Assembly (NCBI GenBank): GCA_022511445.1
Contig: JAFLVE010000013.1
Span: 1 to 55,673 of the forward strand
Origin: Clostridiales bacterium
GTDB lineage: Bacteria > Bacillota > Clostridia > Christensenellales > Pumilibacteraceae
Length of the DNA stretch: 55,673 nt
Direction: 5' to 3'
Part shown: positions 1 through 55,673 of the stretch, one piece after another
How the letters are laid out: each line of letters begins with the position of its first letter
Numbering within the stretch: position 1 is the first letter of the stretch
Program-made: the position numbers and the translations under genes
The notes under the pieces: generated by a model
Database searches by the model: none
Told to the model about the DNA's origin: nothing
What the model saw: only the letters and a program-made list of their open reading frames with translations

Positions 1-1104
1 TGCAAACCAAGCGGCGCCGTTAAGAATAATCTGAGTAATATTGCCGTAAGTCTCGACGTTGTTGATAAGCGTCGGCTTGCCGAACAATCCTTTTACCGCG
101 GGGAAAGGAGGACGCTGGCGAGGCTCGCCGCGCTTACCCTCCGAGGAGTTAAGGAGCGCCGTCTCCTCGCCACAGACGAAAGCGCCCGCGCCGAGACGAA
201 GCTCGAGATTGAATTTTTTGCCGAGGCCCAAGCAGTTAGAGCCGAGTATGCCGTAGTCAAGCGCCTGCTTGATAGCGATTTCGAGACGGTGTACCGCAAT
301 AGGGTACTCCGCACGAACGTAGATAACGCCGTGCTCCGCGCCTACTGCGTAGCCCGCAATCATCATCGCCTCGATAACGGCGTGAGGATCGCCCTCGAGA
401 AGCGACCTGTCCATGAACGCGCCGGGGTCGCCCTCGTCCGCGTTACATACGACGTACTTATCCGTGCCGGGCGCGTCGTGGGTAAACTGCCACTTCATAC
501 CCGTCGGGAAGCCCGCGCCGCCGCGGCCGCGAAGTCCGCTCGCTTTAATCTCGTCTATAACCTGCTGCTGGCTCATCGAGGATACGACCTTTTCGTACGC
601 CTTGTATCCGCCGTACGCAAGGTACTCGTCGATGTTTTCGGGATCGATAAGTCCGCAGTTTCTGAGCACTATGCGGCGCTGGCTCTTGTAGAACGCAGTA
701 TCGTTAATCGACTTAAACTTGCCGTCCGCGTCCTTTTCCGCATGGAGAAGGCGTTCGACGGGCACGCCGTTTTTAATATGCGACTCGACGATTTCGTCGA
801 CGTCGTCGGGCTGAACGTGAGTATAGAACGCGTCGTCGGGATAAACAACGACGATAGGTCCCTTGGAGCAAAGTCCGAAGCAACCCGTCATAATAACCTT
901 TACGTCCTTATCGAGCTTTGCTTTTTTAAGCGCGGCGTCGAGACGCTCGTGAATGACGGTGCTGTTACCGGACGTACAGCCGGTACCGCCGCAGATAAGA
1001 ACATGACGCTTGACTGCCGCCTCCGCCGTCGACTTTGCCGCACGGTTAGCAATCTGCGCCTGCATTTTATCGCGAATTTCCTGTAATTGCGCTAATGTTT
1101 TCAT
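1..1104 (-). CDS. hydB: NuoF/HydB-like subunit of NAD(P)-linked [FeFe] hydrogenase, partial
   Basis: Translated directly from the minus strand; there is no stop before the window edge, so only about 368 N-terminal codons are present. Residues about 30-105 form a thioredoxin-like [2Fe-2S] domain with CGGTGC and GCFGLC cysteine pairs. The NuoF-type flavin/NADH domain follows, with GLRGRGGAGFPTG (FMN loop) and CNADEGDPGAF. In known complexes (HydABC, Hnd) this subunit carries FMN and exchanges electrons between NAD(P)H, ferredoxin and the hydrogenase subunit. The start ATG lies 14 bases after the preceding NuoE-like gene, whose stop codon is part of the AAGGAG ribosome site, so the two are translationally linked. 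The catalytic hydrogenase subunit would be expected beyond the edge. A formate dehydrogenase-linked NuoF is the alternative. Confidence 0.9.
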   Translation of the reverse strand, partial: MKTLAQLQEIRDKMQAQIANRAAKSTAEAAVKRHVLICGGTGCTSGNSTVIHERLDAALKKAKLDKDVKVIMTGCFGLCSKGPIVVVYPDDAFYTHVQPDDVDEIVESHIKNGVPVERLLHAEKDADGKFKSINDTAFYKSQRRIVLRNCGLIDPENIDEYLAYGGYKAYEKVVSSMSQQQVIDEIKASGLRGRGGAGFPTGMKWQFTHDAPGTDKYVVCNADEGDPGAFMDRSLLEGDPHAVIEAMMIAGYAVGAEHGVIYVRAEYPIAVHRLEIAIKQALDYGILGSNCLGLGKKFNLELRLGAGAFVCGEETALLNSSEGKRGEPRQRPPFPAVKGLFGKPTLINNVETYGNITQIILNGAAWFA

Positions 1105-1118
1105 ATTCGCTTTTCTCC

Positions 1119-1586
1119 TTAGATCTCGTTGTACTTAGCGAGAATCTCGTCGACGCTCGCCTCGGTAACCTTGCCGTACACCTCGCCGTTGACGGTGAGC
1201 ACGGGCGCAAGTCCACAGCAGCCTATGCAACGCGTTGCTTCGAGTGTGAAGCGTCCGTCGTCCGTCGTGTGTCCGGGCTCGACTTTGAGAAGCCTTTGGA
1301 ACTTTTCGATAACGCCGCCGCTTCCCTTTACGTAGCAAGCCGTACCGAGACAGACGGCAATCCTAATCTGTCCGGGCTGCTCCAAACGGAACTGCGAATA
1401 AAAAGTCGCAATGCCGTAAACGGTGGAGAGCGGAACGCCGAAATAATCGGCTATTTTTAGCTGAACTTCGAGCGGAAGGTACCCGTAGATTTCCTGTGCC
1501 TTCTGCATCGCCATCATGACGGGACCGGGAACGTCTTTTAAGCTCTCGAGCGCCGCGTCAAACTGCTTGTCCTTATCTTCGGCCAT
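1119..1586 (-). CDS. hydC: NuoE/HydC-like [2Fe-2S] subunit
   Basis: 155 residues, the normal length for the 24-kDa NuoE family. The helical N-terminal part is followed by a thioredoxin-like ferredoxin fold with CLGTAC (C-x4-C) and CIGCC (C-x3-C), the four ligands of one [2Fe-2S] cluster. It passes electrons between the flavin subunit (next gene) and the rest of an electron-bifurcating hydrogenase or related complex in the cytoplasm. The ATG is preceded by AAAGGAG at normal spacing. It is the first gene of its transcript, with a recognisable promoter and a palindrome in the leader. Confidence 0.92.
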   Translation of the reverse strand: MAEDKDKQFDAALESLKDVPGPVMMAMQKAQEIYGYLPLEVQLKIADYFGVPLSTVYGIATFYSQFRLEQPGQIRIAVCLGTACYVKGSGGVIEKFQRLLKVEPGHTTDDGRFTLEATRCIGCCGLAPVLTVNGEVYGKVTEASVDEILAKYNEI

Positions 1587-1626
1587 GGTATATAAACTCC
1601 TTTTGGATTTTTTAACTTAAGTGGCG

Positions 1627-1644
1627 TACGCAATATATTGCGTA
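1627..1644. promoter_or_regulatory. Perfect 18-bp palindrome in the hydC leader (candidate operator)
   Basis: TACGCAATATATTGCGTA reads identically on both strands. Its centre is about 20 bases downstream of the predicted start of transcription, a typical repressor position. It does not match the Rex consensus (TTGTGA..TCACAA type). The regulator is unknown. Confidence 0.4.
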
Positions 1645-1663
1645 ATAGCGCACATACAGCACT

Positions 1664-1692
1664 AATATAACACATTTTTTATCGCATTTCAA
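1664..1692 (-). promoter_or_regulatory. Promoter of the hydC-hydB transcript
   Basis: On the minus strand TTGAAA (1687-1692) and TATATT (1664-1669) are separated by exactly 17 bases, and the -10 has an upstream TGT (extended -10). The predicted transcription start is near 1657, leaving a leader of about 70 bases. Confidence 0.65.
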
Positions 1693-1784
1693 CTATTCCC
1701 GCCTTTTAAAAATAAAAGTTCGCAGCCGCTAACTTAAATATTTTTTACCGACGGTTTGTTAATGCCGCCGCAGACGGCCGGTAA

Positions 1785-1808
1785 ATAAAAAAGACCGCAA
1801 AGCGGTCC
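1785..1808 (-). terminator. Intrinsic terminator after nfnB
   Basis: Read on the minus strand, GACCGCTTTGCGGTC forms a short GC hairpin followed at once by six T residues, 14 bases after the nfnB stop. Confidence 0.75.
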
Positions 1809-1821
1809 TTAATTTTATCTC

Positions 1822-3213
1822 TTATTTCTTTTCCGCGTGGCGGCGTTTAATATACTCGTCTATGCTCTCCGCGGCGGATTTACCCGCGCCCATTGCGAGT
1901 ATTACCGTTGCGGCGCCCGTAACGGCATCGCCGCCCGCATAAACGCCTTCGCGCGTTGTCATAAGACTTTCGTCCACTACTATTCCGCCCCACTTTTGCG
2001 TTTCTATCCCGGGCGTGGTGTTTTTAATAAGGGGATTGGGCGAAGTTCCGATAGCGACTATAACCGCGTCGACGTCCAAAGTAAAATCACTGCCCTCGAC
2101 GGGAACGGGACGGCGCCGTCCCGACGCGTCCGGCTCACCGAGCGTCATTACATTACAGCGTAGCCCTATCACGTTTTTATTGTCGTCGCCAACAACTTCG
2201 ACGGGCGCGGTTAAAAACTTAAACTCGACGCCCTCTTCCTTTGCGTGTTCCACTTCCTCTTTGCGTGCGGGAAGCTCGGTTTCGCTTCTTCTGTATACGA
2301 TTGTAACTTTATTTGCGCCTAAACGAAGCGCGCAGCGCGCGGCGTCCATTGCGACGTTTCCGCCGCCGACAACCGCAACCTCTTTGCTGTGCTTAATCGG
2401 TGTGTCCGAATCTTCGCGGTACGCCTTCATAAGATTGATTCGGGTTAAAAACTCGTTGGCGGAATACACGCCGTTAAGCTCCTCGCCCTTTATCTTCATA
2501 AAATTCGGAAGCCCCGCGCCCGTACCGACAAACACCGCGTCGAATTCTTTTAACAGTTCGTCGACAAGGACGGTGCGCCCCACTACCGTATTGGTCTCGA
2601 ACTTAACTCCGCGCTCCTTGAGATTGTCGATTTCTTCGGCGACAATAGCTTTTGGGAGCCTGAATTCGGGGATACCGTACACAAGAACTCCGCCCGCAAT
2701 ATGCAGCGCCTCGAACACGGTAACGGCATAGCCGCGATTATTAAGCTCGCCCGCACACGCAAGAGAGGCGGGGCCCGAGCCTACGACGGCGACCTTATGA
2801 CCGTTTTGCTTAGGCTTTTCGTCAGCGGACTTATGCGAATTATGACAGTCGGCTACGAAACGTTCCAGCCGACCTATTCCGACGGGCTCGCCCTTTATGC
2901 CGCGAACACACTTACTTTCGCACTGGCTTTCCTGCGGGCACACTCTTCCGCACACCGCGGCGAGCGAGCTCGATTTTTGTATGACCTTATACGCTTCTTC
3001 ATAGTTACCGCCCGCCACCTCGCGTATAAAGGACGGTATATCTATGCCGACGGGACAGCCGGTCGTGCACGGTTTGTTTTTACAGTTAAGACAGCGCTCC
3101 GCTTCGCTTTTTGCCGCCTCCTCGGTATAGCCGAGCGCGACCTCGTTAAAGTTACGGACGCGAGAAGCGGGGTCCTGCGTGGGCATTGGATTTTTCTTTG
3201 GCGAGTTATTCAT
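1822..3213 (-). CDS. nfnB: NfnB, large subunit of electron-bifurcating NADH-dependent ferredoxin:NADP+ oxidoreductase
   Basis: The chosen start gives 463 residues. An upstream in-frame ATG at 3240 is less likely, because 3213 has GGGGGCGGAG in front and its ATG overlaps the nfnA stop (TGATG coupling). The N-terminal region has the ferredoxin-like cysteine pattern CLNCKNKPCTTGCPVG and CGRVCPQESQCESKC, binding two [4Fe-4S] clusters. FAD and NADPH Rossmann folds of the glutamate synthase small-subunit family follow (VAVVGSGPASLACAG, VAVVGGGNVAMDAAR, GVYAGGDAVTGAATV). The family includes GltD, but the adjacent NfnA partner decides the call. The complex links NADPH to NADH plus reduced ferredoxin. 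Confidence 0.9.
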   Translation of the reverse strand: MNNSPKKNPMPTQDPASRVRNFNEVALGYTEEAAKSEAERCLNCKNKPCTTGCPVGIDIPSFIREVAGGNYEEAYKVIQKSSSLAAVCGRVCPQESQCESKCVRGIKGEPVGIGRLERFVADCHNSHKSADEKPKQNGHKVAVVGSGPASLACAGELNNRGYAVTVFEALHIAGGVLVYGIPEFRLPKAIVAEEIDNLKERGVKFETNTVVGRTVLVDELLKEFDAVFVGTGAGLPNFMKIKGEELNGVYSANEFLTRINLMKAYREDSDTPIKHSKEVAVVGGGNVAMDAARCALRLGANKVTIVYRRSETELPARKEEVEHAKEEGVEFKFLTAPVEVVGDDNKNVIGLRCNVMTLGEPDASGRRRPVPVEGSDFTLDVDAVIVAIGTSPNPLIKNTTPGIETQKWGGIVVDESLMTTREGVYAGGDAVTGAATVILAMGAGKSAAESIDEYIKRRHAEKK

Positions 3214-4052
3214 CACTCCGCCCCCTTCAGTAAGCTGCATTCCTTTTCGTAGGCGCGTTTTTCAAACTCGCCGTAAATTCTTCCGCGTTCTATCGCCGCG
3301 TCGAAATCCACCTTGTGCCCGTCGAAGTCGGGCCCGTCCACACACGCGAACTTCATTTCCCCGCCGACGGTAAGACGACAGCCGCCGCACATGCCCGTGC
3401 CGTCTATCATTATGGGGTTCATCGACACAACCGTTTTAATCCCGTATTTTTCGGTAAGCTTACAGACAAACTTCATCATTACGAGCGGACCTATGGCTAT
3501 AACCTCGTCGTAAGCGTTGCCCGCTTTAATAAGCTCCTCGAGCGCGGCTGTTACAAGCCCTTTGCTTCCCGCACTGCCGTCGTCGGTCATAAGCTTACAT
3601 ACGCTCGAACAGGCGCGGAATTCGTCTTCGAGAATGACCAATTCCTTGTTCCTAAACCCTATAACGGAGTGAACCTCCGCACCGAGAGAATGAAGCTTTT
3701 TAGCGACGGGAAGTGCGATTGCACAGCCCACGCCGCCGCCTACTACCGCAACCTTTTTTAATCCGTCAAGCTCGGAAGGCCGTCCGAGCGGACCTACAAA
3801 ATCGCAGATACTGTCGCCGACGTTCAGCCTGTTAAGCTTATGCGTTGTCGCGCCCACTATCTGAAATATTATGGTCACGGTGCCGTGCGTCCTGTCGTAG
3901 TCGGCTATAGTGAGCGGGATTCTTTCGCCCTCTCCGTCCACGCGCAAAATTATAAACTGCCCGGGCTCCGCCTTTTTGGCAACAGCGGGACAGTGTACGA
4001 TCATTTTCGTGACGGTTTTATTTAGTGATTGTTTTTCGAGGATCTTGTACAT
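3213..4052 (-). CDS. nfnA: NfnA, small subunit of electron-bifurcating transhydrogenase
   Basis: 279 residues of the ferredoxin-NADP reductase/PyrK family. There is an FAD-binding barrel (GQFIILRVDGEGERIPLTIAD), an NAD-binding Rossmann region (VAVVGGGVGCAIALPVAK), and a C-terminal [2Fe-2S] motif (GTGMCGGCRLTVGG...ACVDGP). PyrK subunits of dihydroorotate dehydrogenase look similar, but no pyrD is adjacent and nfnB overlaps its stop, which fits NfnA. The start has AAAGGAT upstream. Confidence 0.9.
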   Translation of the reverse strand: MYKILEKQSLNKTVTKMIVHCPAVAKKAEPGQFIILRVDGEGERIPLTIADYDRTHGTVTIIFQIVGATTHKLNRLNVGDSICDFVGPLGRPSELDGLKKVAVVGGGVGCAIALPVAKKLHSLGAEVHSVIGFRNKELVILEDEFRACSSVCKLMTDDGSAGSKGLVTAALEELIKAGNAYDEVIAIGPLVMMKFVCKLTEKYGIKTVVSMNPIMIDGTGMCGGCRLTVGGEMKFACVDGPDFDGHKVDFDAAIERGRIYGEFEKRAYEKECSLLKGAE

Positions 4053-4097
4053 CTTTTATCCTTTCGATTCCGCACCTAAATATTTAATCTGATATAT

Positions 4098-4126
4098 AAT
4101 ATAGCACAAACGAAATCGGATATCAA
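4098..4126 (-). promoter_or_regulatory. Promoter of nfnAB
   Basis: TTGATA (4121-4126) and TATATT (4098-4103) on the minus strand with a 17-base spacer; the predicted start is about 40 bases before the nfnA ATG. Confidence 0.6.
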
Positions 4127-4149
4127 GTAAATATAAATATTGTCTGTCA

Positions 4150-4854
4150 CTAAACGGACAGAGCGTAGTATACTTCGACGGTAGCGCGGACTTGCACAAA
4201 CCGTATGTACGACAGAAGCGTTCTGCTATCACCCACCGCGTCGTACTCGGAAGCAATATCGAACGCACGGGCAAGCGCCGCGTTTTCCATACTTAACGAA
4301 AGCGCTTTCAGCTTTCTGCATGCGGAGGAAACGGCAAAATCGGCGGCGGCGTCGCTCATTTTTCCACGGTCGAGCTCTCTTGACGCATTATACAACGCTT
4401 CGTTAAACTCACCGAACGCGTAGTTTAGCGCGGCACTATCCTTGCCGCTTAATTTACATGGCGGCATCGCGAGCGAAAAGTAGCTTGCGCCTTCGTTTAC
4501 TTCCGTCAATTCTTTAACGTCCGACTCCCTATCGTACACCGCGGCAACGGAACGAAAAATCCCGTCGTTGTACAGGTATCCCGCGCCGCCGCGCGAGGAA
4601 CATTCCTGCACCAAGAGTAACGCCGTCGTAATATCGCCGGACTCGCCGGTTACCAAGTAATAAAACTTCTTTTCCGAATTAGCGGGCGGCGCGCCGCTTA
4701 TAAGCCCGTCTTCCGATTTTTTAGGCAAAAACACGGCAAGCAGAATTATCCCTGCGGTTAAAACCAAAAGCACTATTACAAGAAGCGCCGCGCCCCGACC
4801 GCCGCCGCCGTTTTTTCGTTTTATAAAATACGCTCCCGAACTGTATTCCGCCAT
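4150..4854 (-). CDS. Single-pass membrane protein with SPOR-like segment
   Basis: 234 residues. A basic, glycine-rich N-terminus (to about residue 20) is followed by one hydrophobic helix (about 22-44) and then an extracytoplasmic part. Residues about 63-115 (FYYLVTGESGD..A..L.....GGAGYLYNDGIFRSVAAVY) have the spacing of a SPOR peptidoglycan-binding domain: two strand-helix units ending in a second aromatic/valine strand. The remainder is predicted helical with no recognised motif. If it is a SPOR protein it would sit at the division site or cell wall; that is inference. A small inverted repeat (4143-4162) covers the end of the gene. It is divergently transcribed from the DUF6062-type gene, whose -35 lies only a few bases before this ATG. 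Confidence 0.7.
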   Translation of the reverse strand: MAEYSSGAYFIKRKNGGGGRGAALLVIVLLVLTAGIILLAVFLPKKSEDGLISGAPPANSEKKFYYLVTGESGDITTALLLVQECSSRGGAGYLYNDGIFRSVAAVYDRESDVKELTEVNEGASYFSLAMPPCKLSGKDSAALNYAFGEFNEALYNASRELDRGKMSDAAADFAVSSACRKLKALSLSMENAALARAFDIASEYDAVGDSRTLLSYIRFVQVRATVEVYYALSV

Positions 4855-4859
4855 CGACC

Positions 4860-4888
4860 TTGCCTTTTTATATTTTTTGTGTTATAAT
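4860..4888 (+). promoter_or_regulatory. Promoter of the DUF6062-type gene
   Basis: TTGCCT (4860-4865), a 17-base spacer, and a perfect TATAAT (4883-4888). It begins 6 bases upstream of the divergent gene's start codon, so the two genes share a compact control region. Confidence 0.7.
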
Positions 4889-4916
4889 ATCCGTATATTA
4901 TATTCACGGAGCGAAT

Positions 4917-5570
4917 ATGCAATACCACATTCAAACTGCGCCGTTGTGGGACGCGTACAGACAGGACGGCTGCCCGCTGTGCAGACTGCATAGCATGCGG
5001 GAGGATAAGCTTATAAGCCAGTACCTATCCGACAACGTAATGGACCCCGATTTTCGCGTCGCTTCCAATAACAAGGGCTTTTGCAAAAAGCACATTGACA
5101 TGATGTACAGCGGTCTGAATAAGCTCGGGCTCGCGCTTCAGCTCGAAACGCGCGCCGCGGCGTTAAACGCGCTTATAAAAGCCCCGAGCGATAAAAAGTC
5201 GGCAAAAAAACTCGCGGGCACGTTAAAAGCGCACCGCGGCTGCGTAATTTGCGACGCGCTTGACGAAGTTATGCCCAGATACTTTATGACGGTATCGCAG
5301 ATGTACGCCAACGAGCCGGAATTTCCCGAGCTGTTTGCAAACGCCTCGCACTGTTTATCTCACGCAATAGAGTTATTCGAGGCGGCGGAATTCGCGGGCA
5401 AAAGCGTACCCGCACTTTGCGCCGCGCTGTCCTACTCGCTAAAGCGCGACCTAAAGCGCACGGAGGAGGAGCTTAGAGATTTTGCGGACTGCTTCGACCA
5501 TAAAAACGCCGGCTCACGCCCCGACCCTTCCGCAATCCCACGTGCAATAAAGCTACTCATTACCGAATAA
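4917..5570 (+). CDS. DUF6062-type cysteine-pair protein
   Basis: 217 residues from the ATG at 4917, chosen over an upstream ATG at 4860 because GGAG lies 6 bases before it and because 4860 would lie inside the promoter. It carries CPLC at residues 19-22, CKKH near 56 and CVIC near 109, a spacing suggesting one or two metal sites, plus many helices. It resembles proteins annotated DUF6062 in Clostridia, for which no function is established to my knowledge. It has its own promoter and terminator, so it is a single-gene transcript. Confidence 0.75.
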   Translation: MQYHIQTAPLWDAYRQDGCPLCRLHSMREDKLISQYLSDNVMDPDFRVASNNKGFCKKHIDMMYSGLNKLGLALQLETRAAALNALIKAPSDKKSAKKLAGTLKAHRGCVICDALDEVMPRYFMTVSQMYANEPEFPELFANASHCLSHAIELFEAAEFAGKSVPALCAALSYSLKRDLKRTEEELRDFADCFDHKNAGSRPDPSAIPRAIKLLITE

Positions 5571-5587
5571 ACACGGTCGGATAAAAC

Positions 5588-5620
5588 AAACCCGCAGGCA
5601 TTACGCCTACGGGTTTTATA
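5588..5620 (+). terminator. Intrinsic terminator after the DUF6062-type gene
   Basis: AAACCCGCAGGC and GCCTACGGGTTT pair around an ATTAC loop and end in a T-rich tract. Confidence 0.8.
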
Positions 5621-5650
5621 TTGTTCTCCTTTTACGGAATTTCTTGCAAA

Positions 5651-5845
5651 CAAAAATCCCGCCTGTGCCGCAGAGTAAACCGTGTTCTAACCCGCTTTAT
5701 AGCAGGTGGGTTGGCTGATCCGTTGTTCTGTCTTCCCCTGCTTACTTTCGTAAAATTACTGAGGCCCGACATAGTACCGTATACGCGCCATCCCTTTTGT
5801 GAATTGAGGTTATAAATATGGTCGCTTCTCGAACACCGCAGGATG
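5651..5845 (-). ncRNA. ssrS: Probable 6S RNA
   Basis: About 190 bases with no credible protein. Three things agree with 6S RNA. The 5' end reads CCTGCGGTGTTCG and the 3' end reads CTGCGGCACAGGCGGG, matching the conserved ends of the family (E. coli: CTGAGATGTTCG and CTGCGGCGGCA). Those ends can pair as a terminal stem (ATCCTGC..TGT with ACA..GCGGGAT). In the middle a long stem is closed by TTACGAAAGTAA, and a small hairpin (CCC..GGG) lies in the 3' half of the bubble. It is followed by a T-run and preceded by a housekeeping-type promoter. 6S RNA binds the sigma-70 holoenzyme and represses it in stationary phase. Exact ends are approximate. Confidence 0.75.
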
Positions 5846-5852
5846 TACTTAT

Positions 5853-5881
5853 AGTATATCCTCAATCGGGCGAAAAAACAA
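5853..5881 (-). promoter_or_regulatory. Promoter of the probable 6S RNA
   Basis: TTGTTT (5876-5881) and TATACT (5853-5858) on the minus strand, 17 bases apart, placing the RNA start at about 5845, exactly where the terminal stem begins. Confidence 0.55.
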
Positions 5882-5964
5882 TACCGCCCGCAAAAATTTT
5901 ATACGTAATATTTTTAAAAAACCTATTGACAAAACGCCAAAAGTATGTTAAGCGCGCCTTTTTG

Positions 5965-8136
5965 CTATTTTACCACGCTCTCGCCGTTCTCTCGCCTTAC
6001 TTCGACTACTACGTACGGACGGCCCTGCTCAATGCGGGACTCGGCTTTATTTGTTCTGTTAGCGTCGGTTTTTCCTGTTGTTCTACCGAGGTTGCATCTT
6101 AAAGCGTCGGTCTGATCCACGGTAAGCTTTCCGTCCAAAAAAGTCTTTACGTAATAATCGAAAAACGAGTCGAAAAGTTTATAGTCGCCAACCTTAGCGG
6201 CGATACGCATTTGTTGCGCCACCACGTCGTAAGGCGGAGTGCCGCTACGCGAAAGCACGTTAAGAAGGTGGGACGCAGCCGACACACTGCCGCTTTCGGT
6301 GAGGAACACGGCAAGTTGAAGCATAAACTCGTCGTCGCTGTGAAGCTTATAAACAAACTTGGACATCGACGAGTCCCGTTTACTGTGCCGCTTTGCGTCG
6401 ATTGCGTACATAGCGCCGTAGTAATACTCGTTTCTTTTACGCCTTAGCTTTCTTAATAGCGACGACCTTCTCCTGCCGTCGCCAAGACGCGCCGCCGTGA
6501 TTGCGGCAAGCGCGGCGTACTTGTCGTCGTGCTTGATTTTGTCGTAAATATAATAATAATTGCGCGAACACTCGGATATATTGCCGAGTATAAGGTGCGC
6601 CTCGGCACAAACGTTGTAGCCGTACTCCCCGTCGGGCCGAAGTCTTTTGTACTCCTCGGCATACCGCGCGACGGCATGGTACTCTTGTAATATCGATTCG
6701 ATATCTATAAGGAGATATAACGCCGGCATATATTCGGGGTCGAGGCTGTGCGACTTGTCCGCCTTGACGAACGCCTCCGTATAGTCGTGCCGCTTAAAAT
6801 CGATATACGCCTTATAGTACCAATACTGCTCGTTATATTCCTTGGACGGGTAGCTTTCGAGCGCCGCGTCCGCCCCGTCAAGGTCGTCAAGCTCGATTAA
6901 ACACGACGCCTCGTCGAAAAGATTTTCGAACAGCTTAAATTCATCGGCAAGCCGCTTATACGTTTTTGCCGCCTTTTCGTACTCCATTTGCGACACGCAA
7001 ACCTCGGCGTACTTAACATTGGCGGCGGGATCGTCGGGACGGCTTAAAATCATGCTCTCCGCTATCTCGAACGCCTTTTCGCCGTTTTTTGTAATAAGGT
7101 ACAAATCGATAAGCCTAAAGTATGCGCCCGCGTAAAAGTTGTCGCGTATGGAAAGCGCGGCCTGCATAATCTTAATCGCGGACATGTAATCGTTTTTTTG
7201 TATATACAAACTGGCGGCGTTTTCGTACACCGACCAGGCACGCAACAATTCGCCTCTGTCGGTAACGTGCGAACATTCGGTTGCCGCCGCCTCGTAGTCG
7301 GATAAAGCCGCGTCGAATTTACCCATTGAATGGTACGCGTAGCCGCGACGCGAGTATGCCATAAGTCGTTCGACGGGCGACGTTGCACGCTCTAAAGCCA
7401 AAGTCCACCGCGCAACGTTGTTTTCCGATTCCGACTTTGCAGGGTCGTAAAGATAAGTATCCTCTTCTTCTATCTCGACGTCAACCGTTTCGTCACCTGC
7501 CGACGGATAATCTATCATGCCGAAGTCGACTATAAGATTCATTATGCGCCCGTCCTCGGTAAGTCCGACGTAGCTACGGTACACGCCGTCGCCCCAGCCG
7601 GTGGAAAAAACAGCGTAACTGTTGCCGAACATCTCGACGGTAGTATGCGTTTGCCCGTTAAGAATGATATGACCGGCAAGCGGGTGCACCTCGTCCGACA
7701 AGTGCGAGGCATATGTTTTATAAGCAACCTCGTCCGCAAGACAGCACACGCCCGAAAGAATGGACGAAGCCGCAGCGTCGGAGGAATAAGCGAGCTTACC
7801 CAAAATCTTGTCGCGCTCACCCGGAAAGCAAAGCTCCCACCTGTCGATTTTCTCTTCGCCGAATTTGAAACCGCAGTACGCGACGCGCTCGCCGCCGTCG
7901 GTCATACAGCACAGGCAGTACGGAAACCCCACCACGCCGAATTCGCGGGCGAACGGGAGATATTTATGCGCAGACGAATACGCGTCGAATAAAACGAGCT
8001 TGTTCGACGCGAATTGCACAAAGCCGTATTCGGTGTATGCAAGGCTAACGTCGCACACTCGGCGCGTGGCAATCGCCTCGCCGAAGTCGATGGGCGCATA
8101 CAGTCGGCTTTTGGGTATTTTAACCGTTTTTTTCAA
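5965..8136 (-). CDS. DUF4241-like domain fused to tetratricopeptide repeats
   Basis: 723 residues. The first 230 or so resemble DUF4241; the best landmark is FSTGWGDGVYRSYVG...LIVDFG at about 178-207. An acidic linker (VEIEEEDTYLYD) leads into repeated 34-residue helix pairs typical of TPRs from about 255 to 600, e.g. AYSRRGYAYHSMGKFDAALSDYEAA. There is no signal peptide or membrane segment, so it should be a cytoplasmic scaffold or adaptor. It starts 8 bases after the dapL stop and is the last gene of the glutamine/DAP cluster. No enzymatic function can be assigned. Confidence 0.8.
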   Translation of the reverse strand: MKKTVKIPKSRLYAPIDFGEAIATRRVCDVSLAYTEYGFVQFASNKLVLFDAYSSAHKYLPFAREFGVVGFPYCLCCMTDGGERVAYCGFKFGEEKIDRWELCFPGERDKILGKLAYSSDAAASSILSGVCCLADEVAYKTYASHLSDEVHPLAGHIILNGQTHTTVEMFGNSYAVFSTGWGDGVYRSYVGLTEDGRIMNLIVDFGMIDYPSAGDETVDVEIEEEDTYLYDPAKSESENNVARWTLALERATSPVERLMAYSRRGYAYHSMGKFDAALSDYEAAATECSHVTDRGELLRAWSVYENAASLYIQKNDYMSAIKIMQAALSIRDNFYAGAYFRLIDLYLITKNGEKAFEIAESMILSRPDDPAANVKYAEVCVSQMEYEKAAKTYKRLADEFKLFENLFDEASCLIELDDLDGADAALESYPSKEYNEQYWYYKAYIDFKRHDYTEAFVKADKSHSLDPEYMPALYLLIDIESILQEYHAVARYAEEYKRLRPDGEYGYNVCAEAHLILGNISECSRNYYYIYDKIKHDDKYAALAAITAARLGDGRRRSSLLRKLRRKRNEYYYGAMYAIDAKRHSKRDSSMSKFVYKLHSDDEFMLQLAVFLTESGSVSAASHLLNVLSRSGTPPYDVVAQQMRIAAKVGDYKLFDSFFDYYVKTFLDGKLTVDQTDALRCNLGRTTGKTDANRTNKAESRIEQGRPYVVVEVRRENGESVVK

Positions 8137-8144
8137 AGTAGAAT

Positions 8145-9362
8145 TTACCGCGCGGTTTTGAGCGGTTTAAAGATAGAGCTGCGCACTTCCGTAAAATCCT
8201 TCCAGAACGTCTCGAAGCGTTTAAGCGCTTCGGCAGTGCGCGCGGGCGTATTAAAGGCGGTAATTCTAATCCAGCCGTTGCAGTTTTTTCCGAAGCCGAA
8301 GCCGGGGGTGCACACTATCTTTGCTTTTTTCAGTAAATAGTCGAAAAACTCCCAGGAGTCCACGCCCGTATAAAACCATATATACGGCGAGTTTACGCCG
8401 CCCGTAAATTCTATACCCCACTTTTTGAACTTGTCGCAAATAAGCTTCGCATTGCTTTTATATACGCTTAACGACTGTTTAACCTCGTCGTACCCGCCCT
8501 TTAGCGCGCTTTCCGCCATGCGCTGAACGATATACGACGTGCCGTTGGACTTTATCGACTGGCGCTTATACCACAAACGGTTAAGGACTGTAAGGTTGCC
8601 GTTGGGGATAACCGTCCAACCGCACCTTACGCCGGTAAAGCCCGCCATTTTGGAGAGCGAGCAAATTTCTATCGCACAGTCGCGCGCGCCGTTCACTTCG
8701 TAGATAGAGCGTGCTATATTCTTTTCCTCTATAAACGCCTCATACGCGGCGTCGTAAATAATAATCGCGTCCGTATCGAGCGCAAACCTCACCCACTCCT
8801 TAAGCTGATCGACGGTGTATGCCGCACCCGTCGGGTTGTTGGGCGAGCAAATATATATGAGGTCGGCTTTGGTCTTTTTGGAGGGCATGGGGAGGAAGCC
8901 GTTACTCTTATTACCCTCGACGTAGACTACTTTATGTCCCGCAATGATATTGGCGTCGACGTATGCGGGATACACGGGGTCGGGAATCATAACGCTCACG
9001 TCCGAATCGAATATATCAAGGAGATTACCCACGCCGTTTTTTGCGCCGTCGGTAACGAACACGTCGTCAAGATCGATCTCTACGCCGCGGCGCTTATAGT
9101 AATCGACAATCGCCTGTTTCAAAAACGGATAGCCGTCATACGGTCCGTAACCACGGAAAAACTTGTCGGTACTCATTTCGAAGGCGGCGTCGTTACACGC
9201 CTTAATTACCTTAGCTACAAGCGGCTGGGTAACGTCGCCTATACCGAGGCTTATTATATCCGATTGGGGAAAATCCGCTTTGTACTTATCGACAGCGGCA
9301 GACACTTTGGCAAAAAGATAATCATCGGCAAGAAGATTAAAATTTTTGTTGAGTTTTTTCAT
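8145..9362 (-). CDS. dapL: LL-diaminopimelate aminotransferase
   Basis: 405 residues, normal for DapL. A class I PLP aminotransferase fold with GIGDVTQPL near residue 41, FRGYGPYDGYP (about 69-79), CSPNNPTGA (172-180) and the catalytic lysine at about 238 in SLSKMAGFTGVR. It converts tetrahydrodipicolinate directly to LL-2,6-diaminopimelate, the one-step route found in many anaerobes. DapF, which acts next to give meso-DAP for peptidoglycan and lysine, is two genes upstream, fused to CarB. The start codon follows the pyrG stop by one base, with GGGGAG in the pyrG tail serving as ribosome site. Confidence 0.93.
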   Translation of the reverse strand: MKKLNKNFNLLADDYLFAKVSAAVDKYKADFPQSDIISLGIGDVTQPLVAKVIKACNDAAFEMSTDKFFRGYGPYDGYPFLKQAIVDYYKRRGVEIDLDDVFVTDGAKNGVGNLLDIFDSDVSVMIPDPVYPAYVDANIIAGHKVVYVEGNKSNGFLPMPSKKTKADLIYICSPNNPTGAAYTVDQLKEWVRFALDTDAIIIYDAAYEAFIEEKNIARSIYEVNGARDCAIEICSLSKMAGFTGVRCGWTVIPNGNLTVLNRLWYKRQSIKSNGTSYIVQRMAESALKGGYDEVKQSLSVYKSNAKLICDKFKKWGIEFTGGVNSPYIWFYTGVDSWEFFDYLLKKAKIVCTPGFGFGKNCNGWIRITAFNTPARTAEALKRFETFWKDFTEVRSSIFKPLKTAR

Positions 9363-9363
9363 T

Positions 9364-11007
9364 CTACTCCCCTTTTTTCTTTGACTTTTTTTGGCCGCGC
9401 TCCTCTTTAAACGTTTTGGCGGCGGCTATAAACTCCCTGAAAATAGGTTGGGGATTTGCGGGACGGGATTTGAATTCGGGATGATACTGAACACCGACGT
9501 AGAAAAGCTTGTCGGTTATTTCCACCGCTTCCACAAGGTTGCCGTCGGGCGAAAGTCCGCTTTGGGTAAGCCCCGCCTTGGTCATTGCCTCGCGCACGGC
9601 GTTGTTAAACTCGTAGCGGTGACGGTGGCGCTCCATTACCGAGGTTACGCCCTCGCCGTAGCACTTAGAAAGCGTGGTGCCGGGCTGAATAACGCACTCG
9701 TACGCGCCGAGACGCATCGTGCCGCCCGTGTTTTCGTAGCCGATTTGGTCGTCCATTATGTCGATAACCTTGTGCTGAGAGGAAGGATCGAACTCTCGGC
9801 TTGTGGCGTCCGCATAGCCCAAAACGTTTCTTGCAAACTCGATTGTAGCTATCTGCATGCCCAAGCATATTCCAAAGTACGGCTTATTATTCGTCCTGCA
9901 ATACTTGGCTGCGGTAATCATGCCCTCGATACCTCGGTCGCCGAAGCCGCCGGGGACAATTATACCGTCGGCACAATCGAGGTAGCTTTTTACCGTGCCG
10001 TCGTTAAGTTTTTCGGCGTCCACCCACTTAAGGTCGATTTTTACGCCGTTTGCTATACCCGCGTGAGTGAGCGCTTCCGCAACGGACAGGTACGCGTCGT
10101 ACATCTGAACGTACTTTCCGACAAGCGCAATGGTGACGGCGCCGTCGCGCGCCTTTGCGCGCTCGACCATGTTACGCCACTTGACTAAGTCGGGCGGATT
10201 CTCCTCGAGTCCGAGCTCGCGCGTAACGATTTCGTCCATGCCCGCGTCAAGAAGAAGGAGGGGCACCTCGTACAAAAGCTCCGCGTCGATATTTTCTATT
10301 ACGCAATCGGGCTCGACGTTACAAGAAAGCGCAAGCTTTCTTTTAAGCTTGTCGTCAATGTGTTTATTGGTACGGAGAACAATAAGATTGGGTGAGATAC
10401 CGAGCGAACGAAGGGTCTTTACCGAGTGTTGGGTGGGCTTGGTTTTTACCTCGCCGTAGCTCGACAGCGTGGGCGCAAGCGTAACATGAACAAAAAGACA
10501 ATTATCCCTGCCCACGTCGTTGCTGACCTGACGAATAGCCTCGATATACGGCAGACTTTCTATATCGCCCACCGTGCCGCCTATCTCCGTAATAACGACG
10601 TCCGCGTCTATCTTTTTACCGACCGAATAAATAAACTTTTTTATCTCGTTGGTAACGTGCGGAATAACCTGAACAGTCTCTCCGTCGTAAACGCCGTGAC
10701 GCTCGTTGTAAAGTACGTTTTCGTACACCCTACCCGTAGTAAGATTGCTGTACTTATTAAGGTTTTCGTCTATAAAGCGCTCGTAGTGTCCGAGGTCGAG
10801 GTCGGTTTCCGCGCCGTCCTCAGTCACGAACACCTCGCCGTGCTGATACGGACTCATGGTGCCGGGGTCTACGTTTATATAAGGATCGAGCTTTTGCGCG
10901 ATTACCTTAAGCCCCTTGGCTTTAAGAATAACTCCGAGGCTTGCCGCGGTTATACCCTTTCCGAGTCCCGAAACGACTCCGCCCGTTACAAAAATGTACT
11001 TTCTCAT
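9364..11007 (-). CDS. pyrG: CTP synthase (glutamine-hydrolysing, canonical copy)
   Basis: 547 residues. The amidoligase domain has [10 protein letters not shown] (P-loop), [13 protein letters not shown] and [11 protein letters not shown]. The class I glutamine amidotransferase domain has PGGFG, the nucleophile Cys381 in GICLGMQ, and His509/Glu511 in YHPEF, so the triad is complete. It makes CTP from UTP, ATP and glutamine. It lies 49 bases downstream of carB-dapF with GGAGAG before the ATG. A second, degenerate pyrG lies at 42839-44416; this copy is the functional one by motif. Confidence 0.96.
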
Positions 11008-11056
11008 TTTTCTTTGCTCTCCGTCTTTTGAATTTATATTTTGCCTAAAAAGTTAA

Positions 11057-14000
11057 TTACAGTTTTACGATACCGCGGTACACCTCGTGCGCCTCGCCGG
11101 TAAGATACACCGCTTCGTCTGTGTAGCGAATGATAAGCTCGCCGCCGGGAAGCCTTACCGTTATGTCGGTGTCCTTATCGCAATATCCGTTAAGCACCGC
11201 TGCAACCGCGCTCGCACACGCACCCGTGCCGCACGCCATTGTCTCGCCCGTGCCGCGCTCGTACACGCGTACCTTAAGATGCGTTCTGTCTATCACCTGA
11301 ACAAATCCGACGTTAACGCCCTCGGGGAAAAGCTTACCGTCCGCGCCGATTGCCCTTCCCATTCCCTCGACGTCGCAATTCATAAGGTCGGGAACAAATA
11401 TCGTGCAGTGCGGGTTGCCCATGGATACGCAGGTGACCTTAACCTTGCCTAATTTCGTGGCAATCTCGCGGTCGACCACTTTACCGTCCGAATCCGCTTC
11501 GAGGCCTACAGGCACGTTTTTGGGCTCGAAAACGGCGGCGCCCATATCGACCTTAACGGAATTGACCTTTCCGTCGCGCGCAAACAGCTTCAGCTTACGC
11601 ACGCCCGAAAGCGTTTCGACCGTTATGTCGAGCTTGTCGGTTTTGCCGTTGTCGTAAAGGTACTTGCCTACGCAACGGATACCGTTGCCGCACATCTTCC
11701 CTTCCGAGCCGTCCGAGTTGAACATACGCATTTTCGCGTCGCAGGTCGCAGACGGATAAATGAATATCACGCCGTCGCCGCCTACGCTGTAATGCCTGTC
11801 CGAAAGGTTGACCGCAACCGACTCCATATTGGTTATGGGATGAGTGAGGCAGTCTACGTAAATGTAATCGTTACCACAGCCCTGCATTTTTATAAACCTG
11901 AGCTTTTGCCGCTCGGTACGCATATTGTTGATGTTGACAAGCTCGGTATTGTTTTGGCTGTATCTGCTCTTTAACGCAAGCGACAGCGCGTTTGCCGTAT
12001 CGATTGCGGTAAGGCAAGGAATGGCAAGCATTGTTGCGCGCCTGCGGAGCTTAACGTCGTCCAGCGTGGGAATCCTGCCGCGTGTCGATGTGGACACGAG
12101 ATAGTCGACCTTGCCGGAGTTAAGCAGCTCCATAGTCGTCATTCTCTCGCCCTTGGCGGAGTTTATCTTATCGACGACGGTTACCTGCATACCCGCGCGC
12201 TCTATCATTTTTGCGGTGCCTTCGGTGGCGTACAGACTGAAGCCTAGTTCGTAGTAGTTTTTGGCTACGTTGACGATTTCCGGCTTGTCGGAGTTACGGA
12301 CGGAAAGCAAAATTCCGCCTGTGCGCCGCATTTTGTAGCCCGCCGCAACAAGCCCCTTGTAAAGCGCTTCCTCGAGCGTCTTGCCTATGCCGAGCACCTC
12401 GCCCGTGGACTTCATTTCGGGACCCAAATGCGTGTCGAGATCGGCAAGCTTTTCAAACGAGAAGATAGGCACCTTTACTGCGACGTACGGCGCGGACTTG
12501 TACAGCCCCGTACCGTAGCCGAGCTTTTTAAGCTTTTTGCCTATCATGCACTCGGTGGCAAGCTTAATCATGGGAACGCCCGTAACCTTGGAGATGTACG
12601 GTATAGTTCTCGACGAGCGGGGATTAACCTCTATTACGTATATTTTCCCGTCGCTGATTATGTATTGAATGTTTACGAGCCCCTTGGTATCGAGGGCAAG
12701 CGCGAGCTGACGGGTGTATTCTATTATTTCCTCTTTGTTCTTGTCCGAAATGTGCTGCGAGGGATAAACCGCGATAGAGTCGCCGCTATGAATGCCTGCG
12801 CGCTCTATATGCTCCATAATTCCGGGGATAAGGATATCCTCGCCGTCGCATATCGCGTCCACCTCGATCTCGGTACCCATTACGTATTTATCGATAAGAA
12901 CGATGTTATCGGGGTTTTCGTCGAGTATTATCGACATGTATTCCTTAACGTCCTCGTCGGAGAACGCGATTATCATATTCTGTCCGCCGAGAACGTAGGA
13001 CGGGCGCAACAGAACGGGATAGCCGAGGTCGGCGCCCGCAACAAGCGCTTCTTCCGTCGTCTTTACGGTATGACCCTTCGGACGGGAAATATTAAGCTTT
13101 TCGAGGAGCGCGTCAAACCGCTCGCGGTCCTCCGCCGCGTCAATGGAGTCCGCGGAGGTTCCGAGTATTTTTACGCCGCTGTCGTTAAGGTGCTTGGTAA
13201 GCTTTATAGCCGTCTGACCGCCGAACGCCACAACCACGCCGTACGGCTTTTCCGTCGCAATAACGTTGTCTACGTCCTCTTCGGTAAGCGGCTCGAAGTA
13301 CAGCCTGTCCGCCGTGTCGAAGTCGGTGGAAACGGTCTCGGGGTTGTTGTTTACGATAGCTACGTCGTAGCCGAGCGCTTTAAGCTCCCACACGCAGTGA
13401 ACGGAAGCGTAGTCGAACTCAATACCCTGCCCGATTCGGATAGGTCCCGAGCCGAAAACGATAACGCGCTTTCTGTCGCTCTTTTTGTTCTCTATGTATT
13501 CCTTTGCCTCGTTTTCGGTGTCGTAAGTCGAATAGAAGTACGGCGTTTCGGCGGAGAACTCCGCGGCGCACGTATCGACCGTCTTAAACACGGCGCGCCT
13601 GTGTGCGGGGAGCGGGTTGCCGCTTAAGGCAAGGAGCGCTTTGTCGGGATAGCCGAGCACTTTACCGTTGAGGTATTCTTCCTTTGTTATCTTGCGGCCG
13701 CGTATCGAATTTTCGTAATCGACAAGATTTTTAATCTTGCTCAAGAACCACATATCGATTTTGGTAGCGGCGTTGATTTTTTCGAGCGGCATTCCGCGCT
13801 TAATCGCCTCGTACAGCACGAACAGGCGGTAGTCGGTCGCGGGCATGAGCATGCTTTCGATCTCCTCGTCAGTGCGCGACGAGTAGTGCGCGTTTTCGAG
13901 CGTGAACGATCCGAGCGCGCCGCGAACGGCCTTTAACAGACCCGCCTCGAAGTTGGTTGCAATCGCCATAACCTCGCCCGTCGCCTTCATCTGCGTGCCG

Positions 14001-15115
14001 AGCGTGCGCTTTGCGTAAACGAATTTATCAAACGGCCACTTGGGCAGCTTTACTACGACGTAGTCGATAGCCGGCTCGAAGCACGCGCACGTCTTGCCCG
14101 TAACCGCGTTTTGTATCTCGTCGAGGGTGTAGCCGAGCGCAATAAGGGTCGTAACCTTGGCAATGGGATAGCCGGTGGCTTTACTTGCGAGTGCGGACGA
14201 GCGCGACACGCGCGGGTTAACCTCGATAACCGCGTATTCGCCCGTATCGGGGTGAAGCGCAAATTGGCAGTTGCACCCGCCCTCTATCTTTAAGTGCGTA
14301 ATTATATCGAGCGCCGCGGTGCGGAGCATCTGATACTCTGAGTTACTGAGCGTCATTGTAGGCGCAACGACAATGGAGTCGCCGGTGTGTATGCCCACGG
14401 GGTCGAGGTTTTCCATTGAGCAAACGCAAATAACGTTGCCAACGTGGTCGCGCATAACCTCGAACTCTATCTCCTTCCAGCCGTAAATACTCTTTTCGAT
14501 AAGCGCCTGGTGTATAGGCGACATTTCGAGTCCGCCGCGCACAATCTCGCGCAGCTCCGCTTCGTTGTCGGCAATGCCGCCGCCCGCGCCGCCGAGCGTA
14601 AACGCAGGTCTGACTATAACGGGATAACCGATAGAGGCGGCAAAGGTTACCGCGCTTTCTATATCGTTTACTATATCGGACGGAACGCAGGGCTGATTTA
14701 TCTCGAGCATAGCCTTTTTGAACTGCTCTCTGTCCTCCGCCTTGTCGATTGTGTCCGGCTTAATGCCGAGAAGGCGCACGCCGTGTTTTTCCAAAAATCC
14801 CGACTTGGCAAGCTGCATGGAAAGCGTAAGACCTGTCTGACCGCCGAGCCCGGGCAGAATGCTGTCCGGCTTTTCGAGCGTAATTATGCGCTCGAGCGTG
14901 GGGATATCGAGCGGCTCGATATAAATCGCGTCCGCCATAGCCTTATCGGTCATTATCGTCGCGGGGTTGGAGTTAACGAGCACTACTTCTATCTTTTTGC
15001 TCTTTAACGTTCTGCATGCCTGAGTGCCTGCATAGTCGAACTCCGCCGCCTGACCTATCGTTATAGGTCCCGAACCGATAACCAAAACTTTTTTAATGCT
15101 CTTATCCTTAGGCAT
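11057..15115 (-). CDS. Fusion protein: carbamoyl-phosphate synthase large subunit + diaminopimelate epimerase
   Basis: One uninterrupted frame of 1352 residues. Residues 1-1064 are a full CarB: two ATP-grasp halves (KKVLVIGSGPITIGQAAEFDY near residue 8; KRVIVFGSGPIRIGQGIEFDY near 556) and the C-terminal allosteric MGS domain. From Met1065 it is a full 288-residue DapF: GCGNDYIYVD, catalytic Cys1142 in MCGNGIRC, and Cys1295 in ACGTGAC. The internal ATG (11923) lacks a ribosome site, so a separate DapF is unlikely. CarB makes carbamoyl phosphate for pyrimidines and arginine; DapF converts LL- to meso-DAP. The start overlaps the carA stop by 8 bases, and the partner genes carA and dapL flank it. 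Both activities look intact. Confidence 0.93.
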   Translation of the reverse strand: MPKDKSIKKVLVIGSGPITIGQAAEFDYAGTQACRTLKSKKIEVVLVNSNPATIMTDKAMADAIYIEPLDIPTLERIITLEKPDSILPGLGGQTGLTLSMQLAKSGFLEKHGVRLLGIKPDTIDKAEDREQFKKAMLEINQPCVPSDIVNDIESAVTFAASIGYPVIVRPAFTLGGAGGGIADNEAELREIVRGGLEMSPIHQALIEKSIYGWKEIEFEVMRDHVGNVICVCSMENLDPVGIHTGDSIVVAPTMTLSNSEYQMLRTAALDIITHLKIEGGCNCQFALHPDTGEYAVIEVNPRVSRSSALASKATGYPIAKVTTLIALGYTLDEIQNAVTGKTCACFEPAIDYVVVKLPKWPFDKFVYAKRTLGTQMKATGEVMAIATNFEAGLLKAVRGALGSFTLENAHYSSRTDEEIESMLMPATDYRLFVLYEAIKRGMPLEKINAATKIDMWFLSKIKNLVDYENSIRGRKITKEEYLNGKVLGYPDKALLALSGNPLPAHRRAVFKTVDTCAAEFSAETPYFYSTYDTENEAKEYIENKKSDRKRVIVFGSGPIRIGQGIEFDYASVHCVWELKALGYDVAIVNNNPETVSTDFDTADRLYFEPLTEEDVDNVIATEKPYGVVVAFGGQTAIKLTKHLNDSGVKILGTSADSIDAAEDRERFDALLEKLNISRPKGHTVKTTEEALVAGADLGYPVLLRPSYVLGGQNMIIAFSDEDVKEYMSIILDENPDNIVLIDKYVMGTEIEVDAICDGEDILIPGIMEHIERAGIHSGDSIAVYPSQHISDKNKEEIIEYTRQLALALDTKGLVNIQYIISDGKIYVIEVNPRSSRTIPYISKVTGVPMIKLATECMIGKKLKKLGYGTGLYKSAPYVAVKVPIFSFEKLADLDTHLGPEMKSTGEVLGIGKTLEEALYKGLVAAGYKMRRTGGILLSVRNSDKPEIVNVAKNYYELGFSLYATEGTAKMIERAGMQVTVVDKINSAKGERMTTMELLNSGKVDYLVSTSTRGRIPTLDDVKLRRRATMLAIPCLTAIDTANALSLALKSRYSQNNTELVNINNMRTERQKLRFIKMQGCGNDYIYVDCLTHPITNMESVAVNLSDRHYSVGGDGVIFIYPSATCDAKMRMFNSDGSEGKMCGNGIRCVGKYLYDNGKTDKLDITVETLSGVRKLKLFARDGKVNSVKVDMGAAVFEPKNVPVGLEADSDGKVVDREIATKLGKVKVTCVSMGNPHCTIFVPDLMNCDVEGMGRAIGADGKLFPEGVNVGFVQVIDRTHLKVRVYERGTGETMACGTGACASAVAAVLNGYCDKDTDITVRLPGGELIIRYTDEAVYLTGEAHEVYRGIVKL

Positions 15116-16184
15116 GATATTCCTCCATTAGTTTTTCGAATCTACCAAACAGGAACTCGGTGTCCTGCGGTCCGCCGCACGCTTCGGGGTGGAATTGTAC
15201 GGAGAACTGCGGTCCTACGTAGTCTATGCCTTCAACCGTTTTGTCGTTGGCGTTTACAAAGCGAACAGTACCTTTTTGGGGGTCGAGGGTGTCGCCCTTT
15301 ACCGCGTAGCCGTGGTTTTGGCTTGTTATGTATGTTCTGCCCGTCACAAGGTCCTTTACGGGCTGGTTTGCTCCGCGGTGCCCGTATTTAAGCTTGACGG
15401 TTTTCGCGCCGTTTGCAAGCGCCAAAAGCTGATGTCCGAGACAAATTCCGAACATAGGTATATTAGCCGCGATAAGCTTTTTAATCTCGCCTATTATATC
15501 GAGGTTGTCCGCGGGGTCGCCGCCGCCGTTGCTTAACATAATGCCGTCGGGCTTAAGCGCAAGCACCTCCTCCGCCGTAGTGTGCGCGGGAACGATAGTC
15601 ACGTCGCAGCCGCGTTTTACAAGCACGCGTTCTATATTCTTTTTTGCGCCGAAGTCGTACAGCACGACGCGCGGGCTCGTATTATCGGATTCGACGCGGT
15701 AAACAGATTTACAGGTCGTATTCTCGACTGCGTTTTTAACGCGGAACTTTTTTAACAGCGCAAGCTTTTCGGGCAGGTTTTTAAGATCGCTTGTGATCAT
15801 TGCGTTCATAACGCCGCCCGAACGGATTTTACGAGTAAGCGCGCGCGTATCGATGCCGCATATACCCACAACGTTATTCTGCTTAAGGTACTCGTCAAGC
15901 TCGAGCTTTTTACGGTAATTCGAGCCTACGTCGCAAAGCTCTCTCACTATGTACCCCGCAAGGTACGGTCTGTCGCTTTCCGCGTCCTCGGGAATCGCGC
16001 CGTAGTTACCTATGAGCGGAAAAGTATGCATAACAAGCTGACCGTAGTAGCTTGGGTCGGTAAGCGTTTGTATGTAACCGCACATAGCGGTCGTAAAAAC
16101 CGCCTCGCCTATCGCTGTGCCGTCGGCGCCTATAGCCTTGCCCGTAAGCACAGTTCCGTCTTTCATAATAAGGTATCGTTCCAT
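15108..16184 (-). CDS. carA: Carbamoyl-phosphate synthase small (glutaminase) subunit
   Basis: 358 residues. The N-terminal CarA domain (AVFTTAMCGYIQTLTDPSYYGQ) is followed by a class I amidotransferase domain with the nucleophile cysteine in GICLGHQLLA and FHPEACGGP near the C-terminus. It supplies ammonia from glutamine to the CarB part of the next gene. AGGAG in front of the ATG overlaps the purF stop region; only 8 bases separate the two genes. Confidence 0.96.
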   Translation of the reverse strand: MERYLIMKDGTVLTGKAIGADGTAIGEAVFTTAMCGYIQTLTDPSYYGQLVMHTFPLIGNYGAIPEDAESDRPYLAGYIVRELCDVGSNYRKKLELDEYLKQNNVVGICGIDTRALTRKIRSGGVMNAMITSDLKNLPEKLALLKKFRVKNAVENTTCKSVYRVESDNTSPRVVLYDFGAKKNIERVLVKRGCDVTIVPAHTTAEEVLALKPDGIMLSNGGGDPADNLDIIGEIKKLIAANIPMFGICLGHQLLALANGAKTVKLKYGHRGANQPVKDLVTGRTYITSQNHGYAVKGDTLDPQKGTVRFVNANDKTVEGIDYVGPQFSVQFHPEACGGPQDTEFLFGRFEKLMEEYHA

Positions 16185-16192
16185 AATCTCCT

Positions 16193-17617
16193 CTATTTAT
16201 CCTTTGGCGACTTAACGTCGTCGAATGTATTTTTAAGTGTGGGATTGACCGGCGCGGGATAATCGCCCGTAAAACAGCCGAGGCAAAAGCCGGTATCTTT
16301 GGAAATGGCTTTGAGGTTTTCGAGCGAGAGATATTCGAGACTGTCCGCGCCTATCTTTTCGCAAATGCCTTTCGTGTCGTAGTAGTTGGCAACGAGATGC
16401 TCGGGGCTGTCTATATCGACGCCGAAGTAGCACGGGTACTTAAACGGCGGCGAGGAAATGCGCATGTGCACCTCTTTCGCCCCTGCACGCCGCAGCATTT
16501 TAATTATCCTCGTGCTTGTCGTAGAGCGCACAATCGAGTCGTCGATGAGCACGACGCGCTTGCCCTCAACCGTTGCGCGAATGGGGTTTAGCTTTATATC
16601 CACCGCATGCTCGCGCTTTACCTGGTCGGGCAGTATAAACGAGCGGCCTATGTACTTATTCTTGACGAACGCCTGAACAACGGGCATACCGGACTCCAAG
16701 GAATAACCCTGCGCCGCCTGAAGCCCAGAATCGGGAACTCCGCACACGCAGTCCGCGTCGGTGGGCATTTGACGGTACAGCGCGCGCCCCATCATAACGC
16801 GCGCGTCGTACACGCTTATGCCGTCGATAACCGAATCGGGCCTGGCAAAGTACACAAACTCGAACGAGCACAGTCCGCTTTGCGAGGCGTTATCGAGTCT
16901 AAAAGACTGCATCCCGCCCTTTAGGTCGCAGCTTAAAACCTCGCCCGGTTTTATATCGCGCACAAACTCCGCGCCGAGCGCGTCGAGCGCGCATGTTTCG
17001 GAAGCAAATACGATAGCGTCGCCGAGCTTACCCATACACAACGGACGGAAGCCGTTGCGGTCGCGAACGGCAATCAACTTATCCTTGGTTGCTATAACTA
17101 TGGAAAACGCGCCTTCCACTAAGTTCATGGACTTCACTATGGCGCGCTCTAAGTCGTTGGTCTCGAGCATATTGCGAACGATAAGAATATTGAGTATCTC
17201 GGTATCGTTCGTAGTATGCATTATCATGCCCGATTGAACAAGCTCGTTCCTTATTCTCATCGAATTGGTAAGATTGCCGTTATGGGCAAGAGCCAACGAT
17301 ATTTTGGAATGAACTGTTTCGATAGGCTGTGCGTTTTCGATGTTGCACGAGCCTGTGGTGGAATACCGCACATGCCCCACCGCTATTTTTGTGTTTGCGA
17401 CAAACTCAAGGTAATCGTTATTGAAAACGTCTGCGACAAGCCCCATGCCTTTTTTGCATTTAAGCGTTCCGTCGACAAAGGTGGCAATGCCCGCGCTCTC
17501 CTGACCGCGGTGCTGGAGCGCTATAAGCGCGCTCGCCGTGAGCGGAACGGACGGTATCGCCTTAGGCGAAATTATTCCGAACACGCCACATTCTTCACTT
17601 AGTTTGCTGAGTTTCAA
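16193..17617 (-). CDS. purF: Amidophosphoribosyltransferase
   Basis: 474 residues from a TTG start with GAGG upstream. A short propeptide (MKLSKLSEE) precedes the nucleophile Cys10 of the Ntn-type glutaminase domain (CGVFG, RGQESAGI, GHVRYSTTG). The PRPP-binding loop VVLIDDSIVRSTTS is present, and cysteines in CSFEF, CYFGVD and CLGC fit the [4Fe-4S] cluster of Bacillus-type enzymes. It commits PRPP and glutamine to purine synthesis. It is the only IMP-pathway gene in this cluster, sitting with other glutamine users rather than with pur genes. Confidence 0.95.
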   Translation of the reverse strand: MKLSKLSEECGVFGIISPKAIPSVPLTASALIALQHRGQESAGIATFVDGTLKCKKGMGLVADVFNNDYLEFVANTKIAVGHVRYSTTGSCNIENAQPIETVHSKISLALAHNGNLTNSMRIRNELVQSGMIMHTTNDTEILNILIVRNMLETNDLERAIVKSMNLVEGAFSIVIATKDKLIAVRDRNGFRPLCMGKLGDAIVFASETCALDALGAEFVRDIKPGEVLSCDLKGGMQSFRLDNASQSGLCSFEFVYFARPDSVIDGISVYDARVMMGRALYRQMPTDADCVCGVPDSGLQAAQGYSLESGMPVVQAFVKNKYIGRSFILPDQVKREHAVDIKLNPIRATVEGKRVVLIDDSIVRSTTSTRIIKMLRRAGAKEVHMRISSPPFKYPCYFGVDIDSPEHLVANYYDTKGICEKIGADSLEYLSLENLKAISKDTGFCLGCFTGDYPAPVNPTLKNTFDDVKSPKDK

Positions 17618-17620
17618 TTG

Positions 17621-18184
17621 TTATGCCTCGTAGGTTTTAAGAATATCCATTGCGACTTTTCTGCGTGAAACGCGCATATCCATCGATTTTTTTTCTATAA
17701 ACTTGTGCGCCTGCTCCTCGCTGTAACCGAGCGAATGCATAAGCGCTATTTTAGCGCGGGAGATGTACTTTAGGTCGTCGAGCTTGGCGTTAAGCTTGTC
17801 GTTTTGCTCGCGGAGCGCCCGCACCCGCGCATTGGCGACCGTCACTATTCTAACCGTATCGGCAAGCGTTGTCTTTGTTATCGGCCTTACGAGCGAAACG
17901 ACTCCGCAATCGCCGAGATCGTCCGAAAACATATCCACTTTTACGTAGTCGTCGATGTAAATCCCTCCGCATTCGAATGTTTCGGCAAGGAACACGGCAA
18001 GCTCGTTGCCCCGTTCGTCCGACAATCCGCCGTTTATTATAAAGATATCATAAGAGCGCACAAGAGCCGCACGCCGCGCCTCGGCGGCGTTGGAACAAAC
18101 CATACAATCTATCTTGACCCGATTAAGCACGTCGGATATAGCAAACTGCATTTTGGTCGTATCGGCTACAATCAGCGCGTCCAA
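17621..18184 (-). CDS. ANTAR-domain antitermination regulator (NasT/NitR type)
   Basis: 187 residues from a TTG start with AAGGAGG six bases upstream. The N-terminal receiver-like domain (to about 115) lacks a convincing phosphorylatable Asp set. A coiled linker (VRALREQNDKLNAKLDDLKYI) leads to the ANTAR RNA-binding domain (about 128-185: RAKIALMHSLGYSEEQAHKFIEKKSMDMR). ANTAR proteins bind paired hexaloop hairpins in leader RNAs and prevent termination, often of nitrogen genes. It lies directly between glnA and purF, so it probably senses nitrogen or glutamine status for this cluster. No canonical two-hairpin ANTAR target was found in the window. Confidence 0.88.
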   Translation of the reverse strand: MDALIVADTTKMQFAISDVLNRVKIDCMVCSNAAEARRAALVRSYDIFIINGGLSDERGNELAVFLAETFECGGIYIDDYVKVDMFSDDLGDCGVVSLVRPITKTTLADTVRIVTVANARVRALREQNDKLNAKLDDLKYISRAKIALMHSLGYSEEQAHKFIEKKSMDMRVSRRKVAMDILKTYEA

Positions 18185-18220
18185 AAAATACCTCCTTTTT
18201 ACATCTTGTCCTCGAGCGGA

Positions 18221-19423
18221 TTAAATATCTGAATAGAAGTCGAACAGCTCTCTATCCGTTTCGAGCGCATGAGCGTCGTCCCGCCGCTTTTGAATGGTGT
18301 CGAGCACTCCGTCAAGGTGCCCCGGGATAAGCTTGTGCAGCCACTTGCTGTTTCGCGCAAAGTTAACCGCGTCGCTGACCGAATCGAACAAACGGTCGGT
18401 GCATTCGGATACGGGACGAAGCGTATAACCGTTTTCTATGCCCTCTCTGCCCGCCGCAAAAATGAGCGCCAGAACCACAAAAAGATTACAGGTAGAGTCG
18501 GGAGTGCGGAGCTGAATAATATTATCGCCGAATATACGCATTGCTGTGCCGCGGTCCTCGGCATACTTAATACCGTACCCTTTACCGAGACGCTTGTAGC
18601 TGTTTTGCGTGGGATTGGCAAGGCACGATATTTCCTTGTACCTGCGTAATACACCCTCGGCAAACGCCTTGCTCGCCTTTTGCGAGTTTTTGCCCGAAAG
18701 CGTTATCGAAAGATGCAGTCCGCTTCCCGGCTGGTCGGACAACGGTTTGGGCATAAACGACGCCACGCAGCCGCTTAGCGCGCTTACCGTTTTTACCGCC
18801 GCCTTGAACATGACGAAGTTTCGCGCCGCGGAAATGGGGTCGGCGGACTCGAAGTCGATTTCGTTTTGACCGTGACCGCGCTCGTGATGCGCCGAAATGG
18901 GCTTTAGTCCCATATCCTCAAGGCTCAATATAACGTCGCGGCGCACCGTCTCGCACTTGTCGAACGGATAGCTTGCACAGTAGTCGGCTTTGTCAATAGG
19001 CTCGAGCTTGTCCTCCTCGTCCTTCATAACGTAAAACTCGCACTCGGTGGCGACCTTTGCGCTGTAACCGAGCTTGGCGAGCGCTCTTACCTCAGTATCG
19101 AGAAGCACCATCGGGTCGCATACAAACGGCGTGCAATCGAGGTTGCCGATATTGCAAAACACGCTGACGACTCTGCCGGAATGCGGACGCCAAGGCAAGT
19201 CGCTCATAAGCGCCGAAACGGGCATAAGTTTCAGGTCGGTTCCGCCCACGCCGGTAAGCGACGAGCTGTCAATCGACACGCCGTGCTCGAACGAATCCTC
19301 CAATTGGGAGCTTAGCACGGATATATTACGCTGTCTGCCGAAAAAATCGCAAAAAGTAAGCTTTACAAACTTTACGTCGTTTTCTCTCACGTATTCGAGA
19401 AGCTCGCTTTTGGTCGAAATCAT
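18221..19423 (-). CDS. glnA: Glutamine synthetase family protein (divergent, short type I)
   Basis: 400 residues, about 40 shorter than usual GSI. Family motifs are recognisable but altered: DSSSLTG for the DGSS motif, ECEFYV, HHERGHGQNEIDF for HHEVAxxQHEID, MPKP...GSGLHLS, NSYKRL, and LRTPDSTCNLF. It starts with GGAGGA 36 bases after pgm and is followed by the ANTAR regulator and three glutamine-amidotransferase genes. Glutamine synthesis is therefore the simplest role, but ligation of another amine cannot be excluded from sequence alone. Confidence 0.85.
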   Translation of the reverse strand: MISTKSELLEYVRENDVKFVKLTFCDFFGRQRNISVLSSQLEDSFEHGVSIDSSSLTGVGGTDLKLMPVSALMSDLPWRPHSGRVVSVFCNIGNLDCTPFVCDPMVLLDTEVRALAKLGYSAKVATECEFYVMKDEEDKLEPIDKADYCASYPFDKCETVRRDVILSLEDMGLKPISAHHERGHGQNEIDFESADPISAARNFVMFKAAVKTVSALSGCVASFMPKPLSDQPGSGLHLSITLSGKNSQKASKAFAEGVLRRYKEISCLANPTQNSYKRLGKGYGIKYAEDRGTAMRIFGDNIIQLRTPDSTCNLFVVLALIFAAGREGIENGYTLRPVSECTDRLFDSVSDAVNFARNSKWLHKLIPGHLDGVLDTIQKRRDDAHALETDRELFDFYSDI

Positions 19424-19459
19424 AGTATTCCTCCGAAAATTCGATTCTTTACTTTAGGT

Positions 19460-21082
19460 TTACAAGAATTTTTTGGACTCGGCTAAAATAGTGTCTATGC
19501 GCTGTTCCCCGCCGACTGCCGCGGTGATATAAACCTTAATAAGCGGCTCGGTGCCGGACGGACGAATAATCAATTTACTGCCGTCCTCCGCCTTGTAAGA
19601 AAGCACGTCGGCCTTGGGTAAATCCCATTTATCTTGGGTAAGATAGTCGATGCTCTCGACGACCTTGGATCCGTCAATCGTCGCAGGCGGATTCTTTCTG
19701 ATACCCGCAAGCACGTCCTTCATCTTTTGCGCGCCTTCCGCGCCCTCGTACGTAAACGACACCGTTCTGTGATAGTATCTGCCGTATTTGGAATAAATAC
19801 CGTCGAGCACGTCGGACAGCGTTTTACCCTGCTTTTTGTAGTCCGCGGTCATCTCGGCAACGAGCATTGCGGCAAGCACCGCGTCCTTATCGCGGACGTA
19901 CGAGCCGGACAGGTAACCGTAGCTCTCCTCAAAGCCCAATATAAATCTTTCGCTCTCGCCCTTTTGCTCGAGCTTTTTAATGACCTCGCCGATATACTTA
20001 AAGCCGGTAAGTACGTCCCTAACCTCCGCGCCGTACGACTCCGCAACAACCTTTGCAAGGTCGGTAGACACTATGGTTTTTACAACAACGGGCTTTTTGG
20101 GCAAATCCTTTTTATGCGAGAAGAGATAATCTATAAGCAGTACGCCCATCTCGTTACCCGTTATAAGCCTATATCCGTCGGCGGTCTTAACAGCCGCGCC
20201 AAGCCTATCTGCGTCGGGGTCGGTGCCTATAAGAATGTCTGCGCCCGATTTTTTCGCAAGCTCTATACCAAGCTTTAACGCATCAGCCTTTTCGGGATTG
20301 GGATACGGGCACGTGGTAAAGTCCCCGTTGGGGCGCGCCTGTTCGGGAACAATCGTAACGTTTTTAAACCCGCGCTCGTTAAGCATTTGCGGCACTATAT
20401 CGCAACCCGTTCCGTTAAGCGGGGTGTAAACTATCGACACGTCCCTTGCGCTACCTACCGAACGCTCGTACACCTTGTCGAGATACTCGCGGGTGACGTC
20501 GACAAACCGTACGATTTTATTTTTAACGGCGGTATCGAAATCTGCCGCCTTAACGTCGAAGTAATCGACGCCGTTTACATAACCGAGTATTTCCGCCGCG
20601 GCGGCGTCCGTAACCTGACAACCGTCCGGCCCGTAAACCTTGTAGCCGTTATACTTGGCGGGATTGTGACTCGCGGTAATCATTATTCCCGCGTCGCAAC
20701 CGAAGAATCTCACCATAAAGGAGAGGTACGGCGTAGGTTTTAGCTTATCGCTTATGTACGACTTAATTCCGTTTTGCGCGAGCACGGCGGCGGCGTAACG
20801 TGCAAACTCCTCCGAGTAGTGACGGGAATCGTAGCTTATCGCAACGGAAGGGGTTTTCGATTTTTTAAGCAAGTAATCCGCAAGCCCCTGCGTGGCGCGA
20901 CCTACCGTGTAGTTGTTCATACGGTTTGTGCCCGCGCCTATAACGCCGCGAAGCCCCGCCGTACCGAACTCCAAATCCTTGTAGAACGCGTCAACCTTGG
21001 CGTCATCGTCCATTGCTGCAATTTCCGCTTTAAGTTCGGTGGCTTTTTTGAGCCATTCGGTGTACTTTTTTTGGATATCCAT
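19460..21082 (-). CDS. pgm: Alpha-phosphoglucomutase / phosphomannomutase family
   Basis: 540 residues when started at 21082, where AAGGAGG precedes the ATG; an upstream ATG at 21127 lies in the leader hairpin and is rejected. Motifs: FGTAGLRGVIGAGTNRMN (substrate loop), the phosphoserine in ITASHNPAKYNGYKVY, the metal loop TDPDADRLG, GFEESYGYL, and the phosphate-binding RPSGTEPLIKVY. It interconverts glucose-1- and glucose-6-phosphate (or mannose analogues) for cell-envelope sugars. It is the first gene after the cluster promoter and a leader hairpin. Confidence 0.93.
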   Translation of the reverse strand: MDIQKKYTEWLKKATELKAEIAAMDDDAKVDAFYKDLEFGTAGLRGVIGAGTNRMNNYTVGRATQGLADYLLKKSKTPSVAISYDSRHYSEEFARYAAAVLAQNGIKSYISDKLKPTPYLSFMVRFFGCDAGIMITASHNPAKYNGYKVYGPDGCQVTDAAAAEILGYVNGVDYFDVKAADFDTAVKNKIVRFVDVTREYLDKVYERSVGSARDVSIVYTPLNGTGCDIVPQMLNERGFKNVTIVPEQARPNGDFTTCPYPNPEKADALKLGIELAKKSGADILIGTDPDADRLGAAVKTADGYRLITGNEMGVLLIDYLFSHKKDLPKKPVVVKTIVSTDLAKVVAESYGAEVRDVLTGFKYIGEVIKKLEQKGESERFILGFEESYGYLSGSYVRDKDAVLAAMLVAEMTADYKKQGKTLSDVLDGIYSKYGRYYHRTVSFTYEGAEGAQKMKDVLAGIRKNPPATIDGSKVVESIDYLTQDKWDLPKADVLSYKAEDGSKLIIRPSGTEPLIKVYITAAVGGEQRIDTILAESKKFL

Positions 21083-21098
21083 GATGACCTCCTTTTTG

Positions 21099-21133
21099 AA
21101 AAAAGAGAAATGTATACTATTATACACTTCTCT
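21099..21133 (-). terminator. Terminator-like hairpin inside the pgm-glnA leader (possible attenuator)
   Basis: On the minus strand AGAGAAGTGTATA pairs over 13 positions with TATACATTTCTCT (one G-U) around a 4-base loop, and six T residues follow. It lies between the promoter and the pgm ribosome site, so read-through would control the whole cluster. Confidence 0.6.
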
Positions 21134-21168
21134 CTATTTCTTTTTCGCCGTATCTTTCATTAAACTAC

Positions 21169-21197
21169 ATTGTACCAAATTATTACTCGCCTGTCAA
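21169..21197 (-). promoter_or_regulatory. Strong promoter of the pgm-glnA-purF-car-pyrG-dapL cluster
   Basis: Perfect TTGACA (21192-21197), a 17-base spacer and TACAAT (21169-21174) on the minus strand. Confidence 0.8.
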
Positions 21198-21386
21198 GCG
21201 GAATAATCAAATAAGGAACAAGCACATTTGTAAGTATATTACGCACCGCAAAAAGCTTTAGTCTGCCGGCTTGTCGCCGCCAAAGTATTTTTATCGATAT
21301 TAATGTAGCTTTTCGGCTTTATCGGTTGGCGATTGTCGAGTAAATACACTTTCCACACCGCCTAAATCTATTTGTTTTGTAACAAT

Positions 21387-21420
21387 AAAAAGGGTACGAC
21401 GGTTTACGTCATACCCTTTT
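21387..21420 (-). terminator. Intrinsic terminator after the giant surface protein gene
   Basis: AAAAGGGTATGACG pairs with CGTCGTACCCTTTT and runs into T residues, about 25 bases after the stop. Confidence 0.8.
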
Positions 21421-21445
21421 ATGTTTCGCGCCGAGGCGCTACAGA

Positions 21446-24400
21446 TTAGAAGTTGTCGGGGTCAAATCCGTCCGCGGGAGGCGGGGTTTGACCGGGTGCT
21501 CCGTATCCGGGTGCGGGACCGCCGGGTGCAGGACCGCCGGGTGCGGGACCGCCGGGAGCGGCACCGGGACCTTGCGTGCCGTAGGAAGCGCCCGTGCCGG
21601 CACCGAGCTGGAGATTATTGGGCGAAGGAGCGCTCTGACCGCCGCCTATCATAAGACCGGGATCTTGCTGCGTCTGCATTGTAGGAGGCAGATACCCGTA
21701 CGACTGATACCCTGCCATACCGCCTGCGGACAGCTGCATCATCTCCTGCTCGAGCTCGAACTCGGAGTTGAGGAGCATTTCTATCTCGAGACGCGTTCTC
21801 CTGCGCTTACGGACAACCGCAATGATGATTATAATTGCGATAATAAGGAGGAGTATGCCGCCTGCGATAATACCCCACAGAATCGGGTTGGACTGAATGT
21901 TCGCCATAAACGCGACCCACAACGACGCCTCGTCCATATCCGTGCAGTTAATCACAATCGTATGAGTGTAAAGAGTGTTGCTAAGGTCGGTTATCGTAAA
22001 GGTGAGCTCGGTCTCGCCGCGTGCGGTGAAGAGAAGTACGAGGTTGCCGTTATCGATATGTGCCTCGGCGTACGAGGAAATCTTTACTTCGACAGGTGTG
22101 ACAAACCTCATTACGTCCTCGGTGTCGGGGTCGGTAAACCAATCCTGAGGGCGAATTGTTATCATGTTGTTCAGGTTAAGGTCTGCCTTGCTGAACGTAC
22201 CGATGTTCTCGATCTTTCTCATAATCGGCGCATGGTTTTGCGTTATGGTTATAGGCATTCTCTTAGTCACGTCCATACCGCCGATTGTAAACTCAACGTC
22301 GATTGCAGCTTCGGTATCGAGGTAGTTGGCGGTAATCTTCCAATCACTGCTTTCGCCGTCGGCGGACTTATCGACGTACGCCGAAGAATTGATGATATCT
22401 CCGTTGGGATTGATGACCGAAATGGAGCTGTACGCAGGCTTAATGCTCTTAATCTTGTAGCCGTCCGCGTTGTTGGGCTCCGTCTCCGAGTTAAGAAGGA
22501 GTGCGGGCGTAACGACGCGCGTTACCCTGTTTGCAATCTCGAATCCGGGCAACACCATATCGTCGATAGGCCTGGAAACGGTAATGTAGACGTTAATTGT
22601 GGTCATTATACCGTCCTCGACCTGCACCGCCGAGCCACGCATGTAACCGCTGTCCTCGACCGTGAAGGAAACGAGCTGCGTTCCGTAAACACCGGGCGTG
22701 AGTGTGATTACAAATTTCTGATGGTTTTCGCTCGCATCCCACGTAACTTCACATACCGAGTTGATTTCGATAATGCCGCCCTTTCCGTCGTCGAGACCGC
22801 CGGCATTGGGGCCGTAGATTGTCGGAGGGAAGTTTATATCGTCCTTTTGGTAAACGCGGATGTCTGCGATATAGATGAACGTGTTGGAGGACTCGTCCTC
22901 GTCCGCGTCGACGGCGTCGCCTTCGTTAATATCGGTTACAAAGTCGAGTATGGAACGAGTAATCGGCGCAGCCTCTTCGTCCTTGCCCACACCCATGACG
23001 TTAATGTTCATGTTAGTGGACTTGGGCGCAGGCGCGGTATTACCTACCGTAAGGTGGATACGCATTATGCTTGTTCTCGCAGTTAATACCGAGTCGCGAA
23101 TCTGCATTTCCACTTGAGCTGTCGCTCCGCGCAAGGTAGACACACACTTAAACCTAATCGATTGCATAGTCGATACGCCGTACTTATTGGTTCCGGGAGG
23201 AGCCGAGAAGGTAAACAGCGTACCGTTTACACCCTCTATCGATGTCGTCGAACTCGACAAGCAGTTGGACACGCCCGTATTGACAAAGTAGTATGCGTCC
23301 ATATCGATATCGGCGTCTTCTATGATACCCGTGCTAATGAGCTGGTTCTGTGCGTTGTACTGATTGGCAAAGTTAATTACCAGCGTCTCGTTGTACGGAA
23401 TTGTAGCATACAAATCGTAACCGACAAGCTCGGAGTAAGTAATGGTAAATCCGTCGCTCGGAATGGTCGTCTTGGTAAACTCGGGAACGCTGTTTTCCAC
23501 AACTACGTAAATAATAGTGGAGACGGTCTCGGCATTGCGACCCGCCGACGCAGCGCGTGTGTTAAGCGTATCACGGCAGTTGATTTTTACCGGGATAGTC
23601 GTCGTTGCGGGTACGCCCTCTTGAGGAGGCTGACCGATATTAATCTTACGGTTAACGGTAACCCTGACGCTCTTAATTATGTGACCATTACCGTCGTCCA
23701 CGTTTGCCGCGCCGATCGAAAGAACGGGATCGCCCGCGATTGTGGGATTGTACGCGTCGGTAGGAACGGGGTTGCCGTTGTACGTTTGCAGTATCTCGTG
23801 CGAAACGTAGGTGAGCGTTTCCTGTCCCTTAGGCGCCCTAAGCATGTCGTAATCATAGAACAGGCCGTAATCTTCGGTAAGCTTCGAGTCTTGGTTATAC
23901 AGACTCCAAGTAATCGACTCGCCCGCCTTGCCGCTGAACACGTTGAACGCGGAACCGCGCAGCGTCTTATCGGGATTAAGCGGGTAACCGTAGTTGATGT
24001 TGGTCGCTTCTACCGCAACGGGCGCCGAGTTATCGACCGAAACGTCCACGAACGCGTCGTTTAGAGTGCCTTCGGCTGTGTGACTCGACTTAGCTATCTT
24101 AATGTAAAGCGGGATATACCCTTCCGTAAACTCGGAGTAGAAAATCGTTGCCGAGTTGGGATAGAATGTAAGCATTTTTCCGTCGTCGGAAATTTCGATT
24201 GTAAAGAACTGCGAAACGTAATCGTACACGTCGCCGTTTCCTGCGTCGGTGCGGCCGGTTTGCTGATTAATCTTGACAATCAAATGATCGTCGTCGTTCA
24301 GTTTGTCGGAGTTGTACGCAAACGCGGTGAACTGACCGTTTTCGAGTTTCTCGATTAATGCGTATACGGTTACGTCGTACATAGCGGAAGGCGCGGTCGA

Positions 24401-27400
24401 ATCGACGTCGACGACGATTGCGGTATTGCTGTTTGTCGGGGATACGAGCGCGATTTCCTCGGGCACACCGTCCTCGACGTACTCAGCATAGCTTTTCAAG
24501 TCGAACGTTTGGTGCTGTCTTGCGGTCGCTTTTACGTCAAGCGCCTTCGGCTCGATGTAAACCCTTATTTTTACCTCCGCAGATTGTGCGCCGTGAGGAT
24601 CGGAAACACGGAACGTTACGAGCGAATAAGCGTCCTGATCCATAATGAAGTCTATTGCCGTAATGCGAATGCACATAACGGTCGCCTGCTCCACTTCCTC
24701 AACCGCGACTGCGTCGACGCCGTCGGGGTTGGTAACAGTGTATTGCTGACCGTCGTAAACGGCGGGCATCGTAAGTCCGTTGTTATCCTGGAAGTCGATG
24801 TCGTTCATGAACGTATTAAGCTGACGCATAAACGTTCCGCCGTAAGCGAGGTTGACGCGGAATGTGTTCTCTTCGCCCGCAACCGCGATAAGGTCGCTAG
24901 GAAGCCCGGTCGTCTTAACGATAGGCGCGGTAGGCAGAACGGTAATGTTAATAGTAACCTCTACCTTTTCCTCCATAGAGCTGTCGTACACCGTTACGAT
25001 CAAGGTTGCATTGGTAACAACGCCCTTTGCGGTAATTGTCGCGCTCATAGGAAGGGTGTTCCTTCCGTCGTCTGTATCGAGGAAGTTAAAGCGACGGGAA
25101 ATTTCAAGCCTTCCGTCCGTACCGTCGGAGAACTCTCCGACGTTTGCGCTGAAGCGGAGAGTGCTCGGCGCGTCGTCCGAAGCGAGTATAAGCTCGCCGA
25201 GCGAGCCGGCTACCCTATCCGAGGGATAATTCGATTCGGTAAAGAACTTGAAGCTTTCCTTCAACTCCGCAGCGCTCTGGCTGGGATAAGTACTTCTTAT
25301 CGTGGAGTCGAACATGTCGGGAGAGTTGTATCCGCCCTTGCGGTCGTCCGCAAACGTCGTAGCGTCGGCGGCGTGAATCGTGAACGAATCGCCCGTCTTC
25401 ATCACTACGGAGAGCGACGAGGATGAACCGAACGTGTCGGAATTAAGCGTAGGCGCCTCGTTAATGTTTTGCATTACGAATACGACAGTCACGCTCGATC
25501 CGGACGAATCAAGGAAGTCGAGCTTAATTGCAATCGTACCTCTGAACGCGGAGGTAGCAAGGAATATAAGCGTCGTGCTCGACTCTGCGGAAACTGTAAG
25601 GGAGACAGGGAATGTTTCGGCGGTCATGCCGGTCTTATCGCTCTCGCGCTCCCAAAGAGTCTTGGCAAAGATGTCGCTTGCCCCACCGATAGTGGGCATT
25701 ACGAGATAGTCGGTAACAAGAGTCTTGTTGGTATCGACTATGTCGCCCGTCGATTCGAGGTTTCGCCAAGCTTCGTCGGATTGCGTAACCATCGACTCTC
25801 CGTCGAGGAGTATATCGAGGTCGCCGAGAATACCCGAAACGTCAAGCGAGTATTGGACGTTCTTTGCAAGGCTGAACGAGTTAACGTTGTTGTATCTGCC
25901 GGACTGGTAATCGTTAAAGTAAGTTCCGTCCGCCGCCGAATACTTAATAGGATCGTTTTCGATGCAAACGTTAATCTTTACGAGATCCCAGAAGCCGTTT
26001 TCAAAGCCGGAATCGTCGCAATCGTCAAATACGAGCACTCGATATTCGTAGTATATCTTGGTTATGTTACCATGACTATCCTTAGTAGCCTTAAGGTTGT
26101 TTGCCTTTATAATTCTGTCAACCTCGGTAGGAGTTTTTCCGCTGAGGTTAAGCATTGTCTTGGCTTTGGGGATAATCTGAAGCTTGTTGGTCGTACCCAT
26201 CTCCGGCGTTACGGAGAAGAACTTTTCGTAACCGGGGTTAGGTATAAACTCGTCGGGTAGGCCTTCACTGTCGGTGTGGTTTCCACCGTTGTCGTTAGCT
26301 CTGCCGTAGAAGTATGCAAGGTAGCTGCTTGCGTCTATCAGCTTGGACTTGTTGCCAAGGGCAAGCTTTTGATCTGCCGTTATAATTCCCGACGCGAACA
26401 GATCCTGATTGGTCGCGGACGGCATGAAGAACTTGAGCCTGTCGCCCGCGTCGGCGTCGGAGTAGTTAACTACAACGCTTCCGTCAACGGACTGGCCTTC
26501 GGAGGTACGGAGAAGCTCAACCGTCTTGCCGATTTGAGAGGAAGCTCCGGACGCAACCGAATGTTCCATGGTCATATAGACGTCTACGGTAGGAATATTA
26601 CCGATATTAGGTTTTATATCATTCGGTTTCGAGTTTTCTATATTAATCTCGATCGTGGCATACTGGACCTCCGCACCCTCTGCGGTTGACTTAAGCGCAA
26701 CGGTCAGCTTAAGCGGACCGCTCGGACGACCCGCGGCGGTTGACGAAGTGTTTTTGCTTATCTCGAAGCCGAAGCGATCCTCAATGTAGTTACTGTTGCC
26801 CGAGGGTTCGCTAGCGCTAGGACCGTCCCACCATTTTACGGGTGTGAGAGCGCCGTTTTCACCGAGGGTTTGGCGTCTTACCGTATAGGCGTTGGAGCTT
26901 GTAGCCCTCGCTAAAGTAAGGGCGTTATCAATTTTCTGTCCGTTAACGGTCCTCTTGCCGCCGACGTACTTAAAGATAACAAATCCGTTATCGTTTAGGT
27001 TTGCACCCGACCAGGACTGTCTGCCGTAGGTAAGAGTGAGGTTGGCAAAGACGTTTGTATCGTACTCGTCCCACTCTCTGTAAGCCGCATAGTCGAGCGG
27101 ATGGCTTGCGTCGTGCTCGTCGTTGGTTACGTAAGCATTGGCAAACGTTACGCGCGTGGATTCGCTCGAAACGGTACCTCCGGCTACGTCGTAACCGAAC
27201 GGCAATGCAAAATAGCTTATAGGCACAACGGCTTCGCCGCCGGCTTGCGCGCCTATATCTATGTTTCCGTAATAGAACGGATTAGTGTGGTCGTAAGTTT
27301 TGGATTTATAAATCAGCTCGTCACCGTTCTTATAGGTGTTTACAAAATACTGGGAGGCAAAACGCTTGGTAAACCTGGCGGTTGCAAGTCCTGCCTGCGT

Positions 27401-30400
27401 ACTTGTGGGTATAACTCCACCTTCGAACTGATAACCTGAAAGCTTTGCCCATTGTACGGAGTAAGTTCCTTTAGAGAAATCTTCATCCTCATCCGGCACA
27501 GGATCGCTACCCTGTACGAGTATCCTCGACTCGGCGTTACCGTCGGTGTGATAGAACTCGTTCATTATGATAAGGCGCGCCGCGGGATACTGATAATAGA
27601 AGTTGTCGAGCAACATCTTCTGCGAGCCCGACGTGGTAGCGACGTCGTCGCCCCTCGTACCTCTGTACAAATCCTGCTGATAGTGGTCGTCGGTAACGGA
27701 TATTGCTATCTGGATAGGCGATGCTACCGTAGCGTCGGTAACGCCGTCTCTTATGACGATTGCCCAGTACGGGGTCATAACCTCGTTGTTGGCCGACTCC
27801 ACAAAGACTCCGTCGGAGCGTTTATTGTAGAACTGAACTTTTACTTGGACGTAGCCATCCTGCGTAATGCCGTTAGTGCTTGACGTTCCGCCCGCATAGG
27901 TCTTTCCGTAAATAATAGCGGCGTGACTGTTTGTGCCGAAGTCCGCTTCGGTAATGGGAATGCTCGATCCGCCGCTCCAGCCGCCTCTTGCTACGAGCGA
28001 TTCCACGTTTGTGAACGCCAAGGGATTAAGGCGAACGGTCTGACGGGTATCCGCGTCGTTAAACAATAGGAGTTTGTTAGCTGCGGTTGCCGCAATGGCG
28101 CTCGAGTTGTAAAGCTCCTCGTCGTTAATCAAATATCTCGCAAAGTTCTTTTCGGTAGGATCTGAGTACGTTATCATCCAGGTGTTTGTATCGTTCACCG
28201 TATTGACCGAAAGACGTTCGGTAACGATTTCCGCGGTGGAGTTGATTACCTCTACCTGGAACATAAGCTTGGCGGTCTTTACGTCCGTCCTGTAACCGTC
28301 CGTTACCTGGAATTCCACAAATATCTTGTAAGGGAGCATCTGCGTGGAGGACAGAGCGGTAACCTTAAGCACGTCCTGCCCCATCAAGCTGCCTGTACCC
28401 GCGGTAATAATCGCGCTTATAAATTCGGAAAGCGGGACATTTTTCTGAGTAGAAGAAACCGTGCCCGAAGCGTTCCAAGAGGTGGCGTCGGTAAGCTGGA
28501 TTTCTTCGACGTATCTTCCGTCGACAAGCGCGAGAATCCTCGGCACCTCGTTTATAATGTACGCAAGACCGGGGTCTCCGTCGCGGTCGTAGGCAAGCGT
28601 ACCTACGGCGTACTCCTTAATATCGCCGGCTTCCATTTCCTCCCAGTGGGGCTGATTAAACGCCGGTTGGAGCTCGGGCGCCGCATTCTCGACGATAAGT
28701 CTTGCGATGCAGTTTACGTTGGTCATTCCGTCGGTAACGGTAAATCTAATAAGCAAGGATACCGAGGCGGTACGACTCAAAGTTCTAAACGAAATGCAAG
28801 GGACTCCGTTACGCGCGTCGTAACTGATTGATTCTACGTCGATATATTTATTGTACTGCTGCAACGACGCCGTAATAGTCGACGTGTTGATAAACGTAAG
28901 CTGATCGAGGGTTGTGGGCGTAGAGGCAAGCGTGCCTGTATAGCTCGGAGTCTCAGTCCGCTTAACGTTGTAGGTTGTCGTTATTCTCGCCGCGGTGGCT
29001 GCGTAACCGGCGTCTCTCGGGTTGGTGTTGTATACGCCGTTTGCGTTAAGCCCATCCACGGTATCGAAGTCGTAAACAAAGTCGTACGGGGTGATTATAA
29101 ACTCCTCGTTGACTTTTGCGGTAAACTGAATGTAGTTTTCGCTGGTAACAAGGCTACGTACAAAAGTGCCGTTGGTGCCCGTGTTAAAAGGATACGAGGT
29201 ATTCGTATTCTCGACCTCCCCCGTCCAGTCGGAGGAAACGGGTCTGCGCAGGTTGACCGAGCGGTTTTCCACCTTTATAAGCACTTTAACAGAGGCAGTG
29301 GCGGGAGTTACGCCGCTGTCTCTAACTTTTACCTCTATCTCAAAGTAGTACTTGCCCGTCGATTTCAGCGGGGTTACCTTAAGTCCCTTAAACGAGGCAA
29401 CGTTATTCGAGTCGACCGAAATGCCGAGCTGCGACTTTTGCCTATCGGTAAGGTGCGCGAATACGTTTGCATTAGCGTACAGGGTAACAAGCTCTACTTT
29501 GAAGAAGGCTTCCGTGTTATTGGCTACAAGAGCCTGGGTGATGTTGGGATTATTGTAATCGAGGTCAAGCGCCACAATCTGATTAAGCTCGCTGTTGTAT
29601 GCCGAGCTCGTATTGTACGAGAATACGTCGTCGTCCACGAGGAACGGGCGCGCATTATGACCGCCTGCGCTGTTAATTGATCCGCTGTTGTCCGTACCTA
29701 TACCGTACGCAACACCGTTTTGGGTATAGCTTACGGGGGTGAGGAATATGGAGTCGCCGGTGGTGTCGCCGTTTGTCGCGTCCCTGCCTATGTAGTTGTC
29801 GCCTTCCGCCCTAACCGCCGCGGGAGTGCCTTCCGTGTAATTGTGGAACGAGAGCGAGAAAGACGATATAGGCGTCGTTTCGTGCGCCGCAACGGAATTA
29901 ACCTGTATCGCGATAGGATACCAAATGCCGTCGTCGGTGGAATCGCCTTGGTCAATCATACGCACAAGAATGTAGAAGTGACCGAGACGGTTTTCGGTGT
30001 TGTATAAGTATTTGGTCGAAGCGCGCGCGGTAAGCTTAAGACCGCTTGCGGTAATGGAATACGTTACGCACGCCAAAGCCGACTTGTTCGCGTCCGAAGC
30101 CGCGGCAATAATTCTCGTATCGCTTGCAAAGCCTGTGGCGGTGTTGCCCTGACCCGTCTGGTACGTCGTGGCAACGGTAGCGCCCTTATTGTAGTTGGTT
30201 CCGCTCTTTAACGGAACGACGATGTTTTCCCTTGTAACGGGAATATACTCGTTTGTGGGGAGTACGACCGTCGAGCCGGAAGTAGCAAACGTAACGGGTG
30301 TTCCGTCTGCGTCCTTTGCGACTTGCTCGGGAGTAATGGTAGCCGATTGACCCGCGGTGAGCGTTACAAGCGGCTCGTTGACCGGCGAGGTATTGTTAAA

Positions 30401-32494
30401 CGGCGCACCGGAAATTCCCGTTGCGTATCCCGACGAGGAAGCAAAATACGGACGAGTATTGGAAATCTTAAACACAAGCTTAATTGTCGCCGTGCCGCCT
30501 ATCGTAACACCCGCCGCCTTTTCTCCGATATAGCCGGTAAGCGTAAGGACTACGTAAGTAGCGGAATTCGGTTTTAAGCTCGTCGGCTTAATCGTAATCG
30601 ATTTGTAAATATTCGCATTACCCGCCGCAGTCTCCGTAGTATACGACAGAGCGTAATAGGAGGACGCACCCGTATAGCCGGAGTCGACCGTAGCCGCCTT
30701 AAAGCCGGCAACGTCATATGTTGCCTCCGACACCTTAAACACGTCGGAAGCGTTAACCGTAAAGCCGCCGGTACGGTTAGGGGTAAGAGGCTGAGGAATG
30801 TAAACGGTGTTTACGTTCAGCGTAGGATTGTAGATGTATCCGTTGCTAATATAGTTAAAGTTGACGTCGTTCTTTGTGGATACGCCCACACGGTATTGGT
30901 AAGCATTCTCACCCGAGCCGTAAGAGTATTGAACGTACGTTCCCGCCGTCGTGACCTTTGTGCCGCTCGAGTTTGCGGGATCGGTCACCATTGCGATTGT
31001 AGGCGTAGTCACGTTAAGATAGAACAGTATAACGCCCACGCCGCGCGTTGTGTTTGTATTATAGTTATCTCTAACGCGCACGTAAAGGGTCAGTCTGCCG
31101 TTTGAAGTGCAGCCGTCTACGCCGTTTCGAGGATATTTTTTAATATTGGTTATTGTTATCTGAGCGTTACTGTTTACCGTCCAATCGAGATAAGCAGCCG
31201 CTGTTGTTGTGCAGTTTGAGTTGAGGTAAAGCTGCGGAACGCCCGAAGCGGTATGCGCACCCGTCGTGCAGGTGTCGTAGTTGCTCGACGTGTTGTTTGT
31301 AAAGTAAACCGCAGTCGCAGTACCATCGGGGTCCTTTGCGATTTCCGTAGCCTTTACCTGTATGCTCTTGCCCGTGCCGCGAGTGCCGCCCGTGTAAGTC
31401 TTGTTAAGGGTTACGGGATCCTGATTTGCCTTAACGACGTAAATCTGGCAATAGCCGTTACCCGAACGGTTGCCGTTGGATATGGACGGGCTTGTTACGC
31501 CGCCGGTGTAGTTACTTCCGCCGCCGCCGCCACCGCCCGCGCCGCTGTGGTAACCTCTGCCGCTCGTCGCGCCTGCGCCGCCTACACCGCCCTGTCCGGA
31601 CGAGCCTGCGCCGCCGGAGCTACCCGCACGGTTGTTGGAGCTGCCGCGGATTGCTCCGCCGCCGCCACCGCCGCCGCCGTAGTAGCCGCCGCCACCACCG
31701 CCGCCGCCTGCGGGATAGTACGTTCCGTCGTTACTCGACGTGGTGGAACCGAGATAACCGGCACCGGCCGATCCGCCGGAGGAGGAACCGCCTGCGCCAC
31801 CCGGTTTTCCGTCGCAAACATCATAGCAAGTAGCCGCGCCGCCTGCAGTAGCGCTGTTTCCGCCTTTGCCGCCGTTTACGCTTATCGTTCCGCCGCTGCT
31901 ACCGCCTTGGCCGCCGCCGCCACCGCCGCCGCCGCCTGCCGCAACGATTATTCTGCCGCTTAATGCGGTTGTGTTAAGACGCACGTCGGTTGCTCCGCCG
32001 CCGTTACCGCCACTGTTGCTTTTACGACCGGCACCGCCCGAGCCGCCGCCGTTCCAGCCGCCCTGACCGCCGACGTAAATATATAATGTTGCCGTAGCCG
32101 CGGTAATCGTGTATGTACCGTAAACGTACGCGCCCTTTCCGCCGCCGCCTTGCCCGGTTGCATTACCGTAACCTGCGGTATTACCCTGCGCACCGTACGC
32201 GTAAATCTTGTACTCGCCTTGCGGAAGTACAATGTACTTATAGTTACCGGTATAGTTGAAGTTAATATAGTCGCCCGCAACAAGCTTGGTAGTGCCCGTG
32301 GCATAGTTGGTTCCGCTTGCCGGGTCGTTATATGTAGCCGACGCAGTTACGTCGCCGCCCACTCCGTCTATTAAAGATCCTTGTCCGCCTACGCCAAACC
32401 ACAGCAGACCCGTTACGACGAGCGCCGCCGTGACAAGCACCGTAATTAGCGGGATCAACAGCTTCTTCAAGTTAAAATTTCCTGTTTTCTTCAT
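21446..32494 (-). CDS. Giant membrane-anchored surface protein with ALK-type glycine-rich domain and cadherin/Ig-like repeats
   Basis: 3682 residues. A signal peptide (KKLLIPLITVLVTAALVVTGLLW) is followed by a glycine-rich domain at about 95-355 that has the layout of the ALK/LTK glycine-rich family (Pfam Gly_rich): YKIYAYGAQG, GGKGAYVYG, LYIYVGGQGG, NGGGSGG and GGGATDVR. The next 3100 residues or so are tandem beta-domains with repeated acidic DxDGD- or DPD-type motifs typical of cadherin-like/dystroglycan-like Ig folds. Near the C-terminus is one transmembrane helix (WGIIAGGILLLIIAIIIIIAV), a basic stop-transfer RKRRRTR, and a cytoplasmic tail of about 115 residues ending in GGPAP repeats. 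There is no LPXTG. GAGAGGTG precedes the ATG. Adhesion or matrix binding is likely; the ligand is unknown. Confidence 0.88.
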   Translation of the reverse strand: MKKTGNFNLKKLLIPLITVLVTAALVVTGLLWFGVGGQGSLIDGVGGDVTASATYNDPASGTNYATGTTKLVAGDYINFNYTGNYKYIVLPQGEYKIYAYGAQGNTAGYGNATGQGGGGKGAYVYGTYTITAATATLYIYVGGQGGWNGGGSGGAGRKSNSGGNGGGATDVRLNTTALSGRIIVAAGGGGGGGGGQGGSSGGTISVNGGKGGNSATAGGAATCYDVCDGKPGGAGGSSSGGSAGAGYLGSTTSSNDGTYYPAGGGGGGGGYYGGGGGGGGAIRGSSNNRAGSSGGAGSSGQGGVGGAGATSGRGYHSGAGGGGGGGSNYTGGVTSPSISNGNRSGNGYCQIYVVKANQDPVTLNKTYTGGTRGTGKSIQVKATEIAKDPDGTATAVYFTNNTSSNYDTCTTGAHTASGVPQLYLNSNCTTTAAAYLDWTVNSNAQITITNIKKYPRNGVDGCTSNGRLTLYVRVRDNYNTNTTRGVGVILFYLNVTTPTIAMVTDPANSSGTKVTTAGTYVQYSYGSGENAYQYRVGVSTKNDVNFNYISNGYIYNPTLNVNTVYIPQPLTPNRTGGFTVNASDVFKVSEATYDVAGFKAATVDSGYTGASSYYALSYTTETAAGNANIYKSITIKPTSLKPNSATYVVLTLTGYIGEKAAGVTIGGTATIKLVFKISNTRPYFASSSGYATGISGAPFNNTSPVNEPLVTLTAGQSATITPEQVAKDADGTPVTFATSGSTVVLPTNEYIPVTRENIVVPLKSGTNYNKGATVATTYQTGQGNTATGFASDTRIIAAASDANKSALACVTYSITASGLKLTARASTKYLYNTENRLGHFYILVRMIDQGDSTDDGIWYPIAIQVNSVAAHETTPISSFSLSFHNYTEGTPAAVRAEGDNYIGRDATNGDTTGDSIFLTPVSYTQNGVAYGIGTDNSGSINSAGGHNARPFLVDDDVFSYNTSSAYNSELNQIVALDLDYNNPNITQALVANNTEAFFKVELVTLYANANVFAHLTDRQKSQLGISVDSNNVASFKGLKVTPLKSTGKYYFEIEVKVRDSGVTPATASVKVLIKVENRSVNLRRPVSSDWTGEVENTNTSYPFNTGTNGTFVRSLVTSENYIQFTAKVNEEFIITPYDFVYDFDTVDGLNANGVYNTNPRDAGYAATAARITTTYNVKRTETPSYTGTLASTPTTLDQLTFINTSTITASLQQYNKYIDVESISYDARNGVPCISFRTLSRTASVSLLIRFTVTDGMTNVNCIARLIVENAAPELQPAFNQPHWEEMEAGDIKEYAVGTLAYDRDGDPGLAYIINEVPRILALVDGRYVEEIQLTDATSWNASGTVSSTQKNVPLSEFISAIITAGTGSLMGQDVLKVTALSSTQMLPYKIFVEFQVTDGYRTDVKTAKLMFQVEVINSTAEIVTERLSVNTVNDTNTWMITYSDPTEKNFARYLINDEELYNSSAIAATAANKLLLFNDADTRQTVRLNPLAFTNVESLVARGGWSGGSSIPITEADFGTNSHAAIIYGKTYAGGTSSTNGITQDGYVQVKVQFYNKRSDGVFVESANNEVMTPYWAIVIRDGVTDATVASPIQIAISVTDDHYQQDLYRGTRGDDVATTSGSQKMLLDNFYYQYPAARLIIMNEFYHTDGNAESRILVQGSDPVPDEDEDFSKGTYSVQWAKLSGYQFEGGVIPTSTQAGLATARFTKRFASQYFVNTYKNGDELIYKSKTYDHTNPFYYGNIDIGAQAGGEAVVPISYFALPFGYDVAGGTVSSESTRVTFANAYVTNDEHDASHPLDYAAYREWDEYDTNVFANLTLTYGRQSWSGANLNDNGFVIFKYVGGKRTVNGQKIDNALTLARATSSNAYTVRRQTLGENGALTPVKWWDGPSASEPSGNSNYIEDRFGFEISKNTSSTAAGRPSGPLKLTVALKSTAEGAEVQYATIEINIENSKPNDIKPNIGNIPTVDVYMTMEHSVASGASSQIGKTVELLRTSEGQSVDGSVVVNYSDADAGDRLKFFMPSATNQDLFASGIITADQKLALGNKSKLIDASSYLAYFYGRANDNGGNHTDSEGLPDEFIPNPGYEKFFSVTPEMGTTNKLQIIPKAKTMLNLSGKTPTEVDRIIKANNLKATKDSHGNITKIYYEYRVLVFDDCDDSGFENGFWDLVKINVCIENDPIKYSAADGTYFNDYQSGRYNNVNSFSLAKNVQYSLDVSGILGDLDILLDGESMVTQSDEAWRNLESTGDIVDTNKTLVTDYLVMPTIGGASDIFAKTLWERESDKTGMTAETFPVSLTVSAESSTTLIFLATSAFRGTIAIKLDFLDSSGSSVTVVFVMQNINEAPTLNSDTFGSSSSLSVVMKTGDSFTIHAADATTFADDRKGGYNSPDMFDSTIRSTYPSQSAAELKESFKFFTESNYPSDRVAGSLGELILASDDAPSTLRFSANVGEFSDGTDGRLEISRRFNFLDTDDGRNTLPMSATITAKGVVTNATLIVTVYDSSMEEKVEVTINITVLPTAPIVKTTGLPSDLIAVAGEENTFRVNLAYGGTFMRQLNTFMNDIDFQDNNGLTMPAVYDGQQYTVTNPDGVDAVAVEEVEQATVMCIRITAIDFIMDQDAYSLVTFRVSDPHGAQSAEVKIRVYIEPKALDVKATARQHQTFDLKSYAEYVEDGVPEEIALVSPTNSNTAIVVDVDSTAPSAMYDVTVYALIEKLENGQFTAFAYNSDKLNDDDHLIVKINQQTGRTDAGNGDVYDYVSQFFTIEISDDGKMLTFYPNSATIFYSEFTEGYIPLYIKIAKSSHTAEGTLNDAFVDVSVDNSAPVAVEATNINYGYPLNPDKTLRGSAFNVFSGKAGESITWSLYNQDSKLTEDYGLFYDYDMLRAPKGQETLTYVSHEILQTYNGNPVPTDAYNPTIAGDPVLSIGAANVDDGNGHIIKSVRVTVNRKINIGQPPQEGVPATTTIPVKINCRDTLNTRAASAGRNAETVSTIIYVVVENSVPEFTKTTIPSDGFTITYSELVGYDLYATIPYNETLVINFANQYNAQNQLISTGIIEDADIDMDAYYFVNTGVSNCLSSSTTSIEGVNGTLFTFSAPPGTNKYGVSTMQSIRFKCVSTLRGATAQVEMQIRDSVLTARTSIMRIHLTVGNTAPAPKSTNMNINVMGVGKDEEAAPITRSILDFVTDINEGDAVDADEDESSNTFIYIADIRVYQKDDINFPPTIYGPNAGGLDDGKGGIIEINSVCEVTWDASENHQKFVITLTPGVYGTQLVSFTVEDSGYMRGSAVQVEDGIMTTINVYITVSRPIDDMVLPGFEIANRVTRVVTPALLLNSETEPNNADGYKIKSIKPAYSSISVINPNGDIINSSAYVDKSADGESSDWKITANYLDTEAAIDVEFTIGGMDVTKRMPITITQNHAPIMRKIENIGTFSKADLNLNNMITIRPQDWFTDPDTEDVMRFVTPVEVKISSYAEAHIDNGNLVLLFTARGETELTFTITDLSNTLYTHTIVINCTDMDEASLWVAFMANIQSNPILWGIIAGGILLLIIAIIIIIAVVRKRRRTRLEIEMLLNSEFELEQEMMQLSAGGMAGYQSYGYLPPTMQTQQDPGLMIGGGQSAPSPNNLQLGAGTGASYGTQGPGAAPGGPAPGGPAPGGPAPGYGAPGQTPPPADGFDPDNF
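21509..21553. repeat. 15-bp tandem repeat encoding GGPAP in the cytoplasmic tail
   Basis: Three 15-base units GGGTGC(G/A)GGACCGCC in tandem, with a diverged fourth at 21554. In-frame copy-number change would lengthen or shorten the tail by five residues at a time. Confidence 0.85.
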
Positions 32495-32526
32495 TCGACA
32501 CCTCTCAGTATCTTTATGCGAACGTC

Positions 32527-32599
32527 AACATATTGTTCACAATTTGTTCACATTTGTATGGTTATACATTTAAATGTTAACATATTGTTCACAATTTGT
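32527..32599. repeat. Direct repeats around the giant-gene promoter
   Basis: The 21-base sequence beginning AACATATTGTTCACAATT occurs exactly at 32527-32547 and at 32579-32599 (52 bases start to start). A partial third copy, TGTTCACATTTGT, lies at 32545-32557. The 32579 copy fills the promoter spacer. The arrangement suggests binding sites for a regulator. Confidence 0.75.
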
Positions 32600-32602
32600 C
32601 AA
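32574..32602 (-). promoter_or_regulatory. Promoter of the giant surface protein gene
   Basis: TTGACA (32597-32602), a 17-base spacer and TAACAT (32574-32579) on the minus strand. Confidence 0.6.
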
Positions 32603-32674
32603 TAGTTTTTAGGCAAGATATTTACTTTTAATGGGCATATTTGTTATGGGTAAGATAATAAACAAGGCATAGTA

Positions 32675-32700
32675 AAGCGCGCCGAGGGAACGGCGCGCTT
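32675..32700 (-). terminator. Terminator hairpin after fprA
   Basis: AAGCGCGCCG and CGGCGCGCTT form a perfect 10-bp stem with a 6-base loop. The T-tract after it is poor (TTTACT). Confidence 0.6.
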
Positions 32701-32756
32701 GGATATTATCAGTTTAACTATATAGTATAAGTATGATAACCCGCAAGTAGTTGTTT

Positions 32757-33908
32757 TTACTTTAACAAATCCGCAAGCTCGGCTATCTTTTGGCGCGACT
32801 CGGCGTTGAGCGCGGCGAAAATTTTGACAGGCTCGCCTACGTACGCTATGTTTTTGCATTTTTCAAGCCGAGGCTTTAATGCGTTAGCGGCAAACGGCGC
32901 CCACGTTCCGTTTTCTATAATGGCGATTTGCCTGTCGCGGTAGTTGCGCTCCGCGAGGTGATCTACAAACTCGCGCATTGCGGGGAACGCCTCGCCGTTA
33001 TAGGTTGTTGTCGCAAGCACAAGCTTACCGTACGCAAACGCGCGCGCGACGCTGTCGGCTTTGTCGTGACGGACGAGATCGACGATTATATTTTGCACTC
33101 CCCTCTTGTCAAGCTCGGCTTTAAGCAGCTCCGCCGCTTCCTTGGTGTGACCGTATATCGAGGTGTAAGCAATCATAACCCCTTCCTTTTCGGGGATATA
33201 GTTAGCCCACTTTGTATATAGGTCGAGACAGTGAGGAATGGTATCGGTAAGCTCGGGACCGTGAAGCGGTCTTATAATCTTAATATCGAGCGCGGAAAGC
33301 TTTGCGAGCGCGTTCGTTACCTGAACGCCGTATTTTCCGACTATACCTATATAATAGCGCCGCGCCTCGTCGTCCCAGGGCTCGTCGCAATCGAGCGCGC
33401 CGAACTTACCGAATGCGTCGGCGGAATAAAGCGCCTTTTCCTCCGATTCGTAGGCTAACATGACTTCGGGCCAATGCACGAGAGGAGCAAAAACAAAATT
33501 GAGCACCCTGCCGCCGAGGTCGAGACTCTCCCCGTCCTTTACGGTCAGCTTTTGAGTGGCGCTCCCCTCGCCCAGCTCGCCGAAGTACTCGCCGAGCATG
33601 ACGAAGGTTTTTTGATTGCCGACAAGCGTCACCGAAGGGTACGCCTTGACAAACTCGTAGATAGCTCCCGAGTGGTCGGGCTCCATGTGAAGAATAACGA
33701 GGTAATCGGGCTTTTTAGTGCCGAGCGCCTTTTTGATATTATTCAACCATTCCGCCGAAAAGCGCGCGTCGACGGCGTCCATAACGGCGATCTTATCGCC
33801 TTGAACGATATAAGAATTGTACGACACACCGTTGGGAACGACGTAAATCCCCTCGAAAAAATCCACCTCGTGATCGTTTACGCCTACGTAAATTGTCTTT
33901 TTTGCCAT
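32757..33908 (-). CDS. fprA: Flavodiiron protein (A-type flavoprotein, O2/NO reductase)
   Basis: 383 residues from the ATG at 33908, where AGAGGT gives a ribosome site; an upstream ATG at 34004 has none. The N-terminal metallo-beta-lactamase-like domain carries the diiron ligands in HMEPDHSG and later VHWPEVM. The C-terminal flavodoxin domain begins AYTSIYGHTKEAAE. It reduces oxygen to water (or NO to N2O) with electrons from rubredoxin, protecting anaerobes. The hrb gene upstream encodes its likely electron donor, 120 bases away. A TATAAT lies in that gap without a good -35. Confidence 0.92.
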   Translation of the reverse strand: MAKKTIYVGVNDHEVDFFEGIYVVPNGVSYNSYIVQGDKIAVMDAVDARFSAEWLNNIKKALGTKKPDYLVILHMEPDHSGAIYEFVKAYPSVTLVGNQKTFVMLGEYFGELGEGSATQKLTVKDGESLDLGGRVLNFVFAPLVHWPEVMLAYESEEKALYSADAFGKFGALDCDEPWDDEARRYYIGIVGKYGVQVTNALAKLSALDIKIIRPLHGPELTDTIPHCLDLYTKWANYIPEKEGVMIAYTSIYGHTKEAAELLKAELDKRGVQNIIVDLVRHDKADSVARAFAYGKLVLATTTYNGEAFPAMREFVDHLAERNYRDRQIAIIENGTWAPFAANALKPRLEKCKNIAYVGEPVKIFAALNAESRQKIAELADLLK

Positions 33909-34028
33909 ATCAGACCTCTTGAATGTATTGATTTTGAGCGGCGCAAACTCAATTATACCGAATAACGCGCCTACAGTTCGAGCGGAAAAATACTTCGCGC
34001 TCAATCGGCTTTAACCTTTTATAATATG

Positions 34029-34694
34029 TTATTTAACCTCTTCGAAAAAATCGACGCTCGCGCCGCATATGGGGCACTCGAAGCCCGCGGGCAACTCGTC
34101 GCCCTCGTACTCATAGCCGCACAGCGAGCAAACGTATTTCTTTTTGCCGGACGGCGTAACCGTTTCGACGAGCTTTTCCTCTTTGGCGAGCGTTTCGGGC
34201 GCGACAAACGTGGGCGCGTTCTTGGGGCTTGCGCCTTTAATCACCTTGTGATAGTAGTCGTAGGTCATCTGTTCCCTGTTTCCGAACACGTCGGTTTTTA
34301 CTATCTTGCCCAAAAATACGGTGTGGGTGGAAGTCTCCCAGGTATCGATAACTTCGCACACAAGATAACCGCACGAATCTGTAATTACGGGCATTCCGTC
34401 CTCGAGCGAGTATTTTACGTCCGCGAACTTATCGGTGTCCTTGCTCGACTTAAAACCGAACGTGCCGATAATCTTAGCGTCCGAATCGACGGCAAGCACC
34501 GATATCGCAAACTTGCCGCTCTTTTTAATGCAGCCGTTGGTGTAGTTGTTGTGGTTAATACTTACGGCAAGAGTCTGAGGCTCCGACGTAATCTGCACCG
34601 CGCAGTTTGCAACGCAGCCCTTGGGAACTCCGCCCTCGGTGGTTGTGACTACGTACATTCCGTAAGAAAGTTTGTGAGTGATTATTCCTGCCAT
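34029..34694 (-). CDS. hrb: High-molecular-weight rubredoxin (flavin reductase-rubredoxin fusion)
   Basis: 221 residues. Residues 1 to about 150 form a FMN-binding flavin reductase domain (LSYGMYVVTT, VNCAVQ-like core, SINHNNYT). The C-terminal 50 residues are rubredoxin with the iron ligands in CSLCGYEYEGDELPAG and CPICGA. In Moorella-type anaerobes Hrb oxidises NAD(P)H and passes electrons to FprA. GGAGGG precedes the ATG. Confidence 0.93.
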   Translation of the reverse strand: MAGIITHKLSYGMYVVTTTEGGVPKGCVANCAVQITSEPQTLAVSINHNNYTNGCIKKSGKFAISVLAVDSDAKIIGTFGFKSSKDTDKFADVKYSLEDGMPVITDSCGYLVCEVIDTWETSTHTVFLGKIVKTDVFGNREQMTYDYYHKVIKGASPKNAPTFVAPETLAKEEKLVETVTPSGKKKYVCSLCGYEYEGDELPAGFECPICGASVDFFEEVK

Positions 34695-34766
34695 AATTCC
34701 CTCCGAATAAATGTTTTCGATAAACTAAATAAACAAAATCAGCTGCTTTTTATCGCTTTTATTAAG

Positions 34767-34788
34767 TAAAAAACGCGCTACCGCGTTT
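34767..34788 (-). terminator. Terminator hairpin overlapping the stop codon of the small gene
   Basis: AACGCG and CGCGTT pair across a GTAG loop that contains the TAG stop codon (34778-34780), followed by a T-run. Confidence 0.55.
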
Positions 34789-35185
34789 GGTATAGGTATT
34801 TTCTGTACGACGAGCAAACAGGACTCTTTCCCTTTGCAATAAGCGTATATCCGTATGGACCGACGTTTACCATAATATATGAATCATTCCGATTACACAT
34901 ATGTTCAAACGCTCTTTCAAACGGAATGGTGCCGCCGTCGTAATTTAAATCACCCATTACGTAGAATTTTGCCTCGTGAATGTTTACATACATTCTGATA
35001 ATAGTAAGAAACTCGTCTCGATTGATTTCATCGTCCCAATAGTTTACGTGATCAACCAAATAGTCAGGCATTTGAGAAATCGTTTGCTTGCGATTTACAG
35101 CGGAGCTTAAACCCCTCAGTATTCGCTCGCGTTCCGTCGCTTTGATAAATTTATCGACGATTGTTTTTTCTAATGCCTTATCCAT
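34778..35185 (-). CDS. Hypothetical protein, possibly from a leaderless mRNA
   Basis: 135 residues, no recognised family, no signal or membrane segment. The C-terminal half (MGDLNYDGGTIPFERAFEHM...SYIMVNVGPYGYTLIAKG) looks like an ordered alpha/beta domain. No ribosome site is present, but a near-consensus promoter ends eight bases before the ATG, which makes a leaderless transcript likely. It is more AT-rich than flanking genes and sits beside a repeat/tRNA region, so it may be acquired. Confidence 0.65.
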   Translation of the reverse strand: MDKALEKTIVDKFIKATERERILRGLSSAVNRKQTISQMPDYLVDHVNYWDDEINRDEFLTIIRMYVNIHEAKFYVMGDLNYDGGTIPFERAFEHMCNRNDSYIMVNVGPYGYTLIAKGKSPVCSSYRKYLYQTR

Positions 35186-35193
35186 ACTGAAAT

Positions 35194-35222
35194 ATAATAT
35201 ACTTAAATTTGCCGATTGTCAA
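35194..35222 (-). promoter_or_regulatory. Promoter abutting the start codon of the small gene
   Basis: TTGACA (35217-35222), a 17-base spacer and TATTAT (35194-35199). The expected +1 falls 0-3 bases before the ATG at 35185. Confidence 0.7.
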
Positions 35223-35253
35223 TGCTTTGTATAATTATTTAACGCTCAAGCCC

Positions 35254-35306
35254 CGAAGAGTTCAAGTCTCGCCACGCAAAAAGGGCTATTGCTTTCGCAA
35301 CTGCCC
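35254..35306 (+). pseudogene. tRNA 3'-end fragment with trailing hairpin
   Basis: GAGTTCAAGTCTCG (35258-35271) is a complete T-arm motif identical to that of the nearby tRNA-Leu but in the opposite orientation. An acceptor-like CCACGCA follows, then a GGGC..GCCC hairpin with TTT. No 5' half of a tRNA precedes it. It is probably the remnant of a tRNA or of an attachment site. Confidence 0.4.
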
Positions 35307-35345
35307 GTTTATCTTTAATACCCGAAAAGGATGACTATATAATCC

Positions 35346-35501
35346 AATGAAGTCGGCACTATTGTGCCGGAGAAGCACGAAGACCGCGCGAAGCGCGTAA
35401 TGAAAAATGAAGCGAAGCGCCACCGACATTAGCGAGTAAAACTCGCGTCTTCATTAGCAATAGCGTCTTCATTCTTCATGCCGCGTTAGCGGCGCTTCAT
35501 T
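35346..35501. repeat. Mosaic short-hairpin repeat bounded by AATGAAG / CTTCATT
   Basis: A 156-bp non-coding block starts with AATGAAG and ends with CTTCATT, with more copies inside (35406 direct; 35449 and 35467 inverted). GC-rich mini-hairpins alternate with them, e.g. GCGAGTAAAACTCGC and GCCGCGTTAGCGGC. It resembles REP/BIME-type extragenic elements. Confidence 0.6.
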
Positions 35502-35527
35502 TAAAAAACCGCCTCTCGGCGGTTTTT
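35502..35527 (-). terminator. Terminator after tRNA-Leu
   Basis: AAAAAACCGCC, a GAGA loop, then GGCGGTTTTTT: a textbook intrinsic terminator immediately after the tRNA. Confidence 0.85.
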
Positions 35528-35529
35528 TA

Positions 35530-35612
35530 TGGTGCGGAGGACGAGACTTGAACTCGTACGGTTGCCCACAGGCTCCTGAGACCTGCGCGTCTGCCAATTT
35601 CGCCACCCCCGC
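35530..35612 (-). tRNA. tRNA-Leu (anticodon CAG)
   Basis: 83 bases with encoded CCA. The acceptor stem GCGGGGG pairs with CCTCCGC (one G-U). D-arm TGGCGAAATTGGCAGACGC. The anticodon stem CAGGT/GCCTG encloses CTCAGGA, so the anticodon is CAG (codon CUG). There is a class II long variable arm (TGGGCAACC), and T-arm ACGAG/CTCGT around TTCAAGT. Confidence 0.95.
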
Positions 35613-35761
35613 AAACACGATAAATTATACAGTATCGATATTTTGTTGTCAAGCGGAATATGCCTTGTTTTTATTATCTCGAAACGGGTGGGCGGATTAT
35701 TCTATTCGGTTTTACTAAATATAAAATAAAGTTATATACGGCTATACGGTCCTTTTTCGAG

Positions 35762-35790
35762 TTGACATTTGCGCCCGAGCATGATATACT
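35762..35790 (+). promoter_or_regulatory. Promoter of the acyl-CoA dehydratase activase gene
   Basis: TTGACA (35762-35767), a 17-base spacer and TATACT (35785-35790); leader of about 33 bases. Confidence 0.75.
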
Positions 35791-35829
35791 AAACTAACGC
35801 AATTTCGGCGTTTTTACGGTGAACTATTT

Positions 35830-38800
35830 ATGTACAGAATTGGCTTAGACATCGGTTCGACGACAATAAAAACAGCGGTGCTCGACGAGAACGACAAGAT
35901 TGTTCATTCGAGCTATCAGCGCCACAATTCGGACGTGCGCGCTACTCTTTATTCCGTCCTTACCGAGCTTCTTAAATCTTACGATAACTTTACCATAACG
36001 GTTACGGGCTCGGGCGGCATTTCGGTGTCCGAGTGGCTCGGTATACCGTTTGTTCAAGAGGTTATAGCGGGCGTCGAGGCGATTAAGCGCCTTATCCCCG
36101 AAACCGACGTCGCAATCGAGCTCGGCGGCGAGGACGCAAAGATTACATACCTCACCGACGGAATAGATCAGAGAATGAACGGCACGTGCGCGGGCGGAAC
36201 CGGCGCGTTTATCGACCAGATGTCAGTACTCTTAAACACCGACGCGAGCGGGCTTAACGAGCTTGCCAAGGACGCGACAATCATCTACCCTATCGCGTCA
36301 CGCTGCGGCGTTTTCGCAAAGTCGGACATTCAGCCGCTTATAAACGACGGCGCAAAAAAATCGGATATCGCGGCTTCCGTTTTCCAATCGGTAGTCAACC
36401 AAACTATATCGGGCTTGGCGTGCGGAAAGCCTATTCGCGGCAATGTAGCATTCCTCGGCGGGCCGCTCCACTTTTTGAGCGAGCTGGGGAAAAGGTTTAC
36501 CGTAACCCTTCAGCCCAAAAAGGCGATATTCCCCGAAAACTCGCAGGTGTTTAACGCAATCGGCGCGGCGTACCGCTCCGAAAAAGCGTTCACCTCCAAG
36601 CAGCTTCTCGAAAAGCTCGAGGCGGTTAAAAATATACAATCGAGCGAGGTCACGCGCCTCGACCCGCTGTTTAAATCCGAAAAGGAGCTTACCGACTTCC
36701 GCCTTCGCCACAGCAAGGTGGGAATCCCGTTTGCCGACATAAAAAAGCACAAGGGCGCGGCGTTCCTCGGTATAGACGCGGGCTCGACCACCACAAAGGT
36801 CGCGCTTATCGACGGCGACGGCGGGCTGTTGTATTCTTGGTACGGCTCCAACTCCGGCGACCCGTTAAGCTCTGTCATAGACATAATCAAAAACATCTAC
36901 GATCTTCTCCCGCCCGACGCGTATATCGGCTACGGCACGATAACGGGCTACGGCGAAAGCCTTATTAAAACGGCGCTCAATCTCGACAACGGCGAGATTG
37001 AGACGATGGCGCACCTCACCGCCTCCAACACCATTCTGCCCGGCGTTGAGTTCCTCCTCGATATCGGCGGTCAGGACATGAAATGCCTCCGCATCAAAAA
37101 CGGCATAATAACCGACATACTTCTTAACGAAGCGTGTTCGTCGGGTTGCGGAAGCTTTATAGAAACGTTCGCCCGCGCTATCGGCATGAACGCCGAAAAC
37201 TTCGCAAAGGTGGGGCTTGAAAGCCGCTCCCCCGTCGATCTCGGCTCGCGTTGCACCGTATTTATGAACTCGCGCGTCAAACAGGCGCAAAAGGAAGGCG
37301 CGACGGTTTCCGACATTTCGGCGGGTCTTGCCTATTCGGTCGTCAAAAACGCGCTGTTCAAGGTTATAAAGCTCCGCGACGCAAAGGAAATGGGCGATAA
37401 GATTATCGTTCAGGGCGGCACATTCCTAAACGAATCGGTGCTCCGCGCTTTCGAGATAGTGTCCGGCCGCGAGGTCATTCGCCCCAACGAGGCGGGACTT
37501 ATGGGCGCGTACGGCGCGGCGCTGATAAGCCGCAACAACTACAAGGGCGGGAAAAGCACGATTAAGACAAAACAAGAGCTTGAAATTTTCAAGGTCGTCA
37601 AGTCGTCGCGCCGCTGCGAAAAGTGCGGCAATCACTGCCTGCTTACTATATCCGAATTCGACGACGGCAGGACGTTTATATCCAACAACCGTTGCGAGCG
37701 CGGCGGAAACGCGCCCGAGAAAAAGGCGGAAAAGCTGCCCAACATGTTCGACGAAAAGTACAAGCGGCTTTTCGCCTACTACCGCCCGCTTCCCGAGGAC
37801 AAAGCGCCTCGCGGCGTTGTCGGCATTCCGCGCGTACTCAATATCTACGAAAACTACCCGTTCTGGTTCACATTCTTCACAGAGCTCGGCTACTCCGTAA
37901 AGCTGTCGCCGCGCTCCTCTCGCGATATTTACAGTAAGGGCATAGAGACCATGCCGTCCGAATCGGTATGCTACCCCGCCAAAATATCGCACGGGCATAT
38001 TCAGTCGCTTATCGACAGCGGCGTAAAGTTCATCTTCTATCCGTGCTTGCCCTACGAGCGCATAGAGGACCCCAACGCAAACAATCACTACAACTGCCCC
38101 GTCGTCGGCTCGTACCCCGAGGTCATCAGGCAGAACATGCGCGAGCAGTTTATTAATAACGGCGTAACGTTCTGCGCGCCCTTCCTGCCGTACAACAAGC
38201 GCGACAGGCTGGCAAATCGGCTAATAAAGGAATTCCCCAACATTTCCGCAGCCAAGATAAAAGCGGCGGTTAAAAAGGCTTACGCCGAGCAGGACGAATT
38301 TTCGGCATGGTCAAGACGCCGCGGCGAGGAGATTATAGCCGAGCTCGACAAGAACGGCGGACACGGCATAGTGCTTGCGGGACGGCCGTACCACCTTGAC
38401 CCCGAGATTAACCACGGCGTGCCGCAGATGATAAACGACTACGGCTTTGCGGTACTCACCGAGGACAGCGTCGCGCACATCAACCGCGTGGCGCGCCCCC
38501 TTCGCGTATTCGACCAATGGACGTACCACTCGAGGCTGTACAGCGCGGCAAGCTTTGTACGGACGCGCAACAACGTCGACCTTGTTCAGCTTAACTCGTT
38601 CGGTTGCGGACTGGACGCGGTAACAACCGACCAGGTCCAGGAGCTTCTCGAGGCGGCAAATAAGGTTTACACCCTTCTTAAAATCGACGAAATAAACAAC
38701 CTCGGCGCGGCGCGGATAAGAATCCGCTCGCTTATGGCAGTCATCAACGACAGGCAGATTAAAAACCTTAAAGCTTCCGACCCCGGCGAGCCCGAGGAGC

Positions 38801-40152
38801 GCGTTCTGTTCACAAAACAAATGCGCGAGGAATATACAATTCTGTCCCCGCAGATTTCCCCTTACCACCTCGACCTTGTTATGAGCGCGCTTAACAAGTA
38901 CGGCTACAAGGTGCAGGTGCTCGAGGACAGCAAGGAGGCTGTCGCAACAGGCCTCAAGTATGTAAACAACGACGCGTGCTACCCTACTATCATAATAGTC
39001 GGAACGATTATGCACGCGCTGCTGTCCGGCAAGTACGACCTTAATCGCACCGCCGTAATAATGACCCAGACGGGCGGCGGCTGCCGCGCGACAAACTACA
39101 TACCTCTTATCCGCAGAGCTCTTAAGAGCGCGGGAATGGAGCATATTCCGGTCATATCGCTGTCGTTTACCGGCATCGAAAAGAATCCGGGCTTCAAGAT
39201 GAGCATTCCCATTCTTAAAACGCTTATCGACGCGGTAGCTTACGGCGACCTACTCATGCGCTGTGTGTACAAAACTCGGCCGTACGAGGTTAATAAGGGC
39301 GAGACGGACGCCATTTACAATAAATGGAATACCCTGCTCCTTAACGAGTTTAAAACGGGCGACGTTCCCACCAAAAAATACGCGGCGACGATAGTAAACG
39401 AGTTTCTCGCCATAAAAACAAACGACGAAAAGCGGCCTAAAATAGGTATCGTCGGCGAAATACTCGTCAAGTTCCACCCGCTCGCCAATAACAACGTCGT
39501 CAAGCTCGTCGAGCACGAGGGCGGCGAAGCGGTCGTTCCCGACTTCCTCGACTTCTTCCTGTACTTCTTCTACAATTCTACCGTTAAGTACGATCTTCTC
39601 GAAGGAAGCCGCGCGGGCAAACTCGTCTCCGACCTCGGTATTTGGCTGATAGAAAAAATGCGCGCGCCCATAATAAAAGTGCTTAAAGGCACCAAGTTCG
39701 GCACGCCGTCGAACATACGCCACCTTGCCGACCGCGCAAGCCAAGTCGTGGGCTTAGGCACCACTACCGGCGAGGGCTGGTTCCTCACCGCGGAAATGCT
39801 CGAGCTTATAGACGAGGGCGCGCCCAATATCATTTGCATGCAGCCGTTTGCGTGCCTGCCTAACCACGTTACCGGCAAGGGCGTAATGAAAGAGCTTAAG
39901 CGAATCTATCCCGAATCGAATATCGTAGCCGTGGACTACGACCCCGGCGCGAGCGAGGTCAACCAAATAAACCGCATAAAGCTTATGATGTCCGTCGCGC
40001 TCGAAAACATGAAAAAATCGAGCGGCGAAGGCAAGGTGTCCAAGATTGTCGGAACGAACGAGGTCGTTTTCTCCGACGCTACGGAAACCGTCGAGCCGAT
40101 AGCGAGCGCGGAAGCCGCCGCAACCGACGACGAAACCGAAACTCTTTCCTGA
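35830..40152 (+). CDS. Long 2-hydroxyacyl-CoA dehydratase activase-related protein (double ASKHA + DUF2229)
   Basis: 1440 residues. There are two activase/ASKHA ATPase modules: the first from [13 protein letters not shown] (residue 5) with [10 protein letters not shown] and RCGVFAKSD, the second from [13 protein letters not shown] (about 314) with [11 protein letters not shown] and [12 protein letters not shown]. The conserved cysteines would hold the bridging [4Fe-4S] cluster. A Cys-rich spacer (CEKCGNHC, about 596) leads to a DUF2229 region ([17 protein letters not shown]..., [10 protein letters not shown]), then a C-terminal part resembling dehydratase subunits. Related short activases inject an electron into hydroxyacyl-CoA dehydratases using ATP. 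This long family is widespread in Firmicutes; its substrate is not clear, and no dehydratase genes are in the window. purA follows after 64 bases. Confidence 0.88.
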
Positions 40153-40198
40153 CGGCACTACGGGAAAAACCGAAAACCCACCAACTAAAAGACTCTGA

Positions 40199-41488
<1,290 letters not shown>

Positions 41489-41512
41489 AATTTATAAAAT
41501 ACAACAAACTTA

Positions 41513-41540
41513 GGCGCGGAACTCCCGCGCCTTTTTATTA
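41513..41540 (+). terminator. Terminator after purA
   Basis: GGCGCGG and CCGCGCC separated by AACTC-type loop bases, then CTTTTTATTA. Confidence 0.85.
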
Positions 41541-41590
41541 CCGCAATCTAATCGGGTGACAGAAAAACAGAGCGAGTAAAAAACTCTCTC

Positions 41591-41619
41591 TTGCATTTTG
41601 GCTTACTGTATGATACAAT
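41591..41619 (+). promoter_or_regulatory. Promoter upstream of the pseudogene and flavoprotein
   Basis: TTGCAT (41591-41596), a 17-base spacer and TACAAT (41614-41619). It is intact although the first gene behind it is broken. Confidence 0.6.
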
Positions 41620-41640
41620 AACTGTATAATAAACGGTTAT

Positions 41641-41981
41641 ATGAAAAGGAGAGAATTACCATGGAAGAAATGGTATAACGAAGAATACGAATGGGAAATC
41701 GAAGTAATCGGCTTTAACAAAGACGATAAAGAAACGGAGTGGTATTGTCGTAACGGCGAGGAAATAGAAGATAAACATACCTGTACTTTCGGCTGTCACG
41801 TTCACGCGCAGAGTCAAGAAATATGTTCTAAGCTAATGATGATGTATCCGATTATGGAAGCTGTCTGATGCGACGGAAACAGTAAATACAGCAAGGTTAT
41901 TATGTGTCCGAACGGATGCGTAGACTTACGGCAAAGCCCCTTGGTAATAATATTTTTTGGAATGGAAAATTTTTCGAGTGA
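41641..41981 (+). pseudogene. Broken TIGR04076-like small protein gene
   Basis: Three separate lesions are visible. The ATG with the proper AAGGAGAG site (41661) is one base out of frame with the conserved-looking KKWYNEEYEWEIEV; removing one G would restore it. An in-frame TGA follows PIMEAV at 41869. After CPNGCVDL the sense reading shifts frame (AKPLGNNIFWNGKFFE, ending at the TGA at 41979). The reconstructed protein of about 110 residues, with CTFGC and CPNGC cysteine pairs, resembles the TIGR04076 family as I recall it. As it stands, translation from the good ribosome site gives five codons only. Confidence 0.6.
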
Positions 41982-42017
41982 TTTTCCGGATTTTAAACTT
42001 CATTTTAACGGATAACT

Positions 42018-42749
42018 ATGAAAATAACAGTAATCAACGGTACGGAAAAACGCGGCGTTACCTATAAGCTAAAAGAGATTTTTTTGGAACGGTTTAAGCC
42101 TTCGGCAGAGATAACAGAATACTATTTGCCAAAAGACTGCCCTGCTTTTTGCGTGGGCTGTACAAACTGTTTCACAAAAGGCGAAGATAGCTGTAAAGAC
42201 TTTAATTACATAAGTACAATCGAAAAGTCACTTATCGAAGCCGATTTAATCGTTATGACATCCCCCGCGTACGTTATGCACGCGACGGGTGCAATGAAAG
42301 CCTTATTAGACCACTTTGCCTATCGTTGGATGCCTCACCGCCCTGCGCCCGAAATGTTCGGAAAGCGCGCCGTAATTATCACTCAATGTATCGGCTCAGG
42401 CGCAAAGTCGGCGGCAAAAGATATTAAACACAGCCTGTCCTGGTGGGGGATTTCCAAAATCGACGTCTATACCGCCGCACTTATGGACGATATTGTATGG
42501 GATAACCTTTCCGAAAAGAAGCAAAATAAACTAACGGAAAGCGTAAACAAGCTATCCCGTAAATTCGCCAAAATCAATTACGTAAAGCCCGCCCGTACAA
42601 AGCTAATTACCAGGATAAAGTTTAACCTTTGCCGTCTAATCCAAAAAAGAGTATATAAAAGCGGCAACGCGGGCCTTGACAATGAGTATTGGATCAACAA
42701 CGGCTGGCTCGATAAAAGCCGCCCGTGGAAAAACGGTAATAATATTTAA
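42018..42749 (+). CDS. NAD(P)H-dependent flavodoxin-fold oxidoreductase
   Basis: 243 residues. The flavodoxin-like N-terminus (KITVINGTEKRGVTYKL) binds FMN phosphate, and the iron-sulfur-flavoprotein-like CPAFCVGCTNCFTKGEDSC carries clustered cysteines. Then comes SPAYVMHATGAMKALLDHFAYRW, the usual FMN edge of this family. The C-terminal 70 residues are basic and unassigned. It is probably transcribed from the promoter in front of the pseudogene. Electron donor and substrate are unknown. Confidence 0.8.
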   Translation: MKITVINGTEKRGVTYKLKEIFLERFKPSAEITEYYLPKDCPAFCVGCTNCFTKGEDSCKDFNYISTIEKSLIEADLIVMTSPAYVMHATGAMKALLDHFAYRWMPHRPAPEMFGKRAVIITQCIGSGAKSAAKDIKHSLSWWGISKIDVYTAALMDDIVWDNLSEKKQNKLTESVNKLSRKFAKINYVKPARTKLITRIKFNLCRLIQKRVYKSGNAGLDNEYWINNGWLDKSRPWKNGNNI

Positions 42750-42751
42750 GA

Positions 42752-42785
42752 AAAAAAACACGGCACAATTGCCGCGTTTTTAGTT
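42752..42785 (+). terminator. Terminator after the flavoprotein gene
   Basis: AACACGGCA and TGCCGCGTT pair with one mismatch around CAAT, followed by TTTTAG. Confidence 0.65.
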
Positions 42786-42838
42786 GGAATATTTTAATAA
42801 GAATTTGCGTCGCCCTACTCTTTGGGAGTTAAAGAATT

Positions 42839-44416
42839 CTATTTCTCTGCGTAGGCGGCGACGGCTTTAATAAACTCCGCGTACAGCGGGTGCGTCGACA
42901 GCAGTCTCGAACGGTATTCGGGGTTGTAAATAGTTCCGATATAGAACTTGTTTGTAGGGATCTCGAACGCCTCGGGCACGCCCGTCGGGGAATGCACGGC
43001 ATATACAAGCCCGTTCTTTAAGAACATTTGTTCGTACTTGCCGTTAAAGTCGAAGCGGTGACGATGGCGCTCGCGCGTTGTAACGTCGCCGTAAATCTTG
43101 TTAAGATACGTGCCTGCGGTTATCATCGAGGGGAACGCGCCCTTTTTGAGCATTTTCGGCTCGACGAAGCATACCACGGGATACGGAGTTTCGGCGTCGA
43201 ACTCCTGCGACGACGCGCCTGTCATGTTGCACACGTTGCGCGCAAACTCGACGACGCCCGCCTGTGCGCCGAGACCTATCATTAGGCAGGGAATATCTTG
43301 TTCCCTTGCGTACTTGGCGGCGGCAACCTTGCCCTCGAAACCACGCTCGCCGAAGCCGGGCGCAATAATAATTCCGTCGTAGTTTTTGAGTATGTCGGGC
43401 TCTTTCTCAACGTCCGCGCTCGAAACCATAACAAGCTCGACCGCTTTGTTTTTAAGTAAGCCCGCCGTCATAAGCGCGTCGTTAATCGACTGGTACGCCG
43501 TCGGTTTTTCCACGTACTTTCCGACGAGCGCGACGTGCAGTTTATTTTTTGCGGTCTGCGCTTTTTCGGCGCGGTTGCACATATCGGTCCACGCCTCGAT
43601 ATTGGGCTCGCGCTCTTCCATTTTCAGCTTCCTAAGCGCAATGCCCGAAAAGTCCTGCTCGTGGAGGCGAAGCGGCACAATGTAAAGATTGTCGGTGGTA
43701 ATGCTCTCGATAATGCAGTTTCTGTCGACGTTGCAGAACATGGACAGCTTCTTTTTTGCACTGTCGTCAAGCGGCATGTCCGAGCGACAAACGATTATGT
43801 CCGGCTGAATACCGATATTCTGAAGCTCCTTGACAGAGTTTTGGGACGGCTTGGTCTTGTGCTCGCCACTCATCTCGATAATAGGCACGTATGTTACGTG
43901 AATGTACAGCGCGTTGCCCTTGCCGAGCTCGCCGCGGCATTGGCGGATTGCCTCGAGGTACGGGTGGTTTTCTATATCGCCGACCACGCCGCCGACTTCG
44001 CAAACAACGACGTCCGTTTCGGGACGGTTAAGCTTATAAAGCGCCGACTTAATCTCGTCGGTAATGTGCGGAACAACTTGAACGGATTCGCCGTCGTACG
44101 CGCCCTCGCGCTCCTTGCTTATCACGGACGAATATATCTTGCCGCTCGTGATGTTGCTGTTTTCGGTAAGGTCGCGGTCGAGAAAGCGCTCGTAGTGACC
44201 GAGAACAAGGTCGCCCTCGCCGCCGTCGTCGGTAACAAACACCTCGCCGTGCTGGTACGGGCTTAAGTACAGTGAGTCGACGTTAAAGTACGGATCGAAC
44301 TTAACCATATCGACAACGTACCCGCGCGACTTAATAAGCATCGCGAGGCTTGCCGCCGTTATTCCCTTGCCCAGTCCCGACACGACACCGCCGGTAACAA
44401 AAATATACTTTGACAT
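42839..44416 (-). CDS. Second CTP synthase homologue with inactivated glutaminase
   Basis: 525 residues, collinear with PyrG. The synthetase half keeps [44 protein letters not shown] and KTKPSQNSVK, although the canonical PGTM after NVD has become SLYL. The amidotransferase half has lost its triad: the nucleophile Cys is Gly381 (MIGLGAQ instead of GICLGMQ) and the catalytic His is Asn498 (YNPE instead of YHPE); only Glu500 remains. GGTMRLG is missing and PGGFG reads APGFG. It could use free ammonia only, or be a regulatory or repurposed nucleotide-binding protein. Its promoter pair and hairpin-spaced ribosome site are unlike other genes here, and a normal pyrG exists at 9364-11007. Confidence 0.9.
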   Translation of the reverse strand: MSKYIFVTGGVVSGLGKGITAASLAMLIKSRGYVVDMVKFDPYFNVDSLYLSPYQHGEVFVTDDGGEGDLVLGHYERFLDRDLTENSNITSGKIYSSVISKEREGAYDGESVQVVPHITDEIKSALYKLNRPETDVVVCEVGGVVGDIENHPYLEAIRQCRGELGKGNALYIHVTYVPIIEMSGEHKTKPSQNSVKELQNIGIQPDIIVCRSDMPLDDSAKKKLSMFCNVDRNCIIESITTDNLYIVPLRLHEQDFSGIALRKLKMEEREPNIEAWTDMCNRAEKAQTAKNKLHVALVGKYVEKPTAYQSINDALMTAGLLKNKAVELVMVSSADVEKEPDILKNYDGIIIAPGFGERGFEGKVAAAKYAREQDIPCLMIGLGAQAGVVEFARNVCNMTGASSQEFDAETPYPVVCFVEPKMLKKGAFPSMITAGTYLNKIYGDVTTRERHRHRFDFNGKYEQMFLKNGLVYAVHSPTGVPEAFEIPTNKFYIGTIYNPEYRSRLLSTHPLYAEFIKAVAAYAEK

Positions 44417-44449
44417 AAATCGTTGTAGCCTAAACGCTACATCCTCCTT
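44414..44449 (-). promoter_or_regulatory. Hairpin-bridged ribosome binding site of the second pyrG
   Basis: AAGGAGG (44443-44449) is 26 bases from the ATG, too far for direct use. Between them TGTAGC-GTTTAG-GCTACA (44424-44441) can fold into a 6-bp hairpin, leaving an effective gap of 8 bases. Confidence 0.5.
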
Positions 44450-44466
44450 GGTTATCCTTTTTTAGA

Positions 44467-44569
44467 TTACCTTTACACAGTATAACACAATCACAGATTA
44501 TCTCTTTGTTTTCCCGTTTTTAGACTCAGCTGTTCTTGCGGTAATACCTTTATACATTATAACACAATC
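44467..44569 (-). promoter_or_regulatory. Duplicated promoter elements upstream of the second pyrG
   Basis: Two similar 26-base blocks (44467-44492 and 44544-44569, 77 bases apart) each contain GATTGTGTTATA(A/C)T, i.e. an extended -10 (TGTTATAAT or TGTTATACT) followed by a similar downstream AAAGGTA. The distal copy also has TTGCGT 17 bases upstream. Confidence 0.6.
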
Positions 44570-44592
44570 TTGGTTGTTACGCAATAGATTAA

Positions 44593-46422
44593 CTAACTAA
44601 TTATATTATTACTTCCATTTTCCGCCGACAGAGGATCGTAATTTTTAAACGCATTGCCGCCTTGGAAATAGGAGACCACGCTACAAAACTTTCTCCTGTT
44701 GCGCGAATTTATTTCCGCCGTCATATCGGTATACTGACGGGACTTAACACGCCCCTCAAGAATGTCCGAAAGCGAGACTTTGGTAAGGTTACCAAGGTAA
44801 AACGGATTCTCGGTTATCCGATCGGTAACGTAACCGCCCCATGCACACGCGAAAACATTACCGGCGCAATCGATACCCACCTTGCTTTCAAACATATTAC
44901 AACAAGCCTTGCCGTCGTTAAACGCAGGAATGCATCTCAGCGAGCAATGAAGCTTACATTTTATTCCGTTAGATTCCAATCCGTTTTTAAGCTTGTTTAC
45001 TACGTCTATGGGATTATAGGCGGCATACTTCGTTTTGTTCGTGTTGCTACCGAGCTTTCCTACCGGCATTAACCTTAATAACGTTGCGTCTATTTCGATA
45101 TCACGATGACGTTCTTTTATATTAACTATTTTGTTTATTACGCACTCTATATCCTCGTCGGATAAGTCGTCGTTTATGATAGGTACGTTTATTGTCAAAG
45201 CTTCGGTATAATCCAACAACGCATTTACCTGTTCGATATTGCTATTACTGTATTCGGCTTCATTTCTGGTAAAATCGGGATTATCTCCTTCCGCTTTAGA
45301 AGCGTCTATGGTAATTTCGCAATGTTTAATCGCCGTGGGGAATTTGTTTTTCATATATTCTGCGGCGCCTATACCCGTAGTAGATATCGAGACCCTGTCC
45401 TCGCCGAGTTGCTCTATCGCGGCTTGAATGATATTAACGCTCTCGTTGCATACCAACGGATCCCCGCCGGCAAAATCGACGCTGTTTATTAAATTTTTTG
45501 CCTTGCACAGATTATTGAGCACTGTAAGCTTATCGTTTGCGGATAACTCGACGCGGCTTTTATCGTGCGTAGCGCATATCTCGCAATTGTAATGGCATTT
45601 AGATGTAATATTCCAAATAACTTTGACGTTTCCGCGCGTATTAACAAAAGAGCTTAGCGGATGCGGTAAATCTTCCAATAATGCTATTACGTCTTTATTT
45701 GTTGCAAGCGCACCCGGTTTCTTTTTCATATCCTCCAACGTCATCCACTTGCCTTTTGTATTTTGTTGCAACAATTTATCGCGTGATTGAATTTTGATAC
45801 GCACGTCATAAAATACAAAAGCGTTCATCGAAAGGTCGCCGTGAACAGGTTTTATGCTGAAGTGAACTTCCCCGTCTACGGGAATAACGGATAAAATATC
45901 CTTGTCGGATACGCCTAAATCTACTAAACACCGTCTTACGATTTTGTCTTGTTCCGATATTTCTTTATATTTGTCCAAACTGCCGTGCGGTAAAAAAAAG
46001 TCGTCACCGGTTAAATATAATGTTTTGTTTTTCTCGTTATCGACTACGCGGATTATCGCGGTATATCTTAAGTTCTCTTTTGCCTTATTTATAAGCATAG
46101 TATCGATCGACAAATTAATATTGTGATCCTCTTTAATCTTACTGCTGTTTTTACGCCATCTTACAATACCTATAACAAGATACACGAATATCGCAAGCAT
46201 AATGATAGAAGCGATTACTTGCGCCCACAAATCCAAATTGGAAAAATTAGGAGCGAATGCGAGAATGTTTAGCAATAAATTTATCGCTAAAGTTATTATT
46301 AACTCCAAGTCTTTTCCATGTTTACTTTTAAGCTCGTTGGCTTTGCTGTACTCGTTTGCAATGTTTTTAATCGCGTCAATGCTCAGCAATACCTCGGGAG
46401 GAGCATAATCCTTAAGTTTCAT
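44593..46422 (-). CDS. Membrane-anchored radical SAM protein with degenerate Nudix domain and SPASM-like C-terminus
   Basis: 609 residues in four parts. Residues about 39-58 and 66-88 are two transmembrane helices after a charged N-terminus. Residues about 118-235 look like a Nudix fold whose box has decayed (LPHG...RRCLVDLG at 144-170 instead of the RE..EE.G catalytic acids). The radical SAM core has C276-x3-C280-x2-C283 and GGDP at 319. The C-terminal cysteines (C489, C493, C497, C507, C508, C519, C526) suggest auxiliary Fe-S clusters as in SPASM proteins. The DNA is AT-rich compared with neighbours, suggesting transfer. It has its own promoter overlapping the upstream toxin stop codon and only a weak AGGT ribosome site. 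No precursor peptide gene is visible, so substrate is unknown. Confidence 0.85.
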   Translation of the reverse strand: MKLKDYAPPEVLLSIDAIKNIANEYSKANELKSKHGKDLELIITLAINLLLNILAFAPNFSNLDLWAQVIASIIMLAIFVYLVIGIVRWRKNSSKIKEDHNINLSIDTMLINKAKENLRYTAIIRVVDNEKNKTLYLTGDDFFLPHGSLDKYKEISEQDKIVRRCLVDLGVSDKDILSVIPVDGEVHFSIKPVHGDLSMNAFVFYDVRIKIQSRDKLLQQNTKGKWMTLEDMKKKPGALATNKDVIALLEDLPHPLSSFVNTRGNVKVIWNITSKCHYNCEICATHDKSRVELSANDKLTVLNNLCKAKNLINSVDFAGGDPLVCNESVNIIQAAIEQLGEDRVSISTTGIGAAEYMKNKFPTAIKHCEITIDASKAEGDNPDFTRNEAEYSNSNIEQVNALLDYTEALTINVPIINDDLSDEDIECVINKIVNIKERHRDIEIDATLLRLMPVGKLGSNTNKTKYAAYNPIDVVNKLKNGLESNGIKCKLHCSLRCIPAFNDGKACCNMFESKVGIDCAGNVFACAWGGYVTDRITENPFYLGNLTKVSLSDILEGRVKSRQYTDMTAEINSRNRRKFCSVVSYFQGGNAFKNYDPLSAENGSNNIIS

Positions 46423-46502
46423 AAAAAATACCTAAACATCTTACGTAAATACTACGCGGTAAAACAATCCCTGATTGATTCGGTTTGACTGTGTCCGGCT
46501 AT

Positions 46503-46531
46503 ATTTTATCACGGTTGCACTGTTTAATCAA
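46503..46531 (-). promoter_or_regulatory. Promoter of the radical SAM gene
   Basis: TTGATT (46526-46531), a 17-base spacer and TAAAAT (46503-46508); the -35 lies in the last codons of the preceding RnlA-like gene. Confidence 0.45.
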
Positions 46532-48425
46532 CAGACGGCTTCATAGAAAAACCGATTTCTTTTAACTTTTTTGCGTTATACTCGACGACGTTTAACAGGT
46601 TGTCGAAGATCTTTTTTGCAACCGCCTTGTCCGTTATCGAACGCGACGCGTTTCCGTCGGTATTGTCGGAGTGAGCGAAAAAGTTGCGGCGCGAAAAGTA
46701 TTCGGTGTACAGCGCAACCATAACCTCGGCATAGACCACGCTGCCTATCCTTTTTTGGTACGCCGTTTTAAGAATGTAGTTACCCGCCTCGTCCTTGTCG
46801 AAAGCTTGACCTATCATCTTGACCTTTATGCCCTCGGCGCGCTGAAGGTCGAAAACAAACCGCTCCAAGCCGCGATACGGCGGCACCAACAGCACCGAGT
46901 AATCGGAAAGCCTAAGCTTAGTCTGATTAAAGTCGAGTATGCCGTAGGAAAAGTCTATTTTCGACTGTTCGGACAGGAACGCCGTCGCCGTGGGCAACTT
47001 GCTAAGCAGCCGCCTTTCCACCTCGTCGACTTTGCCGCTCGATCCGGCATTGTTCTCTACATAGCCCTCGAGTGCGGAGGAATAATCGCTGTCGCGACTG
47101 ACCTGCGACTGAATCTCGCCGAAAAGGTCGGAGCGCTTGCCCTGGATGGAAAGAGTGTGTTTGCCCGTAGCGTATCTAAGGTACACCTTTTGGGCGAGCT
47201 CGTCGGTAACCGTATAGTTTTTCACTTCCTGAGCCGTACCCGAAAACTCGGTGGAAGTATTAACCTTGTACTTTCCGGCCGATTTAATACGTTTAATAGC
47301 GGCGACGAGCGCTTCGGGCGGATAGTTCTTTATCGAATACGCGCCGCCGCCCTCGGTTTGCGACGCAATCTCGCCGAACTTTTGATCGGGGGGTTCGTTC
47401 TTTGATTTAGGCGGTCTGCCGCGGCGAGGCTTTACCGTCTCCTGTTCTGTCGCGGGTTTAACGGTACCCGAAATATCCGAAAAAACGCCCGTGCCGGAAT
47501 GCGGTTTATACGTCGCAGTCGGTTTAACGTCGTACTCCTCATCTCCGAAGGAAATAGTCGTCTGCTTCTTTTTACCGACGCGCTTCGTACTTTTTGCATT
47601 GATAACGCTTCCCGCGCTTCGGTCGTAGGTCGGTTTTTCGGGCGGCTTTACAGTTTCTTCGGATTTGGGAACATACGGCGTTTCTATAAATCCGGTACCG
47701 TAGGAATACGTGCGCTTGTACTGAACGGCGGGAGCCGTAGGCTGTTGAGAATTACCGTCGTCCTTTTTCTCTTTTCGTTTTGCTCGGTCGGGCGGATAAA
47801 TCTCGTCGGTCGGCACCTCGTTTCCGTTTTTGGTAATCATAACCGCCGATTTCTTTTTTGTTCGGTCGGGCGGACAAATCTCGTCCGTCGGAACAAGCGC
47901 ACCGCTTTTCGTCACAATCATTCCGACACCCTTTTTAATAGCGTCCGTCTGCGCGTCAATTGCCGATTCGGCGCCGTGCGATCCTGCGCTCTTTCTTGAC
48001 TTTCCCTGCATTTTGTCCGCTTGCTGCGGAGTTACGTACACTCGAGAACGAACGCCTGTCTTGCCTTCCGTCGCCTTTATCTCGGTCGGCGCGTTCGTTT
48101 TGTCTTCGGCCGCCGTATCCTGCCTTTGCGAACTTCCGTGCGAAGGCAGCTCCGATTTTTTAACCTGCTTTCCGCTCTGCGGGAACGCACCCAACAACTC
48201 GTCCGCAAAGGACTTAGGCGCGCTTATGGAAAGCACCTTTCCGCGGTTGTCGTAAACAAGGGTAACGTGCTCGCCGTCGCGTATGAACATATAGCGGTCG
48301 TAAAACGAATTTTCCGCCGCCATAACAGTCCCGCGTGAAATATACTTCGTTTGGTCAATCCCCTCTATAAATCTTTGCGCCTCAATGGGTGTACAGGGCG
48401 AAATGTTATATCTTACATTTCCCAT
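46524..48425 (-). CDS. RnlA/LsoA-like HEPN toxin with long disordered middle and AT-hook
   Basis: 633 residues. The N-terminal 85 residues resemble the TBP-like repeat domain of RnlA. Residues about 86-365 are low-complexity and basic/proline-rich. That segment contains two tandem 23-residue copies (about 168-190 and 194-216; core VPTDEI.PPDR) and a PRRGRPPK AT-hook (333-340). From about 370 the RnlA DNA-binding-like and toxin domains follow: YTVTDELAQKVYLRYATGK, LSDYSVLLVPPYRGLE, and RNFFAHSD with the HEPN R580-x4-H585 signature, then the terminal SRSI..KAVAKKI helix. RnlA is an mRNA-cleaving toxin that blocks phage T4. No RnlB-like antitoxin gene is adjacent. ATG follows CGGAG. Confidence 0.7.
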   Translation of the reverse strand: MGNVRYNISPCTPIEAQRFIEGIDQTKYISRGTVMAAENSFYDRYMFIRDGEHVTLVYDNRGKVLSISAPKSFADELLGAFPQSGKQVKKSELPSHGSSQRQDTAAEDKTNAPTEIKATEGKTGVRSRVYVTPQQADKMQGKSRKSAGSHGAESAIDAQTDAIKKGVGMIVTKSGALVPTDEICPPDRTKKKSAVMITKNGNEVPTDEIYPPDRAKRKEKKDDGNSQQPTAPAVQYKRTYSYGTGFIETPYVPKSEETVKPPEKPTYDRSAGSVINAKSTKRVGKKKQTTISFGDEEYDVKPTATYKPHSGTGVFSDISGTVKPATEQETVKPRRGRPPKSKNEPPDQKFGEIASQTEGGGAYSIKNYPPEALVAAIKRIKSAGKYKVNTSTEFSGTAQEVKNYTVTDELAQKVYLRYATGKHTLSIQGKRSDLFGEIQSQVSRDSDYSSALEGYVENNAGSSGKVDEVERRLLSKLPTATAFLSEQSKIDFSYGILDFNQTKLRLSDYSVLLVPPYRGLERFVFDLQRAEGIKVKMIGQAFDKDEAGNYILKTAYQKRIGSVVYAEVMVALYTEYFSRRNFFAHSDNTDGNASRSITDKAVAKKIFDNLLNVVEYNAKKLKEIGFSMKPSVD

Positions 48426-48715
48426 ATAATCTCCGTAAACAAATATTCTTTTTCGTCATTGTTGTTTTTCGCCGTATTATGCTAACTTGACTTTCCGATA
48501 ATAATATTCCAAACCGAAAACCGTTTCAGCTTCAATTTACAACATAAATAGCACGCCGCTTTTTATGCGCATAAAACGTGTTTTATCCTTTGAATATCCC
48601 TTACTGTTTTTTTGTAATGATTACTCTTTATTCCTCAAAACTACGACTGTCAGCGTCTTTCAAGGAATAATTAAACATAAACATTCCAAAGTCAATTTAG
48701 TTAAGCGAGCAAATA
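48426..48715. other. Intergenic stretch without recognised content
   Basis: AT-rich, with no open frame of note. A CATAAT near 48480 on the minus strand could be the -10 of the RnlA-like gene, but no clear -35 accompanies it. Confidence 0.5.
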
Positions 48716-48716
48716 C

Positions 48717-48778
48717 TTTACGCGTTCAATTTAATTGATCGGTCGAATACATAATAATATATTCGACCGTCGCGTAAA
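48717..48778. repeat. Nested inverted repeat
   Basis: The outer arms TTTACGCG (48717-48724) and CGCGTAAA (48771-48778) enclose perfect 10-bp inner arms CGGTCGAATA (48740-48749) and TATTCGACCG (48760-48769). It lies between two minus-strand genes and next to a terminator. Confidence 0.7.
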
Positions 48779-48811
48779 AAATTATAAGCGGCACGGATGC
48801 CGCTTATAAGA
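48779..48811 (-). terminator. Terminator after the Ig-like surface protein gene
   Basis: TTATAAGCGGCA and TGCCGCTTATAA form a 12-bp stem, followed by TTTTTT. Confidence 0.85.
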
Positions 48812-48815
48812 TATA

Positions 48816-51800
48816 TCAGTTCTTCTTTTCTTTTACCTTGCGGAACCTTACGACGTAGATGATTACGCCCGCGAGGAGAACAACCGCTACGATAATGAGG
48901 ACTGTGGAAAGAGTCGTTATTGTCGTGGGTGTGCCCGAGCCGGAGCTGACAACCGTTACGTTGTAACGCTGAGTAGTCTTGTTGCCGTAAGCGTCCTCCG
49001 CCTCGTAAACTATCTCGTACTGGCCTGCCATGGAGAAGGTAATCTCGGTGCCGTTGTTGGCGTAGTCCTTGTAGGTGCTGTACGAGCCGTTGACGGTCGC
49101 CGACGAAACTTCGTTCTTGGACGGGTCGATAAGCTTCTTTGTGATTTTGAGGCCTTTTTCTTCCTCATCCTCAATCTTCATCTTGCCGAACGTGAACTTG
49201 TCGCCTACTACAAATCTGCCGCTGGAGCCGCCGGTTACCGTGAACTCGGGACCTGTAACGTCGCCGACGTTAATGGAGTACGTGGCGGACGCGCTCTGAG
49301 CCGACTTGGCGGTTGCGGTGTAAACTACGGTGTAAACGCCGTTCACCTTGGCTTCAAAGGTATTGGTGTTGCCTTCTTCGCTCTTGGTGGGTTTAACGGG
49401 CGTGCCGTTGGGATCGGTGATTTTAAGCTCTACTTCCGCAACGCCGTTTTGGGTATAAGCGATTACCGAAGGAAGCGTTACAATGCTCTTCTCTTCCGTA
49501 GTGGAAACCTTCGCGTAGGTCGGCATATAGCCTTGAACTTCGATAACGGGTACGGAGGTATCCGACGCCGAGAAGGAATAGCTGCTTACGAAATCGTTCT
49601 TTTTGCAAAGGTCCTCAAACTCTTCGTCGGTTATATCAAATTCGGCGTTACCTTCGTCGTACTCGATATAAGTGTCCTTAAATCTGTACGTCGCTTGCGT
49701 CTTGGCAGTGAACTCATTGCCCATGAGCGCGAACGAGTAGCCGGTGATTTTACGGATTACAAAGTAGGTCTTGTCGGGATTGCCGTTCTTAACGTCTATC
49801 TTTTCGTTATGAAGAGTATAGGTTACGTTTACGTCGCCGCTATTGCTTATGACAGCCGCGGAGGTGGTCGTGCCGCCGGTCGTCGATTTTACTACGTTGA
49901 ACTTGTAGCCCTTCGCGGAAGTCTTTCCGTTAACGTCGAACGCAGTAATAACCATGCTGTGCTCGCCCGCTACGGTCGGCTTAAAGGTGACGTTCTTTAC
50001 ATATACGGTGGCTACGTCGTTAACGTACGCGGAAACTGTTTGGAGCGATACGCTTAACGCGCTGCCCTTAGGGTCGAGAACCGCGATTTCGAAGCCGACG
50101 TACGGACGCATATCGTCCACGCTGTCGCCGTTAGAGGTAGTAACCTTAAAGTCGCCGACGTTTATCGATTTGCCCGCTTCAATCTTTTCGGCGCCGAAGT
50201 CAATGTCGTCTGCGTCAAGAGTGAAGCTGTGAGTAGAATTGGGTGAAAGGATAAATATCTTGGACTCGACCTTCTTGTAGGCTTCGGGGTCGTCCGTGAT
50301 ATCCTTGCCGTCTTCGGTGTTAACCTTTACGTTGCCGACCTTGTCGGTTACTTTTACATAGAAGTAAATGGTGTCGCCGAGGACAAGACGCTTTTCGTAT
50401 TTACCTTTCGCGTCCTCTTTATCCTTATTGATTACAAGGTGAATCTTGCCGTCAACCGTTTCGAGATCGGCGATCTCGCCGCCGTCGACGGTTATATAGT
50501 TGTCTTCGGTACCGTTGTCGGTGTAAAGCTTGTACTCTACGTTGGGACGGGAGTCCTTAGCGTCCGCTACAACCGGCGAAGGAATGGTAAGGGTCTTGTC
50601 GGTTGCGGAGATGTGCGAAGGAACGGTTACTTCCGCCGAGGACGGAGCCGCGGTGTCGACGAACTCTTCCTCAAGCTTAATCGTATAGGTCTTGGAGGAG
50701 GTGTTCTGCGCCTTATCGCGTGCACGGAAGTAAACTGTATAGGTGCCGGGACGCTCTACAACCTCGCCCTTCGCATCCGTCTTATTATACTTGGTAAAGT
50801 CGAATACGAACGGATGATCCTTGTTGAAAATCTCTTTCTTGTAGGTGGAGCTCTCCTCGCCTTCCTTTTCGCCGTAAGTCGAGTTGCCCTGGAACTTGCA
50901 GGAATCGGAATCGTCGTCGGCAAGGATGTTATCGAAGGATATAATCGTGCGGGAGTTGTCCGCGTCGGTTATACGGAAGTACAGAGAGATAAGGTCGGTA
51001 TCTTCCTCGTCCGTCGCGTAAGCATGATCCTTGTTGTCGACTACTTCGGGAACGTAGAAGGTAATCTTGCCGCCGAGGTCTTCGATGGCTTCCTCGTCTT
51101 CGCCGTTCTCGCCGAGCTTTTTAACGGTGAGACCCCAAGTCTCGGGAATGTTGTAGTCGTAGGTCTCTTTGAACACAGGCGCGACAAGGTCCTTGCACGT
51201 CATGTGGTAAACGCGGGGCGACGAGGTTTTGCCTGCGTCGTTGGTCGCGGTGTAGGTTACGGTGTAATCGCCCGTCTTGACGGGATAGAAGGTCATCGAC
51301 TTGTCGTTATCGAATATAACGGCGTCCTCTTCTTCCTCGTAAGCATAGCCGTTGCGGTCGATCTTAACGTACTTTACGTCGTCGCCGTTCTCGTATTTTA
51401 CGGTGATGTCTATCTGAACGTTCTCGTCGTAGCTGTCGGAAGCGGTCGCCTTGGGAAGCGTGACGGGACGGTTGATAGAGATATCGCTCGTTACACCCGA
51501 AATGCTGAGCGTGGGTGCGGAGTTAGATTCGGAAAGTGTGGCTTGGGAGTTAACGGTAAAGACTTTGTTAAAGTATTTAAGTCCGTTGGTGCCGCCCACT
51601 TTAGCGGAATAAGTGACGTAAATTTTGCCGTTCTTGTATGCCTCGAACTCATCGCCGGGAGCATAAACTTTTTCGGGATGATCGGAATCGTAAATTTCGA
51701 TCTTAACGTCTTCGGCGGGAGCGTAGCTGCGAAGCATGCCGTTTTCGTCGTAGTACACTACATTAGCTTCGGGAAGAGTGAACTTGCCGCCCGTCTTGAT

Positions 51801-52253
51801 GTAGGTAGGGATACTCGCACCGTCGTAATCGACCTTAAGGAAGAATTCCTTGTTGAGCGTTACTTTTACGAAAAAGCTCTTTTCGGCGCCGTTTTCATAG
51901 TCGCCGGACTCTGCAACGTAAGTGACCTTATAGTTACCTACCTGGAGCGCCTTAACGTTGTAGTTATCGCCTGACTCTTCGCCGACTTCGTCGCCGTTGG
52001 GAGCGGTAACCTTTACCGTTACGCCGGATTCCTTCGACTTCGGTACGGTAAACGTGGCGCCGTAGTCGCATTCCTTCGGAACGTTAAGTCCCTCGAAAAG
52101 AGACGCGGAAGCAGGCGTAAGGTTCTTATCCTCTTCTTCGGCGGAGGCTACAAAGGGCGCTCTGAAGCTGAAGCAGGAAAAGACGAGTGCGATACCGACA
52201 AGTGCAAGAAGCATTGTCAGTCCGAATTTCTTCAATTTAGCTGTCGTTTTCAT
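48816..52253 (-). CDS. Membrane-anchored surface protein of tandem bacterial Ig-like domains
   Basis: 1145 residues. A signal peptide (LTMLLALVGIALVFSCFSF...ASAEE) is followed by about ten beta-sandwich repeats with the recurring pattern GxYxVTYxAxDxxGN (e.g. GDYTVTYTATNDAGKTS, GTYTVYFRARDKAQNTS, GQYEIVYEAEDAYGNKT). The C-terminus has one transmembrane helix (LSTVLIIVAVVLLAGVIIYVV) and a short basic tail, with no LPXTG. It is probably an adhesin or wall-spanning stalk. AGGAG precedes the ATG, with a strong promoter upstream. Confidence 0.88.
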   Translation of the reverse strand: MKTTAKLKKFGLTMLLALVGIALVFSCFSFRAPFVASAEEEDKNLTPASASLFEGLNVPKECDYGATFTVPKSKESGVTVKVTAPNGDEVGEESGDNYNVKALQVGNYKVTYVAESGDYENGAEKSFFVKVTLNKEFFLKVDYDGASIPTYIKTGGKFTLPEANVVYYDENGMLRSYAPAEDVKIEIYDSDHPEKVYAPGDEFEAYKNGKIYVTYSAKVGGTNGLKYFNKVFTVNSQATLSESNSAPTLSISGVTSDISINRPVTLPKATASDSYDENVQIDITVKYENGDDVKYVKIDRNGYAYEEEEDAVIFDNDKSMTFYPVKTGDYTVTYTATNDAGKTSSPRVYHMTCKDLVAPVFKETYDYNIPETWGLTVKKLGENGEDEEAIEDLGGKITFYVPEVVDNKDHAYATDEEDTDLISLYFRITDADNSRTIISFDNILADDDSDSCKFQGNSTYGEKEGEESSTYKKEIFNKDHPFVFDFTKYNKTDAKGEVVERPGTYTVYFRARDKAQNTSSKTYTIKLEEEFVDTAAPSSAEVTVPSHISATDKTLTIPSPVVADAKDSRPNVEYKLYTDNGTEDNYITVDGGEIADLETVDGKIHLVINKDKEDAKGKYEKRLVLGDTIYFYVKVTDKVGNVKVNTEDGKDITDDPEAYKKVESKIFILSPNSTHSFTLDADDIDFGAEKIEAGKSINVGDFKVTTSNGDSVDDMRPYVGFEIAVLDPKGSALSVSLQTVSAYVNDVATVYVKNVTFKPTVAGEHSMVITAFDVNGKTSAKGYKFNVVKSTTGGTTTSAAVISNSGDVNVTYTLHNEKIDVKNGNPDKTYFVIRKITGYSFALMGNEFTAKTQATYRFKDTYIEYDEGNAEFDITDEEFEDLCKKNDFVSSYSFSASDTSVPVIEVQGYMPTYAKVSTTEEKSIVTLPSVIAYTQNGVAEVELKITDPNGTPVKPTKSEEGNTNTFEAKVNGVYTVVYTATAKSAQSASATYSINVGDVTGPEFTVTGGSSGRFVVGDKFTFGKMKIEDEEEKGLKITKKLIDPSKNEVSSATVNGSYSTYKDYANNGTEITFSMAGQYEIVYEAEDAYGNKTTQRYNVTVVSSGSGTPTTITTLSTVLIIVAVVLLAGVIIYVVRFRKVKEKKN

Positions 52254-52314
52254 TTAATCGACTTTCTCCTATTAGAAAGTATAAGTATACATATATTAAA
52301 ACATATACCTTATG

Positions 52315-52343
52315 AGTATACGCTTATGCAAACCATTTGTCAA
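52315..52343 (-). promoter_or_regulatory. Promoter of the Ig-like surface protein gene
   Basis: TTGACA (52338-52343), a 17-base spacer and TATACT (52315-52320). Confidence 0.8.
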
Positions 52344-52473
52344 ATGTTTTACGCCATTTGATTAAAATAGTTTGCACGCAATGCGCTCTTTTTTATTATG
52401 AGGAAAATGCGTCGCTCTTATGTATCCCCTTCTCGGATTATAGCGCTACCGCAATACCCGTTATAAAATAGGG

Positions 52474-53241
52474 CTACTTTTTGTTCAGCTTGTAAATGAG
52501 ATTAAGCCCGCGAAGCGTGAGCGTGCGGTCCACCACGTCGATAATATCCACGCACTTATTGACTATGTCGGAAATGCCGCCCGTCGCAATGACTTTCGCC
52601 CCATCGATACCCGCCTCGGTTTTCAGCCGCTTTACCATTGACTCTATCATGCCGGAATAGCCGTAGATTATTCCCGACTGCATGTTGGTTATCGTTGTTC
52701 TGCCTATCGCCTTAGCGGGCGGAGTAAGCTCCACCTTGGGGAGCCGTGCCGCCGCGGACGAAAGCGATTCCGCCGCCGACTTCAGTCCGAACGAGATAGC
52801 ACCGCCCAACAGCTCGCCACCCGCCCCAATCACGTTAAAGGTTGTAGCGGTGCCGCAGTCGATAACGACGCAGGGCGCGCCGTACAGCTTGTACGCGGCG
52901 ACGCAGTTAACGACGCGGTCCGCGCCGAGCTCCTTGGGATTGTCGTACTTTATGTTAAGTCCGGTTTTCAATCCCGCGCCGACAATCATCGGCTTAAACC
53001 CGAAATACACCTCTATCATATGCTCGAAGGTGTAATTGAGGTTGGGATTGACGGAGCTAATCACCGCGCCCTCGATATCGCGAACGGAGACGTTTTTAAG
53101 CGACAACAGTTCCTTTATTAACAGCCAATATTCGTCGCCGGTCTTGTTTGTCGACGCCATACGGAGCGTGTCCACAAGCTCGTCATCCTTAAACACGCCC
53201 ATTTTTATATTGGTATTGCCTATGTCGAAAACTATAATCAT
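52474..53241 (-). CDS. coaX: Type III pantothenate kinase
   Basis: 255 residues, standard length. DIGNTNIKMG (phosphate-1), GADRVVNCVAA and IDCGTATTFNV are the CoaX signatures. It makes 4'-phosphopantothenate, the first step to CoA. It starts 7 bases after the ECF S-component gene, forming a two-gene operon. Confidence 0.95.
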   Translation of the reverse strand: MIIVFDIGNTNIKMGVFKDDELVDTLRMASTNKTGDEYWLLIKELLSLKNVSVRDIEGAVISSVNPNLNYTFEHMIEVYFGFKPMIVGAGLKTGLNIKYDNPKELGADRVVNCVAAYKLYGAPCVVIDCGTATTFNVIGAGGELLGGAISFGLKSAAESLSSAAARLPKVELTPPAKAIGRTTITNMQSGIIYGYSGMIESMVKRLKTEAGIDGAKVIATGGISDIVNKCVDIIDVVDRTLTLRGLNLIYKLNKK

Positions 53242-53248
53242 TTTATCC

Positions 53249-53929
53249 TCACGGCCGTTTATTGTCGGTAGCGCGTTCCGCCCCGTCGTTGTCCGAATGT
53301 TGTACCGGTTGCTCTTGTTCGCCGCTCAGCTCGCAGGAATAATCCGCCTGCGCCGCCTTTACAGCGTCGGTTTCGCCGCGCCTTTTGCCGCGCAAAACCA
53401 CCTTGTCGAGCGTGAGCGAAACGGGCGGAGTGAGCACCGCCATGCACGCAAGCTCTATCGCGCCGTTAATCAGCATGACGGGAACGTACGTCATTGTCGT
53501 GTAGTCGCCGAACTCAAGCGACGGAAGTATCAGCACGAGCATGCCGACGACGAGCACCGTATTAAAAAGACTGCCCGTTACGGCGGCAATCGAGCAAGAA
53601 GCCACCCGCCCCACTTTCGATTTGGGCTTAGCGAGCTTTTCTATCAGTTTATATACTGCGAATGCACCGAGCGCGGCGAGTATTCGCGGAATTATCGCAA
53701 TATACGGAGCGTCGATAAACGCAAACGATACGATGGACGACGGCATCAGATAGCTGTATGCTAAGCTGACGCAGCCGAACGCCAGTCCAACGAACGCAAC
53801 CATGCCTATGGACAGCGTAGTTGCCGCGACCATCACCGGCAAAAAGAACACGAACGGGATAAACCCCGTGACCGCGCACAACGCGGTAAGCGTTGCCGCC
53901 AGCGTTATCGAACGCGTATTGATTTTCAT
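53249..53929 (-). CDS. ECF transporter substrate-binding (S) component, probably for pantothenate
   Basis: 226 residues from the ATG at 53929, which has AAGGAG upstream; the longer frame from 54079 includes the promoter and leader. About six hydrophobic helices start with ITLAATLTALCAVTGFIPF; then come a basic loop (KLAKPKSKVGR) and a charged C-terminal tail of about 50 residues. S components work with shared EcfA/EcfT energising subunits encoded elsewhere. Pantothenate is inferred only from the tight linkage to coaX. Confidence 0.8.
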   Translation of the reverse strand: MKINTRSITLAATLTALCAVTGFIPFVFFLPVMVAATTLSIGMVAFVGLAFGCVSLAYSYLMPSSIVSFAFIDAPYIAIIPRILAALGAFAVYKLIEKLAKPKSKVGRVASCSIAAVTGSLFNTVLVVGMLVLILPSLEFGDYTTMTYVPVMLINGAIELACMAVLTPPVSLTLDKVVLRGKRRGETDAVKAAQADYSCELSGEQEQPVQHSDNDGAERATDNKRP

Positions 53930-54046
53930 GGCTCGCTCCTTCTGTTGGACTTTTCTCCGAAATAGCCCACAGCCGTTTTTTCTATGTACCATAGCTGAAA
54001 TCCGATTTCTCGGTATCCCGCCGACATAACGCAATGTTATACCTTT

Positions 54047-54075
54047 ATTATACCACCGATAAAAAGAGTACGCAA
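54047..54075 (-). promoter_or_regulatory. Promoter of the ECF S component-coaX operon
   Basis: TTGCGT (54070-54075), a 17-base spacer and TATAAT (54047-54052); leader of about 110 bases. Confidence 0.65.
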
Positions 54076-54213
54076 GCAAATAACACCCGTGTTAACTTTA
54101 CTCTATCGGATAAATATTATACGCCGCTTTTTTAACTCCGAGCGACAGCGGAAAAATCCATACCGCAGAATGAACCTTTTTATGTTAATTCGCAAGAAAA
54201 AAATATTCATTCA

Positions 54214-54238
54214 CACATCCCGAAAAACTCCATACACT
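54214..54238 (+). promoter_or_regulatory. Possible sporulation-type (sigma-K/E-like) promoter
   Basis: CATACACT (54231-54238) with an AC 16 bases upstream resembles mother-cell promoters (AC...CATAnnnT, or the CATACAnT -10 of sigma-E). No good sigma-70 promoter is seen before the Cys-rich gene. Confidence 0.3.
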
Positions 54239-54292
54239 GAAAGTAGATAGGCGCATATCCACACCAAAGAAAAACAAAGCGTAACGCCGACT

Positions 54293-54325
54293 GCCTCGCA
54301 ATCGCACCGCGGGCGTGCGCGAGGC
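54293..54325 (+). other. GC-rich leader hairpin before the Cys-rich gene
   Basis: GCCTCG pairs with CGAGGC and, after a small bulge, CGCAC with GTGCG. It lies in the untranslated leader 43 bases before the start codon and has no T-tract. Confidence 0.6.
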
Positions 54326-54367
54326 GACGGCGAAAGCTAAAAAATCTATAAAGGAGGACGAAACACC

Positions 54368-54532
54368 ATGTTTAACGGTTGCGGAGGCTGCGACGACATT
54401 CTCCTGTTAATACTGCTCTGTTGCTGCTGCGGCGGTAACGATTGCGGCTGCAGGAAGGGCTGCGACTGCCAGGATATCTTACTTCTGTACATACTCATGA
54501 ACTGCTGCGGCGGCAAAAACAAATGCTGCTAA
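54368..54532 (+). CDS. Small cysteine-rich protein (chorion-class HCB-like), 54 residues
   Basis: Read by eye; too short for most gene callers. The ATG follows AAAGGAGG with good spacing and the frame ends at TAA before a strong terminator. It has 14 cysteines in 54 residues, including CCCC (18-21) and CC at the C-terminus. It consists of two similar halves: CDDILLLILLCCCCGG and CQDILLLYILMNCCGG. Small proteins like this are annotated in Firmicutes as chorion-class high-cysteine HCB proteins, without an established function to my knowledge. A disulfide-linked spore or surface layer, or metal binding, are possibilities. Confidence 0.8.
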   Translation: MFNGCGGCDDILLLILLCCCCGGNDCGCRKGCDCQDILLLYILMNCCGGKNKCC

Positions 54533-54553
54533 ACTACAATAGTCAGACAAAAT

Positions 54554-54585
54554 AAAAAGGGTGGCGACCGCTACCCTTTTTATTA
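54554..54585 (+). terminator. Terminator after the Cys-rich gene
   Basis: AAAAAGGGTGGCG and CGCTACCCTTTTT pair around a short loop and end in TATT. Confidence 0.85.
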
Positions 54586-54640
54586 AGTAAAAAGTAATGG
54601 TGAAAAGTGAAGAGACGGCCGTGTTGCGGCATTAAGCCCC

Positions 54641-54732
54641 ATCATTTCAAGGGAGCGCAACGGAGCTTAACAGCCCCTCACCGCCTAACGGCGGAGCTCC
54701 CCTTACACAGGGGAGCCTAAGATGAAGCCGCA
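54641..54732. repeat. 92-bp dispersed repeat, copy 1
   Basis: Non-coding; contains CCGCCTAACGGCGG and CTCCCCTTACACAGGGGAG palindromes and ends GATGAAGCCGCA. Nearly identical to copy 2. It resembles extragenic palindromic elements common in Clostridia genomes. Confidence 0.75.
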
Positions 54733-54855
54733 TAATTTGTTTGTGGTTACCACTTTGCGGCGGATCACCTAGGTTCCTCGACAGCTCGGAATGACGGACG
54801 GTAGTATAAAAGTTACAGCTTAAACCAAACATAAACGCAATTACTGCCGCCACAC

Positions 54856-54947
54856 ATCATTTCAACGGGAGCGTAACGGAGCTTACAACCCTTCACCGCC
54901 TAACGGCGGAGTTCCCCTTACACAGGGGAGCCTAAGATGAAGCCGCA
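54856..54947. repeat. 92-bp dispersed repeat, copy 2
   Basis: Same orientation as copy 1, 215 bases downstream start to start, with only scattered differences. The DNA between the copies holds no gene. Confidence 0.75.
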
Positions 54948-55019
54948 CTTTACAATTTGCTTTCCCACATAAATATGGCTCCCCCCTGCGGCACAAACCC
55001 GCACGCAATTTTGGCAATA

Positions 55020-55054
55020 CGACAAAGCCCGAAGCAAACGCCTCGGGCTTTGTG
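55020..55054 (-). terminator. Terminator hairpin after the 75-residue gene
   Basis: AAAGCCCGAGGC and GCTTCGGGCTTT pair around GTTT; T-richness is moderate on both strands. Confidence 0.6.
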
Positions 55055-55073
55055 TGTGTTGTTATGTTGGTTA

Positions 55074-55301
55074 TTATATTAAGCCCTTAAGCTGATCGTT
55101 TAACTCGATAAGCTTTTCGCGCTTAACTTCTATCTCGGCAGAGTATTGACGGAAGAATTGCATCTCGCGTTCGGGAGGCTCTTGCTTGCTGACGAGCGCC
55201 TCTACAAGCGCGGCCATCGAACGTGTACGCTTGCTTTCGATCTCATGCATTTCTCTCTCGATAATCGAGATTTCCTTTGCCAAATCCTTTTTCAACGACA
55301 T
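55074..55301 (-). CDS. Small coiled-coil protein
   Basis: 75 residues, almost entirely helical and charged (IIEREMHEIESKRTRSM..., VKREKLIELNDQLKGLI), with heptad-like spacing. AAGGAGA precedes the ATG. No family recognised. It follows the Lys/Ala-rich gene by 37 bases, so the two are probably one operon. Confidence 0.75.
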   Translation of the reverse strand: MSLKKDLAKEISIIEREMHEIESKRTRSMAALVEALVSKQEPPEREMQFFRQYSAEIEVKREKLIELNDQLKGLI

Positions 55302-55338
55302 AATAGTTATCTCCTTTTTTTATTTTTGTTGCGACGAA

Positions 55339-55673
55339 TTATTCTTCCGTCGGAGTTTCGGGTGTTTCTGTTGCGGGAGCTTCCTCCGCAGGGGCTTCGG
55401 CTGTCGGCGCTTCCGCCACGGGAGGCTCGCTCTCTTGGTGCGCGCCGTCACGCATCTTCGCGGCTTTGGCGCGAGTAGCCTCGACATGGGCACGGAGCCT
55501 CTCGGCGCGCGCTTCCTCGACCTTTGCCTTTTCCTCGAGCTTAGCGGCGCGTTCCTCGGGCGAGAGTGCGCGTTCCGCTTGAGCTTTCTTACGCGCAGCC
55601 TCGATACGTGCGCGGCGTTTCGCATCTGCGACGGACTTTTTGCCCTCCTCTGCCATCTTGGCGGCACGTACGG
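55339..55673 (-). CDS. Lys/Arg/Ala/Glu-rich coiled-coil protein, 5' end beyond the window
   Basis: About 111 codons visible. The frame continues open past an internal Met (55656) to the window edge (VRAAKMAEEG), and RAAKM/KAAKM repeats suggest the gene starts upstream. It is a highly charged helix (ARIEAARKKAQAERALSPE...) followed by a C-terminal tail of repeated EAP and TETPE-like units. Overlapping frames on this strand have biased composition and are shadows. Confidence 0.65.
   Translation of the reverse strand, partial: VRAAKMAEEGKKSVADAKRRARIEAARKKAQAERALSPEERAAKLEEKAKVEEARAERLRAHVEATRAKAAKMRDGAHQESEPPVAEAPTAEAPAEEAPATETPETPTEE

Follow-up and report, generated by a model that had tools for sequence, protein, structure and literature searches.

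Why should a bacterium with an ordinary CTP synthase keep a second one whose glutaminase half appears to have been disarmed? The question is raised by the window (the whole stretch of DNA analysed here, 55,673 nucleotides of contig JAFLVE010000013.1, assembly GCA_022511445.1, from a Clostridiales bacterium), which carries both copies:

9364..11007, minus strand: ordinary PyrG (P0005), catalytic residues in place, 32 kb from the second copy
42839..44416, minus strand: CTPS2 (P0001), a CTP synthase paralogue of 525 aa with an ATG start and no internal stop

The original prediction was of a second CTP synthase, 32 kb from a normal pyrG, that had lost its glutaminase triad, and both the intact reading frame of this copy and the ordinary gene are confirmed. 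We conclude that CTPS2 is a real, conserved and unusual protein and that the glutaminase loss is half of the story: beyond that prediction, CTPS2 has lost Asp72 of the synthetase site and has as its partner the gene of an RnlA-family HEPN ribonuclease.

The altered glutaminase half of CTPS2

CTPS2 and the window's ordinary PyrG align with 48 % identity. CTPS2 residues were compared through alignment to this PyrG and to CTP synthases of solved structure, and the family alignment held 63 CTP synthases, namely 44 CTPS2, 15 ordinary PyrG and four odd sequences that were set aside (L075 and L076, which are diverged members of the CTPS2 clade, and L078 and L079, which lie outside it). With its CTP_synth_N and class I GATase domains and a CTP synthase fold that is kept in the structure prediction, CTPS2 belongs to the CTP synthase superfamily, and it passes both of the curated models NF003792 and TIGR00337. 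Three replacements that had been called from the window are borne out against its PyrG and the solved CTP synthases:

43274..43276, minus strand: codon of Gly381, which replaces the glutaminase nucleophile Cys (E. coli Cys379); Gly in 44/44 CTPS2, Cys in 15/15 PyrG
42923..42925, minus strand: codon of Asn498, which replaces the triad His (E. coli His515); Asn 12, Arg 12, Gln 10, His 8 and Ser 2 among 44 CTPS2
44264..44275, minus strand: SLYL (residues 48–51), which replaces PGTM of the L2 loop in the alignment

Removal of the triad, as first claimed, holds for the Cys and the His, both gone from the window's copy, but not for the Glu (Glu500), which is kept there and in all 44 aligned CTPS2. 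The expected clade sharing Gly and Asn is found for Gly, but the His position is mixed and carries Asn in only 12 copies; the Cys, whose presence in close relatives would have spoken against the claim, is in none of the 44, and the His is in eight. The window's copy has Pro353 at the position of the oxyanion Gly351, and Pro, Ala or Ser occupies it in 43/44 CTPS2 (Gly in the other one), so the combination of a Cys-His-Glu triad with an oxyanion Gly that marks a glutamine-hydrolysing CTP synthase is missing from CTPS2.

The changes extend to the GTP apparatus. The wing region has 13–18 residues in CTPS2 against 22–23 in the 15 PyrG (the window's copy is about eight residues shorter), and the motif GG(T/S)(M/L)RLG, which is tied to GTP activation in PMC9138612, is absent from the wing region of the aligned CTPS2 rows. 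In the fly enzyme the last residue of the PGTM loop is Phe50, whose backbone touches GTP and which belongs to the region of the ammonia tunnel (PMC8325340). Residues of the GTP pocket are mostly kept among the 44 CTPS2 (Lys297, Tyr298 and Phe353 in 43 each, Arg356 in 41), and for this reason GTP binding by CTPS2 may persist. Ala384 is, like Val71 and Gly381, fixed in 44/44 copies. The CTP synthase C-terminal region-related model PRK06186 (NF004836) also describes a CTP synthase-like glutaminase domain, which CTPS2 matches below threshold (120 bits; cut-off 260); that model, of 228 positions, covers only residues 294–519, whereas CTPS2 keeps its synthetase domain.

The synthetase site of CTPS2

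The synthetase half has changed at a residue of the catalytic site:

44204..44206, minus strand: codon of Val71, which replaces the Mg2+/catalytic Asp (E. coli Asp72, fly Asp70); Val in 44/44 CTPS2, Asp in 15/15 family PyrG

In a 2021 cryo-EM study (PMC8325340), the proposed site of phosphoryl transfer from ATP to UTP consists of Lys18, Lys40, Asp72, Glu140 and Gly143 with Mg, and the fly Asp70 is observed to contact this site through water. The diverged clade members L076 and L075 have Val and Leu, respectively, at the Asp72 position, so that all 46 aligned members of the clade are without the Asp; given that one identical hydrophobic residue stands in 44/44 CTPS2, the replacement appears to have been fixed and does not resemble gradual drift. 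The statement that most synthetase motifs survive is right for the UTP/ATP contacts, which are mostly kept, but passes over the change at Asp72. Lys40, Asp147, Glu149, Lys187, Thr188, Lys189, Gln192, Arg211 and Lys223 are each found in 44/44 copies, Ser14 and Lys18 in 43/43 covered rows (one of the 44 rows does not reach them) and Asp42 in 43/44. Phe227, at a position that we take to be a CTP contact, is Phe in 44/44 CTPS2 as against 9/15 PyrG. The Lys18/Lys40/Asp72/Glu140/Mg2+ site of an active CTP synthetase is nonetheless incomplete in CTPS2 through the change of Asp72 to Val.

With Asp72 lost, CTPS2 appears likelier to be a nucleotide-binding pseudoenzyme than an ammonia-only CTP synthase, and the two catalytic roles that were first proposed for it, as an ammonia-only enzyme or one acting on another nucleotide, have both become less likely. 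Val in place of Asp72 might only weaken catalysis, however, and retention of the GTP pocket (41–43/44) exceeds what a pure pseudoenzyme would need and counts against that reading. A rival reading is that CTPS2 makes CTP with free ammonia, or amidates some other nucleotide, in which case NH3 would enter an open tunnel and the metal site would be rearranged. The UTP/ATP contacts, Lys18 and Lys40, together with the tunnel residues Pro54 (44/44) and His57 (43/44), would suit such an enzyme, the shortened wing and the changed L2 loop both belong to the Gln/GTP apparatus, and E. coli and Lactococcus lactis variants with broken Gln/GTP parts retain most of their NH3-dependent activity (PMC9138612). 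Against it stand not only the Val in 44/44 copies but also the change of Glu140 to Asp in 12/44 (Glu in 32) and the lack of a new conserved acidic residue in the divergent columns of the synthetase domain, where the nearest candidate, Glu85, is present in 23/44. In addition, all 46 genomes with CTPS2 have a further, weaker CTP synthase match (some of them fragments; residues were checked in 15 PyrG). We consider such an enzyme unlikely.

Selection, distribution and age of CTPS2

CTPS2 is kept under purifying selection. For 20 members of the genus, pairwise dN/dS has a median of 0.099 (183/190 pairs usable), with 0.065 for the synthetase domain (AL; 187 pairs) and 0.121 for the glutaminase domain (GAT; 150 pairs); the value for the window and its nearest relative is 0.037, and the comparison of the window with genome G001 gives 0.11 for CTPS2 and 0.09 for PyrG, all of these being rough values because dS is high in many pairs. 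Frameshifts, which as signs of decay could have overturned the original prediction, were not found, and neither was relaxed selection. At the same time CTPS2 evolves faster than PyrG in both domains in 36/36 matched pairs from the same nine genomes, and the divergence is strongest in the glutaminase half (mean identity over the 36 pairs 0.474 for CTPS2 against 0.701 for PyrG).

The gene is present in 46/74 genomes of the Pumilibacteraceae, the family to which Anaerocaecibacter and Pumilibacter belong, and its cultured carriers include Anaerocaecibacter muris, Pumilibacter muris and P. intestinalis. Since the altered state recurs in 44 aligned copies, with no internal stops among the CTPS2 matches listed for the family genomes, and is found in cultured A. 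muris CLA-AA-M11 (L135, the same place as L037), it is not due to chance or to an assembly slip. When 396 genomes of the order were searched with a CTPS2 profile, the 22 best scores (866–924 bits) all fell within the window's family, and the next, from 759 bits downward, began with family f19, of which three copies examined have Asp at position 72. The exact coding pattern for DLVxGHYER, which carries the change of Asp72 to Val and would miss 3/44 CTPS2 that have another residue before the Val, occurred in 1/391 genomes of the class, this being the window's own, the sole family member in that sample; the matching Asp version of the DNA pattern occurred in 43/60 class genomes. Matches to the Val pattern on eight viral contigs proved unrelated, their frames reading GHYES in short ORFs.

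In a tree of 69 rows (a quick method without bootstrap, with some long end branches; 30 of the 44 CTPS2 rows were included and the other 14, all from the genus, were omitted), CTPS2 with L075 and L076 split from 35 PyrG rows of the family and order and from L078 and L079 on a branch with an SH-aLRT of 100. A recent duplication of the local pyrG is rejected on this separation, and on the evidence of the tree CTPS2 is an old paralogue forming one deep clade.

Several single loci depart from the common pattern. In L075 (6109–10476, genome G065) and L076 (G066) the glutaminase half of CTPS2 has changed further. L078 (5587–7158, G067) and L079 (9230–10894, G071) are paralogues in which the Cys is replaced by Gln and Gly, respectively; they group with ordinary PyrG, retain Asp72 and are better candidates for ammonia-only enzymes. 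L159 (G118, family f19), the one CTP synthase match that the order search gave for its genome, reads GISLGMQ, with Ser for the nucleophile Cys, and keeps Asp72 and PGTM. In genome G004 (7 % contamination) CTPS2 occurs twice, on contigs C108 and C90, and one copy adjoins an RNase gene that is split into two ORFs (L131).

Among the roles first proposed for CTPS2, a regulatory one is favoured. One form of it would have CTPS2 enter mixed tetramers or filaments and so damp or stabilize ordinary PyrG. Both of its domains diverge faster than those of PyrG, and the gene has as its close neighbour not pyrG but an RNase gene, both of which argue against a regulator of PyrG; we give this possibility rather little weight, less than that of an ammonia-dependent enzyme.

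An RnlA-family HEPN ribonuclease gene beside CTPS2

The neighbouring gene and its catalytic motif are as follows:

46524..48425, minus strand: RnlA/RNase LS-family HEPN ribonuclease-like protein (P0003), 633 aa
46671..46688, minus strand: HEPN catalytic motif Arg580-x4-His585 (RNFFAH); Arg and His in 63/64 aligned rows

The remaining aligned row (L131) does not cover the motif, which is therefore present in 63/63 rows where covered. P0003 has an N-terminal domain (residues 1–92), a disordered linker, an NRD-like domain (363–445) and a HEPN domain (446–623), and its RnlA DBD/HEPN domain, Rx4-6H motif and RnlA fold place it in the RnlA/RNase LS HEPN family. The same domain layout, PF19034 and the Arg-x4-His motif are shared with the HEPN toxins RnlA/RNase LS and LsoA, the top structural matches of P0003; a phmmer search of PDB sequences with P0003 found no match up to E 1, where the fold comparison did, and neither P0001 nor P0003 had a PADLOC match at E≤0.1. 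Unlike RnlA and LsoA, P0003 has a long disordered linker, a recurring chromosomal place and no RnlB match, and genes of its type are followed by a CTP synthase paralogue in 44/63 loci. The linker of P0003 contains an AT-hook-like stretch, RRGRPPK; PF02178 matches 4/22 family members, P0003 having no such match among those listed for it.

This RNase gene is found in 65/74 family genomes, and among 247 genomes of the order it is confined to the 22 that come from the window's family. A phage origin was considered and dropped, as none of the 82 viral-contig stretches that matched its patterns was confirmed, and so was a mobile (plasmid) origin, for which one weak plasmid match, annotated as an RnlA family toxin, was all that was obtained.

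Pairing and gene neighbourhood

Other genes near the pair in the window are:

44593..46422, minus strand: radical SAM/SPASM gene between the RNase gene and CTPS2
48816..52253, minus strand: large Ig-like surface protein with a hydrophobic stretch at its end; Pfam Ig-like match below cut-off
52474..53241, minus strand: type III pantothenate kinase (coaX), a member of the recurring gene order
40217..41488, plus strand: adenylosuccinate synthetase (purA), convergent downstream neighbour of CTPS2, named from sequence

A scan of the named genomes seeded with two RNase peptide patterns gave 63 RNase loci, in 44 of which CTPS2 lies downstream of the RNase gene on the same strand, with a gap of at most 100 bp in 41/44 (median 28) and of 226, 347 and 1749 bp in the remaining three. 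By genome (n=74), 45 have both genes, one has CTPS2 alone, 20 have the RNase alone and eight have neither (Fisher p 0.0014, with kinship ignored and some genomes incomplete). In the sole genome with CTPS2 and no RNase (G053), CTPS2 runs off the contig end, and wherever the flank is visible CTPS2 is always accompanied by the RNase. In 19/63 loci, two of them breaking off shortly beyond the gene, the RNase stands without CTPS2; loss of the motif in these RNases was tested with a negative result, Arg and His being intact in all 19. On the RNase tree the presence of CTPS2 requires nine changes, a number that a single gain followed by repeated losses would account for. Given these changes and the 20 genomes with the RNase alone, the RNase does not depend on CTPS2.

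The radical SAM/SPASM gene has no counterpart in the other 47 clustered loci and is absent from the collinear G006 locus; its product, read from sequence, has two hydrophobic N-terminal stretches and gives weak matches to prokaryotic viperin profiles (PADLOC 1.8e-10; NCBIfam 34 bits, cut-off 180). In L075 another gene (7242–8732) lies between the RNase gene and CTPS2, in L113 and L115 purA directly follows the RNase gene, and in L137 and L138, where CTPS2 is absent, an opposite-strand gene just downstream of the RNase gene reads as MazF/PemK-type (named from sequence). A terminator-like hairpin of 12 pairs lies 3' of CTPS2 at 42781–42754; counts of promoter-like sites (14 against 8.3 in shuffled sequence, sd 2.9) are somewhat above expectation and those of terminator-like sites (13 against 9.3, sd 2.9) nearer to it, and neither is used as evidence.

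RnlA is known with RnlB as its antitoxin (PMC3710099), and CTPS2 could have taken the place of RnlB in an RnlAB-like toxin–antitoxin pair. The tight two-gene unit with an RnlA-family HEPN protein whose Arg-x4-His is intact fits this proposal, as does the RnlB profile PF15933 being matched in 0/74 family genomes, an absence that is weak evidence because 14 control genomes were silent too. The RNase that persists without CTPS2 in 20/74 genomes, intact in its motif in the 19 loci, tells against an antitoxin, and so does its presence in 65/74 family genomes within a recurring gene order, which is unlike a mobile pair. We judge an antitoxin improbable, more so than a regulator of PyrG. The RNase keeps its motif without CTPS2 and CTPS2 without the RNase is unseen where the flank is visible, and on these grounds we lean towards CTPS2 being an accessory regulator, a modulator and not an obligate antitoxin.

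A possible role for CTPS2

A dying duplicate without function can be dismissed as close to negligible, for although the glutaminase half diverges faster than that of PyrG and is altered further in L075 and L076, the pseudogene reading is rejected on a dN/dS of about 0.1 and on conservation, with no stops among the matches listed, a deep clade at SH-aLRT 100 and the new residues Val71, Gly381 and Ala384 fixed in 44/44.

The explanation that we put first, without granting it quite an even chance, is that CTPS2 may be a pseudoenzyme that senses UTP or CTP and that binds and tunes the neighbouring RNase. CTP synthases switch between open and closed forms upon binding of ATP, UTP or CTP (PMC8325340). 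We suggest that CTPS2 would bind UTP or CTP (and ATP) without turnover, keeping the ligand-driven open/closed shift and not the chemistry, and that by binding the HEPN RNase it would pass on its nucleotide state, with activation or restraint both possible; RNA cleavage would then follow the state of the pyrimidine nucleotides. In its fuller form, which is possible but which we hold more tentatively, the proposal is that an ancient CTP synthase disarmed at both sites has turned, in one family, into a subunit dedicated to sensing UTP/CTP, through which the activity of a housekeeping RnlA-family HEPN RNase is set and RNA decay is tied to the pyrimidine pool.

The weakest link in this proposal is the functional coupling of CTPS2 with the RNase, which a shared history as neighbours could mimic, given that the pair lies within a recurring chromosomal gene order. 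A further point against a dedicated coupling is the linkage of the Ig-like surface gene, which lies upstream of the RNase gene in 55/63 loci (within 560 bp in 45), with or without CTPS2. Among the papers listed in a search of openly accessible literature, none connects a CTP synthase paralogue to RnlA or HEPN.

Significance

HEPN RNases are a class known for phage defence. The HEPN/MNT (HepT/MntA) pairs resemble the present one, in that a HEPN RNase gene adjoins the gene of a nucleotide-handling protein; MntA is, however, an active adenylyltransferase, whereas CTPS2 is one of the CTP synthases and appears to be inactive. Compared with PyrG (EC 6.3.4.2), CTPS2 is without the Cys, has a changed oxyanion Gly and a shorter wing, has mostly lost the His and has Val for Asp72 throughout, so that the annotation ‘CTP synthase’, as given by curated models, can be attached to a protein that perhaps produces no CTP. 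All four NTPs are bound by CTP synthase, a universal enzyme whose shape changes with them, and a version without catalysis is for that reason a natural metabolite sensor. Because cultured carriers exist, the function of CTPS2 can be tested in this family; if the proposal is true, CTPS2 and its RNase would represent a new way for the supply of nucleotides to control the turnover of RNA.
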